From an uncultured Neglectibacter sp. (GTDB lineage: Bacteria; Bacillota; Clostridia; Oscillospirales; Acutalibacteraceae): DNA of 64,000 nucleotides. Made by a program: the position numbers and the translations under genes. The notes under the pieces were generated by a model, which saw nothing but the letters and a program-made list of their open reading frames with translations, searched no databases and was not told where the DNA came from. The DNA lies in NCBI GenBank assembly GCA_904419785.1, contig CAJFSY010000006.1:62001-126000 (forward strand), read 5' to 3'. Below are positions 1 through 64,000 of this stretch, piece after piece (the first letter of the stretch is position 1; each line of letters starts with the position of its first letter).

Positions 1-717
1 GCGGCTGCTGATAATCATTTCCACGCGTCTGTTTTGGGCTCTTCCCTCTTCTGTGTCATTGCTGGCCACAGGTCTCCACTGGCCATAACCCTCGCTGATC
101 ATACGAGCGGGGTCTACTGTGCAATGCTCTTGGATATACGCCAGAGCGTTGGCCGCCCGCTGAGCGGACAGAACACGGTCTACAAACACAGTGTTGGGCT
201 TATCGGGATTCGCCTGGGCCGTATGTCCCAGCACCCGCACCTCATCGATCGAATCGGCCGAATGAGACAACATCGCGCCTACGTTTTCCAAAATAGGCTT
301 GCTTTCTTCTCGTAAAGTCCAATCGTCTCCATCAAAGAAAACCGACTGGTTAAACGTAACGAAAACTTTTCCTTCTCCTTTTGTTACCGATATGTTGCTT
401 TGCATACCGATACTCTCTACATAAGTTACAAGCTCTTCATACAGGTTAGCCAGGTTCTGATCGGGGATGGCCGGTGCCATCCCCACACCAGAGCCGTCGT
501 CCGTATTGGGGTCCGCGTTGGGACCATCGTTGCCGCTGGTCTCTGTAATGGTCTTTAACGCGTCCGGATTAAAACTCATCACCAGTGCTTTCCAGTTATC
601 CTCGCTAATGGTGGACATGGAATATAGCAGCACGAAAAAGCACAGCAGCAGCGTTACCATATCGCCGTATGTATCCATCCAACTGGCGCCGCCGCCTGTA
701 TTTTTCTTTCTCCGCAT
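1..717 (-). CDS. motB: Flagellar motor stator protein MotB (C-terminus cut by window edge)
   Basis: Peptidoglycan-anchored half of the MotA/MotB stator, which couples ion flow to flagellar rotation. 239 codons are visible and the frame runs off the left edge. A short basic N-terminus (MRRKKN) leads into one membrane segment at about residues 18-35. Asp19 in the TYGDMVTLLL motif is the expected ion-binding aspartate. The C-terminal half is an OmpA-like domain with GHTAQANP, LSAQRAANAL and GRAQNRRVEM motifs. The ATG follows an AAGGAG site. It lies 44 bp after motA and is the last visible gene of the flagellar operon. Whether it uses H+ or Na+ cannot be told. Confidence 0.95.
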   Translation of the reverse strand, partial: MRRKKNTGGGASWMDTYGDMVTLLLCFFVLLYSMSTISEDNWKALVMSFNPDALKTITETSGNDGPNADPNTDDGSGVGMAPAIPDQNLANLYEELVTYVESIGMQSNISVTKGEGKVFVTFNQSVFFDGDDWTLREESKPILENVGAMLSHSADSIDEVRVLGHTAQANPDKPNTVFVDRVLSAQRAANALAYIQEHCTVDPARMISEGYGQWRPVASNDTEEGRAQNRRVEMIISSR

Positions 718-761
718 CGATACTCAACTCCTTGAGCGCTCCTGTTTTCCCTTACTTTTCT

Positions 762-1601
762 TTACTTTTTAGAACGGCGGCCTTTTGTCTTAGAGCCACC
801 CTCTACCTCATCGCGCTGCTGCTGGTTCATAAAGGTCAATAACTTCTCCCGCAAAAACTTGGGGTTTTCACCGGATTGAATAGACATAATGCCTTCCACG
901 ATGATCATCTTACACAGCACTTCTTCCGCGTCGCGAGCACGCAAATTGCTGGCGATGGGGGTAAAGATCATATGGGCCAAGACAACACCATAAAGCGTGG
1001 TGATCAATGCTGTACCCATGTCAGCACCAATAGAACTGGAACCTCCATCTTCCAAATTCATATTTTTCAACATGTTGATCAAACCGACCAAAGTACCCAA
1101 CATACCAAACGCAGGCGCTACCGAGGACGCTCTATCGTACATTGCGGCTACATCCTCATGCCGGGAGGACATGCAGTCTATGTCGTTTTCCAGAATGCCT
1201 CTTACCTTATCAGGGTCATTAGCATCCACGATCAACATGATCGCTTGGCGGAAAAAGGGATCTTCCTGATCATTGGCTTTCTCTTCCAAAGAGAGCAATC
1301 CGTTTTTCCGGGCAATCTGCGCCAACTCTACCAGCTGGTCGATGTAATACATAGGATCGAACCGCTTGGTGTTGAACATGATCTTAAAATGCTTAGGCAC
1401 AGACCGAAGCATCTTTCCAGGAAAGCTGGACACGATCACCGCAAGGGTACATCCCAACACAATCAGAACACTGGAAAAATCATAGAAGTTCCCTATCTGG
1501 TCTGGGGTGAACACGATGGCCATGTTCTCTGTTTTTGTCATCATGCCGAACAGCATAAAAGCGATTGATACAACTAAGCCAATGATATAGGTCAAATTCA
1601 T
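762..1601 (-). CDS. motA: Flagellar motor stator protein MotA
   Basis: Integral membrane partner of MotB; its cytoplasmic loop pushes on FliG. It has 279 residues, the usual length. Two N-terminal membrane segments (about 5-22 and 36-55) are followed by a large cytoplasmic loop, then two segments at about 160-180 and 195-215. The proline-containing APAFGMLGTLVGLI stretch is typical of MotA/TolQ/ExbB channels. The C-terminus is basic (KTKGRRSKK). ATG preceded by GGAGTGCGGG. It sits between flbD and motB, so the stator is made from the same transcript as hook and basal body genes rather than from a separate late promoter. Assignment is secure. Confidence 0.96.
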   Translation of the reverse strand: MNLTYIIGLVVSIAFMLFGMMTKTENMAIVFTPDQIGNFYDFSSVLIVLGCTLAVIVSSFPGKMLRSVPKHFKIMFNTKRFDPMYYIDQLVELAQIARKNGLLSLEEKANDQEDPFFRQAIMLIVDANDPDKVRGILENDIDCMSSRHEDVAAMYDRASSVAPAFGMLGTLVGLINMLKNMNLEDGGSSSIGADMGTALITTLYGVVLAHMIFTPIASNLRARDAEEVLCKMIIVEGIMSIQSGENPKFLREKLLTFMNQQQRDEVEGGSKTKGRRSKK

Positions 1602-1657
1602 GATCCCGCACTCCCTACGAAGGCAAAGGCTATGCCCAAATTTTTAAGTCTCCTCTT

Positions 1658-1873
1658 TTAGCGGCGATCCACCACTGTGATCTCCCGGTGGATATCCATG
1701 ACTTTCGCGTTATACTGCGCGATCTTTTCAACGATTTCTTCCGCTCTTTCTAAAACCAAATAATAGTCATGGTTCATCATAACAACCTTGGATTCCGGTA
1801 TCATTTCGATACACTCAATTTGCAGGTGGTTGACTAGAAACGACTCCCCGTTTCGTTTTGTAAGAACAATCAA
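1658..1873 (-). CDS. flbD: Flagellar protein FlbD (SwrD-like)
   Basis: Small 71-residue protein of the FlbD/SwrD family, which in Bacillus supports motor torque by helping stator function; the role here is inferred from family and position. The opening MIVLTKRNGESFLVN and the following IECIEMIPESKV stretch are diagnostic. No membrane segment is visible. The start is TTG (TTG ATT GTT CTT), with a GAAAGGCGG site about 8 nt upstream and no better ATG nearby. It lies directly upstream of motA, its usual neighbour in Firmicutes, and about 106 bp after flgE; that gap carries a strong hairpin at 1915-1937. Confidence 0.9.
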   Translation of the reverse strand: MIVLTKRNGESFLVNHLQIECIEMIPESKVVMMNHDYYLVLERAEEIVEKIAQYNAKVMDIHREITVVDRR

Positions 1874-1914
1874 GTTGCAACCCGCCTTTCAAAAATATAA
1901 ATCAAGGCACGCCG

Positions 1915-1937
1915 GGGACGCGGACTTTCCGCGTCCC
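1915..1937 (-). other. Intra-operon hairpin downstream of flgE
   Basis: Ten-base perfect inverted repeat (GGGACGCGGA, loop of 3, TCCGCGTCCC) between flgE and flbD. On the transcribed strand it is not followed by a U-run, so it is not a simple intrinsic terminator. It could act as an mRNA end stabiliser or processing site for the hook-gene message. Confidence 0.65.
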
Positions 1938-1979
1938 AAGCGCTCCTCAAATCTATATCATTCTATTGCCCGCGCTCTA

Positions 1980-3095
1980 TCAGCGCTTCATGTTTACCAA
2001 TTCTTCCAGCATGGTATCAGTCACCGTGATAATACGGGTGTTTGCCTGATAGCCGCGCTGAGTAGTAATCATTTCGGAAATTTCGGTGGCCAAATCGGTT
2101 TTAGAGCCTTCCAGACCGCCGCTGAGCAATGTTGCGGTACCTGCGCTGCCCACCTTCATGTTAATGGGCAAACCCGCATCAGCCGCCGCGTTTTCACCGT
2201 TTACGTTACCGCCCGCCAAGCTGCCGTTTACGAAGTTGATGCCAACATCTGCGCCAGAGTTGCCAATGGTGGTAATGGTCAAATCACCGGCGCCCTCTTC
2301 AGCCTTATAATAATAGCCGCTCTCGTGGGTCACGCCCGCGGGGTTGGTCACGTTGCCGATGGCCAGATAGCCAATGGTAACAGGCTGGTCGCTGCCTTTG
2401 ATGGTAGCGGTAATTTTTCCGGTCTTTCCATCAATAGAAACACCATCAATTGGGGCTTTAGGATAGGGTTCGTTAGGAGTCACATTTGTGTTAATAGCGT
2501 CTTGCAGTTTGCCATCCGCACCAAAACTAGGCCATACCAAATCACCGTTCTCATCCACACCAGGATAACGAATGGGCACCAGCTGGTCGCTGATATACTC
2601 CTGTGGATTATTAGGATCCGGATTGGGGTCTTGGGCCTGCATAAACCCATAGACTGCATTGCCTTGACCATCTACCAGATAACCGTCAGCACCAAAGGTA
2701 AAATTGCCCACACGGGACAAATTGAACACCTTTAAAGTTTCCGGATCTGCGGGATCAATATTACCACCAGTAGTTTTATCGCCCACCAGGAAGAACCCGT
2801 CGCCGCTGATCATGGTATCCAAGCCCCAGCCAGTAGCGGTAAAAGTACCAGTGCCCATGTCCAAGTCAATAGAACCAATGCTGGCACCGTAACCAATCTG
2901 GGAAGGGTTACGTCCACCTACAGTAGTGGTGCCGTTTGAACCGGTGGTCATAGTGGTATAAATGGAATCCATAAAAAGCACACGGCCAGGCTTATAGCCC
3001 ACAGTATTCACGTTGGCAACGTTGTTACCAATTACGTTCAATTTGTCCATGTGGGCTTTCAAACCGGCAATTGCCGAACTCATTGCTCCTGTCAT
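1980..3095 (-). CDS. flgE: Flagellar hook protein FlgE
   Basis: Builds the hook, the universal joint between rod and filament; exported through the flagellar type III system. It has 371 residues. The N-terminus carries the rod/hook motif (AGLKAHMDKLNVIGNN, then VANVNTVGYKPGR), and the C-terminus the matching helical motif (TDLATEISEMITTQRGYQAN, then TRIITVTDTM). The centre is Gly/Asn/Thr-rich, as in the exposed hook domains. It is flanked by two hairpins (3132-3158 upstream, 1915-1937 downstream). The first ATG, after AAAGGAG with about 12 nt spacing, is used; a second ATG four codons later is possible. FlgF/FlgG paralogues share the ends, but the long centre and the position after flgD favour FlgE. 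Confidence 0.92.
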   Translation of the reverse strand: MTGAMSSAIAGLKAHMDKLNVIGNNVANVNTVGYKPGRVLFMDSIYTTMTTGSNGTTTVGGRNPSQIGYGASIGSIDLDMGTGTFTATGWGLDTMISGDGFFLVGDKTTGGNIDPADPETLKVFNLSRVGNFTFGADGYLVDGQGNAVYGFMQAQDPNPDPNNPQEYISDQLVPIRYPGVDENGDLVWPSFGADGKLQDAINTNVTPNEPYPKAPIDGVSIDGKTGKITATIKGSDQPVTIGYLAIGNVTNPAGVTHESGYYYKAEEGAGDLTITTIGNSGADVGINFVNGSLAGGNVNGENAAADAGLPINMKVGSAGTATLLSGGLEGSKTDLATEISEMITTQRGYQANTRIITVTDTMLEELVNMKR

Positions 3096-3131
3096 ACTGT
3101 CTTATTGCTCCTTTCGCATAAAAGCCGTTTT

Positions 3132-3158
3132 GAAAATGGGCCAATCGGGCTCATTTTC
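3132..3158 (-). other. Intra-operon hairpin upstream of flgE
   Basis: GAAAATG (3132-3138) pairs with CATTTTC (3152-3158), with a partial GGCC/GGCT inner stem, in the 101-bp gap between the small flagellar-operon gene and flgE. There is no U-run, so a processing or stability element is more likely than a terminator. Confidence 0.5.
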
Positions 3159-3188
3159 GAGGCATCCTGAAAAGGTCCTGCCTATTGT

Positions 3189-3587
3189 TTAAAGAAAAAC
3201 GGCTCCATCGATGTTTGTAAAAATGTTCTCTTTCATTTCGTCCTGAGTAATCGCAGTGATCACCCTGGCGTTGGGCACGTTGATAATAAACGCCCGGGTA
3301 TTGTCCATAGCCAAAATGTTGGTAGCGCCTTTTGCTTGGGCGCGTTCCACACTATCGGCCAGTTGTTCCATCAAATCGGGCGTGACCTCAATGCCCCGTT
3401 CCTCTGCCCGGGATATGGCGTGCTTCGAAAAAGCCACTCCCTGGCTGGGAGCCACCTGCGATTGGGTTATCGCTTGCTGCAAAACCTGGCCAAAGCTAGC
3501 CCCCTGCATCTGCTGGGATTGCTGCTTTATCTGGCGGCTCTGACTAAGCGCCGCCTGTCCTGTTTGCAGAGAAACACGTTCCATCAT
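3189..3587 (-). CDS. Flagellar operon protein (TIGR02530 family)
   Basis: A 132-residue member of the conserved flagellar operon protein family found between flgD and flgE in many Firmicutes; its molecular role is not established to my knowledge. The N-terminal third is Gln/Ser-rich and probably disordered (residues 5-45). The conserved core follows: FSKHAISRAEERGIEVTPD, then a helix, then NTRAFIINVPNARVITAI near residue 110. There is no signal peptide or membrane segment. ATG preceded by AAAGGTG, a site that overlaps the flgD stop region, so it is probably translationally linked to flgD. Confidence 0.88.
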   Translation of the reverse strand: MMERVSLQTGQAALSQSRQIKQQSQQMQGASFGQVLQQAITQSQVAPSQGVAFSKHAISRAEERGIEVTPDLMEQLADSVERAQAKGATNILAMDNTRAFIINVPNARVITAITQDEMKENIFTNIDGAVFL

Positions 3588-3599
3588 GTCGTGTCACCT

Positions 3600-4151
3600 T
3601 TAGCTTTCTACAGGCGGTGTGGTGTTGCCATCTCCGTCACCATCTCCACCTTCGCCGTCGCCGCCCTCTCCGGGCTCTTCAATGTCTGGCAGACGGCCCA
3701 CGGCCATAATGTCACTGAGCAGGTAAGATTTTCCATTAACGAAAATTACTTGCTGGCCACTGGCCACACCAGTACCTGTTACAACACCAACAATTTCTTC
3801 CAATTTTCCTTCGCTGTTGAATTCGCCCACTGTAACCTCTTTGCCCACCAAAGAACCGGCATACATCATAACCGTAGCATCGGTAACATTGGTAATGGCT
3901 TGGATGGTGGACATCTGCACCAGCTGGTTCAGCATATCGCTGGTATCAGCAGTGTTGTCAATGCTCTGATTCTTGAACTGGGCCACAATCAGCGAGAGGA
4001 AATCGTTCATATCCAGTGATCCGCTGCTCTGCGTGTTAGAACCATGGATCGTTTTGGTCTGGCTAGACTGGCTAGTCTGGCTAACCTTACCGCTCTGTGC
4101 GGCGGCGCCCATAGCCAGAAAAGAGCTGATATCAGACATATAATCGCTCAT
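3600..4151 (-). CDS. flgD: Flagellar hook capping/assembly protein FlgD
   Basis: Scaffold that sits at the tip of the growing hook and adds FlgE subunits. It has 183 residues, shorter than enterobacterial FlgD. The N-terminal conserved block is present (SGSLDMNDFLSLIVAQFKNQ, then TSDMLNQLVQMSTIQAITN). A compact domain follows (VGKEVTVGEFNSEGKLEEIVG) and ends in an acidic Gly/Asp-rich tail of about 25 residues (GEGGDGEGGDGDGDG). The C-terminal FnIII/tudor hybrid domain of larger homologues is reduced. ATG preceded by AGAAAGGAAA. It lies 17 bp after fliK. Confidence 0.93.
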   Translation of the reverse strand: MSDYMSDISSFLAMGAAAQSGKVSQTSQSSQTKTIHGSNTQSSGSLDMNDFLSLIVAQFKNQSIDNTADTSDMLNQLVQMSTIQAITNVTDATVMMYAGSLVGKEVTVGEFNSEGKLEEIVGVVTGTGVASGQQVIFVNGKSYLLSDIMAVGRLPDIEEPGEGGDGEGGDGDGDGNTTPPVES

Positions 4152-4168
4152 TGACTATATTTCCTTTC

Positions 4169-5356
4169 TTATACATTCACTACGTCCATAGGGACCAATC
4201 CCAACCGAAGCTGCTGCAAGAAATCGTTGCCTTGCTGCCGCTGCTGCTGTTGGTTCTGCTCCTGCTGCTGATAGCCGCCTTTGCCGTTGCCGCTGCTTCC
4301 ATCGTAAGAATGGTTGTTATAGGGCTGGGCTTCCTGCTGGCGCTGCACTTCGATCTGCACGGGTTCTTGGCTGTTGTTGGCCAAAAGAGTCTGCAGGCCG
4401 GACATGTGCTTTTCCAAAAGGCCCTGGGTTTGCAGCCGTTCCGCGCTGAGAACTACACGCAGCGCACCATCGGCACCGCGGGTCAGCTCTACCGTAACAG
4501 CACCCAGATTTTCAGGGGTAAGCTGCAAAGTCAGTTTGCTGTCGCCCTGCTGCACAGCCTCTTTCACACCCTGATAGACCTGATTCTCCACGGTGGGAGT
4601 TTCACTGGAACTGTCTTGAGCAGACACATCGCTTACCTTCACCGGGATGGATTCCACATCAGAAAAAATCTGGTGAGAAGTGGGAGCCACATTCTCTTTG
4701 ACCTCAACGTTCTGATCCAGAGAAGTATTCTCCTGTCCTGTTTGAGCCTGATTTTCCATCTGGGATTTCTCCTGGCCCTGAACGGTCTGCACTGTTGTCT
4801 CCACCGGCTGAACTTGGCTCTGCTGGACCGGGACCTTACTCTGCTGATTGGAAACTGTCTCTTGGTTGACTACAGCTTCCCCAGCCACTTGAGCCTGGGC
4901 TTGCTCCAAAGGCAGAGTCTGAGTCTCGGTTTCGCCTGTGACCTGCGTGCCCGGTACTGTAACTACGGGCTGAGCCGCTACAGCGTTCATATCCAGAACC
5001 AAAGTCTGGCCTGCATTCTCAGCAGTCTGGACTGTTTCCTCCGCGGGCACCACAGGGGCCTGGACCATAGACATGGCTGCCCATGTCAGCGCAGTCTGCT
5101 GCGCCTGTTCCATATCCTGGGGCTTTTGAGGCTCCTGGGACACGGCGGGCTGCTCCTCAGAAGGTTTCTGAGTGGGTTTGTCCTGAGTCTGGGGCTTTTG
5201 GCCCTCCTGCTTGTTGGAGTTGTTCACACGGTCGTTAAGCATTTGGTCAAAGCTTGTTTCCGTTTTTCCCGTCTCGGGAAGAGTCACACCCTGCTGGATG
5301 CGGTCTAACAGCGCCAAGATTCCCAAAGAATTGGAATTGTTGTTCACCTGTTGCAT
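4169..5356 (-). CDS. fliK: Flagellar hook-length control protein FliK
   Basis: Secreted molecular ruler that sets hook length and switches the export apparatus to filament substrates. It has 395 residues, mostly low complexity: residues 45-260 are Gln/Thr/Val/Glu-rich, as expected for a stretched ruler. The recognisable part is the C-terminal Flg_hook domain (about 285-355: SKLTLQLTPENLGAVTVELT, LRVVLSAERLQTQGLLEKH). A Gln-rich tail follows. ATG with a strong GGAGGTG site 7 nt upstream. It lies between fliJ and flgD, the usual Firmicutes position. Sequence alone could not assign the middle region. Confidence 0.9.
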   Translation of the reverse strand: MQQVNNNSNSLGILALLDRIQQGVTLPETGKTETSFDQMLNDRVNNSNKQEGQKPQTQDKPTQKPSEEQPAVSQEPQKPQDMEQAQQTALTWAAMSMVQAPVVPAEETVQTAENAGQTLVLDMNAVAAQPVVTVPGTQVTGETETQTLPLEQAQAQVAGEAVVNQETVSNQQSKVPVQQSQVQPVETTVQTVQGQEKSQMENQAQTGQENTSLDQNVEVKENVAPTSHQIFSDVESIPVKVSDVSAQDSSSETPTVENQVYQGVKEAVQQGDSKLTLQLTPENLGAVTVELTRGADGALRVVLSAERLQTQGLLEKHMSGLQTLLANNSQEPVQIEVQRQQEAQPYNNHSYDGSSGNGKGGYQQQEQNQQQQRQQGNDFLQQLRLGLVPMDVVNV

Positions 5357-5412
5357 TTGTTTTCACCTCCTTTCAATGGAACTTATAAAAGGGAATTCCC
5401 TTTTTAAACTGG

Positions 5413-5853
5413 TTACGCGAAGTGGTTTCGGCTGCTGACAAACTCTTCAATAAAGAGCTCTTCGCTTTTCGCCACTGCTTTTTGATAAGCCCCCAGCTTT
5501 TTCTCCCGCAGTTTCTCAATAGAGGCGGTTTCTTTGCGGGCTTCTACCACCCGCTCCCGCTTCCTTTCTTCGTCCTTGCGGAAGCGTTCCAGCTGTTCTG
5601 TTTCTTTTTGGATCTGGCTTTCCAGCACCCGTAGGCCGCTTTGATAACTCAGCGCTTCGGAAATCGTCATGCCGGCAGCTTTCTTCTCGCAATACTCTTC
5701 ATTATATTCCCGGTATTCCTGCCACATCCGCTCTAAAAGCTGTTCCTGCTCCCGCAGACGGCTCAGCGCGGCGGCGTGTTCGCCCTGAAGGGCTTCCAGC
5801 ACCTGCTGCTTATAATTGAGCACCATTTCCAACGAAAACTTGAACTTCTTCAA
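5413..5853 (-). CDS. fliJ: Flagellar export chaperone/ATPase stalk protein FliJ
   Basis: Coiled-coil protein that inserts into the FliI ATPase ring and links it to the export gate. It has 146 residues and is almost entirely heptad-rich charged helix (FKFSLEMVLNYKQQVLEALQ at the start, then long Glu/Arg/Lys/Gln runs). This matches FliJ in length and composition. The start is TTG (TTG AAG AAG TTC) with GGAGG exactly 8 nt upstream; no in-frame ATG gives the conserved N-terminus. It lies 28 bp after fliI. Confidence 0.9.
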   Translation of the reverse strand: MKKFKFSLEMVLNYKQQVLEALQGEHAAALSRLREQEQLLERMWQEYREYNEEYCEKKAAGMTISEALSYQSGLRVLESQIQKETEQLERFRKDEERKRERVVEARKETASIEKLREKKLGAYQKAVAKSEELFIEEFVSSRNHFA

Positions 5854-5881
5854 AAAGAACGCCTCCTAAAAAGCACTGCCT

Positions 5882-7183
5882 TTAAGCCAAAATCTGTTCC
5901 ATCTGCTGCAGCGTCTCTTCGTAAGAGAACGCCTCGTTGACGCCTTGCATCAAAAACTGGTTGATACCATCGATCTTTGTCAAGGCGAAATCCAGCTTCC
6001 GGTTTGTACCCGCCTTGTATGCGCCAATAGCCACCAAGTCGGAGTTTTTCTCATAAACACTCATGATATCACGCAGCCGGGAAGCCAACCGCTTGTGTTC
6101 TTCCCCCACGATTTCCACCATCAAACGGGAGATACTGGCGCCCACGTCGATAGCGGGATAGTGGTTGGCGTTGGCCAATGCACGGGACAACACAATGTGG
6201 CCGTCCAAAATACCGCGCACCGTGTCGGCGATGGGCTCGTTCGTATCGTCGCCCTCCACCAAAACCGTGTAAACTCCCGTAATGGAACCGCGCTCGAAGT
6301 TGCCGCTCCGTTCCAGAAGCTTGGGCATTTCCGCATAAATAGAAGGTGTGTAGCCGCGGGCCACAGGAGGTTCTCCGATAGCCAGCCCAATTTCCCGCTG
6401 CGCCATAGCAAAACGGGTCAAAGAGTCCATCATCAGCAGAACGTCATATCCCTGGTCTCGGAAATACTCCGCGATACCTGTGGCAACAGAAGGGCACTTC
6501 ATCCGAAGCATGGCAGGCTGGTCTGAGGTGGCTACCACCAAGATAGACCGCCGCATGCCTTCTTCTCCAAGGTCCTTCTCCACGAACTCCAACACCTCAC
6601 GCCCACGTTCTCCCACGAGGGCAATTACGTTGATATCCGCTTTTACGTTTTTTGCGATCATACCCATTAGGGTACTTTTACCAACGCCGGAACCTGCAAA
6701 GATGCCGATACGTTGGCCTTTACCGATGGTCAGCAGGCCATCGATAGCTTTAATGCCGAACTCCATCCGCTCCCGGATAGGCGGCCGCTGCAAGGGGTTG
6801 ATATAGCCGCCCCCTACGCAATAAGAAGTGCCGTTTTCAAAAGCGCCTTTGCCATCGATAGGCTGGCCTAGGGCGTTGATGATCCTTCCGCGCAGGAATT
6901 CCCCTACCCGCAGGGTAAGCTGTGTGCCTGTATTGCGCACGAAATTTCCGGCGGAAATGCCGTTCATATCAGAATAAGGCATCAGCAGGATGTGGTCGTT
7001 TTTAAAGCCCACCACTTCTGCTGTGACCTGGCCGCCGGACTCGCCGTTGTAGATGCGGCAAATGTCGCCTACAGCGGCGCGGCCGCCGGAAGCCTCGATA
7101 GACATGCCCACGATGTTTTCGATTTTTCCAGTAAGACTGTAAGTTTCTGCGCCATACACCTGGCGGATCATTTTCTCAAACAT
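5882..7183 (-). CDS. fliI: Flagellum-specific ATPase FliI
   Basis: Hexameric ATPase of the flagellar type III export apparatus, homologous to F1-beta. It has 433 residues. The Walker A is FAGSGVGKST (about 162-171), with an ALVGERGREVLEF block and the family motif MMDSLTRFAMAQREIGLAIG in Walker B. The arginine-rich C-terminal stalk domain is complete. An upstream in-frame ATG exists at 7204, but the internal ATG at 7183 has GGAGG 8 nt upstream and leaves a 17-bp gap to the fliH stop, so it is preferred. Confidence 0.96.
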   Translation of the reverse strand: MFEKMIRQVYGAETYSLTGKIENIVGMSIEASGGRAAVGDICRIYNGESGGQVTAEVVGFKNDHILLMPYSDMNGISAGNFVRNTGTQLTLRVGEFLRGRIINALGQPIDGKGAFENGTSYCVGGGYINPLQRPPIRERMEFGIKAIDGLLTIGKGQRIGIFAGSGVGKSTLMGMIAKNVKADINVIALVGERGREVLEFVEKDLGEEGMRRSILVVATSDQPAMLRMKCPSVATGIAEYFRDQGYDVLLMMDSLTRFAMAQREIGLAIGEPPVARGYTPSIYAEMPKLLERSGNFERGSITGVYTVLVEGDDTNEPIADTVRGILDGHIVLSRALANANHYPAIDVGASISRLMVEIVGEEHKRLASRLRDIMSVYEKNSDLVAIGAYKAGTNRKLDFALTKIDGINQFLMQGVNEAFSYEETLQQMEQILA

Positions 7184-7200
7184 GGGGCATGCCTCCTTTC

Positions 7201-8040
7201 TCAAAACAAATTCAAATCTTTGCCGGTGTCTCCCGGCGGGGTATCCATCAAAATGTTCTTGATGTTATTCAGCTGGGTGGAAGCGCTGGCGTCCACGATC
7301 TCATCGGGCATCTCGATCACGCAGGTCCCCGACTCGTCATCGGAGATGGGGATGATCCGCACCCGGTCTGAGATAGCGGCCAAAGCCGCTGTCAGTGACG
7401 CAGGCACCTGAACCATACGTTTGGCGTCGCACTCAGCAATGTAGATATGCACCCAGTCCCGGCGCTTGCGCTTATCTAGCGCTGTCTGCACCATCCGGGC
7501 GATGACCTCGCTGCTGCTCTTCAAGCTGACGCTTACCACTTTTTCCGCAATGGCAATGGCCAGATCCCGCAGTTCGTCCACGCTATCATCCATTTGGCGG
7601 TCAAGCTGAGCGCCGGCTTTTTCCAGAAACCGCTCCACAGCGTCTTCCAGCTGAACAGCTTGTTTCTCCTTTTCCAGCGCCGCTTCTTTCATAGCCTGGT
7701 CCAGACCATGCTGGTAGCCTGCCTGATAGCCTTCTTCTCCAGCTTCCTGCCGCAGCTTTTCCAGTTCCTCTTGGGCGTCCGCCTTGGTTTGCTCCAGCAG
7801 CTGCTGGGCTTGGGCCTTGGCGTCCTCCAGTATTTTATCTGCCTGAACCTGGGCGAAACTGATAGGATCGTTGGGGGCAGGGGCCGCGGGTTCCGTTTCC
7901 GGCTGCGTTTCCAGTTCCCCTTCCGTTTCCAGCTCTTCCATAGAAGGAACCACCGGATCTTCCACCTTCAGTTCCGAAGCGTCGGGGAACACATAAGGCT
8001 GCGCTTTGGAACGGGAAAGATGCTTAAATATATTAGGCAA
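7201..8040 (-). CDS. fliH: Flagellar assembly protein FliH
   Basis: Peripheral stator of the FliI ATPase; it negatively regulates and positions FliI at the C-ring. It has 279 residues. An acidic Pro/Glu-rich N-terminal region (about 20-60) leads into a long Ala/Gln/Glu coiled coil (70-170) carrying a YQAGYQHG motif, then a globular C-terminal domain (ELRDLAIAIAEKVVSVSLKS onward). The start is TTG, overlapping the end of fliG by 8 nt, with AAAGGA about 8 nt upstream. It lies immediately before fliI, as in most flagellar operons. Confidence 0.9.
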   Translation of the reverse strand: MPNIFKHLSRSKAQPYVFPDASELKVEDPVVPSMEELETEGELETQPETEPAAPAPNDPISFAQVQADKILEDAKAQAQQLLEQTKADAQEELEKLRQEAGEEGYQAGYQHGLDQAMKEAALEKEKQAVQLEDAVERFLEKAGAQLDRQMDDSVDELRDLAIAIAEKVVSVSLKSSSEVIARMVQTALDKRKRRDWVHIYIAECDAKRMVQVPASLTAALAAISDRVRIIPISDDESGTCVIEMPDEIVDASASTQLNNIKNILMDTPPGDTGKDLNLF

Positions 8041-9106
8041 TGATATCGTCCTTTCCGCCCTTCAGTATGATAATCTCGTTCTTCTCCTCCAAAGCGCGGA
8101 TAATATCCACAATGCGCTGCTGGGCGGCTTCCACGTCCTTCATGCGCACATTGCTGGTAATCTCCAAGTCGTCCCGGATGCTCTGGGCCATACGGGTAGA
8201 CATGTTGGTAAACAGCTTGTTGGCCACGCCGGCATCTGCCGCCTTGAGGGCCAGCACCAAATCTCTGGGGTCGCAATCCCGCACAAACCGCTGCACAGAA
8301 CGGTCGTCCATGGAAACGATATCCTCGAACACGAACATGCGCTTGCGGATCTCGTCGGCCAGCTCCTGATCCTCTTCGGAAATTCCGTCGAAGATGTTCT
8401 TTTCGCTGGTGCGATCCAAATTGTTCATCACATCTGCCACATAGTCGATGCCGCCCACCTTTACGTCGGCGTCGGTGACGATCTGGGAGAACTTCTTGCT
8501 CATCTCCGCTTCCACGATCTTTACCGCGGCAGGAGATACACTGTCGATTTTGGCAATGCCTTCCACCACTTGCACCTGAATGCTCTCTTCCAACTGTGCG
8601 ATCACAGCGGCCGCCTTGTCGGCGTCTATGTAAGAAAGCACCAGGGCAATGGTCTGAGGCCGCTCGTTTTGCAACGCGGCAAACAAAGCTTTTACATCGG
8701 CTTTGTTCATGAAAGCGAACTGACGGTTCTTCAAAGACTTGGTGACTTTCGTCAGCAAGTCTTCGGCGGCCTGGGCGCCATACGCTTTTTCCAAAACGGC
8801 CCGGGCGTATTCCAAACCGCCTTCTGTAACCGCTTTGTTTGTCAGGCACATTTTATAGAAGTCGCTCAGGGCCTCTTCGGTCTGGTCAGAATCCAGAAAA
8901 CCCAGCCTGGCAACTTCCAGGGTAACCTGCTCTACCTCGTCAGGCTCCATATACTGATACAGTTTCGAAGCCTTATCCGCCCCCAGGGCAATGATTACCG
9001 CCGCTGCCCGTTGAGGACCGGTCATAGGTTTAGCAGGCGTTTTCTTCGCTTGTGTGGTGGCAGGGGCAACGGGCGCCTGCACTGTAGCGGCAGCGGTATC
9101 AGCCAT
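8033..9106 (-). CDS. fliG: Flagellar motor switch protein FliG
   Basis: Switch-complex subunit that contacts MotA and generates torque. It has 357 residues, with about 25 extra Ala/Thr/Pro-rich residues at the N-terminus. The MTGPQRAAAVIIALGADKAS and MEPDEVEQVTLEVARLGFL motifs of FliG_N, the middle EKNIFDGISEEDQELADEIRKRMF block and the C-terminal torque helix (VRMKDVEAAQQRIVDIIRAL) are all visible. The ATG overlaps the fliF stop by 8 nt (ATGGCTGA), which implies coupled translation at the stoichiometrically matched MS-ring/C-ring junction. Confidence 0.96.
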   Translation of the reverse strand: MADTAAATVQAPVAPATTQAKKTPAKPMTGPQRAAAVIIALGADKASKLYQYMEPDEVEQVTLEVARLGFLDSDQTEEALSDFYKMCLTNKAVTEGGLEYARAVLEKAYGAQAAEDLLTKVTKSLKNRQFAFMNKADVKALFAALQNERPQTIALVLSYIDADKAAAVIAQLEESIQVQVVEGIAKIDSVSPAAVKIVEAEMSKKFSQIVTDADVKVGGIDYVADVMNNLDRTSEKNIFDGISEEDQELADEIRKRMFVFEDIVSMDDRSVQRFVRDCDPRDLVLALKAADAGVANKLFTNMSTRMAQSIRDDLEITSNVRMKDVEAAQQRIVDIIRALEEKNEIIILKGGKDDIIA

Positions 9107-10709
9107 TCTCCCCGCCTCCCTTCAACAAGGTACGCACCATCTGCGCGGCAATTTCCGGGTTGTCCTCCGCGAACTGCCGGATATCTTTGCGCAGCTCCAT
9201 GCTCTTTTCAGTTTCCAAACTCATCACGTCAGCGCCTTCAGTAGGCTCGGGCGTGAATTCCACCGGCAACAGCACGTCTTCGCCAGCTTCCTGCTGGGCT
9301 GCCAAAGCCTGCTTTTTGTTGCGTCTGTGGATAACCAGGATCAATACGGTCAGCAAGATGAAGAACAGCAACAACGCGCCGCCTGCGGCATAGATCGCCA
9401 AAGCGGGGATCTCCCGTCCGGTAGTGCCTTCGCCGATACCGCCACCGCCATTGTTTTCCTCACTGTAGAAGGAAGAAGGCAGAATGGAAATACGGGTAGC
9501 AGCCTGTTCATCGGTGATGCCGGCTGCCCGGGCCACATGGGTACGGATAGCATTTACATCCACATTGCCTGCTGTATCGGTGTTGATACTGACAGACACC
9601 ATGCAGTCACTGATATAGCCGGCTATACGCTCTTCATGCTTTACGCTGGTGTTGTTCTGGTAATCTTCCTGGCCGGAGGTGTGGATCTCCTGCTCAGTCC
9701 CATCGGGCTGGGCCTCTTCTTCCACATAGGTGGGTAGATCCGCGTTTGTATCAGTGCCCACCGTACCGCCGGCGGTATTATCCTCACCCCGGACGATGCT
9801 GTGATCATAGACTTTACTGCCGATCAAGCCCTCGCCATTGGTGCTGCCCTGAGGCAATGTATAAGTGGTGCTGTCCTCGGTGGAACGGTTTACGTCCACG
9901 GTGCAGTTAACGCCCACTTTCACGTTCTCTTCCCCGAAGAAGGGAATCAGAACCTGCATGATCTCTGTGCGGATTTTATTGTTATTTTCCTCTTCCAGCT
10001 GTAATTTCAAAGTGGAAAGATCGTTTGTGGCCCCAATTTCTCCTGTGCTGCTGTACTGGTTGCCATAGTTATCGGAGATGGCCACGGATTCCATATCCAG
10101 GCCCTGTACGGACCGGGTCACCAAATTGCGGATGGCGGAAGCCTGTTCGTCTGTAAGCTTGGCGCCGTCTTTCATAGTGACAAACACAGAAGCGGAAGCG
10201 CCTACCACGTTTTCACTGTCCAATACGTAGCTGCGGTCCTCACCCTGGGTAATGGTGACCACCGCGTCTTTCACTCCGTCAAAGCAACGTACCACCGCGC
10301 CCAAACGGTCTTGGACCAGCATCAGGTACGCCGCGTTGCGCTCCGACTCGGTGGACAAAGCGCTCACATTGTCGTAATAAGTGGAATAGCCAAAACCCGA
10401 TTTGGGGTAGCCTTCCATGACCAGCTGGTATTTCAACTGGGTTTCCTGCTCGCTGGGCACCAACACTGTGTCGTTGTTTTCCAGTTTGTAGCTGGAAACG
10501 CCCTGCTCTTCCAAATAGCTGATCACAGCGCTCATATCCTCGCTGTTCAGCCCGGTGAACAACACGCTGTAAGGCTGGTTGTTCATCACCACAGCAACAA
10601 TGACCGCGGCGATTACCACCACTGCCACAACCGCTATAATCACTTTCTTAGATACTTTCTTGAAAAGCCCCTTGGCTTTTTCCCATATCTCTTTTACCTT
10701 ATCCCCCAA
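9099..10709 (-). CDS. fliF: Flagellar MS-ring protein FliF
   Basis: Forms the membrane MS-ring on which the motor is built. It has 536 residues. There are two membrane segments (about 24-42 and 437-460) flanking a large extracytoplasmic region with the YscJ/FliF ring-building motifs (YSVLFTGLNSEDMSAVISYL, SERNAAYLMLVQDRLGAVV). A cytoplasmic FliG-binding tail completes it. The start is TTG: an in-frame TGA lies three codons upstream and the next Met is beyond the first membrane segment. A GGTGAAGG-type site precedes it. Start confidence is moderate; identity is certain. Confidence 0.94.
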   Translation of the reverse strand: MGDKVKEIWEKAKGLFKKVSKKVIIAVVAVVVIAAVIVAVVMNNQPYSVLFTGLNSEDMSAVISYLEEQGVSSYKLENNDTVLVPSEQETQLKYQLVMEGYPKSGFGYSTYYDNVSALSTESERNAAYLMLVQDRLGAVVRCFDGVKDAVVTITQGEDRSYVLDSENVVGASASVFVTMKDGAKLTDEQASAIRNLVTRSVQGLDMESVAISDNYGNQYSSTGEIGATNDLSTLKLQLEEENNNKIRTEIMQVLIPFFGEENVKVGVNCTVDVNRSTEDSTTYTLPQGSTNGEGLIGSKVYDHSIVRGEDNTAGGTVGTDTNADLPTYVEEEAQPDGTEQEIHTSGQEDYQNNTSVKHEERIAGYISDCMVSVSINTDTAGNVDVNAIRTHVARAAGITDEQAATRISILPSSFYSEENNGGGGIGEGTTGREIPALAIYAAGGALLLFFILLTVLILVIHRRNKKQALAAQQEAGEDVLLPVEFTPEPTEGADVMSLETEKSMELRKDIRQFAEDNPEIAAQMVRTLLKGGGENG

Positions 10710-10776
10710 GTGCCTTCACCGCCGTTTCGCCCTGTAAAATGTGCCGTACTCCCAAAGTATAATCGTCCAAAACTCA

Positions 10777-11079
10777 TCACATACTAATTCTGGTTAACTC
10801 GGAATAGGCATCCATAGCTCTGTTGCGAAGCTGCACCAGCAGGTCTACGGCAGTAGAATTTTTCGTGAGGGCAATCATCAACGTAGAAGGATTGTCCAGC
10901 TGGCCGGTGGCCAAAAGATATTCTGCCTGATTTTTCTCCGCGTCGGTATCCCGCACGTTCTGAATGGCGGACTGGAACACGGAACCAAAGGGGTTTCCTA
11001 CGCCGCCGGTAGAAACAGAAGAAGTCTCGTTCCCCAACGCGGAAACAATCGGATTTAATTTCTCGATCGGTGTAATCAC
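10777..11079 (-). CDS. fliE: Flagellar hook-basal body protein FliE
   Basis: Rod adaptor joining the MS-ring to the rod; an early export substrate. It has 100 residues, the expected size. The C-terminus (STAVDLLVQLRNRAMDAYSE) and the central QAEYLLATGQLDNPSTLMIA block match FliE. The start is GTG (GTG ATT ACA CCG) behind a GGAAAGTAGGG stretch; no upstream ATG is in frame. It lies 53 bp after flgC and 67 bp before fliF. Confidence 0.92.
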   Translation of the reverse strand: MITPIEKLNPIVSALGNETSSVSTGGVGNPFGSVFQSAIQNVRDTDAEKNQAEYLLATGQLDNPSTLMIALTKNSTAVDLLVQLRNRAMDAYSELTRISM

Positions 11080-11132
11080 AAGTTTTCCCTACTTTCCAAA
11101 AATTTCTTTAAGCAATCGATGATGTCCCGCTT

Positions 11133-11594
11133 TTATCTGCCGATTTCCAAACCTTTCGCCACAACGGTCTTTAACGCATTAAAAGCCGTCACGTTGGCGG
11201 AGTAAGCCTGAGTGGCAGCCATCGCGTCGGTTGTTTCTTTCACCATGTCCACATTGGGCATGGCCACATATCCGTTTTCATCCGCGTCGGGATGAGTGGG
11301 GTCGTACACCATCTTAAGATCGGAAGGGTCTTCCACAATTGCGGTCACTTTCACGCCGCCGGCATTGCCATACCCTTCGTTAGGTACCATGCCGTTGGCA
11401 GCCTTGGCCATTACTTTGCGGAATTCATCCCGTCCTGTTTCAGCCTCGAAGACCACCATCTTCCGGCGGTAAGCTCCGCCGCCCTCTGTACGGGTAGTGT
11501 TAGAATTGGTAATGTTCTCAGAAATCACATCCAGCCGCAGCTGCTGAGCCGTCATGCCGGACACTACAATGTTCATGGAACTTAAGAAAGCCAT
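11133..11594 (-). CDS. flgC: Flagellar basal-body rod protein FlgC
   Basis: Proximal rod subunit. It has 153 residues. The N-terminal rod signature is SSMNIVVSGMTAQQLRLDVI followed by SENITNSNTTRTEGGGAYRR, and the C-terminal helix is AATQAYSANVTAFNALKTVV. ATG preceded by GGGGAGGAATAGACC. It lies 16 bp after flgB and is one of the genes defining the start of the operon. Confidence 0.95.
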   Translation of the reverse strand: MAFLSSMNIVVSGMTAQQLRLDVISENITNSNTTRTEGGGAYRRKMVVFEAETGRDEFRKVMAKAANGMVPNEGYGNAGGVKVTAIVEDPSDLKMVYDPTHPDADENGYVAMPNVDMVKETTDAMAATQAYSANVTAFNALKTVVAKGLEIGR

Positions 11595-11610
11595 GGTCTA
11601 TTCCTCCCCT

Positions 11611-11997
11611 TTATTGTCCTCTTATAGCGGTGCGAAGCGTTGACAGATCGCTGGAAATAGCGCTCATAACATATTGCAACTGATAGGAATTCCGTACCAT
11701 CTCGGCACTCTGCTCAGTCACATTCACGCCGTTGCCATCCATACGGGTAGATTCCTCGGGCTCAGTGACATAAAGCTCTTGCTCTTCCAAAACCTTTGCC
11801 GCGCTTTTGCGGGGAGTTTGGGAAGACATAGCAGCATCCAGCTTATCCCGGAAGCTCTCTTCAAACGTAACTACCTTCGCTTTATAATTGGGCGTTTCAG
11901 CATTGGCGATATTGTCTAAAATCGCTGCCTGTTTCGTCCACAAAAAGCCCATGGATTTTTCCATCATAGTCAAAGAATTACTGGAAAGAAAGTCCAT
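11611..11997 (-). CDS. flgB: Flagellar basal-body rod protein FlgB; first gene of the operon
   Basis: Proximal rod subunit. It has 128 residues. KQAAILDNIANAETPNYKAK is the conserved rod motif near the N-terminus, and MVRNSYQLQYVMSAISSDLS the C-terminal helix. ATG with GGAAGGGGAA upstream. No gene lies upstream for over 1 kb, so the operon promoter should sit within a few hundred bases. I could not identify a convincing sigma-28 (TAAA-N15-GCCGATAA) or strong sigma-A site. In many Firmicutes codY precedes flgB; it is absent here. Confidence 0.94.
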   Translation of the reverse strand: MDFLSSNSLTMMEKSMGFLWTKQAAILDNIANAETPNYKAKVVTFEESFRDKLDAAMSSQTPRKSAAKVLEEQELYVTEPEESTRMDGNGVNVTEQSAEMVRNSYQLQYVMSAISSDLSTLRTAIRGQ

Positions 11998-12860
11998 TTT
12001 TATTCCCCTTCCTGCGTAAAAAATCTCTTATCTGTCAAAAGTATTTAGCAAAAATGTATAAACGCCAAGCCACAGAAACAACAATAAGGGAGAATGCAGA
12101 TTTAAAACCCGCCCAAATTTTCCCCCGAGAAACAGAATTTTCTGAAAAGAAGCACGGTCCAAAGCAGGAAATATGCTTCCTTCTTTTTTATCTTCGACAA
12201 ATTTCTATGTTTGAACCCATAATAGTCCTTTTACTAAGCAAGTATATATCTTTTTGGGTAAAAAATCAAGTCATTTTCCATCCAGTGATAATCAAGTGAA
12301 ATATTAAATCACTCTTTATTTTTCAAAGAGCGCTCTTTTCAATTTTTAGTTATATTTTATAATAGTTTTATGTAATCATTCCACACTTTGCACGTTTAAA
12401 ACACTAATATAAGAATCCATATTACTTTTTTTTCCAAAAAGTTCTTTCATTTTCTATATTTTCCTTCCTTTTTGTTGTTTATTTAATAAAACTTTTCTTA
12501 GAATTTAACAGTTATTCCAAAAAAAAGAGTTAAAAAACCTAACTTTTCTCTATTAGTTTACGATGCAACTTTTAAAAAAAGAAATATTCTTTATATATTT
12601 TATTTATAATTTGATACTAAAAACTATATTTTTTAATTAAAAAATACCTTTTGGGCAATTATTTCTTTCTATAAACCTACACCAAAAACTAGTTTCAACT
12701 GCCAAAATCTATTTTGAGCAATTCCTTGGATACAAAAACCAGCAATCCCCCTCTTGCTGGTTAATCATTTTACATCTACAATGAAAAGGAAAATCACCAA
12801 ACCACGATCTGCTATTTATATTTCTCAAAAATGAAATCAATAAATTTTCGCAATTTTTAT
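11998..12860. other. AT-rich gene-free region between the flagellar and hyd operons
   Basis: About 860 bp with strikingly low GC compared with flanking genes, rich in A- and T-tracts and with many stops in all frames. Short open frames on both strands have no ribosome binding site and no protein-like composition. It contains a 14-bp perfect palindrome (AAAGAGCGCTCTTT, 12325-12338) that shares an arm with a CTCTTT...AAAGAG inverted repeat (12312-12330). It presumably holds the flagellar operon promoter on the minus strand, but no consensus was recognised. Confidence 0.6.
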
Positions 12861-12889
12861 TTGAAATCCCAGTATTTCTGTGGTAAAAT
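12861..12889 (+). promoter_or_regulatory. Sigma-A-type promoter of the hyd operon leader
   Basis: TTGAAA (12861-12866), a 17-bp spacer and TAAAAT (12884-12889). It faces the hydrogenase-maturation operon; transcription should start near 12896. No other promoter-like sequence is seen between it and the first gene. Confidence 0.75.
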
Positions 12890-12987
12890 AGAAAAGACTT
12901 CCCACCAGGGAAGCCGCTTGCCATAAAATAGGACCCTGACGCCAAAAACAGGATTTGAGGCGGAAGGCCGGTTAGAATGAGTTTGCT

Positions 12988-13010
12988 TCCGGGAAACTTC
13001 CCGGATTTTT
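12988..13010 (+). terminator. Attenuator terminator 1 in the hyd leader
   Basis: Seven-base stem TCCGGGA/TCCCGGA (12988-12994, 12999-13005), loop of 4, then five T residues. Confidence 0.65.
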
Positions 13011-13011
13011 C

Positions 13012-13044
13012 GCCGTGCCTTCTCAGGGTGCGGCTTTTTCTTTT
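13012..13044 (+). terminator. Attenuator terminator 2 in the hyd leader
   Basis: GCCGTGCC (13012-13019) pairs with GGGTGCGGC (two wobble pairs), followed by TTTTTCTTTT. It lies 6 bp after terminator 1. Confidence 0.65.
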
Positions 13045-13074
13045 GTTCATTCACCTTTGAAAGGAGTTTTGCCT

Positions 13075-13326
13075 GTGGAGACCAGGATCGCCGTTATCGG
13101 CATTGTGGTAGAGTCTGAACTTTCTGTGGAACCCTTAAACGAGATCCTTCATGAATACCGGGAATATATCATCGGCCGCATGGGAATCCCTTACCGGCAG
13201 AAAGGCATCAACATCATCAGTATTGCGGTGGACGCCCCCCAAGACGCCATTTCCGCTCTTTCCGGCAAAGTGGGCAAACTTCCCGGCGTCAGTTCCAAGA
13301 CCGCCTACGCGGGGGTGAAAAAATGA
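13075..13326 (+). CDS. TM1266-type iron-only hydrogenase system regulator (ACT-like)
   Basis: An 83-residue protein of the small family that accompanies hydEFG and is annotated as a putative regulator of the iron-only hydrogenase system; function is inferred from family. It shows an ACT/NikR-C-like pattern: a beta strand (METRIAVIGIVVE), a helix, YIIGRMGIPYRQKGINIISI, then KVGKLPGVSSKTAYAG. No DNA-binding domain is evident. The GTG at 13075 is chosen because AAAGGAG lies 8 nt upstream; a longer upstream frame would run through the terminator hairpins. Its stop overlaps the hydE start (ATGA). Confidence 0.85.
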   Translation: METRIAVIGIVVESELSVEPLNEILHEYREYIIGRMGIPYRQKGINIISIAVDAPQDAISALSGKVGKLPGVSSKTAYAGVKK

Positions 13327-14378
13327 ACGCCCTGCAACTGGCCGAAACACTGGCGGCCTGCCACGATTTGGAAGCCAGCCAGCTTCTTTGGCTGCTGGAG
13401 CACCGTGACCCGGATGTTTCCGAATACCTGCGGAAAGAGGCCCAAGCCGCGGCCCAGGCCCGCTATGGGAACAAAGTGTTTATCCGCGGGCTCATCGAGT
13501 TCACGAACTATTGCAAAAACGACTGCTATTACTGCGGCATCCGCAAAAGCAACCGGCAGGCCCAGCGCTACCGGCTGGATCGAGAAGATATCCTGGCCTG
13601 CTGCGACCTGGGCTACGATTTGGGCTTTCGCACCTTTGTGCTGCAAGGGGGCGAGAACCCTTGGTTCACCGACCAGCGGCTGACGGAGATCGTGAGGGCC
13701 ATCAAAGAAGCCCATCCAGACTGCGCCCTTACACTGTCGGTGGGAGAGCGGAGCCGGGAAAGCTACCGGCGCTTGAAAGAAGCTGGGGCCGACCGGTACC
13801 TGCTCCGCCACGAAACAGCTACAGACAGCCACTATCAAAAATTGCATCCCCCAGAGCTGCAACTTTCCCACCGGATGGAATGCCTTTCTAATCTAAAGGA
13901 GTTAGGATACCAGGTGGGGGCTGGGTTCATGGTGGGGTCACCCTACCAGACACTGGAGGACTTGGTGCGCGACCTGCGGTTCTTAAAGGAATTCAAGCCC
14001 CATATGGTAGGGATAGGCCCCTTTTTGAGCCAGCACGACACACCCTTCCGGGATTTCCCCAACGGTTCGGGAGAGCTTACCTTGTTCCTGCTGTCCGTCA
14101 TCCGCCTGCTTCTGCCGGAAACTTTGCTGCCCGCCACCACCGCCCTTGGCACCCTGCTGCCCAACGGCCGGGAAGCGGGAATCCTCCACGGCGCCAACGT
14201 GGTGATGCCCAATCTCTCCCCAGAGGAAGCCCGGGGGAAATACCTGCTGTATGATAACAAATTGTCTACCGGGGCGGAAGCTGCGGAAAGCTTGGAGCTG
14301 CTCCGGGAGAATTTGAGGAAGATCGGCTATGAGATCCCTGTGGCCCGCGGCGACAGCTTGATAGCCCCAGACAGATGA
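13323..14378 (+). CDS. hydE: [FeFe]-hydrogenase maturase HydE (radical SAM)
   Basis: Radical SAM enzyme that helps assemble the 2Fe subcluster of the H-cluster together with HydG and HydF. It has 351 residues. The [4Fe-4S]-SAM motif CKNDCYYC has cysteines at 64, 68 and 71. The surrounding IEFTNYC, YCGIRKSN and QGGENPWF motifs and RHETATDSHYQKLHP are family-typical. The start overlaps the regulator by 4 nt (ATGA). BioB-like proteins such as PylB are alternatives, but the hydG/hydF context settles it. No hydA is in the window, so the catalytic hydrogenase is encoded elsewhere. Confidence 0.95.
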   Translation: MNALQLAETLAACHDLEASQLLWLLEHRDPDVSEYLRKEAQAAAQARYGNKVFIRGLIEFTNYCKNDCYYCGIRKSNRQAQRYRLDREDILACCDLGYDLGFRTFVLQGGENPWFTDQRLTEIVRAIKEAHPDCALTLSVGERSRESYRRLKEAGADRYLLRHETATDSHYQKLHPPELQLSHRMECLSNLKELGYQVGAGFMVGSPYQTLEDLVRDLRFLKEFKPHMVGIGPFLSQHDTPFRDFPNGSGELTLFLLSVIRLLLPETLLPATTALGTLLPNGREAGILHGANVVMPNLSPEEARGKYLLYDNKLSTGAEAAESLELLRENLRKIGYEIPVARGDSLIAPDR

Positions 14379-14459
14379 TCGGTTCGGGCGTGTGCCCTTA
14401 CTATATAAATACCCTGACGGGGAAGATTCTCTGACCCAAAAGAAAGGATTGATTTTGTA

Positions 14460-15875
14460 ATGTACAACCCCAAATCTCTGAAAGCTGAGGAATTTATCGA
14501 CCACCAAGAAATTTTAGACACTCTGGAATACGCCGACAAAAACAAGGACAATGTGGAAGTGATCGACGCCATTCTGGAAAAAGCGCGGCTTCGCAAAGGC
14601 CTTACCCACCGGGAAGCTTCCGTCCTGCTGGCCTGCGACATTCCCGAGAAGATTCAGGAGCTCTACGCTTTGGCCGAGCAGATCAAAAAGGACTTCTACG
14701 GCAACCGCATCGTGATCTTCGCCCCTCTGTACCTGTCCAACTACTGCGTCAACGGCTGCTTGTACTGCCCCTATCACATGAAAAATAAGCACATCGCCCG
14801 GAAGAAGCTGACCCAGGAAGAGGTGCGCCAGGAAGTCATCGCTTTACAGGACATGGGCCACAAGCGCTTGGCTATCGAAGCCGGCGAGGACCCGGTGAAC
14901 AATCCCATCGAGTACATTCTGGAATGTATCAACACCATCTACTCCATCAAGCATAAAAACGGTGCCATCCGCCGGGTGAACGTGAACATCGCCGCCACCA
15001 CCGTGGAAAACTACCGGAAGCTGAAAGAAGCCGGTATCGGCACTTATATTCTCTTCCAAGAGACCTACCACAAAGAAAGCTACGAACACCTGCACCCCAC
15101 CGGACCCAAGCACAACTACTGCTACCACACCGAGGCCATGGACCGTGCCATGGAGGGCGGCATAGACGACGTGGGCCTGGGCGTGCTGTTCGGCCTGGAG
15201 CTGTACCGGTATGAGTTCGCCGGGCTGCTGATGCACGCCGAGCATCTGGAAGCCGTACACGGCGTTGGCCCCCACACCATCAGCGTGCCCCGCGTAAAGC
15301 ACGCCGACGACATCGACCCCGACGAGTTCGACAACGGCATCGACGACGAGACCTTTGCCAAGATCTGCGCCTGCATCCGTGTGGCGGTGCCTTACACCGG
15401 CATGATCATCTCCACCCGTGAGAACCAGACAGTACGCGAGAAAGTGCTGCACCTGGGCGTGTCCCAGATTTCCGGAGGCTCCCGCACCAGCGTGGGCGGC
15501 TACACCGAAGAGGAGCGCCCCCACGACACCGAGCAGTTCGATGTCAGCGACAACCGCACTTTGGACGAGGTGGTCCGTTGGCTGATGGAGATGGGATACA
15601 TCCCCTCTTTCTGCACGGCCTGCTATCGGGAAGGCCGCACCGGCGACCGGTTCATGAGCCTTTGCAAGAGCGGGCAGATTCAAAACTGCTGCCATCCCAA
15701 CGCTTTGATGACCTTGAAGGAATACCTGATGGACTACGCCGCCCCTGAGACAAAAGCCATTGGCGAAGCCCTCATTTTAAAGGAACTGGAAAACATCCCC
15801 AAGGAGAAAGTCAAAGAGATCGCCAAAGACCATTTGGAGAAGATCGAGCAGGGCATCCGCGATTTCCGCTTCTAA
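14460..15875 (+). CDS. hydG: [FeFe]-hydrogenase maturase HydG (tyrosine lyase)
   Basis: Radical SAM tyrosine lyase that makes the CO and CN ligands of the H-cluster. It has 471 residues, normal for the family. The SAM cluster motif CVNGCLYC has cysteines at 96, 100 and 103. The C-terminal auxiliary cluster motif CX2CX22C is intact (C385, C388, C411). That C-terminal motif separates it from the thiazole synthase ThiH. ATG follows AAAGGA at 11 nt. It is 81 bp downstream of hydE and co-directional. Confidence 0.97.
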   Translation: MYNPKSLKAEEFIDHQEILDTLEYADKNKDNVEVIDAILEKARLRKGLTHREASVLLACDIPEKIQELYALAEQIKKDFYGNRIVIFAPLYLSNYCVNGCLYCPYHMKNKHIARKKLTQEEVRQEVIALQDMGHKRLAIEAGEDPVNNPIEYILECINTIYSIKHKNGAIRRVNVNIAATTVENYRKLKEAGIGTYILFQETYHKESYEHLHPTGPKHNYCYHTEAMDRAMEGGIDDVGLGVLFGLELYRYEFAGLLMHAEHLEAVHGVGPHTISVPRVKHADDIDPDEFDNGIDDETFAKICACIRVAVPYTGMIISTRENQTVREKVLHLGVSQISGGSRTSVGGYTEEERPHDTEQFDVSDNRTLDEVVRWLMEMGYIPSFCTACYREGRTGDRFMSLCKSGQIQNCCHPNALMTLKEYLMDYAAPETKAIGEALILKELENIPKEKVKEIAKDHLEKIEQGIRDFRF

Positions 15876-15947
15876 GAAGCGTGACGCTGCACCCAATTCG
15901 TGCTGTGAGTTTTCCGCAAAAGCCATCGGCGCGGACATGCGTTACCT

Positions 15948-16005
15948 ATTGCGCAGCACGAGCGAAGGAAGCTGCCCCTGTCGAAACTTGCCCGAGGCGC
16001 AACCC
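15948..16005 (+). repeat. Copy of a short dispersed repeat between hydG and hydF
   Basis: The sequence shares the ordered blocks CGAGCGAAG, CCCC, ACTTGCC and GGCGCAACCC with the element at 36503-36563, with small differences between blocks. The ACTTGCC...AGGCGCA block also resembles the pyk 5'-UTR repeat on the other strand. It is non-coding and ends just before the hydF ribosome binding site. Confidence 0.5.
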
Positions 16006-16024
16006 AAAAAAGGAGGAAATTCCC

Positions 16025-17227
16025 ATGAGCTTAAACGACACACCTTCCGGTGAGCGGATACATATTGGCTTTTTCGGCCGGCGCAACGCGGGGAAATCCA
16101 GCGTGGTAAACGCCGTGACCAACCAGGAACTATCTGTGGTTTCCGACGTAAAAGGCACCACCACCGACCCGGTCTATAAATCCATGGAGCTTTTGCCCAT
16201 GGGCCCGGTGGTCATTATCGACACCCCCGGCTTTGACGACGAAGGCGCTTTGGGAGAACTGCGCGTGAAAAAAACAAAGCAGATTCTCAACCGGGCCGAC
16301 TGCGCCGTGCTGGTGGTAGATGCCACCCAGGGCAAGACCCCGGCCGACCAGGAATTGATACGCCTCTTTGAGCAAAAGAACATCCCCTACCTGGTGGCTT
16401 ATAACAAAAGCGATTTAGCTTCCGCTCCGGAAACCCTGGGGGAAAAGGAGCTGGCTGTCAGCGCCCAGACACGGGAGAACATCGAAGAGTTGAAAGAGCG
16501 CATTGCCCGGCTGACCAAAACCGAAGAGGATTCCCGGCGGCTGGTAGGGGACCTGCTCTCCCCCGGGGACCTGGTGGTGCTGGTGACCCCCATTGACAGC
16601 GCCGCCCCGAAAGGCAGGCTCATCCTGCCCCAGCAGCAGACCATCCGGGACGTGCTGGACTCAGACGCCACCGCTGTTGTGGTCAAAGAAAACGGTTTGA
16701 AAGACACCCTGCAAAAGCTGGGGACAAAACCCCGGATGGTGATCACAGACAGCCAGGCTTTTGCCCAGGTGGACCGGGACACGCCTAAGGACATCCCTCT
16801 TACTTCCTTTTCTATTTTAATGGCCCGGTACAAAGGTTTTTTGGAACCCGCCGTGAAAGGCGTGGCCATGATCGACCGTTTGCAAGACGGCGACCGGGTA
16901 TTGATCGCCGAAGGCTGCACCCATCACCGGCAGTGCGAGGATATCGGCACGGTGAAAATTCCAAAATGGCTGAAAGAGTACACGGGCAAGGACCTGGTGC
17001 TGGAACACTCTTCCGGACGGGATTTCCCCGAGGATCTTTCCCCTTACCGGCTGGTAATCCACTGCGGCGGCTGTATGCTCACCCAGCGTGAGATCACTTA
17101 CCGCCAAAAAACCGCCGGTGACAGCGGAGTGCCCTTTACGAATTACGGCATCACCATCGCCCATTTGAAGGGCATCTTAAAGCGCAGCGTGGAACTTTTC
17201 CCCCATCTGCACGCGCTGCTGCCATAA
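16025..17227 (+). CDS. hydF: [FeFe]-hydrogenase maturation GTPase HydF
   Basis: GTPase and iron-sulfur scaffold that delivers the 2Fe subcluster to HydA. It has 400 residues. The N-terminal TrmE/Era-type G domain has GRRNAGKS (18-25), DTPGF and NKSD motifs. The C-terminal cluster-binding pattern CxH...HCxxC is complete (C298, H300, H346, C347, C350). The ATG at 16025 has AGGAGG upstream; a frame extending back to 15881 crosses repeat sequence and is not protein-like. It ends the operon before a shared terminator at 17236-17278. Confidence 0.96.
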   Translation: MSLNDTPSGERIHIGFFGRRNAGKSSVVNAVTNQELSVVSDVKGTTTDPVYKSMELLPMGPVVIIDTPGFDDEGALGELRVKKTKQILNRADCAVLVVDATQGKTPADQELIRLFEQKNIPYLVAYNKSDLASAPETLGEKELAVSAQTRENIEELKERIARLTKTEEDSRRLVGDLLSPGDLVVLVTPIDSAAPKGRLILPQQQTIRDVLDSDATAVVVKENGLKDTLQKLGTKPRMVITDSQAFAQVDRDTPKDIPLTSFSILMARYKGFLEPAVKGVAMIDRLQDGDRVLIAEGCTHHRQCEDIGTVKIPKWLKEYTGKDLVLEHSSGRDFPEDLSPYRLVIHCGGCMLTQREITYRQKTAGDSGVPFTNYGITIAHLKGILKRSVELFPHLHALLP

Positions 17228-17235
17228 ATCCAATC

Positions 17236-17278
17236 AAAAAGCCCTGGACCGCACTTTTCCGTGGTTCAGGGCTTTTTT
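17236..17278. terminator. Bidirectional terminator between hydF and the AraC gene
   Basis: GCCCTGGACC (17241-17250) pairs with GGTTCAGGGC (17263-17272), flanked by A5 on the left and T6 on the right, so it can serve both converging genes. Confidence 0.9.
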
Positions 17279-17283
17279 CGCCT

Positions 17284-18102
17284 TTATCCCTCCCGCTGGG
17301 AGGATATCTCCGTCACCGCCTGGGCAGCGCGCCGGTATTGCAGCGGCGTAGTACCCATCTGCTGCTGAAATACCCGAAAAAACGACCGCTGGCTCTCAAA
17401 ACCGCATTCCTCGGCGATTTGGGTGACGGAGTGGTTTGTCTCCGCCAAGGCGGAACACGCGCGGGAAAGCCGGATACGGGAAAGGTACGCCGGGAAACTC
17501 TGCCCCATCTTTTCTGAAAACACATGGGACAAGTGATATTTGTTCATGCCAAGTTCCCGGGCCAGTTCTCCCAGGGTAAGGGGCTCCCGGAAATGTTCCC
17601 CCACATAATAAGAAATCTGATAGGTCAGCTCCCGCCGGTCTGCCGCCAGGTTCCGGGCCAGGGACAATTCCGGCAGAACCCTGGCCAGCATCAGCTGAAC
17701 CAAAGGCCCAAACACCGGGTTGTGACGTTGGCCCCCTTCTTTTTCCATCTCCCGCAAAGCAAACGGGATGTTGGGATGAACCCGTTCTTTGGGAAGAAAA
17801 GGGTCCTCCGGGTGGCTTCGGAGCAGTGTCTCCCCATATCCTCCGGTATAGAAAAGGTCGCACACCAGCAGGGCCGCTTCTGTTTGGGGCTCCAGGGCGG
17901 TGTAACCGTGGACCTGGTTGGGAAATATCACCGCCAGGGTTCCTGGCTCCAGCACTTTGGTCTGCCCCCGCACAGTTACCGAGGAACTCCCCGAAAGCAC
18001 CAGGAACAGTTCTAACTGAGGGTGCAGATGAAGGGGGAACGTCAGCCCTTTGGAACGGTGTATGGAAAAAGGCTCTTGCCGGGCTTCAAAAAAGGCATGC
18101 AT
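17284..18102 (-). CDS. AraC-family regulator with N-terminal cupin
   Basis: Sugar-type transcription activator, 272 residues. Residues 1-100 form a cupin-like ligand-binding domain (FPLHLHPQLELFLVLSG, PNQVHGYTALEP). Residues 165-262 carry two helix-turn-helix motifs: LTLGELARELGMNKYHLSHV, then SVTQIAEECGFESQRSFFRV, and the closing GTTPLQYRR typical of AraC/XylS. ATG with GAGGTGAC upstream. It is divergent from the dehydrogenase/isomerase pair across 156 bp and is probably their activator; that promoter has an extended -10 and no good -35, as expected for activation. The ligand is unknown. Confidence 0.9.
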   Translation of the reverse strand: MHAFFEARQEPFSIHRSKGLTFPLHLHPQLELFLVLSGSSSVTVRGQTKVLEPGTLAVIFPNQVHGYTALEPQTEAALLVCDLFYTGGYGETLLRSHPEDPFLPKERVHPNIPFALREMEKEGGQRHNPVFGPLVQLMLARVLPELSLARNLAADRRELTYQISYYVGEHFREPLTLGELARELGMNKYHLSHVFSEKMGQSFPAYLSRIRLSRACSALAETNHSVTQIAEECGFESQRSFFRVFQQQMGTTPLQYRRAAQAVTEISSQREG

Positions 18103-18204
18103 CGTTTGTCACCTCTAACAGCCAAGCCCTAAAAAAAGGCTCTGCAAAACCGCAATAATTGGCAGTAAAATATCATCTTTTAGCACGTATTCTACCAGAA
18201 AGGA

Positions 18205-18213
18205 TGCTATAAT
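18205..18213 (+). promoter_or_regulatory. Extended -10 promoter of the dehydrogenase/isomerase operon
   Basis: TGCTATAAT with no recognisable -35 hexamer at 16-18 bp upstream. This fits an activator-dependent promoter under the divergent AraC regulator. Confidence 0.6.
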
Positions 18214-18258
18214 GCAACCAAAAGTCATGACAAATGACGGAAATGGAGGAGCTGCCTT

Positions 18259-19464
18259 ATGGAAAAGGTGAAGGTAGCCATGATCGGTGTCGGCGCTATC
18301 AGCGGTATCTACTTGCAGAACATCACCCATGTTTTCCGGGAGCTGGACCTGGTAGGCGTGTGCGACCTGATCCCAGAGCGGGCGGAAAAAGGTGCCGCTT
18401 ATGTGAAAGAGCAGATCGAGGAAGGCGTCTCGGCGAGAGAACCTAAAATCTATAAAGATATGTACGAAGCCTTTAACGACCCGGAGGTGGAGGTTATCCT
18501 CAACCTGACCCGGCCTCACGAGCACTATGAGGTAACAAAACAGGCGCTGCTTCACGGCAAGCATGTCTATTCCGAAAAGCCTTTGGCAGTGGACATGGAG
18601 GAAGCCGGTGAGCTGGTGGCCTTGGCGGAAGAGAAAAACCTGCGGCTGGGCGGCGCTCCCGATACCTTTATGGGAGCCGGCATCCAGACGGCCCGCCGAA
18701 TCATCGACGACGGCCTCATCGGCGACGTGGTGGGCGCCAGCTGCGCCATGGTGTGCCACGGCCATGAGACTTGGCACCCCGACCCGGAATTCTACTACAA
18801 GCGGGGCGGCGGCCCCATGCTGGACATGGGCCCCTATTACGTCACCGCTTTGGTTCAGCTGTTGGGCGAGGCCAAGGGCGTGATGGGTATGACAAAGCAG
18901 ACTTTCCCCCACCGCACCATCACCTCAGAGCCCCACTACGGTGAGGATATCACCGTGGACGTGGATACGTACCTTTCGGGAAATATCTTGTTCTCAAGCG
19001 GCGCCATTGCCCAGATTTTCACCACCTTTGACGTGTACTACGCCCCAGGCGCCCAAGCCCGTTTCGAGGTTTACGGCACCAAAGGCACTTTGGTAGTGCC
19101 CGACCCCAACACCTTCGACGGCCCTGTGATGCTGCTGCGGCCCGAGGACCAGGCGGCGGCTCCCAAAACCGACCCGGCGTTGGAGAAAAAGACCGCGCCC
19201 CAGTTCTACAACGGCTACAAGGAGATTCCCCTGCTGTACGATTACAGCAGCAACAGCCGTGCTCTGGGCTTGGCGGATATGTGCAAAGCTCTGCGCACCG
19301 GCCGGGATCACCGGGCCAATTACCAGCAACAGCGCCATGTGCTGGAGATCATGACAAGCTTCTCCAAATCCTGCCAGCAGGGCGCCTACATCCCCTTGCA
19401 AACAAACTATACCCGCACCGCGCCTATGGGGAACAACCCCATGCACGGGATTCTGGATGACTGA
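18259..19464 (+). CDS. Gfo/Idh/MocA-family oxidoreductase
   Basis: NAD(P)-dependent sugar or cyclitol dehydrogenase, 401 residues. The N-terminal Rossmann fold has VAMIGVGAISGIY (6-18) and the family lysine in the SEKPLAV motif (EKP 106-108). The C-terminal alpha/beta domain includes GGGPMLDMGPYY and an HETWHPDPEFYY loop. ATG with GGAGGAG upstream. It is the first gene of a two-gene operon with a TIM-barrel isomerase, under a divergent AraC gene. Such pairs oxidise and isomerise sugars or inositols; the substrate cannot be read from sequence. Confidence 0.9.
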   Translation: MEKVKVAMIGVGAISGIYLQNITHVFRELDLVGVCDLIPERAEKGAAYVKEQIEEGVSAREPKIYKDMYEAFNDPEVEVILNLTRPHEHYEVTKQALLHGKHVYSEKPLAVDMEEAGELVALAEEKNLRLGGAPDTFMGAGIQTARRIIDDGLIGDVVGASCAMVCHGHETWHPDPEFYYKRGGGPMLDMGPYYVTALVQLLGEAKGVMGMTKQTFPHRTITSEPHYGEDITVDVDTYLSGNILFSSGAIAQIFTTFDVYYAPGAQARFEVYGTKGTLVVPDPNTFDGPVMLLRPEDQAAAPKTDPALEKKTAPQFYNGYKEIPLLYDYSSNSRALGLADMCKALRTGRDHRANYQQQRHVLEIMTSFSKSCQQGAYIPLQTNYTRTAPMGNNPMHGILDD

Positions 19465-19505
19465 GGGCCAGACATACATTTTATTTTGGATAGGAGGAAT
19501 CACCG

Positions 19506-20336
19506 ATGAAAGCAGCATACACAGGCTGGACTTGGATCAACGCCAAAGAGCCCGAAGAAGCCAAGAAACAGCTGAAGCAGTCTTTTCAGGAATGCAAATT
19601 CCTGGGCTACGACACAGTGGAGAACTTCGCCTTTATCCGGGATTATTACGCCGAGAACCCCCAGGAACTGGTAGACATGACCAAGGAATGCGGCGTGGAC
19701 CTGGTCAACCTGTATGGCCACTTTACCTTTGACGTGGAAGAAGCCATCCGCATCGCCAAGGAGCAGGTCGATTTTGTGGCGGCTATCGGCGGCAAATGGT
19801 ACAACTGCCAGAACGCCGGCTTTGGAGACGACGGCCCCACCGAGCGCCCCACCAACCCAGAGATGCTGGACAAAATGTGCTATGTGGCCAACGAAGTGGG
19901 CGCCTATGGCAAAGAACGGGGCGTGACCCTGTGCTTCCACCCCCACTATGGCACCTGCGTGTTCTGGCAAAGCGACATCGATTACTTTGCCCAGCACACC
20001 AACCCCGAGTATGTGTCCTTCTGCTTCGACACCGCTCACACCACTCTGGCGGGGATGGACCCTGCCAAACTGATTCGCCAATATGGCAATCGTATCGCTT
20101 ACATGCATTTAAAGGATGTGGACACCTACGCCCTTTCCAAGGCGGAAGGCCGTGACAAGATGGGTACTTTCCGGGCCCTGGGCCACGGCACGGTGGACTT
20201 TCCCGCGGTGAAAGCCGCTTTGGAAGAAGTGGGCTTCGACGGCGTGCTCTGTGTAGAGCTGGATTGTCCCGAGGTGTGCAATTTCCATTCTGCGGAGGTT
20301 TCCCGCATTTATCTGCGAGACGTGCTGGGTATTTGA
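19506..20336 (+). CDS. Sugar phosphate isomerase/epimerase (xylose isomerase-like TIM barrel)
   Basis: A 276-residue AP_endonuc_2/IolE-type barrel. Likely metal and active-site strands are LCFHPHYGT, CFDTAHTTLAGMD, MHLKDVD and LCVELDCPE, giving the usual Glu/Asp/His set. ATG with ATAGGAGG upstream. It lies 41 bp after the dehydrogenase and presumably acts on its product or substrate. A second, more distant barrel of the same superfamily is at 36564-37385. Substrate unknown. Confidence 0.87.
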   Translation: MKAAYTGWTWINAKEPEEAKKQLKQSFQECKFLGYDTVENFAFIRDYYAENPQELVDMTKECGVDLVNLYGHFTFDVEEAIRIAKEQVDFVAAIGGKWYNCQNAGFGDDGPTERPTNPEMLDKMCYVANEVGAYGKERGVTLCFHPHYGTCVFWQSDIDYFAQHTNPEYVSFCFDTAHTTLAGMDPAKLIRQYGNRIAYMHLKDVDTYALSKAEGRDKMGTFRALGHGTVDFPAVKAALEEVGFDGVLCVELDCPEVCNFHSAEVSRIYLRDVLGI

Positions 20337-20393
20337 CCCGGCAATAGAAAGGCCCCGGAACAGCCGGACGTCTTTCGTGATTTTGGGGAGTTT

Positions 20394-20445
20394 TGAGGAC
20401 CCCTCTTTCTGCAATCGGCAGGAGGAGCGGGTCCTTTGCATTTTC
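20394..20445 (+). terminator. Weak terminator after the isomerase
   Basis: AGGACCC (20396-20402) pairs with GGGTCCT (20429-20435), with a long loop that has its own partial stem. It is followed only by TTGCATTTT, so strength is doubtful. Confidence 0.4.
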
Positions 20446-20484
20446 CAAGGATTTACCTTTCTGTAACATAAACCCATCGGAATG

Positions 20485-20493
20485 TGCTATAAT
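20485..20493 (+). promoter_or_regulatory. Extended -10 promoter of the MacB-like ABC gene
   Basis: TGCTATAAT about 93 bp before the start codon at 20586; no clear -35 hexamer. Confidence 0.5.
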
Positions 20494-20585
20494 ACCAAAT
20501 ATGCGCCATTCCTTCTATTCTGTGGGAAAGGCGGGCCGGCAAACCCGGACATTGCTATATTCGTTTAGAAAGGATCATTCCCCTT

Positions 20586-23500
20586 ATGCTGGAACTAAAA
20601 CACATCACCAAGGAATATCCCGCCGGCGGCCAGCCGGTAGAAGCGCTCAAGGGCGTAGACCTGCAATTCCGGGAAAGCGAGTTCGTCTCTATCCTGGGGC
20701 CCTCTGGCTGCGGCAAGACCACCTTGCTCAACATCATCGGCGGGCTGGACCAGTACACCTCCGGCGACCTGGTGATCAACGGCCGGTCCACCAAGGATTT
20801 CCGGGACCGGGACTGGGACGCCTACCGGAACCACTCCGTTGGGTTCGTGTTCCAAAGCTATAACCTGATTCCCCATCAGACGGTTTTGCAAAACGTGGAA
20901 CTGGCCCTGACCCTTTCCGGCGTATCCAAGGGGGAGCGCCGCCGCCGGGCCAAGGAAGCTTTGGAACAAGTGGGGCTTGGCAGCCAGCTCCGCAAACGGC
21001 CCAGCGAAATGTCCGGCGGGCAGATGCAGCGGGTAGCTATCGCCCGGGCCATTGTCAACGACCCGGATATCATTCTGGCCGACGAGCCCACCGGCGCCCT
21101 GGACACGGAAACCAGCATCCAGGTCATGGAGATACTCAAGGAGATCTCTCAAAACCGGCTAGTGGTCATGGTCACCCACAACCCCGATTTGGCCCAGCAG
21201 TATTCCACCCGCATCGTGCGTATGCTGGACGGGGAAGTCACTGGGGATTCCGCCCCTCTCACCGAAGAAGAGGCCCAGCAGGAACGGGCCCGGTCTTTAG
21301 AAAAATCCCAGGCGGCCCAAAAAGGGAAGCTCCCTTCCATGTCTTTCGCCACCTCCTTTGGGCTTTCCCTGAAAAACCTGTTTACCAAAAAAGGCCGCAC
21401 CGCTTTGACCTCCTTTGCAGGGAGCATCGGCATCATTGGTATCGCGCTGATCTACGCCGTCAGCCAAGGCACCACCTCGTATATCGATGCCATCCAGGAG
21501 GACACTCTTTCCTCCTACCCCCTGACCCTGGAAGCCCAGACCATGGACCTAGGCTCTTTGATGGCGGAATTTATCGACGCGGCCCACTCCGGCAATGACC
21601 ACGACCTGGAAAATATCTACGAAAAGCCCATGGTCTACAACATGGTCAACGCCCTCAGCGCCGCCGACACCATCGAAAATGACCTGCGGTCTTTTAAAGA
21701 ATATTTGGAAAAACGCCGGGCCGACCCGGAGGATGTTCTTTCCACCGCGGTCAGCGGCGTGCAGTATACCTACGATACCCAGCTTCTCGTCTACACCGAA
21801 ACCGTGGATGGGACCATCCTCCATTCCGACTCCCAAGAATTGATGGAGGAGTTGATGCGGGAATACTTCGGCGTGGACATGGGCGCCATGAACGATTTGC
21901 GGGAAAGCTACGGGGGCATGGAAGCGCTCTCCTCCCTGTCTCCTTCAGGGGGCTCCATGACGCTGTGGCAGGAAATGCTCCCCGGCGACAACGGCGCCTT
22001 GATCAGCCCCATGCTGGAAAGCCAGTATGACCTGGTGTATGGCTCTTGGCCCAACGATTACAACGAAGTAGTGCTGGTGCTGGACGAAAACAACGAACTG
22101 GACGACATGGCCCTTTACGCCTTGGGCTTAAAGCCCCAGGAGGAAATGGACGCCATCATGCAGGCGGCGGTAGATCAGACAGAAGTAAAACTGGAATCCC
22201 AAAGCTGGAGCTATGAAGACATCTGTTCCCGGGAGTATAAAACCATTTTGAACTCCGACTGCTACGCTTTCGACGAGGCCACCGGACTTTATACCGATCT
22301 GCGGGAAACCGACGCAGGCCTGCGGTATCTTTACGATAACGGCATCGCTTTAAAAGTTTCCGGTATCATCCGCCCCAACGAGCAAGCTTCTTCCCACATG
22401 CTTTCCGGTTCCATCGGCTATACCAGCGCCCTGACGGAATATATGGCCCAGCAGGGGGCGGATTCCCCGGCTGTGAAGGCGCAGATGGAAACCCCCGGCA
22501 AAGACATCTTTACCGGCCTGCCCTTTGAGGAAACTACCGGCGACTTGACCGACGAGGAAAAAGAAGCCGCTTTCCGGGAATATGTTTCCCTGCTGGACGA
22601 AAAGGGCAAGGCGGACACTTACCTGGCCATTCAAAGCCTGCCCACCCAGGAACAGGTGGACGACGCCGTAAACGAGTCTGTGGGCTCTATGGACCGGGCG
22701 CAGATGGAAGAATCCATGATGGAAGCCCTTATAAACCAGGCCGGGCTGGAAGAAGGAGAAGTGCAGGATTATCTCTCTTCTATGAGCGACCAGGAACTTT
22801 CCGACCTGTTCACCCAGATGTGGGAAGAGCAATACCGTGCCCAGTACGCTGCCCAGGTACAGCAGCAGATGGCAGGCATGGACCCCGCTCAAATGGCCTC
22901 CGCATTGGATGCCGCCATGGAGACTTACACCGCTGCCCAATGCGGGGAATATTACGACCAGGTGCTGACCTTCTCCGACTCCACCTATGAGGATAACCTG
23001 CTGAAGCTGGGCTATGTGGACTTGGACGACCCCGCTTCCATCAACCTGTATGCTTCTTCCTTTGAGAATAAAGACGTGATCGAGCAGGCAATCGCCGATT
23101 ACAACGCCTCTGTGGACGATTTGCAGGAGATCCAGTATACCGACTATATCGGTCTGATGATGTCCTCCATCACCACCATCATCAACGCCATCACCTATGT
23201 GCTCATCGCCTTTGTGGCAGTGTCCCTGATCGTCTCCTCCATCATGATCGGCGTCATCACGTTGATCTCCGTCCAGGAACGTACCAAAGAGATCGGCATC
23301 CTCCGGGCTATCGGCGCTTCTAAGCGGAACGTATCCCGGATGTTCAACGCCGAGACCATCATCATCGGGTTTGCTTCCGGCGCTTTGGGCGTGATCATCA
23401 CCTGGCTGCTGTGCATCCCCATCAACGCCATTCTCCACAACGTGACAGGGATCGAGACCCTCAACGCATTCTTGCCGCCCCAAGTGGCCCTTGTTTTGGT

Positions 23501-23594
23501 GCTCATCAGCACGGGCCTGACTCTTTTCTCTGGCATCATCCCTTCCCGCAGCGCTTCCAAGAAAGACCCTGTGGTAGCCCTGCGCACAGAATAA
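20586..23594 (+). CDS. MacB-like ABC transporter, ATPase-permease fusion
   Basis: A 1002-residue single-chain ABC protein. The N-terminal LolD/MacB-type ATPase has Walker A GPSGCGKT (38-45), signature MSGGQMQR near 140 and Walker [14 protein letters not shown] linker leads to one membrane segment (about 275-295), a large extracytoplasmic domain of about 550 residues, and three C-terminal membrane segments with the FtsX-type [17 protein letters not shown] loop. These proteins export peptides or lipoproteins, or act as mechanotransmitters, rather than importing. Spacing from AAAGGA to the ATG is a little long (11 nt). No two-component system is adjacent, unlike bacitracin-type BceAB modules. 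Confidence 0.92.
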
Positions 23595-23613
23595 GCTCTA
23601 TTTTGCAAAGCAT

Positions 23614-23645
23614 AAAAAAAAGCCTCCTGCACGGAGGCTTTTTCT
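23614..23645. terminator. Bidirectional terminator between the ABC and MATE genes
   Basis: AGCCTCC/GGAGGCT stem with a 5-nt loop, A-run on the left and T-run on the right. Confidence 0.9.
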
Positions 23646-23657
23646 TTTATCAAGGAC

Positions 23658-25043
23658 TCATTCCGATTGGTTTTCAGGCTTTTGGTAGCGCTGTTCCCAC
23701 TTGCGGAACAACCGTGCCAAGACGATCACCGCCGCCACGCAGAGGATGATCTCCGCCACAAACTGTGCGTATGCCAAACCATACAAGGGGAACAACGTGT
23801 TCAAAAGGAACAGCGCGGGGATCTCCAGCACCACTTTCCGCAATACGGCGAACAGGAAAGCGTTTTTGCCCAAGCCTGTGGCCTGGAACACGCCCACCGC
23901 CAAAAAGTCCATGGCCAAAAAGGGCATACCCAAACAGAAACCCCGCAGGAACTGAGAGCCGTAATCCACGATATGGGGGTTCTGCATGAACAGGCCCACC
24001 CATATATGGGCTCCAAAAAAGTAGACGATCTCCATCAATATCAGGAACGCAAGAGCGATGCGGGCCGTAAAGAAAAAGGTCTTTTTCATCCGCTTTACGT
24101 TGCCGCTGGCATAATTGTAGCTGATCAGCGGCATGATGCCCTGGGAAAGACCCAAGGCGATCTGCACCGTCACCGAGTTGATCTTCTGGGCAATGCCCAT
24201 GGCCGCCACAGCGTCGGAACCAAAACCCGAGGTGAAATTATTCAGCACACTCATGCCGGTAACGTTCAAAAGGTTCTGGATGGAAGCCGGGATGCCCACC
24301 GTACACACACCCACCACAATCTGTTTGCGGAACCCAAACATGGAGGGCTTGATGCACACGTAAGTTTTCCCCCGTTTGAAATACAGCAATGTAAAGAAAT
24401 ACAAGCACGCCACGCAGCTGGAAAGGAATGTGGCCAGGCCGGCTCCTGCCGCGCCCATGTTCAGCCCCCAGGGGAGGATAAAGATTGGGTCCAGCAGGAT
24501 GTTGAGGAAACAGCCGCTCATGGTGCCGATGCTGGCGTGCATGGCAGAGCCCTCCGACCGCACCAGATACGCCATCACCACATTGAGGATGGCAGGCACC
24601 GCCCCAAAGGTCACCGTCCAGCGGGCATAAGCCATGGTAGCGTCCAAAGTTTCCGCAGTGCCCCCCAGCAAGACCAGCAGCGGCCGCTGAAACACCGTAT
24701 ACGCCACGGAAAACAGCAGCCCCGCTATGATCGCGCAATAAAATCCAAAAGCGGAACTGCGGTATACTGTGTCATAATCCTTTTTGCCCAAGGCACGGCT
24801 CATCATGCTGGAACTTCCCACGCCGAAAAGGTTGTTCACCGCGTTAAACGCCAGCAGCAGCGGCGCCGCCAAAGTGACCGCCGCATTCTGCACCGCGTCG
24901 TTGAGCATGCCTACAAAGTAAGTGTCCGCCAGGTTGTAAAGCACCATCACCAAGGAACTGAGCACCGTTGGCACTGCCAGCTTCATCACCGCCCGGGGAA
25001 CGGGCATTCGTTCGAACAATTCTGTTTTCTGAGTATCTTCCAC
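23658..25043 (-). CDS. MATE-family multidrug efflux transporter
   Basis: Na+ or H+ antiporter of the MATE/DinF family, 461 residues with about 12 hydrophobic segments. Family motifs include LAVPTVLSSLVMVLYNLADT near residue 25 and the repeat-half equivalent VGIPASIQNLLNVTGMSVLN. The GTG at 25043 is chosen because GGGAGG lies 7 nt upstream; a frame from 25112 adds 23 unlikely residues. It is convergent with the MacB-like gene and divergent from a heterodimeric ABC exporter. Substrate unknown. Confidence 0.9.
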   Translation of the reverse strand: MEDTQKTELFERMPVPRAVMKLAVPTVLSSLVMVLYNLADTYFVGMLNDAVQNAAVTLAAPLLLAFNAVNNLFGVGSSSMMSRALGKKDYDTVYRSSAFGFYCAIIAGLLFSVAYTVFQRPLLVLLGGTAETLDATMAYARWTVTFGAVPAILNVVMAYLVRSEGSAMHASIGTMSGCFLNILLDPIFILPWGLNMGAAGAGLATFLSSCVACLYFFTLLYFKRGKTYVCIKPSMFGFRKQIVVGVCTVGIPASIQNLLNVTGMSVLNNFTSGFGSDAVAAMGIAQKINSVTVQIALGLSQGIMPLISYNYASGNVKRMKKTFFFTARIALAFLILMEIVYFFGAHIWVGLFMQNPHIVDYGSQFLRGFCLGMPFLAMDFLAVGVFQATGLGKNAFLFAVLRKVVLEIPALFLLNTLFPLYGLAYAQFVAEIILCVAAVIVLARLFRKWEQRYQKPENQSE

Positions 25044-25433
25044 CGAAACGCCTCCCCTTTCATTTATAAGGAAAAAGGGCCCGAAGGCCCACTTTCCCCA
25101 CGCTGTTTCCATTTTTTAATGATTATTCTATCAAAAAAATTGATTCTTTGCAAGGGCGCGCCGAAAGCTCCCTCCCTCTTACCACACAGCCCCGGCCGCT
25201 ATTTGCCTTCCTTTTTTAGGCTTTCTGAATCCGTAATTTTTTCCCTCTAAAACCCTTGACAAAGAAATTAATTTGCCTTAAAATTAGTTCGATACCTAAC
25301 AAATATTTTTTATTCCCTTCCCGCACCGTCCCCGAGGCCATATGGGTTCCGCCGGGCGGTTTTGTATGTTTGCGGGAGTCCCAGCCTTTGGGCGGGACTG
25401 GTGGGGGGAACTATTGGAAAGGAAGGTTTTGCT
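25044..25433 (+). promoter_or_regulatory. Intergenic region with structured leader of the first ABC exporter operon
   Basis: Holds the promoter at 25256-25284 and a leader of about 140 nt. In the leader GTTCC (25346-25350) can pair with GGAAC (25407-25411), enclosing a small CCG/CGG hairpin and a strong hairpin 25377-25399 (AGTCCC/GGGACT with an inner GCC/GGC), a three-way-junction layout. Just after the -10 lies an inverted repeat TTAG-N8-CTAA, resembling MarR-type operators. No MarR gene is adjacent. Confidence 0.45.
25256..25284 (+). promoter_or_regulatory. Sigma-A promoter of the first ABC exporter operon
   Basis: Consensus TTGACA (25256-25261), 17-bp spacer, TAAAAT (25279-25284). The TTAG-N8-CTAA inverted repeat starts at the -10, a good place for a repressor. 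Confidence 0.8.
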
Positions 25434-27191
25434 ATGATAAGAACTCTGGCAAAAAGCATTCGGGAGTACAAAAAGCCATCCATCTTGGCCCCCGTTTTCG
25501 TCACCGGGGAAGTGATCATGGAATGTATCCTCCCCTTCGTCATCGCCAACCTGGTCAATGAGATCCAGCGGGGCATTGCCATGTCGCGCCTTTTGACCTA
25601 TGGCCTCATTTTAATTGTAATGGCCGGCCTTTCTTTGGCCTTCGGCGCGCTGGCCGGCGCCGCCTGTTCCACCGCCAGCTGCGGCTTTGCCCGCAATCTG
25701 CGCAAGGACATGTTCTATAAGATCCAAGGCTATTCCTTCGAGAACATCGACCGTTTTTCCGTTTCCAGCCTGGTGACCCGTCTGACCACCGATATCACCA
25801 ACGTGCAGATGGCTTATATGATGATCGTCCGCACCGCCATCCGCTGCCCGCTGATGCTGGTATTCTCTTTCGTCATGGGCTTTGTGATGGGTGGAAAGAT
25901 GGCGTTCATCTTTCTGTTCACCATTCCCGTGCTGGGGATTGGGCTGATTTTCGTCATCCGCAAGACCATGCCCCTGTTCCGCCGGGTGTTCCGCAAATAC
26001 GATGCGCTGAACGCTTCGGTACAGGAAAACATCCGGGGTATGCGGGTGGTAAAATCTTATGTGCGGGAAGACTATGAAAAGCAGAAATTCAACTTCGCCG
26101 CCGAAGATGTGAAAAAAGATTTCACCAAAGCAGAACGCATTTTGGCCATCAACAATCCTTTGATGCAGTTCTGCATCTACGCCGTGATGGTGTTCGTGCT
26201 TTCCTTCGGCTCTTATACCGTTATCACTTCTCAGGGCATGGAACTGGATGTGGGACAGATGTCCTCTCTGCTAACCTACAGCTTTCAAATTCTCATGAGC
26301 TTGATGATGCTTTCCATGATTTTCGTGATGATCACCATGTCTATGGAATCCGCCGAACGTATTGTGGAGGTGCTCAATGAGGAAAGCACTCTGCACAACC
26401 CGGAAAACCCCGTAATGGAAGTGAAAGACGGTTCTATCGACTTTGATCATGTGAGCTTTAAATATTCCAAGAAAGCCTCCCGCATGGCTTTATCGGACAT
26501 TGACCTGCATATCAAGTCGGGGGAGATTGTGGGCATATTAGGCGGCACCGGTTCTTCCAAAACCAGCCTGATCCAGTTAATTCCCCGTCTGTATGACGCC
26601 TCCGAAGGCGCTGTGAAAGTGGGTGGGATAGATGTGCGCAACTACGATCTGGAAACCCTGCGCAACCAGGTGGCCGTGGTGCTGCAAAAGAACGAACTGT
26701 TCTCCGGCACAATCAAAGACAACCTGCGCTGGGGCAATCCCAACGCAACAGACGAAGAACTGGAGGAAGCCTGCCGTCTTTCTCAGGCGGATGAGTTTAT
26801 CCAACAGTTCCCCATGAAATACGATACATACATCGAGCAGGGTGGCTCCAACGTCTCCGGCGGCCAGAAACAGCGTTTGTGCATCGCCAGAGCTTTGCTG
26901 AAAAAGCCCAAGATCCTCATTCTGGATGACTCTACCAGCGCGGTGGATACCCGCACCGACGCTTTGATCCGCCAAGGCTTCCGGAAATTCATTCCCGAAA
27001 CCACCAAGATCATCATTGCCCAGCGGGTTGCCTCCGTGCAGGATGCCGACCGCATCATTGTGATGGAAAACGGATCTATCAGCGCCATGGGCACCCACGA
27101 GGAACTATTGCGCTCCAGCGATATTTACCGGGAAATCTACACCTCGCAAAACAAAGCCAATTCTCAAAAACAGGAGGTTGAAGCGCAATGA
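25434..27191 (+). CDS. Heterodimeric ABC exporter subunit A (degenerate ATPase site)
   Basis: A 585-residue half-transporter: six membrane segments (about 15-310) followed by a nucleotide-binding domain. Walker A is GGTGSSKT (about 369), signature VSGGQKQR (about 473). In Walker B (ILILDDSTSAVD, about 495) the catalytic Glu is replaced by Asp. This is the pattern of the non-catalytic half of heterodimeric exporters such as BmrCD or TM287/288. ATG at 25434 with AAAGGAAGG upstream. Its stop overlaps the start of subunit B (ATGATG), indicating coupled translation. Likely a drug or peptide exporter; substrate unknown. Confidence 0.92.
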   Translation: MIRTLAKSIREYKKPSILAPVFVTGEVIMECILPFVIANLVNEIQRGIAMSRLLTYGLILIVMAGLSLAFGALAGAACSTASCGFARNLRKDMFYKIQGYSFENIDRFSVSSLVTRLTTDITNVQMAYMMIVRTAIRCPLMLVFSFVMGFVMGGKMAFIFLFTIPVLGIGLIFVIRKTMPLFRRVFRKYDALNASVQENIRGMRVVKSYVREDYEKQKFNFAAEDVKKDFTKAERILAINNPLMQFCIYAVMVFVLSFGSYTVITSQGMELDVGQMSSLLTYSFQILMSLMMLSMIFVMITMSMESAERIVEVLNEESTLHNPENPVMEVKDGSIDFDHVSFKYSKKASRMALSDIDLHIKSGEIVGILGGTGSSKTSLIQLIPRLYDASEGAVKVGGIDVRNYDLETLRNQVAVVLQKNELFSGTIKDNLRWGNPNATDEELEEACRLSQADEFIQQFPMKYDTYIEQGGSNVSGGQKQRLCIARALLKKPKILILDDSTSAVDTRTDALIRQGFRKFIPETTKIIIAQRVASVQDADRIIVMENGSISAMGTHEELLRSSDIYREIYTSQNKANSQKQEVEAQ

Positions 27192-29104
27192 TGAAAAAAG
27201 GACACGGCGCGCCTTTGGCGAAAGGCCAGCGCAAAGACGTATTGGTGCGGCTGGTTAAAATGCTGTTCAGCTTTTATCCTGTTTTGCTGCCAATCACCCT
27301 GTTTTGCATATTGTTCAACGCTATTGTCAGCTCCATTCCCTCGGTGTTTATGCAGAATATCATTGCAGCTGTGGAACAGAGCTGGCAGACTGGCGATTGG
27401 GCCTCTGTTTCCGGCCAGATCATGCGTCTGGTGGGGATTCTGGTGGTGTTTTACGTGCTGAGCTTAATCGCCGGTACCTTGTACAACCAGCTGATGGCTA
27501 TCATTACTCAAGGTTCTCTCGCCAAAATGCGTGAACGCATGTTCAACGGCATGCAGAACCTTCCCATCAAGTATTTCGACACACACAATCACGGCGACGT
27601 GATGAGCTACTACACCAACGACATTGATACCCTTCGCCAGATGATCTCCCAGAGTATTCCTCAGCTGCTCATCTCTTGCGTTACCATTTTCACGGTGCTT
27701 TGCATCATGATTTATTACAGCTTGTGGCTCACCTTAGTAGTAGTGCTGGGTGTGCTCTGCATGGTCCAGGTCATTAACAAAATCGGCGGGCAGTCCTCCA
27801 AGTTCTTTGTCCGCCAGCAGCAGGCCATCGGCCGGACAGAGGGCTTCGTGGAAGAAATGATGAACGGCCAGAAGGTGGTCAAAGTATTCTGCCACGAGAA
27901 AGAAGCCCAGGAAGAATTCGACAAGGTCAACGACGAGCTGTTTTACAACTCTGAAAAGGCCAACCGCTACGCAAACATGCTCATGCCCATCTTGAACAAC
28001 ATCGGCAACGTGCTTTATGTGTGCGTGGCAGTGATCGGCGGCATCCTGCTCACGGTAAACGCCCCCAACATCAGCATTTCCGGGCTGGCTTTCAACATCA
28101 GCATTGTGGTGCCCTTCCTCAACATGACCAAGCAGTTCGCCGGAAGTATCGGGCAGGTTTCCAACCAGCTGAACCTGGTCATCATGGGCTTGGCCGGCAC
28201 CCAGCGTATTTTCGGTCTGCTGGATGAAAAGCCTGAGACCGATGAAGGCTATGTGACTTTGGTCAACGCTAAAGAGGATGCCAACGGCAACTTGACAGAA
28301 TGCAAAGAACGCACCAACCTGTGGGCCTGGAAACATCCCCACAGCGATGGGACCGTCACTTACACCAAGCTGGAAGGCGACGTGCAGCTTTTCGATGTGG
28401 ATTTCGGTTACTCTCCGGATAAGACTGTGCTGCACAACATCAGCCTTTACGCCAAACCTGGCCAGAAAGTGGCTTTTGTCGGCTCTACCGGCGCGGGAAA
28501 AACCACTATCACCAACTTGATCAACCGTTTCTACGACATCGCCGACGGAAAGATCCGCTACGACGGCATCAATATCAACAAGATCAAAAAGGCGGATCTT
28601 CGCCGGTCTCTGGGCATGGTGCTGCAAGACACCAACCTGTTCACCGGCACTGTGATGGACAACATCCGCTACGGCCGTTTGGACGCTACCGATGAAGAGT
28701 GCATCGCCGCTGCCAAGCTTGCCGGCGCCCACGATTTCATCACCCGCCTGCCCCAGGGCTATGACACTCCTCTTTCCGGCAACGGCGCCAGCTTGAGCCA
28801 AGGCCAGCGCCAGCTGCTGTCCATCGCCCGGGCTGCGGTGGCCGACCCGCCGGTTATGATCTTGGACGAAGCTACTTCCTCCATCGACACCCGCACGGAA
28901 TCCATTGTACAGCGGGGCATGGACGCTTTGATGACAGGCCGCACAGTATTCGTCATTGCGCACCGGCTTTCCACCGTGCAGAACTCCGACGCCATCATGG
29001 TGCTGGACCACGGCCGGATCATCGAGCGCGGCACCCACCAGGACCTGATTGCCCAGCACGGCACGTACTATCAGCTGTATACCGGCGCTTTGGAATTGGA
29101 ATAA
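27188..29104 (+). CDS. Heterodimeric ABC exporter subunit B (canonical ATPase site)
   Basis: A 638-residue partner of the preceding gene. Six membrane segments precede a domain with Walker A GSTGAGKT (about 432) and canonical Walker B VMILDEATSSID (about 558). The signature is LSQGQRQ rather than LSGGQ (about 535), so the shared second site would be degenerate on both sides, as in known asymmetric exporters. An insertion of about 50 residues (roughly 355-410) precedes the NBD. The ATG overlaps the subunit A stop by 4 nt. Confidence 0.92.
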   Translation: MMKKGHGAPLAKGQRKDVLVRLVKMLFSFYPVLLPITLFCILFNAIVSSIPSVFMQNIIAAVEQSWQTGDWASVSGQIMRLVGILVVFYVLSLIAGTLYNQLMAIITQGSLAKMRERMFNGMQNLPIKYFDTHNHGDVMSYYTNDIDTLRQMISQSIPQLLISCVTIFTVLCIMIYYSLWLTLVVVLGVLCMVQVINKIGGQSSKFFVRQQQAIGRTEGFVEEMMNGQKVVKVFCHEKEAQEEFDKVNDELFYNSEKANRYANMLMPILNNIGNVLYVCVAVIGGILLTVNAPNISISGLAFNISIVVPFLNMTKQFAGSIGQVSNQLNLVIMGLAGTQRIFGLLDEKPETDEGYVTLVNAKEDANGNLTECKERTNLWAWKHPHSDGTVTYTKLEGDVQLFDVDFGYSPDKTVLHNISLYAKPGQKVAFVGSTGAGKTTITNLINRFYDIADGKIRYDGININKIKKADLRRSLGMVLQDTNLFTGTVMDNIRYGRLDATDEECIAAAKLAGAHDFITRLPQGYDTPLSGNGASLSQGQRQLLSIARAAVADPPVMILDEATSSIDTRTESIVQRGMDALMTGRTVFVIAHRLSTVQNSDAIMVLDHGRIIERGTHQDLIAQHGTYYQLYTGALELE

Positions 29105-29127
29105 AATCACATCCCATACCGTTTATG

Positions 29128-29158
29128 AAGAGCATCCCAAACCGGGATGCTCTTTTTA
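29128..29158 (+). terminator. Terminator after the first ABC exporter operon
   Basis: AGAGCATCCC/GGGATGCTCT stem, 5-nt loop, then T-run. Confidence 0.9.
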
Positions 29159-29165
29159 CTGGCCT

Positions 29166-29194
29166 TTGACAAATGCCCTAATCCCCTGTATAAT
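29166..29194 (+). promoter_or_regulatory. Perfect-consensus sigma-A promoter of the ZIP gene
   Basis: TTGACA (29166-29171), 17-bp spacer, TATAAT (29189-29194); start expected near 29201, about 34 bp before the ATG. A perfect consensus implies strong basal expression or tight repression. Confidence 0.85.
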
Positions 29195-29234
29195 CGGGGC
29201 TGAACAGAGATTTTTTAAAACAGGAGTGCTTTTT

Positions 29235-30029
29235 ATGGGACAATCCGTGCTTTGGGCCGCGGCTGGGACAGGTTTTACCTTTTTTATGACCGCTTTGGGT
29301 GCCTCTATGGTATTTTTCTTTCGGACCAAGGTGAACGACGGGGCACAGCGCATCTTCTTGGGGTTCGCCGCCGGTGTGATGATCGCCGCTTCTGTTTGGA
29401 GCCTGCTGATCCCCGCCATTGAAGAGGCGGAAAACCAAGGGATGATCGGATGGGTTCCGGCCGCAGGCGGGTTCCTTTTGGGAATCGGTTTCCTGATGGC
29501 GCTGGATTCTCTGATTCCCCACTTACATATCGGCGCTGACAAACCGGAAGGCCGGTCCTCTTCGTGGAAGCGCACCACCCTTCTGATCTTCGCTGTGACC
29601 CTTCACAACATCCCCGAAGGCATGGCGGTAGGTTTTACCTTTGCTCTGGCAGCCCAGCACGGCAATGATCCCGCCCTTTACACCGGAGCAATGGCTTTGG
29701 CTATCGGCATGGGCATTCAGAATTTCCCCGAAGGCGCGGCCATCTCCCTTCCCCTTCGGCAAGAAGGCGTACCCGCCTGGAAAAGTTTTATCTACGGCGG
29801 GCTTTCTGGCATTGTAGAGCCCATATTCGGCATTTTAGCCGTGTTAATAGCCGGAAGCATCCAGCCTTTGCTCCCCTGGCTGCTGGCTTTTGCCGCAGGC
29901 GCTATGATGTATGTGGTGGTGGAAGAACTGATTCCCGAAGCCCATTTGGGAGAACATTCCAACATTGGCACTTTGGGCGTGATGGCTGGCTTTCTGGTAA
30001 TGATGGTGCTGGATGTGGCCCTTGGATGA
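29235..30029 (+). CDS. ZIP-family divalent metal transporter
   Basis: A 264-residue inner-membrane transporter of the ZIP/GufA group, probably importing Zn2+ or a related metal. Eight hydrophobic segments are visible. The metal-site helices carry HNIPEG (124-129) and QNFPEGA (162-168), and a histidine pair PHLHIG sits at about 95-100. The ATG at 29235 has CAGGAG upstream; a longer frame would start inside the previous operon. It has its own promoter and is followed by a strong terminator. Confidence 0.93.
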   Translation: MGQSVLWAAAGTGFTFFMTALGASMVFFFRTKVNDGAQRIFLGFAAGVMIAASVWSLLIPAIEEAENQGMIGWVPAAGGFLLGIGFLMALDSLIPHLHIGADKPEGRSSSWKRTTLLIFAVTLHNIPEGMAVGFTFALAAQHGNDPALYTGAMALAIGMGIQNFPEGAAISLPLRQEGVPAWKSFIYGGLSGIVEPIFGILAVLIAGSIQPLLPWLLAFAAGAMMYVVVEELIPEAHLGEHSNIGTLGVMAGFLVMMVLDVALG

Positions 30030-30064
30030 TTTCTACATTTACATCCCCCATTATTTAAGAATGC

Positions 30065-30102
30065 AAAAGACCTGCAAGCGTGAAACTTGCAGGTCTTTTT
30101 TT
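30065..30102. terminator. Bidirectional terminator after the ZIP gene
   Basis: GACCTGCAAG/CTTGCAGGTC stem with a 7-nt loop, A4 on the left, T7 on the right; serves the converging peptidase gene too. Confidence 0.9.
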
Positions 30103-30109
30103 CGCCCCA

Positions 30110-30898
30110 TCAGGAACACAACGCTATCGCTTGCGCCCCCACTCCGCGATAAGCTGTTTCCACCTGGTCTTTGGGGTATGGTACATCTTTCCCCGCCAGC
30201 GGGTCGTTGAAATAATAGAAATCTTCATCCGCGCCGGTAAGCAGCAGACAGTGGAGCGGATAAATCCACGTAAACTCCTCTCCCGTGTCCTCCAATATGT
30301 ATTCTGTAGATTCCACAGGCTCTTCCATATCAATAGTAGCCCACACCATGACCGGCACATCATTTTCCACATATTCCTCGCAAAGAGTGGAAAGGTCTTT
30401 CCCTCTGAGCTCTTTCACCTCTAACCCGGAAACCTCACGGTCGGAAAGCACTTGCTCTATTGCTCCGGCGATTACCGGGGCGTAACAGCCCCAGCCTTCT
30501 TCGGAATAAGGACTGCCCAAAAATTCTTCCCATGGGTCGGCGCCGATGTAGTTCCCCCACTCGTCATAATGGGGAGCTTCTCCCTGGGGCAAATACTGGT
30601 CGATAAATTCCTCCACCGTAATTTCCACCCCGGCGTACTGCAAAGCCATCACCGCGGTGACGCTCTCGCAGCCGGTGGGGTACTTGTCCCTTTGATCGAT
30701 AAAAGGCGCGTCTACCTTGCCGTTTCCTTTTTGTTCTTCTTCGGCAAACAGCATGGCTACGGCAGGGGATTTCAGCAGCAACACCCCTAAAACGATTCCG
30801 GAAAATACGCATAACAGCTTTAAAAAGATTACCCTTCTCGGCTGTTTTTCTCTTTTTCGAATCCTAGGCATTTCTACCAGTCTTTCCACATTCCTCAC
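30110..30898 (-). CDS. Membrane-anchored C39-like cysteine peptidase family protein
   Basis: 262 residues: a basic N-terminus, one membrane segment (about 23-45), then an extracytoplasmic peptidase_C39_2-type domain. Candidate catalytic residues are Cys77 (PTGCESVTAVMALQYAG), His216 (YPLHCLLLTGAD) and Asp232 (YYFNDPLAG). The family includes bacteriocin-processing-like papain folds of unclear substrate. The start is uncertain: GTG at 30898 gives the longest form, whereas ATG nine codons later (30871) has a GGAAAG site. It sits alone between convergent and tandem terminators. Confidence 0.82.
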   Translation of the reverse strand: MRNVERLVEMPRIRKREKQPRRVIFLKLLCVFSGIVLGVLLLKSPAVAMLFAEEEQKGNGKVDAPFIDQRDKYPTGCESVTAVMALQYAGVEITVEEFIDQYLPQGEAPHYDEWGNYIGADPWEEFLGSPYSEEGWGCYAPVIAGAIEQVLSDREVSGLEVKELRGKDLSTLCEEYVENDVPVMVWATIDMEEPVESTEYILEDTGEEFTWIYPLHCLLLTGADEDFYYFNDPLAGKDVPYPKDQVETAYRGVGAQAIALCS

Positions 30899-31017
30899 GC
30901 CCCTTTTTTACATCTTTGTACTTATTAGACGCAGGAATTATGAAAAGGTTAGCAGAAAATTGAAATTTTCTTGAAAAAGGAATACTCCTCAGGGGCTCAG
31001 CCAGAACGTGGAACAGC

Positions 31018-31053
31018 AAAAAAATACCCCCGGCGTGTTTCCACGTCAGGGGG
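31018..31053 (-). terminator. Terminator after the M23 peptidase gene
   Basis: On the minus strand a CCCCC...GGGGG hairpin with inner CGTG/CACG is followed by TATTTTTTT. Confidence 0.88.
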
Positions 31054-31063
31054 ATAGCATTTT

Positions 31064-32278
31064 TTACAGGAACTGCATGGGGTCTACGCGGGTACCGTTC
31101 TGATACACCTCAAAGTGCAGGTGAGGACCAGTCACGTTTCCGGTAGCGCCCTCATAGCCCACCACTGTGCCGGCAGTGACATACTGGTTACCAGAAACCG
31201 CCACAGAGCTTAAATGGGCATAACGGGTGGTGTATGTGCTGTTGTGATAGATCAGCACATAATAGCCCCAGGACATACCCCAGGAGTCAGTGGAGTTTGC
31301 TTCGATTACAGTGCCGTCCGCAGCAGCTACTACGGGAGTGCCGTAAGGTCCGGCAATGTCCAGACCCTTGTGGCCGGGATAGCCGTTATAGCCGGCGGAA
31401 ATGTACGTCACACCGGGCAGAGGCCAAATGGGATTGAATCCTTCTACCCCGCCGCCACCGGAAGGATAAGAGATGTTTCCTCCGGAAACACTTCCGCCTC
31501 CGTTTTGGGCAGCTTCCTGTTTCGCGGCCTCTTCCGCAGCCTTCTGAGCCTCGATAGCAGCCAGCATTTTCGCTTCACTGGCAGCCAGTTCTTCCTCATT
31601 GGCTTCCAGAGCGTTTTCCGTAGCGCCCTGCGCCCCTTGGATTTCTACAATGGCGGCAGCGTTTTCTTCATAAAGAGCGTCCAGCTCTTCCTGCTGGCTC
31701 TCCAAAGACTTTTTCAGTTCCGCAACTTTTTCCATCTGCTTCTGCCGCTCTTCCCGCTCAGCACTGGTGGAATCCATATAAGCTTGCAGCTCGTCCACCA
31801 ATTCCTGGTCATGGGCGGTCATGTTCTCCAACATAGTGGAACGGGCGGTAAACTCGCTGAGGCTGTCGGAGTCCAACAAGATCTCCAACGTGCTAACATT
31901 GCCCGCGGTGTAAATGGCCACCAGACGCTTTTTGAACTCGTCGATGGTGTGCTGCACCTCTTTTTCCGAAGCATCCAGCTTCAAGGTCAGCTCCGTGATG
32001 CTCTTGTTCAAATCGTCGATATTTTTCCGGGTGGTATCGATCTGCTCCTGCAAAACGTTGATCTGTTCCTGCAAGGTATCCTGATACGCTTGCTTTTCAG
32101 CTTCTTCGTTGCGAAGCTGTTCCAGCTTGTTCTGCAACTCCTGCTTTTCAGCTTCCAAACGGTTCTGTTCTTCTTGAATTTGGGCCACCGTTTCAGCCGA
32201 CACGGTCAAAGGCGTCATTACTGCCACGCACAGGGCCATAAGGCCGGTGCACAGACGTTTGATAAATCTCTTGTTCAT
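31064..32278 (-). CDS. M23 murein endopeptidase with coiled-coil domain (EnvC/NlpD-like)
   Basis: 404 residues. A signal peptide (1-28, MALCVAVMTPLTVSA) precedes a long coiled coil (about 30-255) with Gln/Glu/Leu heptads, a Gly/Ser linker, and a C-terminal M23 domain with HKGLDIAGPYG (metal-binding His and Asp) and GPHLHFEVY. It probably cleaves peptidoglycan cross-bridges during growth or division. ATG with GAGGAGG upstream. A sigma-A promoter at 32383-32411 is overlapped by a WalR-like box (32405-32421), which would fit essential-hydrolase control by WalRK; that part is inference. Confidence 0.93.
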   Translation of the reverse strand: MNKRFIKRLCTGLMALCVAVMTPLTVSAETVAQIQEEQNRLEAEKQELQNKLEQLRNEEAEKQAYQDTLQEQINVLQEQIDTTRKNIDDLNKSITELTLKLDASEKEVQHTIDEFKKRLVAIYTAGNVSTLEILLDSDSLSEFTARSTMLENMTAHDQELVDELQAYMDSTSAEREERQKQMEKVAELKKSLESQQEELDALYEENAAAIVEIQGAQGATENALEANEEELAASEAKMLAAIEAQKAAEEAAKQEAAQNGGGSVSGGNISYPSGGGGVEGFNPIWPLPGVTYISAGYNGYPGHKGLDIAGPYGTPVVAAADGTVIEANSTDSWGMSWGYYVLIYHNSTYTTRYAHLSSVAVSGNQYVTAGTVVGYEGATGNVTGPHLHFEVYQNGTRVDPMQFL

Positions 32279-32382
32279 GGTAAGCTTTTCCTCCTCACTG
32301 CAAATGAAAGACTGAAGCTATATTTACATAAATTTTTCAACGTGTAGCATTGTATACCATGAAACAAGAATTATATTTCTAT

Positions 32383-32411
32383 ATTAGAATTATTTTGTAA
32401 ATTTATTTCAA
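32383..32411 (-). promoter_or_regulatory. Sigma-A promoter of the M23 peptidase gene
   Basis: On the minus strand TTGAAA (32411-32406), 17-bp spacer, TCTAAT (32388-32383). Confidence 0.7.
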
Positions 32412-32421
32412 AATTGTTACA
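32405..32421 (-). promoter_or_regulatory. WalR-like direct repeat overlapping the -35
   Basis: TGTAAC-N5-TGAAAT compared with the WalR consensus TGTWAH-N5-TGTWAH; one mismatch in twelve positions. Confidence 0.4.
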
Positions 32422-32458
32422 AACAGAGGAATATTCCCCTACATCTTGGGGATTTCTC

Positions 32459-32488
32459 AAAAAAAGAGAGGTTCATTCCTCTCTTTTC
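32459..32488 (-). terminator. Terminator of the spoIIP operon
   Basis: AAAGAGAGG/CCTCTCTTT stem with a 6-nt loop and a T-run on the minus strand. It starts within one base of the 96-residue ORF stop, which supports that ORF being the last gene. Confidence 0.88.
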
Positions 32489-32777
32489 AATGCTTTTTAT
32501 TTCGATGATGTACAGGCAGGAAAAACATTCCTTGCGGACGAAAGGGCCAAAAGCTGGGCTTTCTTTCTCTGGCGCGGGGACCCAACAGGGCGGTGAGGGC
32601 CACGGCGAAAAAACCCAATCCCACCAATGCCCACCCACAAATGCCCACAAGCTGGGGGGAGACTTCTTGAAGGACAGGAAAAAGGGCCGCCGGCCCTTCC
32701 GCATGGCGCCACAGGGGCGCCAGCAACCCCAACGGCGCCAGGACCCATACCATCCGCCGCTTCTTTCTGCTCCGCAT
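32487..32777 (-). CDS. Small hydrophobic protein, third gene of the spoIIP operon
   Basis: 96 residues, not recognised. A basic start (MRSRKKRRM) leads into two hydrophobic stretches (about 9-23 and 43-65) and a basic, Pro/Phe/His-rich tail, so a small membrane protein is likely. The ATG is 2 nt after the stop of the preceding gene with no strong ribosome site, suggesting coupled translation. The stop abuts the operon terminator. Position after spoIIP suggests a sporulation or envelope role, but that is context only. A non-coding 3' region is the alternative. Confidence 0.55.
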   Translation of the reverse strand: MRSRKKRRMVWVLAPLGLLAPLWRHAEGPAALFPVLQEVSPQLVGICGWALVGLGFFAVALTALLGPRARERKPSFWPFRPQGMFFLPVHHRNKKH

Positions 32778-32779
32778 CG

Positions 32780-33052
32780 TCAGGAACCCGGCAGGCAGAA
32801 GAACTCCCGCACCATATTAAAAGCCCGGTCCGCCTGCGTGACATCGAAACTGGTCTCCATACCGAAAAGCTTTACTTCCATGCGTGCCTGACCATCTGGA
32901 AGGTGCTCCACATAGAACGGAGGCTGGTCGTCCCCAAAGCTGAGCCTGCGCCCCTGGGCATCCACCACAATGCAGCCCGCTACTGTGAGGAACACGAACA
33001 AGGAAATTCCCAAAGACAATCCAAAAACCCGGCTTCTTTTATGTTTCATCAT
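32780..33052 (-). CDS. Small membrane-anchored protein, second gene of the spoIIP operon
   Basis: 90 residues, not recognised. A basic N-terminus and one membrane segment or signal anchor (about 11-32) with a cysteine at 27 are followed by about 58 residues predicted outside. The VAGC motif could be a weak lipobox. Two adjacent ATGs follow AAGGGGGCGGG. It is 90 bp downstream of spoIIP, co-directional, with no terminator between. Role unknown. Confidence 0.65.
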   Translation of the reverse strand: MMKHKRSRVFGLSLGISLFVFLTVAGCIVVDAQGRRLSFGDDQPPFYVEHLPDGQARMEVKLFGMETSFDVTQADRAFNMVREFFCLPGS

Positions 33053-33142
33053 CCCGCCCCCTTTGCCGTTAGGATATCCCGGCAGAAGGGAAATAAACAG
33101 CTTTTCAAATGCGTATTTTTTCCATTTAAAAAGCCTCCGGAT

Positions 33143-34222
33143 TTATTTACATTCTTTCAGCACCTGGCCCAAAGCCTGCCCCACCAGCTGGCCGGCATAG
33201 CGGGCTTCGCTGACGGTGTTCACTTCCGTGCCCACTTCCACCAACATAGAGCCCGGCGTAGCGTTCATGTTGTATTTGCTGTTGGAAAAATTCAAAGGAC
33301 GGGCAAACCCTGGATATAATGTTTGCAGCTTTTCCTGAACCCGCAAGGCCAACCGCAGGTTTTCCTCCCAGCGGGGGAAATCCCCCCACCCGCCGTCAGC
33401 GTCACATCCGGCGATGAGCATCACCTGCGCCGCTTTCCGTCCATCCACCGTTACGGTAGGCTTGTATTTCACACCGCTTTCGGTGGTCATGGAATCCCGG
33501 TGCACATCGATGGTCACTTGAATGGTGGGGTATTCTTCCAGATTTTTTTGTATCACTTCCCAAGAACGGTCATACGAACCATTATATAAGGTATCGTTCA
33601 CAGTGGTATCGTGGACCACGCCGAAGCCCATGGCTTCCAGCGCCCGTTTCAGTTCTTCTCCAGCGGCTACCACGCTTTGGTCCTGATTGCCGGTACGAGT
33701 TTCCATATCCGTATAATAAAACCCTGTATAGCTGGAGGAATACGCTTCGCTGGTATGGGTGTGATAGATCAAGATTTCTACGCTGCCGTCCCCTTTCAAA
33801 TGGACGGAAGGCGTTTCCTGCAAAGCGGCGTTCAGATCCGTGCCGGAGCCTGTGCTGTCTTTGACGAAGAAATTCCCCACCTGGGTCCCGCCTTCCAGCT
33901 GAATCTCCTCCACCGGGGCGGAAGCCCGGTTGGGGTCTGGGGTAACGGATGTTTGGGGGTCCAGGGCCTGCGTAAGGGAAACCACCCCGTCATCCGGCAG
34001 GAAATACTGGGAGGTCTCCTCCTGCACTGCTCCCTCCTCCGGAACTGGGGTGGGCGGTGTTTCCGAGGCTGCCTGGGCCTTCATCCCCGCCGCGAAAAGC
34101 AAGGCGTCCCCTCCTTGTTCCGCTGCCCAATCTTGAAATTTCATAGCGGCGCACCACACGCAAAGAAATACTGACCCCAACACCGCCAGGTTCTTCATCC
34201 AACGGGTAATACCTTTTTTCAT
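33143..34222 (-). CDS. spoIIP: Stage II sporulation protein P (SpoIIP)
   Basis: Peptidoglycan amidase/endopeptidase that works with SpoIID and SpoIIM in engulfment of the forespore. 359 residues: one N-terminal membrane segment (about 12-28), a Pro/Glu/Ser-rich linker, then the SpoIIP domain with ILIYHTHTSEAYSS, TIDVHRDS and NMNATPGSMLVEVGTEVNT motifs. The histidine and glutamate residues expected at the active site are present. ATG with GAGGG upstream. This is the clearest evidence that the organism makes endospores. I did not recognise a SigE promoter upstream. Confidence 0.95.
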   Translation of the reverse strand: MKKGITRWMKNLAVLGSVFLCVWCAAMKFQDWAAEQGGDALLFAAGMKAQAASETPPTPVPEEGAVQEETSQYFLPDDGVVSLTQALDPQTSVTPDPNRASAPVEEIQLEGGTQVGNFFVKDSTGSGTDLNAALQETPSVHLKGDGSVEILIYHTHTSEAYSSSYTGFYYTDMETRTGNQDQSVVAAGEELKRALEAMGFGVVHDTTVNDTLYNGSYDRSWEVIQKNLEEYPTIQVTIDVHRDSMTTESGVKYKPTVTVDGRKAAQVMLIAGCDADGGWGDFPRWEENLRLALRVQEKLQTLYPGFARPLNFSNSKYNMNATPGSMLVEVGTEVNTVSEARYAGQLVGQALGQVLKECK

Positions 34223-34263
34223 AAAAATTTCCCTCTTTTTATAAAAAATTTACAAACTTCCCC

Positions 34264-34292
34264 TTGCGCCGGGGCCTGCACTTTCGTATAAT
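34264..34292 (+). promoter_or_regulatory. Sigma-A promoter of citrate synthase
   Basis: TTGCGC (34264-34269), 17-bp spacer, TATAAT (34287-34292). The 118-nt leader holds GCGCC/GGCGC (34356-34360, 34376-34380) followed by TTTTT, a weak terminator-like hairpin 33 bp before the start codon. Confidence 0.7.
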
Positions 34293-34417
34293 AAAGTGTA
34301 ATACATCACTTCTAAGTAAGTTGGAGGGTATGGTATATCGATAAAAAACGAGAACGCGCCAAAAAAAGGACGCGCGGCGCTTTTTAGACCAGCGCCAGGA
34401 TGAAAGGAGTTTTTCAA

Positions 34418-35773
34418 ATGTCTATCTACTCGGAGATCAAACCAGAGGTGCGCATGTTTGCCGACATGTGCGTGGAAAACAGCAAGATCGACCCGGAACT
34501 CTATGTGAAATACGATGTAAAGCGGGGCCTGCGGGATTTGAACGGCAAAGGCGTGCTTACCGGGCTGACCAACATCTCGGAGATCATCTCCAGCAAAACC
34601 GTGGACGGGCAAAGCGTACCCTGCGAGGGCCAGCTTTATTACCGAGGCTACAATGTAGAAGAACTGGTACGCCGCCAGCCCAAGGAAGATACCTTTGGCT
34701 TTGAGCGCACCGCTTATCTGCTGCTGTTCGGCGACCTGCCCGACCAGGAACATTTTCGGACATTCTGCGAGCTTCTTTCCTTTTACCGCACGCTGCCTAC
34801 CAGTTTTGTGCGGGATATCATCATGAAGGCTCCCAGCAGCGACATGATGAACACCCTGGCCCGCAGCGTGCTTACCCTTTATTCTTATGATGAGGATGCC
34901 GAAGATATTTCTATTCCCAACGTGCTGCGCCAGAGCATGCAGCTCATTGCCTTGTTCCCCCTGCTTTCGGTCTACGGCTATCAGGCGTACCGCCACTATC
35001 ACGATGGTCAAAGCCTGTTCATCCACCAGCCCGACCCCAAGCTCTCCACCGCGGAAAACATCCTGCGCATCTTAAGGCCCGACTGCTCTTACACCGAGCT
35101 GGAAGCCCGTGTACTGGATATCGCCCTGATCCTCCACGCGGACCACGGCGGCGGCAACAACTCCACCTTTACCACCCACGTAGTCACCTCTTCCGGAACG
35201 GATACTTATTCCGCCATCGCCGCGGCCCTGGGTTCCTTGAAAGGCCCCAAGCACGGCGGCGCCAACATCAAGGTCGTGAAGATGTTCGAGGACATCAAAA
35301 ACCACGTGAAAGACTGGAACGACGACGACGAAGTGGAAGCCTATCTGGCAAAACTGCTGCATAAGGAAGCCTTTGACAAATCCGGCTTGATTTACGGTAT
35401 GGGCCACGCGGTATATTCCCTCTCCGACCCCCGCGCCAAGATCATGGCGCGGTTTGTGGAAGGCCTTTCAAAAGAGAAGGGCCGCACCGACGAATTTCAG
35501 CTTTACAGCAATGTGGAACGTCTGGCCACCAAGCTCATCGCCGAAGAGCGGAAAATCTACAAGGGCGTTTCGGCCAACGTGGACTTTTACAGCGGCTTCA
35601 TCTACAGTATGCTGGACTTGCCCATGGAACTTTACACTCCCATTTTCGCCATTGCCCGTATCGCCGGTTGGAGCGCTCATCGCATGGAAGAATTGATCGG
35701 CGGAGGCAAGATCATCCGTCCCTCTTATATGGCCGTGCAGGAACACAGAGACTTCCCCGGCGCTGCCGAATAA
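34418..35773 (+). CDS. gltA: Citrate synthase
   Basis: Condenses oxaloacetate and acetyl-CoA. 451 residues of the Clostridia-type si-citrate synthase. Motifs: EGQLYYRGYNVEEL, LHADHGGGNNSTFTTHVV (catalytic His), LKGPKHGGANIKVVKM (second His) and IYGMGHAVYSLSDPRAK. A frame from 34400 exists, but the ATG at 34418 has AAAGGAG 8 nt upstream. No aconitase or isocitrate dehydrogenase is in view, so it may feed glutamate synthesis by a partial cycle. Confidence 0.95.
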   Translation: MSIYSEIKPEVRMFADMCVENSKIDPELYVKYDVKRGLRDLNGKGVLTGLTNISEIISSKTVDGQSVPCEGQLYYRGYNVEELVRRQPKEDTFGFERTAYLLLFGDLPDQEHFRTFCELLSFYRTLPTSFVRDIIMKAPSSDMMNTLARSVLTLYSYDEDAEDISIPNVLRQSMQLIALFPLLSVYGYQAYRHYHDGQSLFIHQPDPKLSTAENILRILRPDCSYTELEARVLDIALILHADHGGGNNSTFTTHVVTSSGTDTYSAIAAALGSLKGPKHGGANIKVVKMFEDIKNHVKDWNDDDEVEAYLAKLLHKEAFDKSGLIYGMGHAVYSLSDPRAKIMARFVEGLSKEKGRTDEFQLYSNVERLATKLIAEERKIYKGVSANVDFYSGFIYSMLDLPMELYTPIFAIARIAGWSAHRMEELIGGGKIIRPSYMAVQEHRDFPGAAE

Positions 35774-35790
35774 AAATCCTATAAAATATA

Positions 35791-35821
35791 GAAAGGCCCT
35801 CCCGCTTGGGAGGGCCTTTTC
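35791..35821. terminator. Bidirectional terminator after citrate synthase
   Basis: AAGGCCCTCCC/GGGAGGGCCTT stem with a GCTT loop and T-run. Confidence 0.92.
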
Positions 35822-35829
35822 GTTTTTAA

Positions 35830-36211
35830 TTATTCCACCGCCATGTATACGTCCATATAATCCAGACCGTCTTGCCTGTATTCCCGCTCGATGCAAGAAA
35901 CGATCCCCTTTTTGCCCGGCTCACGCAAACCGTTGGTCTTAGCATACCGTATCAGCATTTGATAAGCATTGGGAATCAACCGGAACGGGTCTTGGAAAGG
36001 CTGGCAAATGGTGATCGTCACATATTTCTGACGTTCCTGCCGCAAAACGGACATCGCAGATCTCTAAGGCTTTTTTCATTTCCGGGTAAGCCTGATCCAA
36101 TTCCCACTTCGAGACGGTCTGCCGGCTCACATTCAATTGTTCAGCCAATTTTTCCTGGGTCATCTGGTCCCGCATTCCCCGCAGGAATTGCAGTTTTTTT
36201 CCAAAACTCAT
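35830..36211 (-). pseudogene. Broken XRE/GyrI-like regulator
   Basis: Two fragments in different frames. The first (36211 to about 36065) encodes an XRE helix-turn-helix: GKKLQFLRGMRDQMTQEKLA, QLNVSRQTVSKWELDQAYPE. The second (from about 36054 to 35830) encodes the end of a ligand-binding domain: YVTITICQPFQDPFRLIPNA and DGLDYMDVYMAVE. Homologues with this N-terminus are normally about 250 residues or longer, so an internal deletion that also shifted the frame at about 36050-36075 is the likely history. Beyond the break the HTH frame has no family similarity. The HTH fragment might still be made as a 90-residue protein. Confidence 0.7.
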
Positions 36212-36401
36212 CTCATGTCTCCCCTTCTGTGTGTTGTGCCGCTATTTTACAGGATATCCCCCGAAATTTCCACCTATTTTCCCAAGCTTATTTTGTGAAA
36301 TCCGCCACTTAAAATTGCGAAGATCATGTCACCAAATCAATTATTTACAGGTCTAATAGGCATGAAAAAGGAAAGAATCGGGAGAAACCGGCAGTGGAGA
36401 T

Positions 36402-36431
36402 AGAAAAAGGCGTCCCAAACTGGGACGCCTC
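36402..36431 (-). terminator. Terminator downstream of the isomerase gene
   Basis: AGGCGTCCC/GGGACGCCT stem, loop of 4-5, followed by TTTTTC on the minus strand. It lies 130 bp past the stop, after the dispersed repeat. Confidence 0.85.
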
Positions 36432-36502
36432 CATGACCGTTTCTATACTATAAAACTTTTGGGGCCAGAAGCCTGCTTCCCACTGCCGGCGAGGACGGGA
36501 GT

Positions 36503-36563
36503 CAATGCACCGCACAGCTCGAGCGAAGCGCACGCCCCCGCGACTTGCCTGGGGTGCAACCCC
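36503..36563 (-). repeat. Copy of a short dispersed repeat after the isomerase gene
   Basis: On the plus strand it shares CTCGAGCGAAG, CCCC, CGACTTGCC and GTGCAACCCC in the same order as 15948-16005. It directly abuts the stop codon of the minus-strand isomerase gene and lies between that gene and its terminator, so it would be transcribed as 3' UTR. Confidence 0.5.
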
Positions 36564-37385
36564 TTACCAGCCCTGGGATTTCAAATACTCACGGCTCAAG
36601 GTAATGGCTTCCATGGGAGTGCGGCCATTGGACTGGTCCTGCTCCACCACTACCCACTGGGCGCCGGCGTCGATAGAAGCCTCCAAAATGGGGCCGAAAT
36701 CCTGATCGCCGTGGCCTACGGGACGGAACTCGAACACACCGTGGCTTTCTTCCTTTTTCACCTCGGTGCCGATGAGCTCATACATGTTGCCGGGCTTGCC
36801 CTCTTTGTGGAAGTCCTTCAAATGGACCAAGGGGGAACGGCCGGTATACTTGCGGACATAGGCGGCAGGGTCCTCACCGGCTACCTTTACCCAGCAAGTG
36901 TCGATCTCTGTCTGGAGCAGGTCGGCGGGGATGGTGTCATAGATATAGTCCAGGGCATAGCGTCCGTCGGGCATTTTGGCGAACTCAAAGTCGTGGTTGT
37001 GGTAAAGCAGCTGGATGCCGTGAGCCTTGCAGGCTTTGGCGATCTCTTCGAACAGCTTTACATTCCCCTCGAATTTGGGGGTGCCGGGACGGTCCTCTTC
37101 CATCAGGTAGGGGATGGCCATATATTTTACGCCGATCTCCACATACTGCTGGATGGTGCCTTCCATATCCGCCACCAGTTCCTGGAAAGGCACATGGGCG
37201 GAAAGGGCGATAAGGCCAGCCTCGTCGATGGCGGCTTTGATCTCGGCGGGCTTCAAGCCATACAGGCCGGCCAGTTCCACGCCGTCATAGCCGATCTCTT
37301 TGATCTTTTTCATGGTGCCGGCGAAATCGCGCTCCGCGTCGTCACGGACAGAATAGACCTGAACTGCAACAGGCAAAGTTTTCAT
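36564..37385 (-). CDS. Sugar phosphate isomerase/epimerase (TIM barrel)
   Basis: 273 residues of the AP_endonuc_2 superfamily. Barrel motifs: VAVQVYSVRDDAERDF, YDGVELAGLYG, LLYHNHDFEF, EIDTCWVKVAG, SPLVHLKDFH and WVVVEQDQ; the His/Glu/Asp set fits a divalent metal site. ATG at 37385 with GGAGGAG upstream; a frame from 37430 adds 15 residues without support. It is monocistronic. Similar genes are annotated as inosose or keto-sugar isomerases; substrate unknown. Confidence 0.88.
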   Translation of the reverse strand: MKTLPVAVQVYSVRDDAERDFAGTMKKIKEIGYDGVELAGLYGLKPAEIKAAIDEAGLIALSAHVPFQELVADMEGTIQQYVEIGVKYMAIPYLMEEDRPGTPKFEGNVKLFEEIAKACKAHGIQLLYHNHDFEFAKMPDGRYALDYIYDTIPADLLQTEIDTCWVKVAGEDPAAYVRKYTGRSPLVHLKDFHKEGKPGNMYELIGTEVKKEESHGVFEFRPVGHGDQDFGPILEASIDAGAQWVVVEQDQSNGRTPMEAITLSREYLKSQGW

Positions 37386-37463
37386 AAAAATACTCCTCCG
37401 TTTTCTTGATGGTTTTTCTGCATTCATCATATCTCAAAGAGTGCCAAAGGTCAAGACATAGGG

Positions 37464-37492
37464 TTGAAAAAAAAGGTGGTTTGTGCTAAAGT
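37464..37492 (+). promoter_or_regulatory. Sigma-A promoter of murT-gatD
   Basis: TTGAAA (37464-37469), 17-bp spacer ending TGTGC, TAAAGT (37487-37492). Confidence 0.7.
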
Positions 37493-37588
37493 ATGCAGAG
37501 AATACATAAAATTTATAATTCTTTTCATGATAAATGGGTACAAGCTATTTATCGGGAGACTATTGAAAAAGGAAAGAAGTCGAATTCT

Positions 37589-39007
37589 ATGAAACGAAAC
37601 TTGCGATTTTACTTTGCGCTGCTGTTTGCAAAAGGCACGGCGCGGGTGATGAAGCTGGTGGGAAGGAAGGGCACTTCCATGCCTGGAAGCTGGGCCATCA
37701 TTTTATGCCCCGATTTTTTGGGACGTATGCCCCGTCCTAAAACCATCATCGGCATCACCGGTACAAACGGTAAGACCACGGTTTCCAATTTGGTGGAGGA
37801 CGTGCTCACCCAATGCGGGTATGATTTCACCTGCAACAAGGCCGGCACCAACGTGGCTACCGGCGTGGCTTCCAGCCTCATCGCCAACTCCACGTTGTTC
37901 GGCAAGCCCAAAAAGGATCTGGCTGTTTTTGAATTGGATGAACGCAGTTCCCCCCGCATTCTGCCATTTCTCAAGCCCGATATCCTGTTGTGCACCAACT
38001 TGTTCCGGGATTCTTACAAACGCAACGCCCATGTGGAGTTCATTCACGATATTTTGAACACCTATATCCCCGACAGCACCCGGCTGATCTTGAATGCCGA
38101 CGATCTGCTGTGCGCCAGTTTAAAGCCGGAAAACCGCCGGGTCTTTTTCGGCATCGACCCGCTGCCCGGGGAAAAAGGCGAGCCTGCCAACATCGTGCAG
38201 GACGTGCGGGTATGCCCTCACTGTGGTACGCCCCTGGAATGGGAACTGCGCCGCTACCACCATATTGGCCGGGCGCGCTGCCCCCAGTGCGGGTTCTCTT
38301 CCCCTGAGCCCAAATACCATGTCACCGCTTTAGACCAGGAACACGGCCACATGACGGTGATGGGCCCTGAAGGTCCCCGGGACTTTTCCCTGCCCAACTC
38401 GAACCTTATCAACGTATACAACACCCTTTCCGCCATCTCCTTGCTGGCGGAGTTCGGGCTTTCCAAAGACCGTATCGGCCAAAGCCTGGAAAACTTGACT
38501 ATTGTGGAGAGCCGTTATTCAGAAGAGAACGTCAACGGAAGGGAACTGGTGCTGCATCTGGCTAAAGGGCAGAATCCCATCGCCTGTTCCCAGGCGTGCG
38601 CCAACGCCCGGAAATACCCCGGAAAGAAATCGGTGCTGCTGCTGCTGGACGACGCCCACGACAACGCCCATTCCGTGGAAAATACCGCCTGGCTCTATGA
38701 CACGGATTTCGAATTTTTAAATGATCCTGATATTTTGCAGGTCGCCACAGGGGGGCCCCGTCACTGGGACACCTATGTGCGGCTGCTCATGGCAGGCATC
38801 CCGGAAGAAAAGCTGGTGCATAAAGAGGACCCCTTAGAGGCTGCCGCCGCGCTGGACGTGGCTTCTTCCGATGCGGTGTTCGTGCTGTATGACTTATATT
38901 CCGTGGACTTGTCCCAACAGGTAAAGGCCCAGCTCCACCAACGGCTGGCCCAGTCCCCCGCCAAAGGGACTGAACCGGGAAAGGAGGAGGCCGCTGATGA
39001 AAATTGA
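37589..39007 (+). CDS. murT: Lipid II isoglutaminyl synthase ligase subunit MurT
   Basis: Mur-ligase-like ATPase that activates the D-Glu alpha-carboxylate of lipid II for amidation with ammonia from GatD. 472 residues. The P-loop is GITGTNGKTT (55-64). A four-cysteine zinc ribbon is inserted (C209, C212, C231, C234), as in known MurT. The C-terminal DUF1727 domain is present, but its usual DVSW-type motif, which supplies the Asp of the shared triad, reads ENTAW (364-368). ATG at 37589 with a GGAAAGAAG site; the longer frame from 37493 is not supported. It overlaps gatD by 11 nt. Confidence 0.92.
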   Translation: MKRNLRFYFALLFAKGTARVMKLVGRKGTSMPGSWAIILCPDFLGRMPRPKTIIGITGTNGKTTVSNLVEDVLTQCGYDFTCNKAGTNVATGVASSLIANSTLFGKPKKDLAVFELDERSSPRILPFLKPDILLCTNLFRDSYKRNAHVEFIHDILNTYIPDSTRLILNADDLLCASLKPENRRVFFGIDPLPGEKGEPANIVQDVRVCPHCGTPLEWELRRYHHIGRARCPQCGFSSPEPKYHVTALDQEHGHMTVMGPEGPRDFSLPNSNLINVYNTLSAISLLAEFGLSKDRIGQSLENLTIVESRYSEENVNGRELVLHLAKGQNPIACSQACANARKYPGKKSVLLLLDDAHDNAHSVENTAWLYDTDFEFLNDPDILQVATGGPRHWDTYVRLLMAGIPEEKLVHKEDPLEAAAALDVASSDAVFVLYDLYSVDLSQQVKAQLHQRLAQSPAKGTEPGKEEAADEN

Positions 39008-39695
39008 GATCTTATATCCTCAGTGCTGCAATCTGTTTGGGGATTTGAGCAACATCGACTATCTGCGGAAATGCCTGCCCCAAGCGGAATTTGTAGAGAC
39101 CTCTCTGACCGACGAGCCGTTGTTCGCCACCGAACCGGTAGACATGGTATATTTGGGGCCCATGACAGAGCGGTCCCAACGGATGGTGTTGGAACGCCTG
39201 CTACCTTACCGCAAACGGATGTGGGAGCTGATCGGCGGCGATACAGTGTTTCTGTTTACAGGCAACGCTCTGGAGCTGGCGGGGGAATATATTATCCAAG
39301 AAGACGGCAGCCGTTTGAACTGCCTGGAAATATTCCCTCTTTACGCAAAGCAAGATATGATGCACCGGCATAACAGCGTTTTCCTGGGAAATTTTGAGGG
39401 ACAACCTGTGATGGGTTTCAAGTCCCAATTTACCACAGCCTATCCTCTTTCTGAGAACATTGGGCTGTTCACCGTGGAAAAAGGTATGGGGCTTAACAAA
39501 AAATGCTCCTTTGAAGGCATCCGCTACCGGAACTTCTTCGGCACCTATCTGGTGGGGCCTTTGCTGCTTTTGAACCCGCCTTTCACCAAGTCTCTTTTAA
39601 AGCTTCTGGGCGCGGGGAACGCTCCCCTGGCTTTTGAGAAAGAGGTGCAGGCCGCCTATGAAAAGCGCCTGGATGATTTCCGCAAAAAAGTATAA
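38997..39695 (+). CDS. gatD: GatD-like class I amidotransferase, catalytic Cys and His missing
   Basis: Normally the glutaminase that feeds ammonia to MurT. 232 residues and clearly homologous: opening EILYPQCCNLFGDLSNIDYL, a strand/turn near 50-57, and GTYLVGPLLLLNP near the end. In Staphylococcus aureus GatD the nucleophile lies in TICGGYQFLG and the base in GTYLHGPILP. Here the first reads LFTGNALELAG (Thr88 at the Cys position; the Gln is lost too) and the second GTYLVGP (Val186 at the His position). It should therefore not hydrolyse glutamine. ATG with GGAGGAGG upstream, overlapping murT by 11 nt, so a stable complex is likely still made. Confidence 0.88.
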   Translation: MKIEILYPQCCNLFGDLSNIDYLRKCLPQAEFVETSLTDEPLFATEPVDMVYLGPMTERSQRMVLERLLPYRKRMWELIGGDTVFLFTGNALELAGEYIIQEDGSRLNCLEIFPLYAKQDMMHRHNSVFLGNFEGQPVMGFKSQFTTAYPLSENIGLFTVEKGMGLNKKCSFEGIRYRNFFGTYLVGPLLLLNPPFTKSLLKLLGAGNAPLAFEKEVQAAYEKRLDDFRKKV

Positions 39696-39702
39696 ATACG
39701 CA

Positions 39703-39738
39703 CAAAAGGCCGCCAGTCTATGACTGGCGGCCTTTTAA
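39703..39738. terminator. Bidirectional terminator between gatD and pyk
   Basis: AAAAGGCCGCCAGTC/GACTGGCGGCCTTTT, a 15-bp perfect stem with a 3-nt loop. Confidence 0.93.
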
Positions 39739-39755
39739 ACGCAAGTTATCAAGTT

Positions 39756-41501
39756 TTAGCAAGCGCTGACACGGCCGGTTTTGGCATCCAGGCAGACTAC
39801 CGCGCCGCTCTTGAGCATATCCGTGGCGTGAACCGCTCCGGTAAGCACCGGCTTATCCATAGCCAGACCCACAATGGCGGCATGGGTATTGGTCCCGCCT
39901 TCCTCGGTGATGATTCCCGAACAACGGCGCAGATACTCCACAATGGTGTTGTCCGTCTCAGGCACTACCAGAATATCCCCATCCCGGAAATGCTTGGGGA
40001 TATCGGCAAGCTGCTTGCATACGCACAGCCGGGCCGATACGCTCCGCTCGGTAACGCCTTCGCCTGTCAGCAGCACATGGCCCACCACATGGACTTTCAT
40101 CATATTGGTGGTTCCGGAAATTCCCAAAGGCACACCGGCAGTGATTACCACTAAGTCTCCGCTTTCCACCAGACCGGTGGCCTCCGCCGCGTCTACCGCC
40201 CGCTCGAACAGAGCGTCTGTATCGCTGACCTCGTCGATCAAAGCAGGAAGCACGCCCCAGGAAAGGTTCAGCTGCCGCCATACATGGGCCTGGGTGGTGC
40301 AGCCCACAATGGGGTAAAGGGGCCGGAACTTGGAAAGCTGCCGGGCAGTCACGCCGGATTTTGTCACTGTGACGATGGCTTTTGCCCCCAGATCGTGGGC
40401 GGTGGTGCAAGTGGCGTGGGAAATGGCGTTGGTCACGTCAAAGGCCACGTCGCTGTTGTCACGGGCGTTGAAGCGCTTGATATAATTGATGCTCTGCTCG
40501 GCCTTCTCCGCGATGCGCACCATGGTTTCCAGAGCTTCCACCGGGTATTTGCCCGCGGCGGTCTCTCCGGACAGCATGATGCAGCTGGTACCGTCGTAAA
40601 TGGCGTTGGCTACGTCGGTAGCCTCGGCCCGGGTAGGCCGCGGGTTTTTGATCATAGAATCCAGCATCTGGGTGGCAGTGACCACTTGCTTGCCCGCCAG
40701 GTAAGATTTTTGGATCAGCTCTTTTTGCAGCACGGGCACATCCTCAAAGGGGATTTCCACGCCCATGTCGCCCCGGGCAACCATGATGCCGTCTACTACC
40801 CGCAGGATCTCGTCAATATTGTCCACGCCTTCCATGTTTTCGATCTTGGCGATGATGTTCATGGTATGGCAGTTGTATTCCTTAAAAATCTGGCGGATGG
40901 CCAGGATATCTTCCGCAGAACGGGTAAAGGAGGCGGCGATATAGTCGAAGCCGTTCTCAATGCCGAAGATGATGTCGGAACGGTCCTGCTCGCTGATAAA
41001 GGGCATAGAAAGCTTTGTTCCCGGCACGTTGATGCCCTTATGGTTGGATACCCGGCCGCCATTGAGCACCGTGCATACGATATCCGTTTCAGACACATGC
41101 TCTGCCCGCATTTCAACCAGGCCGTCGTCGATCAGCACCCGGGCGCCTAGTTTCAAGTCTTTGGGCAAGTCGTGGTATGTGATGGAGACCACCTTATCAT
41201 CGCCCTCCACCTCCCGGGTGGTCAGGGTGAACGTATCTCCCGCCTGTAGTTCGATGGGGCCGTTTTTAAAAGTCTTTACCCGGATTTCCGGGCCCTTGGT
41301 ATCCAAAATCGTGGCAATGGGCAAGCCCAACTCTTCCCGCAGACGGGTGACAGCTTCCAGCTTTTTAGCAGCATCCTCATGGGTGCAGTGGGAAAAGTTA
41401 AACCGCGCGCCATTCATGCCGCCCAGCATCAGCCGCCGCAGAACTCCTTCATCCTCTGTGGCGGGTCCCAATGTACAGATAATTTTCGTCTTTCTAAGCA
41501 T
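39756..41501 (-). CDS. pyk: Pyruvate kinase with C-terminal PEP-utiliser-like domain
   Basis: Last ATP-forming step of glycolysis. 581 residues, longer than the roughly 470-residue core. Core motifs: KTKIICTLGPATEDEG, MNGARFNFSH, DTKGPEIRVKTF, IAKIENMEGVDNIDEI (catalytic Lys/Glu), MVARGDMGVEIPFEDVP. The last 80 residues (DGDILVVPETDNTIVEYLRR to TGRVSAC) form the mobile PEP-utiliser-like extension seen in Bacillus and Clostridia enzymes. ATG at 41501 with AAGGATGAGG upstream; the longer frame runs into repeats. The 5' UTR of about 245 nt contains a 76-bp tandem duplication. Confidence 0.96.
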   Translation of the reverse strand: MLRKTKIICTLGPATEDEGVLRRLMLGGMNGARFNFSHCTHEDAAKKLEAVTRLREELGLPIATILDTKGPEIRVKTFKNGPIELQAGDTFTLTTREVEGDDKVVSITYHDLPKDLKLGARVLIDDGLVEMRAEHVSETDIVCTVLNGGRVSNHKGINVPGTKLSMPFISEQDRSDIIFGIENGFDYIAASFTRSAEDILAIRQIFKEYNCHTMNIIAKIENMEGVDNIDEILRVVDGIMVARGDMGVEIPFEDVPVLQKELIQKSYLAGKQVVTATQMLDSMIKNPRPTRAEATDVANAIYDGTSCIMLSGETAAGKYPVEALETMVRIAEKAEQSINYIKRFNARDNSDVAFDVTNAISHATCTTAHDLGAKAIVTVTKSGVTARQLSKFRPLYPIVGCTTQAHVWRQLNLSWGVLPALIDEVSDTDALFERAVDAAEATGLVESGDLVVITAGVPLGISGTTNMMKVHVVGHVLLTGEGVTERSVSARLCVCKQLADIPKHFRDGDILVVPETDNTIVEYLRRCSGIITEEGGTNTHAAIVGLAMDKPVLTGAVHATDMLKSGAVVCLDAKTGRVSAC

Positions 41502-41516
41502 ATTCCTCATCCTTTC

Positions 41517-41543
41517 CAGGCTGCGCCTGTGGCAAGTCGCGCA
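41517..41543 (-). repeat. 27-bp partial copy of the pyk repeat
   Basis: These 27 bp recur exactly at 41707-41733, at the end of the second full repeat copy, so the array is bounded by the same sequence on both sides. Confidence 0.85.
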
Positions 41544-41576
41544 GGCGGCTTTTAGGCCGCCCGGCTTTGCGATAAT

Positions 41577-41728
41577 TTTATCAGCGCCGCCCACGTTTTT
41601 AGATTGATGGTTGCCCTTCGCTTCGAGAATCAGGCTGCGCCTGTGGCAAGTCTTTATCAGCGCCGCCCACGTTTTTAGATTGATGGTTGCCCTTCGCTTC
41701 GAGAATCAGGCTGCGCCTGTGGCAAGTC
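41577..41728 (-). repeat. Perfect 76-bp tandem duplication
   Basis: Copy 1 is 41577-41652 and copy 2 is 41653-41728; the two are identical by eye. No open frame of interest crosses them. The identity implies recent duplication or continuing slippage or recombination. Confidence 0.9.
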
Positions 41729-41753
41729 GCGCAAGAAGTTTAGCGTATATATT

Positions 41754-41762
41754 ATTATACCA
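41754..41762 (-). promoter_or_regulatory. Extended -10 promoter of pyk
   Basis: TGGTATAAT on the minus strand; the -35 region (TGACTT at 17 bp) is poor. Confidence 0.55.
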
Positions 41763-41840
41763 CACCTTGGGCCGGCAAGTCATCTCCCTTTTCCGGTCTT
41801 AATAAACATTTAATCTTGCCCCGGCTTAAAGCCCGCTCCT

Positions 41841-42704
41841 TTATTCTTTCCCCAAAAGAGCGGAATACAGCTGGCTTTTCTTAAATCCCGTGGCTTGGGC
41901 CGCCTGTTTTGCCGCCTCGCTGGCGGAAAGCCCCCCTTGAGCCAGTTCTTTTGCCAAGACTGCCGCTTCCTCCAAGGTATATTCCTCCTGAGGGGCAATG
42001 GGATGCTCTCCGCCCTCGATCACCAACACAAATTCCCCACGGGGCTCTTTCTCCCGGTAGTGGGCAGCGGCTTCCCCCAAGGTGGTGCGCCACACTTCCT
42101 CGTGGACTTTTGTAAGCTCCCGGCACAGTGCGATCCTACGCTGAGAGCCAAACAACTTGGCAAAATCCGAAAGGGTTTTCCGCAGCTTGTGGGGTGCCTC
42201 GTAAAAGATCATGGTGCGCTCTTCGTTGGCCACGGCTTCCAAGTGCTCTTTGCGGCTGCGCTTGTTCACGCTGAGAAACCCCTCAAACGTGAACCTCCCT
42301 GTTGGCAGCCCACTGATGGCCAAAGCCGACAGCGCCGCCGTAGGTCCCGGCACCACATACACCGGAACGCCTGCCTGGGCGCAGGCCGCTACCAGCGTCT
42401 CGCCCGGGTCGGAAATAGCGGGCATCCCCGCGTCGGACACCAGGGCGCAGGTCTGGCCCTCTTGCAGCCGGGCCACGATCAACGGCCCGTGCTCCAGCTT
42501 ATTGTGCTCAAAATAGGAGATCAATGGCTTTTTGATGTGAAAATGGTTCAGCAGCTTCAAGGTGACCCGAGTATCTTCCGCGGCGATAAAATCCGCTTCT
42601 TCCAAGGTCTCCCTGGCCCGGGGGGAAAAATCCCCCAAGTTGCCGATCGGCGTGCCCACCACATACAAAGCCCCCCGTTCCAAAACGGGCGTGTTCTGTT
42701 CCAT
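41841..42704 (-). CDS. rsmI: 16S rRNA (cytidine-1402-2'-O)-methyltransferase RsmI
   Basis: SAM-dependent tetrapyrrole-methylase-fold enzyme that modifies the 30S decoding centre. 287 residues. GALYVVGTPIGNLGDFSPRA at the N-terminus, AAEDTRVTLKLLNHF, LVSDAGMPAISDPGE and VVPGPTAALSALAISGLPT are diagnostic. ATG with AAAGGGG upstream. It is 15 bp downstream of a tRNA methyltransferase gene, a common RNA-modification pairing. Confidence 0.95.
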   Translation of the reverse strand: MEQNTPVLERGALYVVGTPIGNLGDFSPRARETLEEADFIAAEDTRVTLKLLNHFHIKKPLISYFEHNKLEHGPLIVARLQEGQTCALVSDAGMPAISDPGETLVAACAQAGVPVYVVPGPTAALSALAISGLPTGRFTFEGFLSVNKRSRKEHLEAVANEERTMIFYEAPHKLRKTLSDFAKLFGSQRRIALCRELTKVHEEVWRTTLGEAAAHYREKEPRGEFVLVIEGGEHPIAPQEEYTLEEAAVLAKELAQGGLSASEAAKQAAQATGFKKSQLYSALLGKE

Positions 42705-42719
42705 GGCTTTTCCCCTTTC

Positions 42720-43490
42720 TCACTTGGCCGGACTTTTGCCCTTACGCTCCGGGTTGTCCCGGTAATCCCCATAAATGGCTTCTATCTCTTCTGTGGGGGA
42801 ACCGTCCGGCCCTTCCAGCAGCAGAACAGGTTCCACCACCATGCCCGGTTTCCCTCCCCGGCGGCATTCCATCAAAAACAGGAATGGCTCTTTACCGGGA
42901 CGCTGTTGGACAAGCCGCAACCGTTTCGGCTCCAGCGCCGCCTTGTGGAACACCTCCACAGCTTCCGCCAGCCGGTTGGGACGCAGGCACACGCAGAGCT
43001 TCCCGCCAAAGCGCAGCGCGTAACGGGCGGCTGCCGCTAAGTCATCCAAAGTGAAGCTATCGCCCAGCCGGGCAGTGCGGCGGGCCTCCTCCGGGCTGGG
43101 GATGCCCGCTCCCGGCGCGGTATAAGGCGGGTTGCAGGCGATGCCATCCAAAGAGCCCGCCGGGAAATAGTCCGGCAGGTTCCGGGCGTCCCCTTGGATG
43201 ATGGAGACCTCCCCGGCAAAGCCGTTCTCTTCCACTGAACGCTTGGCCTGCTCCGCGGCTTGTTCCCGCAATTCCACGCCGGTGATCTTTCCCCCGCTGG
43301 CCCGGGCCCGCCACAACAAAGGGATCACCCCGCAGCCAGTGCCCAGGTCGGCCCATGCTTCTCCGGGCTTGGGGCGGGAAAAGTGGGCCAAGAGCACCGC
43401 GTCGGTGCCAAAACCGTGTTCCCGGCTTACCAGCACCTTGGCCCCGCCCCACAGGGGTTCCCACCGGGTATTTTTCAGCTGTTCCTCCAT
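42720..43490 (-). CDS. tRNA1(Val) (adenine-N6)-methyltransferase family protein (TrmN6/YfiC-like)
   Basis: Class I SAM methyltransferase, 256 residues. HGFGTDAVLLAHF near the N-terminus is typical of the YfiC group. Motif I is DLGTGCGVIPLL (48-59) and the catalytic NPPY is at 120-123. The ATG at 43490 has GAGGAGG upstream; a TTG six codons earlier opens a longer frame without support. It pairs with rsmI. Confidence 0.9.
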   Translation of the reverse strand: MEEQLKNTRWEPLWGGAKVLVSREHGFGTDAVLLAHFSRPKPGEAWADLGTGCGVIPLLWRARASGGKITGVELREQAAEQAKRSVEENGFAGEVSIIQGDARNLPDYFPAGSLDGIACNPPYTAPGAGIPSPEEARRTARLGDSFTLDDLAAAARYALRFGGKLCVCLRPNRLAEAVEVFHKAALEPKRLRLVQQRPGKEPFLFLMECRRGGKPGMVVEPVLLLEGPDGSPTEEIEAIYGDYRDNPERKGKSPAK

Positions 43491-43506
43491 AATGCCCTCC
43501 TCAGGC

Positions 43507-43548
43507 AAAAAAGAAGAGCCCGCAGGGGGAAAAGCCCCCGCCGGGCTC
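43507..43548 (-). terminator. Terminator after the ferredoxin gene
   Basis: GAGCCC...GGGCTC with an inner GGGGG/CCCCC stem, followed on the minus strand by TTCTTTTTT. Confidence 0.88.
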
Positions 43549-43578
43549 CGCTTTTTCTGAAATTTTCAGACCCGAAAC

Positions 43579-43749
43579 TTAGCCCTCCTGAGGAGCGCCA
43601 ACGGGGCAAGTGCCGGCGCAAGCGCCGCAATCAATGCAGGTATCGGGGTCGATCACATATTTGCCGTCGCCCTCGGAGATAGCTCCAACGGGGCAATCGC
43701 TGGCGCAAGCGCCGCAGGCAATACATTCATCGCTGATAACGTAGGGCAT
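43579..43749 (-). CDS. 2[4Fe-4S] ferredoxin
   Basis: A 56-residue clostridial-type electron carrier. It starts MPYVISDECIACGACASDCP and carries two CxxCxxCxxxCP motifs (cysteines at about 9, 12, 15, 19 and 38, 41, 44, 48). Length and symmetry match the classical 2[4Fe-4S] ferredoxin, likely redox partner of hydrogenase and pyruvate:ferredoxin oxidoreductase. ATG with AGGAGGTG upstream, its own promoter at 43781-43808 and its own terminator, so it is an independent unit. Confidence 0.96.
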   Translation of the reverse strand: MPYVISDECIACGACASDCPVGAISEGDGKYVIDPDTCIDCGACAGTCPVGAPQEG

Positions 43750-43780
43750 GAGGAACACCTCCTGTTAGATTTTCAAGTTC

Positions 43781-43808
43781 ATTTTAACACATTTTATCAA
43801 AAATGCAA
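43781..43808 (-). promoter_or_regulatory. Promoter of the ferredoxin gene
   Basis: On the minus strand TTGCAT (43808-43803), 16-bp spacer, TAAAAT (43786-43781). Confidence 0.65.
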
Positions 43809-43853
43809 TCCTTTTTTCTTTTTCCACTGGAATTCCCATGGAAAACCTTTCCC

Positions 43854-44723
43854 TTAAGTCTCTTCCAGCTTTTTCAGTTCTTCCAGCTCCTTGCGGTCCA
43901 CTTTGATCTTTCCATCCCGCAGCACTTTGATATCGCTTACCTTGAACACCTTGGGCGCGCCCTCGGGGTCCTTGTCCAAACGCACGGTGAGCTTTCGGGT
44001 GAGCAGGTTCTGCTCGATGACCACGCCTTTTCCGTCCGGCGTAGACACCAAAGCCCCCACTTTGGGCGTGGTGCGCAGCAAGTCCTGATAGGCTTCCTGC
44101 TCATATTTCAGGCAGCACATCAGCCGTCCGCAGGCCCCGGAGATCTTTACCGGGTTCAAAGACAAGCCCTGCTCCTTGGCCATTTTAATGGAAACGGGGG
44201 TGAACCCCCCCAAAAAAGAGCCGCAGCAGAAGGGCCTTCCGCAAATGCCCATGCCGCCCAGCATCTTGGCCTCGTCCCGCACGCCGATCTGCCGCAGCTC
44301 AATGCGGGTGCGGAACATGCCCGCCAAGTCCTTTACCAGTTCCCGGAAATCCACCCGGCCGTCGGCTGTGAAATAAAACAGGATCTTACTGTTGTCAAAG
44401 GTGTATTCCACATCCACCAGCTTCATTTCCAGGCCCCGCTCGGCGATCTTCTTTTCGCAGGCCTTGAAAGCGCTTTTCTCCTTTTTGCGGTTTTCCTCCA
44501 CTTTGTGAAGGTCCTCTTGGGTGGCCTGGCGCACCAGTTTCCGCAGAGGCTGCACGATAGACTCGTCGCTGACTTCCCGGTTTTCCATGGCTACTTCGCC
44601 GCATTCCAGACCCCGGGCGGTCTCTACAATGGCCATCACGCCTTTTTCCAACTGTTCCCCCTGAGGGTCGAAATAATACACTTTTCCTGTATTTTTAAAA
44701 CGCACGCCGATGACTTCCGCCAC
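43854..44723 (-). CDS. ricT: RicT (YaaT), PSP1-domain regulator of the Ric complex
   Basis: Iron-sulfur protein of the RicA/F/T complex, which in Bacillus promotes RNase Y-dependent mRNA maturation and sporulation. 289 residues. The PSP1 signature has cysteines C161, C166, C167 (GICGRPFCC) and C198, C203, C204 (GACGRLMCCLKYE). The GTG at 44723 is chosen because GGAGG lies 7 nt upstream; ATGs two and six codons earlier are too close to the site or lack one. Order darA-holB-ricT matches yaaQ-holB-yaaT in Bacillus. Confidence 0.94.
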   Translation of the reverse strand: MAEVIGVRFKNTGKVYYFDPQGEQLEKGVMAIVETARGLECGEVAMENREVSDESIVQPLRKLVRQATQEDLHKVEENRKKEKSAFKACEKKIAERGLEMKLVDVEYTFDNSKILFYFTADGRVDFRELVKDLAGMFRTRIELRQIGVRDEAKMLGGMGICGRPFCCGSFLGGFTPVSIKMAKEQGLSLNPVKISGACGRLMCCLKYEQEAYQDLLRTTPKVGALVSTPDGKGVVIEQNLLTRKLTVRLDKDPEGAPKVFKVSDIKVLRDGKIKVDRKELEELKKLEET

Positions 44724-44789
44724 GCGCATTCCTCCTTTCAAGCCGGGTACCCATCCGGAAGCCCCGGCGTTCTATCCGTCCCGTGCCGT

Positions 44790-45773
44790 TTACCTTCCCA
44801 CAGCTTCCCGCAGACGGACGCAAAAATCCGTTACCAAAAGGGCCATATTGGCGTTGCGGTCCAGCTTCTGGCGGAACTCTTCCACCAGGGGCGGCAGCAG
44901 CGCCAAGCGTTTCATGGGCAAGTCACCCAAACTGTCCGCCAGTTCCGGGGCGCCCCCCAGCACTGTATTCCCGCCGGCGCGAAGCACAAACCCATCCCGG
45001 AAAACCCCACCCAGCCGGGTGAGCACTTCCCGGAACAGGTCACGATCCTTCTGCAAAGGAGCCGCCGCCAGCAGCAGGCTGTGCTCCCCAGGCTCCAGCA
45101 GACCTTGAACCATGGCCACGGCAATAGAAAACGCCTTGGCCTCTTCCCCGCCCGCAAGCTCCTGAAGCATCCGGCCGATATTCCCACCGCAAAGGGAAGC
45201 CAGTTCCCTGGCCCGTTGTGCCGGGATGTTCTCCCGGTCTGCCACATAGGCGGCGGCTTCTTCCTGGGAGGGCGGCTGCAAGAGAAAGCTCTGCACCCGG
45301 CTGCGGATGGTGGGCAGAAGCTGCTCTGCAGACTGGCACACCAAAATGAAAACACCGTGGGCAGGGGGCTCCTCGATGAGCTTGAGCAGCTTATTCTGGG
45401 CCGGTTCCAGGGTGCGGCTGCCCAAAAACAGCAAATAAACGCTCACATCAGCCTCTTCCGGAGCCCGGTAAGCGTCGGAGGTGATCTCTTTTACCTGGTC
45501 AACAGTAAGGGAGCGGGTCGCCCCGCTCCCTTCCACCACCCGGATATCGGGGTGTGAACCGGCTTTCGCCCGCACACAGGCAGGGCATACCCCACAGGGA
45601 GCGTGGTCCTTATCACGGCAGACAAGGGCTTGGGCCGTCAGCTTTGCAAAGGTGCGCTTGCCGCAGCCCGGTTCCCCCTGAAACAGCAGGGCATGGGGAA
45701 AACGCCCCGCGGCAAAGGCGGCTGAAAGAGCCTCCTTGACGGGAGCGTTGCCCAAAAAACCAGGAAATTCCAT
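44790..45773 (-). CDS. holB: DNA polymerase III delta' subunit
   Basis: Clamp-loader subunit, 327 residues. A P-loop-like GEPGCGKRTF lies near residue 35, a zinc-binding cysteine cluster (CRDKDHAPCGVCPACVRAKA) near 52-71, and KLIEEPPAHGVFIL, family-typical, follows. The zinc ribbon also occurs in DnaX, but length, the weak P-loop and context with darA and ricT point to HolB. Its ATG overlaps the darA stop by one nucleotide (TGATG). Confidence 0.93.
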   Translation of the reverse strand: MEFPGFLGNAPVKEALSAAFAAGRFPHALLFQGEPGCGKRTFAKLTAQALVCRDKDHAPCGVCPACVRAKAGSHPDIRVVEGSGATRSLTVDQVKEITSDAYRAPEEADVSVYLLFLGSRTLEPAQNKLLKLIEEPPAHGVFILVCQSAEQLLPTIRSRVQSFLLQPPSQEEAAAYVADRENIPAQRARELASLCGGNIGRMLQELAGGEEAKAFSIAVAMVQGLLEPGEHSLLLAAAPLQKDRDLFREVLTRLGGVFRDGFVLRAGGNTVLGGAPELADSLGDLPMKRLALLPPLVEEFRQKLDRNANMALLVTDFCVRLREAVGR

Positions 45774-46096
45774 CAGACTTTCTCAAAGCGGTCCACGTTC
45801 AAAACGAAGATGGTGGAACCGCCCACGGTGACTTCCACGGGGAAGGAGGAATACATGCCCACTTCCATGGTGGAGGTGCTGGGAACGATCTGGGTGCGGC
45901 GGCTGGAATATTTGGAGATGATGCCGATCACGTCATCCACCTTGTCATCTTCCACACCGGAGATGAACGTGGTGTTGCCGGCCATCAAAAAGCCGCCGGT
46001 AGTAGCCAGTTTTGTCACGGAAAAACCTTCGCGGGTCAATGCGGAGGAAACCGCGCCGCTGTCGTCATTGCTCACGATTGCAAGGATCAGTTTCAT
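45773..46096 (-). CDS. darA: Cyclic-di-AMP receptor DarA (PstA/YaaQ)
   Basis: PII-like trimeric protein that binds c-di-AMP. 107 residues. KLILAIVSNDDSGAVSSALT, EGFSVTKLATTGGFLMAGNT, TTFISGVEDDKVDDVIGII and the C-terminal GGSTIFVLNVDRFEKV match the family; the long B-loop lies near 68-88. ATG with AAAGG about 10 nt upstream. It is the first gene of darA-holB-ricT. Its presence implies c-di-AMP signalling in this organism. Confidence 0.95.
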   Translation of the reverse strand: MKLILAIVSNDDSGAVSSALTREGFSVTKLATTGGFLMAGNTTFISGVEDDKVDDVIGIISKYSSRRTQIVPSTSTMEVGMYSSFPVEVTVGGSTIFVLNVDRFEKV

Positions 46097-46198
46097 AAAA
46101 TATCATGCCTTTCCCGGCCGATAGGGCCAGCGCCCTTTGCCCGGCCGATTGAAAATCTGCCCGATGGGGGAAGTTACTAGGGCTATTCTACCATTAAT

Positions 46199-47494
46199 CT
46201 AAAAAAAATACCAGTTCTTTTCAGAAAAATTATAACAGCTTTTCTTTCCCAGCAATTCTTTGCGCAGACAAAACAGGGCAAACAGGTTGGGCAGCGCCAT
46301 CAGGCCGTTCATAGCGTCCCCAAGCTGGAACACGGCCCCCAGCGGCAGAAAACATCCCAGCGCGGCCGCGGCTGCCGCTGCCAGGGCATAGATGTTTTTC
46401 CCCCTGCCTTTGGTCAGATAGAACAGCCCTTCCCGGCCATAACAGCACCAGGCTATCAACGTGGCCACGGCGAACAGCGCCGTACACAGGGGGACCACTT
46501 TCCCGCCCCAGGGCCCCAGGGCGCTTTCATAAGCGTAAAAGGTGAGCTGGGCCCCTTCCAGCATAGGCGAGCGGCAGCAAAGGATACACAGGCCCGTCAC
46601 CGTGCACATAAGTATCGTATCCGCGAACACCTGGAATATGCCCAGGCATCCTATCTCTTCCGGGGTGCGGCCTTTTACGTCCTCATAGGCAAACGCCGAG
46701 CTTCCCAACCCGGCCTCGTTGGTGAACACTCCCCGGGAGACCCCTGTGCGCAGGGCCAGGAACGCTCCCGCGGCGCCGCCGGCCCCCGCCCGAAAAGAAA
46801 AGGCTCCTTGAAAAATGCTGTCAACGGCCCGGGGAAGATTCTCCCGGAACACCCAAAGCACGCCCAGGGACGCCCCAAAAAACAGCAGGGTCATAAACGG
46901 CACCAGCCGTTCCGTGATCTTCACTCCGAAAGCCAGGCCTCCCCGGGCCACAAAAAACACCAGCACACCCATAGCCGCCGCCCCAATCCACACGGGCAGG
47001 CCAAAACTTTCCAAAGCGGCGCTGGCAGCGTTGGTCTGGATCATATTGCCCATCCCCAGGGACGACAGACAGCATCCCCCGGCATAGACTGCGGCAAGGG
47101 GCTTTCCCCACTTCCCCGCCCGGCGGATGTACCCCAAAGCGCCGGGGGCGTCCCGATGTCTGGCGGCAAGATAGTTTTCCGCATAGATGGTCATCATCCC
47201 CAGCAAGGCAGAGACCCACATCCAAAACAGGGCGCCGGGCCCGCCTACGGTGATGGCCGCCGCCACCCCCACGATGTTTCCCGTGCCGATGGACCCGGCC
47301 AGCGCCGCGGTCAGGGCTTGGAAAGAGGAAATCCCTCCCCGCTCCCCTTTGGAGCTGCCCAGGGCGGCTTTCATCCACCGGCCCAGGCACCGTATCTGAT
47401 AAAAACCCGTGGCCCAGGTAAAATAAGACCCAGCGGCCAAGATCAACAGGAGCACATGCCAGCCCCACAACAGCCGGGACAAAACCTCAAGCAT
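46199..47494 (-). CDS. Alanine/glycine:cation symporter (AGCS family)
   Basis: Na+- or H+-coupled importer of alanine or glycine. 431 residues, about 10 membrane segments. The family signature GGISSFQALTAALAGSIGTG followed by NIVGVAAAITVGGPGA is intact near 53-90; GVFTNEAGLGSSAFAYEDVK is the second conserved block. It is slightly shorter than many AGCS proteins. The final dozen codons are unusually AT-rich and end in eight T residues before the stop, so the true 3' end may have drifted. The ATG overlaps the preceding gene by 8 nt. Confidence 0.92.
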   Translation of the reverse strand: MLEVLSRLLWGWHVLLLILAAGSYFTWATGFYQIRCLGRWMKAALGSSKGERGGISSFQALTAALAGSIGTGNIVGVAAAITVGGPGALFWMWVSALLGMMTIYAENYLAARHRDAPGALGYIRRAGKWGKPLAAVYAGGCCLSSLGMGNMIQTNAASAALESFGLPVWIGAAAMGVLVFFVARGGLAFGVKITERLVPFMTLLFFGASLGVLWVFRENLPRAVDSIFQGAFSFRAGAGGAAGAFLALRTGVSRGVFTNEAGLGSSAFAYEDVKGRTPEEIGCLGIFQVFADTILMCTVTGLCILCCRSPMLEGAQLTFYAYESALGPWGGKVVPLCTALFAVATLIAWCCYGREGLFYLTKGRGKNIYALAAAAAAALGCFLPLGAVFQLGDAMNGLMALPNLFALFCLRKELLGKKSCYNFSEKNWYFF

Positions 47495-47999
47495 GATAGA
47501 GGTTCCCTTTCACCGCCTGGATGATGCCTTGAGCCAGGGCTTTTCCCGCCGCTCCGGTATTCCTGGCCAGCCAGGCCTCATCCTGGGGATTGTCCCGGTA
47601 CAGCAGCCTTACGAGCACCGCCGGTCCTGGGATATCCTCCAGTTCCGGGATATTCTCTTCTTCCTTCAAAGCCAAAAATTCCGGCTGGGGATAGATTTTT
47701 TCCAAATGATGGGCCAGCGCTTCCCCTGCCTGCTTGGATTTTGCCCGTCCTTTTTGGCAAAAGACCACCGGCCCTTTCTTTTGGCCTTCCAGTTCCAAAG
47801 GCGCCACCTGTGAGCCAAGAACCAAATACAGCTCCCCAGGCTGGGAACGCGCCCCGCCTCCCCAAGACAGTGTGATCCCTTCTCCGGCCAGATGAGCCGC
47901 CAGGGCCCCGGCTACCTGGCCCATCCAGTAAGCTTCGTCGCCGCCGTTGGGGTAGAGGGCCTCGGCCGGGCCTGTCAACGTCAAGCAAATGGTCGGCAT
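47487..47999 (-). CDS. Degenerate N-acetylmuramoyl-L-alanine amidase-like protein
   Basis: 170 residues without signal peptide. The layout resembles the short Clostridia amidase_3-like proteins: GGDEAYWMGQVAGALAAHL (Glu22 kept) and GPAVLVRLLYRDNPQDEAWL near 125-144. In active relatives the second block has Glu before the HDN motif; here that place is Arg131 and the His is Arg. The central His-containing strand is replaced by LYLVLGSQVA (58-67). It is therefore likely inactive, perhaps a binding or regulatory relative. ATG at 47999 with AAAGGAG upstream; it overlaps the symporter start. Similarity was judged by eye. Confidence 0.6.
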   Translation of the reverse strand: MPTICLTLTGPAEALYPNGGDEAYWMGQVAGALAAHLAGEGITLSWGGGARSQPGELYLVLGSQVAPLELEGQKKGPVVFCQKGRAKSKQAGEALAHHLEKIYPQPEFLALKEEENIPELEDIPGPAVLVRLLYRDNPQDEAWLARNTGAAGKALAQGIIQAVKGNLYHA

Positions 48000-48117
48000 A
48001 GCAGCTTGCTCCTTTCTCTGGGACGGCTGTTTCCCGTCCCCATGGTGTACCATTGATACAGTATAGTCAACGGCAAGGGCTTTCATGCCCGAGAAAAGAG
48101 CTGCCTGGCAAAAGTTT

Positions 48118-48552
48118 TTATTTTCTCTGGCCCTTTTTATACCGGCCTAAAGCGTCGTCGTAGACCCGGTGCCGCAGGCGGAACCCCACCTCAAAAATCA
48201 GGGAAACGATAAGGTACCCGCCCAAAAAGAAGCCTAAGAACACCAGCCAGTTTTCCACCTGGCCCACTGGGAACCACTGAAAAGCCACGGCACAAACAGC
48301 CACTATGGGCAAAAGCAGCACAACGAAGGCCACCATTCTCCACAGGTAGGACAGGCGTTTGACCACATTCCCGGAAAAGAACACATACTGCAGCACCGTG
48401 GCCGCCAAACAGATCAGCAGGATTTCATACACCGCTGCCCGGCGCATGGTCTCCTTGGGAAAATCGAAAGCTGTAAACACCAGGATGCCCGCTGTAAACG
48501 ACACGCACAGATTCGTCAGCACCTGGGGCAGGATTTGAACCAATTTTTTCAT
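48118..48552 (-). CDS. DUF3021 membrane protein
   Basis: 144 residues with four hydrophobic segments (about 10-28, 38-60, 70-92, 102-124) and a basic C-terminus. The four-helix DUF3021 pattern and position directly after a LytTR gene match the common LytTR-DUF3021 bicistron, in which the membrane protein is thought to restrain or sense for the regulator. ATG at 48552 with AAAGGAGG upstream; a TTG that overlaps the LytTR stop opens a longer, unsupported frame. Confidence 0.85.
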   Translation of the reverse strand: MKKLVQILPQVLTNLCVSFTAGILVFTAFDFPKETMRRAAVYEILLICLAATVLQYVFFSGNVVKRLSYLWRMVAFVVLLLPIVAVCAVAFQWFPVGQVENWLVFLGFFLGGYLIVSLIFEVGFRLRHRVYDDALGRYKKGQRK

Positions 48553-48578
48553 CGCTTGTTCCTCCTTTTCTCTTTTTA

Positions 48579-49016
48579 TCAAATGCCCAGCTTTTTTCGG
48601 ATTGTCGGGGCGTATTGCCGGGAAACCCCCACCACTTCCCCATTTTCCAGGGTAAGCCGCAAACGCCCCCCCAGATCGGGGCGGATGGATTGAACCCGCC
48701 CGAAATTGACGATCACAGATTTACTGGCCCGTATAAAATCCCAAGAGGCCAGCCGCTCCTCCAGCTCGTAAAGACGCAAAGGCGTTTCATACACTCCCTC
48801 GGCTGTATAGAAAAAGGTGCGTTTATCTACAGACTCGACATAAAATACCTCTCCGGCCTCCAAAAGGTATGTCTGGCCGTCCCGATCCCCAGTGAGGCGC
48901 TGGTCAAACGCCCGCAGTGCCGCCAGCATCCCCATCACTTGAGGCGTGGTTTCCTTGCATCGGATAATGACCTCAGTTTCTGTGAGAACAGGGTCCTCTT
49001 CCACAACGATCCTCAT
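48579..49016 (-). CDS. LytTR-family DNA-binding regulator
   Basis: 145 residues with no receiver domain. Residues 45-145 form the LytTR domain: LEAGEVFYVESVDKRTFFYT, LEERLASWDFIRASKSVIVN and LENGEVVGVSRQYAPTIRKK. Such stand-alone LytTR proteins usually autoregulate with the following membrane protein. ATG at 49016 with AAAGGAG upstream. Targets outside the pair are unknown. Confidence 0.9.
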   Translation of the reverse strand: MRIVVEEDPVLTETEVIIRCKETTPQVMGMLAALRAFDQRLTGDRDGQTYLLEAGEVFYVESVDKRTFFYTAEGVYETPLRLYELEERLASWDFIRASKSVIVNFGRVQSIRPDLGGRLRLTLENGEVVGVSRQYAPTIRKKLGI

Positions 49017-49116
49017 AGTATCGCTCCTTTCCGCAGCTGCGAGACCAGTATAGCAAACCGGATTTCCCCCCGCAAGGGGTGAAAAACCAAGTGGAAGGAA
49101 TGGGCCTCCAAGCTGT

Positions 49117-49159
49117 AAAAAAAGCGCCTGAACCCAACAAAGGGCCCAGACGCTTTTAA
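49117..49159 (-). terminator. Terminator after the hemolysin-III gene
   Basis: AAAGCGTCTGGGCCC pairs imperfectly with GGGTTCAGGCGCTTT, with a T-run on the minus strand. Confidence 0.82.
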
Positions 49160-49198
49160 CGCAGAGGGGCAATCATGCCCCCTTCCTTTCTCATGCGC

Positions 49199-49912
49199 TT
49201 ATTGCAGAATCCCCCACACGCTGACCGTATGGAACACGCTTCCGCCCAGCACGAACAGGTGGAACACCGAATGCATATAGGGCACTTTTTTCCCCACAGC
49301 ATAAAGCGCCGCTCCCACCGTATACAGGACGCCTCCCGCCAGCAGGCACCAAAAAACCATAGGGTCTACCGCCCGGTAAAAATCGCCCATGGCCAGCACC
49401 ACCACCCAGCCCATGGCCAGGTAACACGCCATGGAGATTTTTTTGAACCGCTCCACGCTGATGGCGTTCAAGACGACACCCACCACAGCCGCCGCCCAAA
49501 CTGCCCCGAACATCGCCCAGCCTTTCCAGTCTCCCAAGCACACCAGGGTAATGGGTGTGTACGTCCCGGCGATGAGCAGGAAGATGGTGCAGTGGTCCAG
49601 GGAGCGGAACACCACCTTCGCCCGGTTCAGCCCCAAGCCGTGGTACAAGGTGGACACTGTGTAGAGCATCACCATGGTGCCGCCATAGACCGCCGCGGAA
49701 ACTACACACAGCGGTGTCTTTTGGCAGGTCACCAGCAGGAACACCAGCGCCGCCACGGCGAACACCGCCGACACCCCATGGCTTATGGAAGAAAATATCT
49801 CTTCCCCCAACGTATACCGGGGCAGGCCCAAAAGCCGGCGTTTCTCCATGCGGAAAGCATTTTTCCGCTGCCGTCCGGCAAATACAGTTTCGCTCAACGC
49901 TGTGTATTCCAT
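49199..49912 (-). CDS. Hemolysin III family / PAQR membrane protein
   Basis: 237 residues, seven hydrophobic segments from about residue 40. Family motifs are EEIFSSISHGVSAVFAVAAL, STLYHGL (His), SLDHCTIFLLIAGTYTPITL (Asp, His) and the C-terminal HSVFHLFVLGGSVFH; these give the Ser/Asp/His zinc site of YqfA and adiponectin-receptor-like proteins. The ATG at 49912 has GAAGGGTGG upstream. Despite the name, haemolysis should not be assumed; a membrane-fluidity or lipid hydrolase role is more often proposed. Confidence 0.9.
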   Translation of the reverse strand: MEYTALSETVFAGRQRKNAFRMEKRRLLGLPRYTLGEEIFSSISHGVSAVFAVAALVFLLVTCQKTPLCVVSAAVYGGTMVMLYTVSTLYHGLGLNRAKVVFRSLDHCTIFLLIAGTYTPITLVCLGDWKGWAMFGAVWAAAVVGVVLNAISVERFKKISMACYLAMGWVVVLAMGDFYRAVDPMVFWCLLAGGVLYTVGAALYAVGKKVPYMHSVFHLFVLGGSVFHTVSVWGILQ

Positions 49913-50070
49913 AGATAAACCACCCTTCTAAATCTTAAATATCTCATTATATAGTTTTTAAAACTAGATGCAGTTATATTATAAACCTCATTAAATGAGA
50001 TTGCAAGGGAAACCCTTGCCCATTTCGAGAAAATATGTCCAAACATTTCTTACTTTCAAAAGAAACCTAG
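49913..50070 (-). promoter_or_regulatory. AT-rich promoter region of the hemolysin-III gene with two palindromes
   Basis: Two perfect palindromes, TAGTTTTTAAAACTA (49952-49966) and CTCATTAAATGAG (49987-49999), flank or overlap two TATAAT-like hexamers on the minus strand. A CTCATTA half-site recurs at 49943-49949, 44 bp (about four helical turns) from the second palindrome. This looks like a repressor operator, but no regulator is adjacent. Confidence 0.45.
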
Positions 50071-50099
50071 TTGACTTTTTCTATAGGTCATGATAGAGT
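50071..50099 (+). promoter_or_regulatory. Sigma-A promoter of the second ABC exporter leader
   Basis: TTGACT (50071-50076), 17-bp spacer, TAGAGT (50094-50099); start expected near 50106. Confidence 0.65.
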
Positions 50100-50105
50100 G
50101 AGGAT

Positions 50106-50443
50106 AACCGTCATTGCTAGGGCCCGCTGCCGTGAAGCGAGCCCTCCTCAAAAGCGGCTGTACGTTGCGGCGGCTTTTGACGAAATCAGGCTGGAACGCT
50201 GGGACATACTCCCGGCTTATTCGCTGTGCAGGGACGGCAGGCCTGATGGTCTGCCGTCCCTGTTTTTGCCTGAAGGCATTCGCGGCGGAATGTTCAAAAC
50301 AAAGGCAAGCCGTTCCGATTCGCGGTGCGGTCCGTTTTGGAAAAAGGGAAGAACCGCTTCCCTTCGGCCTGCCAAGTAAAACCAGCGCCTTTTCAAGGCC
50401 AACCATTTTTCTTTTGGGGGCATGGCCCCTTCTGAGGTGTATT
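50106..50443 (+). promoter_or_regulatory. Structured, attenuated leader of the second ABC exporter operon
   Basis: About 338 nt before the first gene. Hairpin 1 is 50119-50145 (AGGGC/GCCCT with inner CGCT/AGCG). Hairpin 2 is 50149-50179 (CAAAAGC/GCTTTTG). A strong intrinsic terminator follows at 50229-50267. No leader peptide with a good ribosome site was found before the terminator. I could not match it to a known riboswitch class. It resembles antitermination control, possibly drug-responsive. Confidence 0.5.
50229..50267 (+). terminator. Attenuator terminator in the ABC exporter leader
   Basis: Twelve-base perfect stem CAGGGACGGCAG/CTGCCGTCCCTG, extended by three inner pairs, followed by T5. 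It lies 177 bp before the start codon. Confidence 0.85.
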
Positions 50444-52258
50444 ATGAATCAGGAAAAGCAAAAAAAATCAACAATCCTGCGGTTTTTCCCTTTTACCAAA
50501 GGTTTCCGGGGAAAATTCCTGCTGGCGGTCATCATGGTGGTGGTGGCTGTAGTGGCCAACTATATGACGCCCCAAGTCATACGGGTCACTGTAGACTCCG
50601 TCATCAACGACACGCCTTTTAACCTGCCCGCCTTTCTTGTGGATTGGATCAACTCCATCGGCGGCCGGGAAATGCTGCGGCAGCATATCGTGATCTGCGC
50701 CCTGGTTTCCCTGGTATTCGCGGCGGTGGCAGGGCTTTCTAACTATTCCTCCCGCATGAACCTGGCCCGGGCCTGCGAAGGCACAGTGGCCCGAGTGCGG
50801 GATACCTTGTTCGACCACATCCAGCACTTGCCCTACGCGTGGCACAATTCCCACCAGACCGGCGATATCATCCAGCGCTGCACCCAGGATGTGGACTTGA
50901 TACGCAATTTTGTCAGCGACCAGCTTATGGAATGCATCCGCACCGTGCTTCTGATTGTGGTCTCGCTGGCGCTGATGTTCGCCATGAATGTGGAACTTTC
51001 CCTTATCGTCTGCTGTTTTGTGCCTGTGATGATGGCGTCATCGCTGATATTTTTTATGATTACGGGAAAGAAATTCCAAGCCGCGGACGAAAGCGAGGGC
51101 CGCCTCACCTCTTTGGTGCAGGAAAACCTTACCGGCGTGCGGGTAGTGCGCGCCTTTGGCCGGGAACGTTTTGAGATCGACCGCTTTAACGAGAAAAACG
51201 AAGAATTCACCGGGCTGTGGATTCGCCTGGGAAAAGTGATGGGCATCAACTGGGGCCTGGGCGACCTGTTCGCCGGGGTGCAGGTGCTGGTCATCATTGT
51301 TGCGGGCGTCTTCTTTGTGGAGCAGGGCAACCTGACCCCTGGAGAATTTTTGGCGTTCACCGCTTACAACTCCATGTTGGTGTGGCCTTCCCGGAACCTG
51401 GGGCGGCTTTTGGCGGAGCTGAGCAAAACCTCTATCAGCGCCACCCGCCTGTTCGATATTCTGGACGCTCAGGAAGAAGAGAACTGCCCCGATCCCAAAC
51501 GTCCTTCCATGGATGGGGACATCGTGTTCCAAAACGTGAACTTCGGCTACAATCAAAGCGAAGGCGGCGTGCTCCACGACGTGAGCTTCACCATCAAAGC
51601 GGGCACCACATTCGGCGTTTTGGGAGCCACCGGTTCCGGCAAATCCACTTTGATGTACTTGTTGGACCGGCTGTATGAGCTGCCCCGGGAAAACGGCTCC
51701 ATCACCATCGGCGGTGTGGACATCCGGGACATAGACCTTTCTTACTTACGGAAAAATATCGGCATCGTGCTGCAAGAGCCCTTCCTCTTTTCCAAAAGCT
51801 TTCGGGAGAGCATTGCCGACGGCGCTTCCCGGGCCGACCTGGAAACCGTGCGCCATTTCGCCAGGCTGGCGGTGATTGACGACGCTATCGAAAACTTTGC
51901 CCAAGGCTATGATACGCCCATCGGCGAGCGGGGCGTGACCATCTCCGGCGGGCAGAAGCAGCGTGTGGCTATTGCCCGGATGCTGATGCAGGATACGCCC
52001 ATCAAGGTGTTTGACGACTCCCTTTCCGCCGTGGACATGGAGACCGACGCGAAAATACGCCAATCCATCCGGAAGAACGTCCATGGCACCACCATTCTTA
52101 TCGCCCACCGCATCACCACCCTGATGAACGCCGACCAGATCCTGGTGCTGGACCACGGCCGGGTTTCCCAGCTGGGCACCCACCAAGAGCTCATCCATCA
52201 GGAGGGCATTTATAAGCGTATTTACGACATGCAGCGGGCCGGAGGAAGCGAGACCTAA
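50444..52258 (+). CDS. Second heterodimeric ABC exporter, subunit A (degenerate site)
   Basis: 604 residues: six membrane segments (about 25-330) and an ATPase domain. Walker A GATGSGKST (about 393), signature ISGGQKQR (about 499), Walker B IKVFDDSLSAVD (about 520) with Asp in place of the catalytic Glu. ATG at 50444 with a GAGGTG site. The same frame stays open upstream to 50114, but that stretch crosses the terminator and is not protein-like. Paired with the next gene; likely multidrug or peptide export. Confidence 0.92.
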   Translation: MNQEKQKKSTILRFFPFTKGFRGKFLLAVIMVVVAVVANYMTPQVIRVTVDSVINDTPFNLPAFLVDWINSIGGREMLRQHIVICALVSLVFAAVAGLSNYSSRMNLARACEGTVARVRDTLFDHIQHLPYAWHNSHQTGDIIQRCTQDVDLIRNFVSDQLMECIRTVLLIVVSLALMFAMNVELSLIVCCFVPVMMASSLIFFMITGKKFQAADESEGRLTSLVQENLTGVRVVRAFGRERFEIDRFNEKNEEFTGLWIRLGKVMGINWGLGDLFAGVQVLVIIVAGVFFVEQGNLTPGEFLAFTAYNSMLVWPSRNLGRLLAELSKTSISATRLFDILDAQEEENCPDPKRPSMDGDIVFQNVNFGYNQSEGGVLHDVSFTIKAGTTFGVLGATGSGKSTLMYLLDRLYELPRENGSITIGGVDIRDIDLSYLRKNIGIVLQEPFLFSKSFRESIADGASRADLETVRHFARLAVIDDAIENFAQGYDTPIGERGVTISGGQKQRVAIARMLMQDTPIKVFDDSLSAVDMETDAKIRQSIRKNVHGTTILIAHRITTLMNADQILVLDHGRVSQLGTHQELIHQEGIYKRIYDMQRAGGSET

Positions 52259-52356
52259 AGTTTCGATAAACCCGTTTTACAACAAAGTTCGCGTGGTGTA
52301 AAGGCTCCGCGCGGCCTATCAGCTTCGCAGTTTTACACTTTAACGAGGTATTTTCT

Positions 52357-54195
52357 ATGAACATCGAACAAATTGAACAGCAAAACCTGAAAGGCAGGTT
52401 TTCTTCCTTAAAGATCTGGGCCAAACTGCTGCCCTTTTTAAAGCCCTACTCCAAAACCATGGTGGTCATCGTGGTTTTAATGCTGGTGGGCGCCGCCTGT
52501 GATATCGCTTATCCGCTGCTCTCAGGTTACGCAGTGGACCAGTTTGTCACCCCCGCTACCAGCGAAGGCGTGACTTGGTTCGCTTTGGGATATTTCGCCG
52601 TGGTATTCCTGCAAATGCTCAGCACCATGATCTTCGCCCGGGCCGCTTTAAAAGTGGAAATGTACCTGGGGCGGGATTTGAAAAAGAAACTCTTTATCCA
52701 CTTGCAGACGCTGAGCTTCTCCTATTACAACACCACTCCCGTGGGCACCATCATGGCCCGGGTAATGAGCGACACCAACAAGATCGGCACCGTGTTCGCC
52801 TGGAGCCTGGTGGATATCTTTTGGAGCGCCGCTTATGTGCTGGGCTCTATGGTGGTGATGCTGACCATCAACTGGCAGCTGGCCCTTCTGGTCATCGTGG
52901 TGGTGCCCTTCATCGCCCTGCTGACCCTTTATTTCCAAAAGCGTATTTTGAAGATCAACCGTCAGGTACGCCGCATCAACGCGGAGATTACCCGCCACTA
53001 TAACGAGGGCATCTCCGGCGCGAAAACCTCCAAGACCCTGGTCATCGAGGACAAAAACACCGCCGCTTTCCAGGAAGTCACCCACCGCATGAAGGAAACT
53101 ACTGTGCGGGGCGTGCTTTTAAACGCGGTATATGTGCCCATCATTGGCTTTTTGACCGCCTTGGCCGTAGCGTTCGTCATCACGGGCGGCGGCAATATGG
53201 TGCTGTGGGGAACCATCGGCATCGGCGAACTGACCGTATTCACCAGCTTCGCTTTGGGCATCGCGGACCCTGTGCAGACATTGGCCCGCACCATCTCCAA
53301 CTTTATCGCTACCCAGGCCAACATCGAGCGTGTATCCGCCCTGCTGGAGCTGGAACCCCAGATCACCGACACGCCGGAAGTCATTGAGAAATACGGCACT
53401 TCCTTCGATCCCAAACGGGAAAACTGGGAACCGCTTACTGGGCACATCACTTTCGATGACATCTCTTTCCGCTACCCGGACGGCACGGAAAACGTGCTGG
53501 AACATTTCAGTTTGGATGTGCCCGCGGGCACCACTGTGGCTATCGTGGGTGAAACCGGCGCGGGAAAATCCACCCTGGTGAACTTGGCCTGCCGGTTCTT
53601 CGAGCCCACGGCGGGCCGCATCCTCATCGATGGGAAAGACTACCGGGAACGGAGTATGCTTTGGCTGCACAGCAATATCGGCTATGTGCTGCAAACGCCC
53701 CATTTGTTCTCCGGGTCGGTAAAGGAGAATATCCGCTACGGCCGTTTGGACGCCACCGACGAGGAAGTGGTTGCCGCGGCGAAAATGGTCAACGCTCACG
53801 ACTTCATCACCCACATGGAACACGGGTATGACAGCGATGTGGGCGAGGGCGGCGGCCAGCTCTCCACAGGAGAAAAACAGCTGATCTCCTTTGCGCGGGC
53901 CGTTCTGGCAAACCCCCGCATCTTCGTGCTGGACGAGGCCACCTCTTCCATTGACACCAAAACCGAGGCCCTCATCCAAGAGGCCATTTCCACCATGCTT
54001 ACCGGGCGCACCTCTTTCCTGATCGCCCACCGGCTCTCCACCATCCGCAAGGCGGACATGATCTTAGTGGTGCGGGGCGGCAAGATCATCGAGCAGGGCA
54101 CCCACCAGCAGCTGATGGAACAGGGCGGCTACTACGCGGAATTGTACAACAAGCAGTTCGAGACCGAGGCCGCTGAAACCGTACTAAACCAATAA
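52357..54195 (+). CDS. Second heterodimeric ABC exporter, subunit B (canonical site)
   Basis: 612 residues, half-transporter. Walker A GETGAGKST (about 397), canonical Walker B IFVLDEATSSID (about 524). Its signature is LSTGEKQL instead of LSGGQ (about 501), matching the degenerate Walker B of subunit A, so the dimer should have one active and one degenerate site. ATG with ACGAGG upstream. 98 bp separate it from subunit A, with no terminator. It ends at a strong bidirectional terminator. Confidence 0.92.
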   Translation: MNIEQIEQQNLKGRFSSLKIWAKLLPFLKPYSKTMVVIVVLMLVGAACDIAYPLLSGYAVDQFVTPATSEGVTWFALGYFAVVFLQMLSTMIFARAALKVEMYLGRDLKKKLFIHLQTLSFSYYNTTPVGTIMARVMSDTNKIGTVFAWSLVDIFWSAAYVLGSMVVMLTINWQLALLVIVVVPFIALLTLYFQKRILKINRQVRRINAEITRHYNEGISGAKTSKTLVIEDKNTAAFQEVTHRMKETTVRGVLLNAVYVPIIGFLTALAVAFVITGGGNMVLWGTIGIGELTVFTSFALGIADPVQTLARTISNFIATQANIERVSALLELEPQITDTPEVIEKYGTSFDPKRENWEPLTGHITFDDISFRYPDGTENVLEHFSLDVPAGTTVAIVGETGAGKSTLVNLACRFFEPTAGRILIDGKDYRERSMLWLHSNIGYVLQTPHLFSGSVKENIRYGRLDATDEEVVAAAKMVNAHDFITHMEHGYDSDVGEGGGQLSTGEKQLISFARAVLANPRIFVLDEATSSIDTKTEALIQEAISTMLTGRTSFLIAHRLSTIRKADMILVVRGGKIIEQGTHQQLMEQGGYYAELYNKQFETEAAETVLNQ

Positions 54196-54216
54196 TCCCT
54201 TTGATCTGCTTATAGC

Positions 54217-54255
54217 AAAACCCCCGCAGGGCCATGCCCGCGGGGGTTCTTTCTT
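54217..54255. terminator. Bidirectional terminator after the second ABC operon
   Basis: CCCCCGC/GCGGGGG with inner GGGC/GCCC and a 3-nt loop; A-run left, T-rich right. Confidence 0.92.
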
Positions 54256-54258
54256 TCC

Positions 54259-55464
54259 TTATTTTTCGTCCTCATCGTAATAGCGCAGCGCTTCCCGAAG
54301 AATCTCCTCCGTGTTGAACTGCTGTGTGGCTTCCTGATCCTGAGAAGGCTGGGAAACCGGAGGCTGGGGCGCAGGCGCCTGCTGATGGGAAGCGTAAGGC
54401 TGTTCCAAATCGTTGGGAGCCACGTCCTCATCTCCGTAATATTCATCCTCGTAATACACGTCCTGGGGATAGTCGTCCCTGTATTCCTGATAGCTTTCCT
54501 CATAGTCATCCTGAGGAGCGTATATCGGCTCGCCAGACATCTTCTCAGAAGGGGGAAGGGAAAACTCTTCTGTGTAGACCGAGGCTTCCTCCGGCATAAT
54601 GGCCCCGGCAGGCGGCGCCGGCCTGACAGGCTGGGGCGGCGCCGCAGGCTGACGCAGTTCCTGGGCTGGGGGATGCTGCCCGGGACGCTGCCGCGCTTCG
54701 GCCTCGTGGATTTCTTCTAAAATGCCATCGGCATTGCTATACCGGCGGCGGCCCCGGATATAAAACACTAAAATGGCTGCCAAACCCAGCACACCTGCCG
54801 CAATACAGCCGATGCCGCTGTAAAACAGCGTAGCCGCCATGGAATTGCCCTTCACGTTCAGCCGGGCAAAGGTCACATAGTTTGGCCCAGAGGACTCTTC
54901 TTCCGCCGAGGAAGAAGAACTTCCCATATTCAAAGAGACCTGGGGACGCTCCAGCGAAGGACGGGGCGTAGCAATGGTACCCGGCGTGTAGGTGGGCGGG
55001 TCTGTAGCGTCAGCTACGCCTCCGCCTATGGGCGTCTCAGATTCCGTCTGGCTGGGAACCCAGGGGTCTTCAGAAGGCTCTTCCGTAGGCTCTTGGCTGG
55101 AAAGACTGGATTCCGATTCCCAGGGCCCTTCCGAGGAGTAGCCTGGGTCAGAAGACACAGAGCTTTCGCTGGAACTGTCGCTGGGTTCTTCCGAAGAAGA
55201 TGAAGAGGATGAAGAACTGGGCTCCTCAGAGCTGCTGGAAGGTTCGGAAGAAACAGGGGGCGGCTCGGGAGTTACCGGGTCTGGGGGAACAGGGGTGGGT
55301 TCTTCCGTGGGCGGCGCTACCGGCTCGCTTTCGGTAATATCCCCTGGCACCTCTGTTTGCCCTAAGGGAATATCCCCTTGGGTCGCCAAAACCGGCAGAG
55401 CTGTTAAGGCGGCGGCCAAGGCAAGGGCCGCCAACAAAGCCGCGAAACGGCGTTTATGCTTCAT
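54259..55464 (-). CDS. Ser/Pro-rich single-pass membrane protein of unknown function
   Basis: 401 residues, not recognised. A signal peptide (1-28, ending PVLATQG) precedes a low-complexity Pro/Glu/Ser ectodomain (about 30-205) with long serine runs (72-115). One membrane segment follows at about 210-232 with a basic RGRRR stop. The cytoplasmic tail (about 165 residues) is Pro/Gln-rich and carries an acidic tyrosine-dense block (EESYQEYRDDYPQDVYYEDE and beyond, about 330-356). The design suggests a wall-spanning stalk with an intracellular interaction tail. ATG with AGGAGG upstream and its own promoter. No homologous domain is visible. Confidence 0.8.
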   Translation of the reverse strand: MKHKRRFAALLAALALAAALTALPVLATQGDIPLGQTEVPGDITESEPVAPPTEEPTPVPPDPVTPEPPPVSSEPSSSSEEPSSSSSSSSSEEPSDSSSESSVSSDPGYSSEGPWESESSLSSQEPTEEPSEDPWVPSQTESETPIGGGVADATDPPTYTPGTIATPRPSLERPQVSLNMGSSSSSAEEESSGPNYVTFARLNVKGNSMAATLFYSGIGCIAAGVLGLAAILVFYIRGRRRYSNADGILEEIHEAEARQRPGQHPPAQELRQPAAPPQPVRPAPPAGAIMPEEASVYTEEFSLPPSEKMSGEPIYAPQDDYEESYQEYRDDYPQDVYYEDEYYGDEDVAPNDLEQPYASHQQAPAPQPPVSQPSQDQEATQQFNTEEILREALRYYDEDEK

Positions 55465-55514
55465 AGCAGTTCCTCCTGCTGGATAAGGTATCGAACATGG
55501 TTTTATATCGGTTT

Positions 55515-55543
55515 ATTGTACCACAAACAAAAGGATTATTCAA
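55515..55543 (-). promoter_or_regulatory. Promoter of the Ser/Pro-rich membrane protein gene
   Basis: On the minus strand TTGAAT (55543-55538), 17-bp spacer ending TGG, TACAAT (55520-55515). Confidence 0.7.
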
Positions 55544-55580
55544 CATATTCCCCCACAGGAAGTTTCCATAAATTTTTTTA

Positions 55581-55615
55581 AAAAAAGAAAAGCGGGGCAA
55601 CCCCCGCTTTTCCCA
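55581..55615 (-). terminator. Terminator after glyS
   Basis: AAAAGCGGGG/CCCCGCTTTT with a 4-nt loop and TTTTTTT on the minus strand. Confidence 0.9.
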
Positions 55616-55627
55616 TGATATACCGCT

Positions 55628-57043
55628 TTAAAACGCGATTTTTTCCTCGATATAGTCCCGCAGCTTCTCGATGGGCAGACGCACCTGCTCCATGGTGTCG
55701 CGGTCACGGACCGTAACGCAGTTATCGGCGGGCTGGCCCTTTTCCTGGTCGCCCACGGTATCGAAATCGATGGTCACGCACAAAGGCGTGCCGATCTCAT
55801 CCTGGCGGCGGTAACGCTTGCCGATGGAACCGGCCTCGTCATAATCCACCATGAAATACTTGGAAAGCATCTGGTGGACTTCCTGGGCTTTGGGCCCCAG
55901 CTTTTTCGACAGAGGCAGCACCGCGGCCTTGAAGGGCGCCAGCGCAGGATGGAGACGCAGCACCACACGGGTGTCGTCCTTGCCGTTTTTATCCTGGCCT
56001 ACCACTTCCTCGTCGTAAGCGTCGCACAGGAAGGCCAAGGCCATACGGTCGGCACCCAGAGAGGGCTCTACCACATAGGGCACATAATGCTCGCCGGTCT
56101 CCTGGTCGAAATAGGTCAGGTCTTTTCCGGAGTGCTCCTGGTGGCGTTTCAGGTCATAGTCGGTGCGGTCGGCAATGCCCCACAGTTCGCCCCAGCCGAA
56201 GGGGAACAAGTATTCCACGTCGGTAGTGGCTTTGGAATAGAAAGAAAGCTCTTCAGGGCGGTGGTCTCTAAACCGCAGGTTTTCTTCTGTCATGCCCAGG
56301 CTGAACAGCCAGTTACGGCAGAATTCTTTCCAATAGGCGAACCATTCCAGATCGGTATCAGGTTTGCAGAAGAATTCCAGTTCCATCTGCTCGAATTCCC
56401 GGGTGCGGAAGGTGAAGTTGCCGGGAGTGATCTCATTGCGGAAGCTTTTGCCCACCTGGGCGATGCCGAAGGGCAGCTTCTTCCGGGTGGTGCGCTGAAC
56501 GCTGGGGAAGTTCACGAAAATGCCCTGGGCAGTCTCGGGCCGCAGGTAGATCTCGCTTTTTGCGTCCTCGGTAACGCCCTGGAAGGTTTTGAACATCAGG
56601 TTGAACTGACGGATATCGGTAAAGTTCTCGCTGCCGCATTCGGGGCACTTGATGTGGTTTTCCCGGATGAATTCCGTCATCTTCTCGTTGGACCAGCCGT
56701 CGGCGGATTCCCCGGTGAAATCCTCAATGAGCTTGTCGGCCCGGTGGCGGGTTTTGCAGTCTTTGCAGTCCATCAGGGGGTCGGAGAAACCGCCCACATG
56801 GCCGGTGGCCACCCACACCTGGGGATTCATCAGGATGGCGGCGTCCACGCCCACATTATAGGGGGATTCCTGGACGAATTTTTTCCACCAAGCTTTTTTT
56901 ACGTTATTTTTAAATTCCACACCCAAGGGGCCGTAGTCCCAAGAGTTGGAGAGCCCGCCGTAGATCTCGCTGCCGGGAAAGATAAAGCCCCGGGTCTTGC
57001 AAAGGTTGACGATGGTCTCCATGGTTTTTTCGGTAGCTTTCAT
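55628..57043 (-). CDS. glyS: Glycyl-tRNA synthetase, dimeric type
   Basis: Class II synthetase charging tRNA-Gly; the single-chain alpha2 form, unlike the GlyQ/GlyS alpha2beta2 form. 471 residues. [20 protein letters not shown] near the start, a CxxC zinc-like insert ([27 protein letters not shown]), [12 protein letters not shown], and [16 protein letters not shown] in the catalytic core; the C-terminal anticodon domain starts near 365. ATG with AAAGGCGG upstream. Monocistronic with its own promoter and terminator. No T-box leader was seen in the 5' UTR. Confidence 0.96.
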
Positions 57044-57084
57044 GAGTTTGGTCCGCCTTTCTGGTTGGAGTCATACTGAGATGT

Positions 57085-57113
57085 ATTGTAGCATGGGAAA
57101 TAAGGGATTGCAA
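57085..57113 (-). promoter_or_regulatory. Promoter of glyS
   Basis: On the minus strand TTGCAA (57113-57108), 17-bp spacer ending TGC, TACAAT (57090-57085). Confidence 0.75.
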
Positions 57114-57225
57114 TAAAAATGGGGAATTTCCCCGCTTTTCTTTTGGCCCATCTTTTGTTATAATAAGATGATAACCTGAAACCATTGGGCTTTGCGCCTA
57201 TTTTATTTGTATCGGAGAAATGTGC

Positions 57226-59028
57226 ATGGACAGAAGCAAAATTCGCAATTTCAGCATTGTGGCCCACATTGACCACGGCAAATCCACCTTGGCCGACCGC
57301 ATTTTGGAACACACCAAGGCTGTCCCCCTGCGGGAAATGGAAAACCAGCTGCTGGACAACATGGACCTGGAACGGGAGCGGGGCATCACCATAAAAGCCC
57401 ACGCCGTCACTTTGATCTATACCGCCAACGACGGGGAAGATTACATTTTCAACTTGATCGACACCCCCGGCCATGTGGACTTCAACTATGAGGTGTCCCG
57501 TTCGCTGGCCGCCTGCGAAGGGGCCGTGCTGGTGGTAGACGCCTCCCAGGGCATCGAGGCCCAGACGCTGGCCAACACCTATCTGGCTGTGGACGCCGGG
57601 CTGGAGATCGTGCCGGTAGTGAACAAGATCGACCTTCCCAGCGCCGACCCGGAACGTGTTTGCCATGAGATCGAGGACGTGATCGGCATTCCCGCCATGG
57701 ACGCTCCCCGCATTTCCGCCAAGACCGGCGAGAACATTCAGGAAGTGATGGAGCGTATTGTTACCGACATCCCCGCTCCCCAGGGGGATGAGAACGACCC
57801 TTTGCGGGCATTGATCTTCGACTCTTACTACGACGCTTACCGGGGCGTGATCGTCTATGTGCGCATTAAAGACGGCATGGTGCGTCCCGGCGACACCATC
57901 CGCATGATGGCCACCGGCGGGGAATTCAACGTGGTGGAATGCGGCTTTTTGCGCGCCACCTCTTTGGAACCCTCCGACGCCCTTTACGCCGGGGAAGTCG
58001 GCTACATTGCCGCTTCCATCAAGGACGTGCGCCAAGCCCGGGTAGGCGACACCGTCACCTTGAAAGACCGGCCCGCCGCCGAACCCTTGGCTGGTTACCG
58101 GGCGGTTCAGCCCATGGTGTTCTGCGGCATTTACCCCGCCGATGGCGCCCACTATACCGACCTGCGGGACGCTTTGGAGAAATTGCAGTTAAACGACGCC
58201 TCCCTCACCTTCGAGCCGGAAACCTCCGTGGCTCTGGGCTTCGGCTTCCGCTGCGGCTTCTTGGGGCTTCTCCATATGGAGATCATCCAGGAGCGTTTGG
58301 AACGGGAATACGATTTGGACCTGATCACCACCGCCCCCAGCGTTGTGTACAAGTTAAAGCTTACCGACGGCAGTGTGATTACCATCGACAACCCCACCAA
58401 CTACCCTGACCCCACCCTCATCCAGAGCGCCGAAGAGCCTATCTGCAACGCCCATATCTATTCCCCCTCGGAATACGTGGGAAATATCATGGAGCTGTGC
58501 CAGGAACGCCGGGGCGTGTTCAAAGACATGAAATACCTGGACACCGACCGGGTGGACATCCACTACGAGCTGCCCCTAAACGAGATCGTTTATGACTTTT
58601 TCGACGCGTTGAAGTCCCGCACCCGGGGCTATGCCTCCTTCGATTACGAGCTGATGGGATACCAGCCCAGCAAGCTGGTAAAGCTGGATATCATGCTCAA
58701 CGGGGAAGTGGTGGACGCCCTGAGCTTTATCATCCACGCCGACAAGGCATATCCCCGCGCCCGAAAGATGACCGAAAAATTAAAGGAGAAAATCCCGCGC
58801 CAGCTGTTCGAGGTGCCTATCCAGGCCTGCATCGGCGGGAAAATTATTGCCCGGGAAACGGTAAAAGCCATGCGCAAGGACGTGCTTGCCAAGTGCTATG
58901 GCGGCGACATTACCCGAAAGAAGAAGCTGCTGGAAAAACAGAAGGAAGGCAAAAAGCGGATGCGCCAGCTGGGCACCGTGGAAGTGCCCCAGGAAGCGTT
59001 TATGTCCGTGCTGAAATTGGACGAATAA
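57226..59028 (+). CDS. lepA: Elongation factor 4 (LepA)
   Basis: Ribosomal GTPase that back-translocates or helps ribosome biogenesis and recovery. 600 residues, the standard length. G motifs: [11 protein letters not shown] (G1), ERERGITIK (G2), DTPGHVDF (G3), NKIDLP (G4). The LepA-specific C-terminal domain is complete ([20 protein letters not shown]). The ATG at 57226 is preferred over one at 57220 because CGGAGA then has 8 nt spacing. A hairpin terminator follows. Confidence 0.97.
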
Positions 59029-59033
59029 CTTCG

Positions 59034-59073
59034 AAGCGGGAAAAAGTCTTGATGAAGCTTTTTCCCGCTTTTA
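59034..59073 (+). terminator. Terminator-like hairpin between lepA and hemW
   Basis: AAGCGGGAAAAAG/CTTTTTCCCGCTT, a 13-bp stem; the T-run after it is short, so read-through into hemW is likely. Confidence 0.6.
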
Positions 59074-59104
59074 GTCCTTGTATTCCCCTCAGGTGGTGAT
59101 CCCC

Positions 59105-60214
59105 TTGCTCGGCCTTTATGTTCACGTTCCCTTCTGCCACGGGAAATGCCCTTACTGCGATTTCTATTCCCTCCCCGATTCTCCTTCTCAAATGGACGCT
59201 TATGTTCAGGCGGTGATTGCTTCCCTTTCGCCCTGGCGGGAGAAACTTAGAGGCAGGGAACTTGCCACGGTCTACTTTGGGGGCGGCACCCCCAATCTAT
59301 TGGGCGGCAGCCGGCTGGCTCATATCTTACAGGCGGTGCGGGAGAATTTTTCCCTTTCTCCTCACGCGGAGATAACCTTGGAAGCCAACCCCACCCATGT
59401 GGACAAGGCCTTTTTCCAAGAAGTGCGGGAGGCTGGGTTCAACCGGCTTTCCATGGGGCTGCAATCGGCCAATGTGGACGAACTGCGCTTCCTGGGCCGG
59501 GCCCACTCTCCCCAAGACGTGGCCCGGACAGTGGAAAACGCCCGCTCTGCCGGGTTTGATAATATCTCCTTAGATTTGATGCTGGGCTTGCCGGGCGGCT
59601 CTAAGGAAGGGCTGAAACGCTCCATCGAGTTTGCCGCCGGGCTTTCGGTGGAACACATTTCCTCCTACATTTTAAAGGTGGAACCTGGCACTTCTTTTGC
59701 CTTCAAAGGTGTGGAGCTCCCCTCGGAAGATGAGGTTTCCGACCAATACCTGTTTGCCGTGGAGGAACTGGCGTCCCTGGGATTCACCCAATATGAGATC
59801 AGTAATTTTTCCCGGCTGGGCAGGGAAAGCCGCCACAACCTGCTTTACTGGCGGGGAGAGGAATACCTGGGCTTCGGGCCGGGAGCCCATTCCTTTTATG
59901 GGGGCAGGCGGTTTTATTATCCCCGAAACCTGGAAGGCTTTCTGGAAGGAAATCCACCTGTGGAGGATGGCCCTGGCGGGGACTTTGGGGAATTCGCCAT
60001 GCTGAACCTGCGGCTGACCCGGGGCCTGCGCTGGGAGGATTGCTTGGCCCGGTTCGGCCCTCAGGGGGACGCGCTGTTCCAGGAAGTCTTGGGCAACGCC
60101 AAAAAATGCCCTTCCTCCTTGCTGCGGCGGGGAGAGGATTTCCTGGCCTTTACCTCGGAAGGGTTTCTGGTATCCAACGCCCTGCTGGTGCGTTTGCTGG
60201 GGGAGGAACTTTGA
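59105..60214 (+). CDS. hemW: Heme chaperone HemW (HemN-like radical SAM protein)
   Basis: Radical SAM-family protein proposed to deliver heme; not a true coproporphyrinogen oxidase. 369 residues. The motif CHGKCPYC has cysteines at 11, 15 and 18; the fourth cysteine of HemN is absent (YCDF), as in HemW. YFGGGTPNLL and FNRLSMGLQS are typical. The TTG at 59105 is chosen because AGGTGGTGAT, close to the full anti-SD complement, ends 4 nt upstream; GTG codons within that site are less plausible. Confidence 0.93.
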   Translation: MLGLYVHVPFCHGKCPYCDFYSLPDSPSQMDAYVQAVIASLSPWREKLRGRELATVYFGGGTPNLLGGSRLAHILQAVRENFSLSPHAEITLEANPTHVDKAFFQEVREAGFNRLSMGLQSANVDELRFLGRAHSPQDVARTVENARSAGFDNISLDLMLGLPGGSKEGLKRSIEFAAGLSVEHISSYILKVEPGTSFAFKGVELPSEDEVSDQYLFAVEELASLGFTQYEISNFSRLGRESRHNLLYWRGEEYLGFGPGAHSFYGGRRFYYPRNLEGFLEGNPPVEDGPGGDFGEFAMLNLRLTRGLRWEDCLARFGPQGDALFQEVLGNAKKCPSSLLRRGEDFLAFTSEGFLVSNALLVRLLGEEL

Positions 60215-60262
60215 CCCTTTTTATAGAAAAATATCACCGGGGGGCTTTTGCCTTCCGCTGTG

Positions 60263-60306
60263 AAAAAAGCCGTCCGCTGGGAACGCTCCCGGCAGACGGC
60301 TTTTTT
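60263..60306. terminator. Bidirectional terminator between hemW and ogg
   Basis: AAAAAAGCCGTC...GACGGCTTTTTT stem with an inner CGC/GCA-type extension; convergent genes on both sides. Confidence 0.9.
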
Positions 60307-61153
60307 ATTTTGCTTTGTTCCCCGGTTCGGCAAAAAGCTCGGGGTGCAAACGGCTATAGTGGAACAGATATTGCTGGGCAAGCCCCCCATCCTCTCCAAA
60401 ATCCTGGGGAGCTTTTCCGGGCAAAAGCGTAGCCATTGCCCGCTTCATCCAAACGTCCATAGGGAAACACTCTGTTTTGTGGAACCCATACAGCAGGGCG
60501 CATTCCGCCACCTTGGGGCCCACGCCGAAAATCTTTTGCAGCTCCTTGCGTCCCGTCTCTACGGGGGAATCTTGTATCTTTTTCAAATCCACTTCGCCAG
60601 AAGCCACTTTCCGTCCGGCATCCAGCAAATATTTTGCCCGAAAGCCCGCCCGCAAAGGAGCCAGGTCTTCCAGCCGGCAGGAAGCCACGGCCTCCGGTGT
60701 GGGAAACCCATACCATTCCGTGCCTGCCACCGGTTCCCCCAGCAAACCGCACAGCCGTTGGATGATGCCCTTAATGCGGGGGATGTGGTTGTTTTGGGAA
60801 ATGATGAAAGAGCACAAAGCCTCCCAAGGCTCTTGCCGTAAAATCCGGATGCCCGGCGCGAAATCGGCAGCCTCTTTCAAGGCGGGGCTCATTTGGGACA
60901 AGGCCCGGCGTTTCTCACCATAATCGGCGTCCATATCAAAATAGGAACGCCACACGGTCTCCAAGTCCTCTTTAGAGCAAAACAGCCACACTTTCTCCCC
61001 TTGCTGCCCCAGCAGCAAAACCTTTCCCCAAGCCATGCCTTCCCACAGGGACATGCCCCCTTCTGAGGGAAGCTCCCGCCAGCGGAACGCCTGTCCGCAG
61101 TCCAGCGTTTGGGCAAGGTCAAAAAACACCGGGCTTTCGATCCCTTTGCCCAT
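60305..61153 (-). CDS. ogg: 8-oxoguanine DNA glycosylase (OGG1-like)
   Basis: Removes oxidised guanine and nicks the strand. 282 residues. An N-terminal OGG domain (DLAQTLDCGQAFRWREL) is followed by the HhH-GPD core: FIISQNNHIPRIKGIIQRLC, then the hairpin FGVGPKVAECALLYG with catalytic Lys214 and PMDVWMKR with catalytic Asp233. The ATG at 61153 overlaps the stop of the preceding gene (TGATG); a GTG one codon earlier is also possible. It is coupled to a DUF6062 gene. Confidence 0.94.
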   Translation of the reverse strand: MGKGIESPVFFDLAQTLDCGQAFRWRELPSEGGMSLWEGMAWGKVLLLGQQGEKVWLFCSKEDLETVWRSYFDMDADYGEKRRALSQMSPALKEAADFAPGIRILRQEPWEALCSFIISQNNHIPRIKGIIQRLCGLLGEPVAGTEWYGFPTPEAVASCRLEDLAPLRAGFRAKYLLDAGRKVASGEVDLKKIQDSPVETGRKELQKIFGVGPKVAECALLYGFHKTECFPMDVWMKRAMATLLPGKAPQDFGEDGGLAQQYLFHYSRLHPELFAEPGNKAK

Positions 61154-61860
61154 CACCGGTTCTTCTCGTCCGCTTTTTGGCGGGCCTCCGGCTCACGGGC
61201 CACCAGATACCGGATCGCCCGCTCGATGGCGTCTTTGGAATTGCCCCAGTCGCCGCCGGCGTTGCGATAGTCGAACATCCGACAAAAATGGGTCACATCC
61301 CCCGAAAGCTCTTCCAAATACTTTTTCGCCAGGCGGGTCGTCTCCTGTTCAAAAAGGATGAAATTCTTCTTGGGCATCTTCATGGCGGCCCGCAATACCA
61401 TCCCGTAATGGGGCAGGCAGATGTGGGTCTGCTGGCTGTAGAGCTGGCGGAACTCCTCGTCGCTCTGCCATAGTTTCATCATGCTATCCAGCAGATGTTC
61501 CGTGTTCTTTTCGATATTTTCGCACACGAAGCAATGTGTCTGCCGGGAATCCACCGCTGCCACCACCTTTTTAGCCGGCACCTTCCCCTGGGGGAACACC
61601 TCTTCTTTTACGGTTTGCAGCAGGCTTTCCAAAATCAGCGCCACGGACAAGCGGCTGCCCCGGGCCAATATCTGGTTGAAATGCTCGGTACAGAAGCCCA
61701 GCCGGTTGGTCTCAACGCGCACATCCGGTTCCATCATGGCCGCGCCGGTGATGTATGTGGCCATCCGGTCTTCCAGCATATCCCGCATCCGGCAAAAGGG
61801 GCAGCCATCCCGGGGAAGGAACACGTCGTTGACTGGAATAGAGCAAATATCTTCCCTCAT
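61153..61860 (-). CDS. DUF6062 family protein
   Basis: 235 residues, soluble, function unknown. Conserved cysteines occur in pairs: DGCPFCRMRDML near 18-25, LGFCTEHF near 55, HCFVCENI near 112 and THICLPHYG near 145. The spacing suggests metal or cluster binding. The MMEPDVRVETN block is family-typical. ATG at 61860 with GGAGG upstream; a TTG five codons earlier opens the longer frame. It forms an operon with ogg, hinting at an oxidative-damage link, which is context only. A LexA-like half-conserved site (61874-61887) lies just upstream. Confidence 0.8.
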   Translation of the reverse strand: MREDICSIPVNDVFLPRDGCPFCRMRDMLEDRMATYITGAAMMEPDVRVETNRLGFCTEHFNQILARGSRLSVALILESLLQTVKEEVFPQGKVPAKKVVAAVDSRQTHCFVCENIEKNTEHLLDSMMKLWQSDEEFRQLYSQQTHICLPHYGMVLRAAMKMPKKNFILFEQETTRLAKKYLEELSGDVTHFCRMFDYRNAGGDWGNSKDAIERAIRYLVAREPEARQKADEKNR

Positions 61861-62310
61861 GAGTAAAACCTCCAAAATGTATGTTCGACAAATTTAATGC
61901 ATAAATATTCATTTTATGATTTCAGCGCCTTTTCGGTGGAATTTTCCCGCTATTTTGGGGGATTTTGTGAAAACACGCTGGAAAACCGCAGCTTTTGACG
62001 CTAGTATACCACAAAATCGGGGAAAAGCATAGTGTTTTCTTCCACCATTCCCGTTCTTTGCCAAGGGGTTTCCTCACAGTGAAATGTATGTTAAATGCCT
62101 GTTGACAAATTGTGAGAAAGAAATCTTCCCCAAAGCTATTGACACAATATCATGCGGATAAACTCTAGGTTTTTCCCTTATATTGGGTCAAGTGGCAAAA
62201 GCGAAAAAAGGCGTTTTTTGTTCTATTTCAGAACATTTGCGGGGTTTGTTTACATAAAAGCAAGAGGTTGTGAAAATGGGGGAAAGTTGAAAACCGCATA
62301 GGACAAGGGG

Positions 62311-62385
62311 TTTTTCACAGTTTCCACAGAGTTTTCCACAGACCTGGTGTAAAAAGGTGGTTACACAGGGTGCGGCTGTGGAAAA
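62311..62385. promoter_or_regulatory. Cluster of DnaA-box-like sequences
   Basis: Compared with TTATCCACA: TTTTTCACA (62311-62319, 7/9), GTTTCCACA (62320-62328, 7/9), TTTTCCACA (62332-62340, 8/9) and TTTTCCACA on the minus strand (62377-62385, 8/9). The A/T-rich stretch that follows could serve as an unwinding region. No dnaA, dnaN or rpmH is nearby, so an origin is not claimed. Confidence 0.5.
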
Positions 62386-62514
62386 ATCCCGGTGAAAAGT
62401 TCTCTAAAAAAGAATTTTTTTGCATGTTTTGAAAAAAAATACCGCAAAATGGATATTGCTGTAGAAGCCTGCCGCAGCGGCGGGGATAAAGCCGCATTCT
62501 GACTGCTTTTTTAT

Positions 62515-62543
62515 TTGAGATTTCCGGGGAACTATGGTATAAT
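62515..62543 (+). promoter_or_regulatory. Sigma-A promoter of rlmB
   Basis: TTGAGA (62515-62520), 17-bp spacer, TATAAT (62538-62543). The transcript would have a 5' UTR of about 130 nt. Confidence 0.8.
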
Positions 62544-62679
62544 AAGCAAAATATGCCGGCTGGATGGCGCGGGAGAAACGATCTGCCGGGATATCCTGGA
62601 CCAACTCGAACTAACACGAAGATTCTCACGATTTTTTAGCAGAAAGCCGCGCCATAAAATAGAACGAGGTAGCCTAACC

Positions 62680-63483
62680 ATGGAGAAAAACCGAGACAAG
62701 CGCCGGGAAGGGTTCCGGGACACGGAACCCCGGGGCGCGGATATCATAGCGGGGCGCAACGCTGTAAGCGAAGCCCTACGGGCCGGACGGGCCATTGACA
62801 GCCTGTATGTGCAGCGGGGCGAACGCTCCAAAGCGCTGCAGGCCCTTGTGATGAAAGCCAAAGAAGCCGGGGCCGCCATTAAAGAAGCCGACCCGGTCAA
62901 GCTTGCCCACCTGTGCGGCGGGGCCAACCATCAGGGAGTGGTGGCCATGGCTGCGGTGAAAGAATACGCCACGGTGGAAGACCTGTTCCGCCAGGCGGAA
63001 GAACGGGACGAGCCTCCTTTCTTCATCATCTGCGATGAATTGGAGGACCCCCACAATCTGGGAGCGGTCATCCGCACAGCGGAATGTGCCGGCGCCCATG
63101 GGGTGATCATTCCCAAGCGGCGCAACGTGGGGTTGACCTACGCGGTGGGGAAAGCCTCCGCCGGGGCAGTGGAACACCTGCCCGTGGCCCGGGTGGGGAA
63201 CCTTGCTTCCCTGCTGGAAGAACTGAAAGACCGGGGACTGTGGGTCTACGCCGCCGACATGGACGGCTCCCCCTGGTGCCAGACCGATTTTACCGGCCCT
63301 GTGGCCCTGGTCATCGGCTCTGAGGGAAAAGGCGTAGGAAGGCTTGTAAAAGAAAAAGCTGATTTTGTCCTATCCCTCCCTTTAAAAGGGAACATCAATT
63401 CGCTGAACGCGTCCGTGGCGGCGGGCATCCTCTGTTATGAGGTTGCCCGGCAGCGGAGCGGCTTAAAAGCGATCAATCCGTAA
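62680..63483 (+). CDS. rlmB: 23S rRNA (guanosine-2'-O-)-methyltransferase RlmB family
   Basis: SPOUT-class (TrmH) RNA methyltransferase, 267 residues. An N-terminal substrate-binding domain (IIAGRNAVSEALRAGRAIDS) precedes the knot motifs: DPHNLGAVIRTAECAGAHGV, VALVIGSEGKGVGRLVKEKA and LPLKGNINSLNASVAAGILC. A charged 18-residue extension precedes the fold. ATG at 62680 with a GAGGT site; the frame back to 62515 overlaps the promoter and is rejected. YacO-type Firmicutes enzymes are the closest match. It is followed after 18 bp by another gene. Confidence 0.94.
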   Translation: MEKNRDKRREGFRDTEPRGADIIAGRNAVSEALRAGRAIDSLYVQRGERSKALQALVMKAKEAGAAIKEADPVKLAHLCGGANHQGVVAMAAVKEYATVEDLFRQAEERDEPPFFIICDELEDPHNLGAVIRTAECAGAHGVIIPKRRNVGLTYAVGKASAGAVEHLPVARVGNLASLLEELKDRGLWVYAADMDGSPWCQTDFTGPVALVIGSEGKGVGRLVKEKADFVLSLPLKGNINSLNASVAAGILCYEVARQRSGLKAINP

Positions 63484-63501
63484 AAGGAGGATTTTCAGCC
63501 T

Positions 63502-64000
63502 ATGGCACAGGATCACAACGAATTTACCCTGGAAGATATTCTGGCGGAACAGCGGGCCCAACGAGAGGTTCAGGCCGCCGAGCAAGCGGCGAAAGACGCC
63601 GTTAAAACCCAGCAGATTTCCCCAAAAACTCCTGCCCCGGCTTCGGAAGTCCGGCAGCCCGCCCCTCCCAAAACCGCCGCGCCGCGGCCGGCTGTGCGGG
63701 ACAATATCCGGCCCATCACCCAGGCCCAGGCAAACCACGCCCAGGCCGCCCAAAACACTCCGCCTGAGGAAGAGTCCCACGCGGACTTGAACGCTTACGC
63801 CACTGGCACTGTGGAAATCCCTCTGCGGAAAGAGGCACAGCAAGCCCCTCCCCAGCCGGAACCTGAGGAAGAGCCCTCAAAAGGGAAAAAGAAGAAGAAA
63901 CGCCACGGCTTATTCGGCCGCAAAAAGCGGATGCCCGACTTTGACGAGGCGGAGAACGATATCTATTACGGCATACAGCTCAAACCCATCGACGAATACC
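63502..64000 (+). CDS. Unknown protein with disordered N-terminus (3' end outside window)
   Basis: 166 codons visible, frame open at the right edge. The protein starts MAQDHNEFTLEDILAEQRAQ; residues 20-140 are Ala/Pro/Gln/Glu-rich and look disordered. A very basic patch (SKGKKKKKRHGLFGRKKRM, about 132-150) precedes an ordered-looking IYYGIQLKPIDEY. The EFTLEDILAE start resembles N-termini of some gut Firmicutes envelope or cytoskeletal proteins, but I do not recognise the family. ATG with AAAGGAGG upstream; co-transcribed with rlmB. Confidence 0.75.
   Translation, partial: MAQDHNEFTLEDILAEQRAQREVQAAEQAAKDAVKTQQISPKTPAPASEVRQPAPPKTAAPRPAVRDNIRPITQAQANHAQAAQNTPPEEESHADLNAYATGTVEIPLRKEAQQAPPQPEPEEEPSKGKKKKKRHGLFGRKKRMPDFDEAENDIYYGIQLKPIDEY

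Follow-up and report, generated by a model that had tools for sequence, protein, structure and literature searches.

What would a MurT/GatD pair do if its GatD subunit had lost the residues that hydrolyse glutamine? In Staphylococcus aureus and Streptococcus pneumoniae, amidation of the D-Glu of lipid II by MurT/GatD is reported to be essential (PMC3266927, PMC6085368). The question is raised by two genes of an uncultured Neglectibacter sp. that lie in the 64,000-nucleotide stretch of DNA analysed here (hereafter, the window).

The upstream gene (37493..39007, + strand) encodes a MurT-like ligase of 504 amino acids, or somewhat fewer if translation begins at an alternative Met at 37589, as it may. 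The protein matches the Pfam families MurT_C (83 bits, cut-off 25) and Mur_ligase_M (33.4 bits, cut-off 24), and the MurT_C domain, P-loop, DE pair and four-cysteine insertion are all present. The gatD-like gene (38997..39695, + strand; 232 amino acids), assigned by its NCBIfam GatD score and by HMMER alignments, overlaps the murT stop at 39007 with its 5' end, and its reading frame and coordinates check out. Both proteins fall below the NCBIfam equivalog cut-offs (184.6 and 193.4 bits versus 800 for MurT, and 60.4 versus 400 for GatD), and no Pfam model matched the GatD-like protein at E<=1. The nearest sequence relatives of both in the PDB are solved MurT/GatD proteins. AlphaFold2 models have mean pLDDT values of 96.7 (GatD-like) and 91.6 (MurT-like); the top Foldseek matches in the PDB are GatDs for the former, and the top Foldseek match of the latter is a MurT. 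The GatD fold is thus predicted to be intact in the window protein.

HMMER alignments of this protein with S. aureus and streptococcal GatDs have no gaps across the active site. In the alignment to S. aureus GatD, residues T88-G89-N90-A91-L92-E93 (39258..39275, + strand) replace I-C-G-G-Y-Q. Gly89 stands at the position of the nucleophilic Cys, one residue downstream of Thr88, which an earlier note on this DNA had placed there. The two Gly that follow the nucleophile are changed to Asn-Ala, and the conserved Gln after it, which the same note had found to be gone, is replaced by Glu93. Val186 (39552..39554, + strand) does occupy the position of the catalytic His of GTYLHGP, as had been proposed. 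The MurT residue that completes the catalytic triad had also been described as altered, and indeed ENTAW (38678..38692, + strand) aligns with RDTSW and replaces the RDxSW motif of MurT, with Asn in place of the triad Asp.

These observations extend to many relatives. We counted 202 GatDs, each adjoining a MurT longer than 330 residues, with duplicates collapsed and with non-MurT loci and L122 excluded. In this set 91 GatDs have both Cys and His (hereafter, active) and 111 have neither (inactive), which bears out the idea of a glutaminase subunit without these residues. There are no mixed cases, nor are there any among 27 further rows that represent short MurTs or duplicates. So clean a split lies far outside what chance would give. 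The His is found in 91/91 active and 0/111 inactive sequences. Arg124 (39366..39368, + strand), the equivalent of the glutamine-capturing Arg128/Arg142, is kept in the window, in 89/91 active GatDs and in 105/111 inactive ones. Judged by its residues, the window's GatD-like subunit is probably unable to hydrolyse glutamine. The retention of Arg124 despite loss of that reaction would also fit a glutamine sensor.

Published mutants carry some of the same substitutions. The in vitro reaction is reported to be lost with S. aureus GatD variants C94G and C94S, and the activity of MurT D349N is described as severely reduced in the text and as abolished in a figure legend of the same paper (PMC6113224). 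GatD variants R128A, C94A and H189A are reported to have no glutaminase activity (PMC5871853), and S. pneumoniae MurT D355A to have activity that is only reduced (PMC6085368). The window pair resembles the laboratory mutants GatD C94G and MurT D349N, with the same substitutions occurring naturally. Unlike those mutants, it has also lost the His and has a rewritten MurT loop (see below), and the changes characterize a whole clade.

Within the 111 inactive GatDs, the Cys position is held by Gly (109) or Ser (2), the Gln after the nucleophile is mostly Glu (92) or Asp (11), the oxyanion glycines are also altered, and the replacement motif TGNAxE is conserved. The residue that follows RD in the MurT loop divides the inactive set into class A (48 members, including the window), whose loop is mostly RDSxxRNAH, and class B (63 members), whose loop is mostly RDQxTRNGH. 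Loss of the triad Asp (Asp355) is mainly a trait of class A, in which it is kept in 6/48 MurTs, and in class B this position stays acidic, as Glu (45/63) or Asp (17/63). At the contact pair of MurT Trp360 and GatD Gly34, class B has Trp with Gly or Ala in 58/62 cases, and the Trp360 position is mostly Tyr in class A.

In a MurT tree of 105 rows, the active sequences, class A and class B each form one side of a branch. In a tree of 182 rows, made by a quick method after 22 of 30 near-alike Actinomycetes rows had been dropped and with two rows without GatD left unlabelled, a single branch with a support of 98 parts inactive from active MurTs. Placement of four long rows (L311, L315, L292 and L158) is unsure. 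The window's family has a match in 38/120 genomes, and of 30 loci read, the canonical site is present in four and missing in 26, including the window. Sequencing error or a local frameshift is rejected because 111 sequences have the same state. As far as the alignments and trees can tell, loss of the glutaminase site is a conserved state of a clade and not a local accident, a point that the earlier note had proposed to check by an alignment of homologues.

A conserved loss could still represent a remnant in decay, and two observations lean that way: the MurT motifs are degenerate in L311, a divergent member, and some class A genes have dN/dS values as high as 0.38-0.52. We estimated dN/dS by the Nei-Gojobori method in 13 comparisons of inactive pairs between related species, for which several dS values exceed 1, so that the values are rough. 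The ratio is 0.04-0.52 in the 12 species pairs with computable dS (the comparison of the window with L144 is saturated), and 0.08-0.19 in three active pairs. Two class A pairs account for the highest values (0.31-0.52), and gatD of one class B pair gives 0.31. Thus, the murT-gatD pair is under purifying selection. Since dN/dS is below 1 for both genes wherever it was computed, the frames are open, TGNAxE is conserved and the clade spans at least two orders, we consider decay highly improbable and reject it, possibly excepting L311; the earlier argument against decay is in this respect sustained.

What has been kept in MurT can be compared with what has changed, using residue numbers of S. pneumoniae MurT (after PMC6085368). 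In the window, the P-loop GTNGKT (37760..37777, + strand) is intact, and its Lys is present in 111/111 inactive MurTs. The four-cysteine zinc ribbon (38213..38290, + strand) is also intact, and its four Cys are kept in 108-111 of the 111. Across the inactive class, Glu110 and Asp112 (also given as Glu116 and Asp118) are found in 111/111, and Glu113 (also given as Glu119), the acceptor-binding Asn85 and Lys321 (also given as Lys327) in 110/111 each. The acidic gate residue Asp361 is mostly kept. Inactive and active MurTs also have in common the acceptor Asn, the DE pair and a Pro-Gly close to the N-terminus. In the D-E-R sequence of the window (37937..37945, + strand), the acidic pair for acceptor and Mg is followed by an Arg typical of the inactive class (98/111 inactive, 1/91 active).

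The window's loop RDSYKRNAH (38006..38032, + strand) is the counterpart of S. pneumoniae MurT loop 135-143, which lies at the GatD interface and is described as a possible ammonia channel (PMC6085368). Relative to S. pneumoniae, Glu143 is replaced by His180 and Asp139 by Lys176 (window protein numbering). Asp139 is present in 91/91 active versus 1/111 inactive MurTs, and Glu143 in 91/91 versus 0/111, with His in 99 of the latter. The loop therefore shifts together with the GatD site, from DRYGE to xRN[AG]H, with Tyr141 also changed. Among columns that differ and are at least 90% conserved on both sides, we find one in MurT (Glu143 to His; 105 rows) and two in GatD (114 rows). In S. pneumoniae, Asp136 and Arg140 are reported to matter for activity, and Asp139 and Glu143 to matter little (PMC6085368). 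The residues kept here are thus those that are important there, since Asp136 is retained in 110/111 and Arg140 in 107/111 inactive MurTs. The ligase side appears to be conserved while the donor side has changed. Mur ligases are reported to carry a loop His that is absent from MurT (PMC6085368), and the inactive MurT class resembles them in having gained a loop His, at another place in the sequence.

In the window's order, 83 of 297 genomes gave matches; two weak matches in frames of ~505 amino acids (G679 and G740) were taken as other amidotransferases and left out of pair counts. The other 81 were all read, and comprise 25 active and 56 inactive pairs (18 class A, 38 class B or other). Calls from score only were rejected for this order, since G592 (158 bits with profile A1) and others lie in the 'active' range yet are inactive on sequence. 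A phylum-wide sample gave matches in 145/398 genomes, and among the best 30 loci of these only the window and L034 are inactive. Of four additional loci from this sample, L150 and L316 are inactive (labelled as of the same taxonomic class but another order), and L149 and L317 are active. In one scan, at least 10 of at least 28 loci among the matches listed are MurTs (seven inactive, three active), all from MAGs, and inactive carriers among the matches listed number at least seven, all MAGs of uncultured Clostridia, Oscillospiraceae and Erysipelotrichaceae.

A second order, reached through the MAG of an uncultured Erysipelotrichaceae (L154), gave matches in 76/148 genomes at E<=1e-20. In 23 of these the pair is inactive on sequence, and 53 are active-like, of which seven were read and are active and 46 were called by score alone (261-326 bits with profile A2). 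The seven actives that were read score 327-358 bits with A2, and each inactive genome reaches at least 423 with its highest-scoring copy; the sequences of two second copies, which score 368 and 374 bits, show them to be inactive. In Actinomycetes, 158/296 genomes matched (E<=1e-20). The best 30 of these 158 are of the active MurT type, and for 29 of them GatD lies in the available stretch and has both Cys and His. An association with type B Actinobacteria was rejected on these best 30 matches. An idea that diamines are involved, prompted by Selenomonas and Veillonella, was also set aside, as the one Selenomonadaceae genome tested gave only weak Mur ligase matches.

In neither order does any surveyed genome combine an active pair with an inactive one. 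If kinship is ignored, 4.7 genomes with both would be expected in the window's order (hypergeometric P(0) 0.004) and 8.2 in the second order (P(0) 1.2e-5). Four second-order genomes have an extra copy beside the inactive one, and upon reading, the extra copy is inactive too. Classes A and B occur together in five genomes (G084, G107, G793, G1206 and G1241).

Genes that neighbour the pairs hint at a function. A first pass over neighbours yielded, besides murT and gatD, no cluster larger than seven members, and a further search of 73 loci, based on a different gene picker, brought out clusters of ATP-grasp proteins and aminotransferases. These two families, the latter belonging to class III, recur beside class A pairs. 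Five ATP-grasp members that were scanned match Pfam ATPgrasp_ST with 152.7-194.6 bits (cut-off 31.4). The aminotransferase is identified by NCBIfam as EctB (TIGR02407), the transaminase of 2,4-diaminobutyrate, with scores of 538.6, 546 and 555.9 bits, of which one exceeds the cut-off of 552.2. By eye, we recognised neither ectA nor ectC among the partly annotated neighbours of ectB. Six flippase-like neighbours were scanned, with modest family scores; all exceed the Pfam cut-off for Polysacc_synt and five that for MurJ, and three tried in NCBIfam fall under the SpoVB and MurJ cut-offs.

An ATP-grasp, EctB or MurJ/SpoVB-like neighbour is found in 11/91 loci with a pair of either kind, and the other 80 have no such neighbour within the available stretch. 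Ten of the 11 linked loci are class A. Their gene orders vary: murT-gatD-ectB, with ectB within ~20 bp of gatD (L112); ectB-murT-gatD, with ectB ~70 bp (L120) or ~35 bp (L152) before the murT match; murT-gatD-ATPgrasp-x-ectB (L119); murT-gatD-ATPgrasp (L135, L252); murT-gatD-flippase-ATPgrasp (L240); flippase-ATPgrasp-murT-gatD (L241); and an ATP-grasp gene divergent to the pair (L115, L242). The single class B locus is flippase-murT-gatD (L243). Nine linked rows on the tree require seven changes, at least five of them forced by well-supported branches, compared with a mean of 8.7 in shuffles, 17/500 of which are as low. The linkage is therefore scattered across the tree, slightly clustered, and does not trace to a single origin. 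In four genomes (G020, G024, G592 and G603), the ATP-grasp gene directly adjoins ectB.

The association also appears at the level of genomes. Profile A5 (E<=1e-40) was made from ten linked ATP-grasp genes, of which six neighbour an inactive pair and four neighbour ectB, and some of these come from genomes that are counted here. In the window's order, it finds ATP-grasp in 31/56 inactive genomes (class A, 9/18; class B or other, 22/38), 1/25 active genomes and 35/216 genomes with no pair. Fisher tests of the inactive genomes against active (p=5e-6) and all others (p=1.5e-9) take genomes as independent, which kinship belies, and better support comes from repeating the comparison in the second order. 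There, 66 of 148 genomes were sampled. ATP-grasp is found in 18 of the 23 inactive genomes, in none of the 23 active-like genomes with the highest scores, and in 3 of 20 genomes that lack a match at E<=1e-20. Its presence in 35/216 and 3/20 genomes without a pair implies that ATP-grasp also has a role independent of the pair. In the window's genome a single ATP-grasp gene is matched (G000:C1:160722-161726); it adjoins a gene for FtsW/RodA and one for a protein of the metallo-beta-lactamase fold, and its contig is not the one that carries murT-gatD.

EctB (E<=1e-120) in the window's order is present in 7/18 genomes with class A, 2/38 with class B or other, 0/25 active and 3/216 with no pair; for class A against all others (5/279), p=6e-7, with the same reservation about kinship. 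All 12 EctB genomes have an ATP-grasp match, a class A pair or both, as do 76 of the 297 genomes (P=4e-8): a class A pair occurs without an ATP-grasp match in five and with one in two, and ATP-grasp occurs without any pair in three and with a class B pair in two. In the second order, EctB was found in 0/66 genomes; controls within that run gave no match, and the same model matched the 12 genomes of the window's order. Diaminobutyrate as a general amine was rejected for that order on this count. Considering also that EctB was not found in the window's genome or in 11/18 class A genomes, diaminobutyrate is not the general amine.

If the GatD-like protein cannot make ammonia from glutamine, MurT must obtain an amine in another way. 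The earlier note had listed free ammonia, another glutaminase, or a different amine. Of these the last is favoured, by the remodelled loop and the linkage to EctB and ATP-grasp, and free ammonia still stands as its main rival. We see about an even chance that the pair is a lipid II ligase whose GatD-like subunit does not hydrolyse glutamine and whose amine, probably an amino acid, is something other than ammonia released from glutamine. Because the acceptor side is unchanged, the loop between subunits is rewritten, and the linked genes encode members of families that make amino acids (EctB) and ligate them (ATP-grasp), direct use of an amino acid is favoured. MurT would act as an ATP-dependent ligase, and the GatD-like protein, presumed still bound, would hold the interface and probably gate or help bind the amine, most likely an amino acid or diamine that is taken up directly. 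For lineages with a linked ectB the best candidate is L-2,4-diaminobutyrate, and elsewhere, possibly including the window's organism, another amine would serve. A further ligation step of this wall modification could fall to the linked ATP-grasp protein, and transport of the product to the MurJ/SpoVB-like protein that a few operons include. The complex, acceptor, amine and order of steps in this scheme are all inferred.

The main rival is that the pair makes D-isoglutamine in lipid II from free cytoplasmic ammonia, with GatD in a structural role. In S. aureus, GatD C94G is reported to leave NH3-dependent activity at pH 8.5 unaffected while Gln-dependent activity is gone, and MurT still requires this GatD to use ammonia (PMC3266927). 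Acceptor and ATP residues are unchanged in the inactive class, and the surveyed genomes never combine active with inactive pairs, as might be expected of alternatives for one job. However, the same study reports no ammonia use at pH 7.5 in S. aureus, an ammonia enzyme would not obviously need changes at Asp139, Tyr141 and Glu143, and the linkage to EctB and an ATP-grasp ligase would be left unexplained, and we rate this rival as less likely than a different amine. That another glutaminase provides ammonia in trans is more doubtful still, and we consider it improbable. An AsnB-like gene with a glutaminase domain adjoins two inactive pairs (L119 by family search, L150 by similarity) and the window's genome has one GATase_3 match, but the AsnB-like neighbour occurs at those two loci only, and the GatD-like protein is kept beside MurT, where, if bound as in solved complexes, it would cover the docking face.

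The pair could also be a ligase or regulator that acts on a different carboxylate or substrate, the GatD-like subunit sensing glutamine or another amino acid. Retention of the glutamine-capturing Arg in 105/111 sequences and the coexistence of classes A and B in five genomes, at least one of which may do a different job, agree with such a role, but the Pro-Gly, acceptor Asn and DE pair shared with active MurTs, and the MurJ/SpoVB-like nature of some neighbours, do not, and it seems rather unlikely to us. Returning to the use of a different amine, we suggest tentatively, and with considerable doubt, that the pair may have evolved from an amidating MurT/GatD whose glutaminase was silenced into an amine-binding or gating subunit, and that it would work with ATP-grasp, EctB and a MurJ/SpoVB-like flippase.

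Among known systems, the closest is the lipid II isoglutaminyl synthase MurT/GatD, with which the window pair shares adjacent genes, MurT domains, zinc ribbon and residues for ATP and acceptor, as well as the predicted GatD fold and glutamine-capturing Arg seen in S. aureus and S. pneumoniae. Unlike that enzyme, it lacks the Cys and His, its oxyanion Gly-Gly-Gly is changed, Glu replaces the Gln after the nucleophile, its MurT loop has gone from DRYGE to xRN[AG]H, and the triad Asp is Asn. MurC-MurF and the pseudomurein ligases also join an amine to a peptide carboxylate in an ATP-dependent reaction; unlike these ligases, MurT types have no N-terminal UDP-binding domain and have a GatD-like partner. 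The D-Glu alpha-carboxylate can carry cadaverine, and it serves type B cross-links with diaminobutyrate. To our knowledge, it is not generally established which ligase attaches amino acids to it in type B walls. Glycine and D-serine at the same position are mentioned in a review (PMC11555704).

We found no report of the inactive MurT/GatD clade or of the predicted peptidoglycan modification in the open-access literature searched. Substitutions known from S. aureus laboratory mutants occur in nature, and a large natural clade with both subunits and a silenced glutaminase suggests that the MurT/GatD scaffold is usable without glutamine. The finding predicts a peptidoglycan modification in uncultured Clostridia, and operons that contain inactive pairs would provide testable gene sets for the question of the type B D-Glu alpha-carboxylate ligase.

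Genes for the ATPgrasp_ST ligase, which is linked to some inactive MurT-GatD pairs, adjoin an FtsW/RodA gene at two loci in the window's genus, L328 (G000:C1:160722-161726, in the window's own genome) and L333 (genome G656). L328 also adjoins a metallo-beta-lactamase-fold gene, and a neighbour of L333 falls in the same cluster as that gene. At L336 the ATPgrasp_ST gene adjoins alanine racemase, in a genome (G763) where EctB is present and the MurT-GatD pair is absent.

Inactive pairs also adjoin AsnB-like amidotransferase genes at L119 (7352-9220) and at L150 (4554-6401), the latter assigned solely from its similarity to the former. Class B loci L091, L106, L124, L126 and L127 have neighbour clusters in common that, by eye, resemble recD2, comF and mreB.

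A third, further diverged inactive subgroup (loci L290, L295, L312 and L229) carries GxGKxxN, TGNA/TGSA or ISGNA, and TW/SW.GP in GatD, and RDQ..RNGN and KD.[ST]W in MurT. Inactive GatDs of family f5 (L087, L089, L094, L097, L137 and L138) are ~30 residues shorter at the C-terminus. The MurT of L311 (genome G632) has degenerate motifs (GSVGKS, LEADGRIS) and no RNxH loop, and is possibly a decaying or refunctioned copy. In an Actinomycetes genome (L186), GatD is active and its MurT carries DER and DRN, which are inactive-class features acquired singly, apart from the rest.
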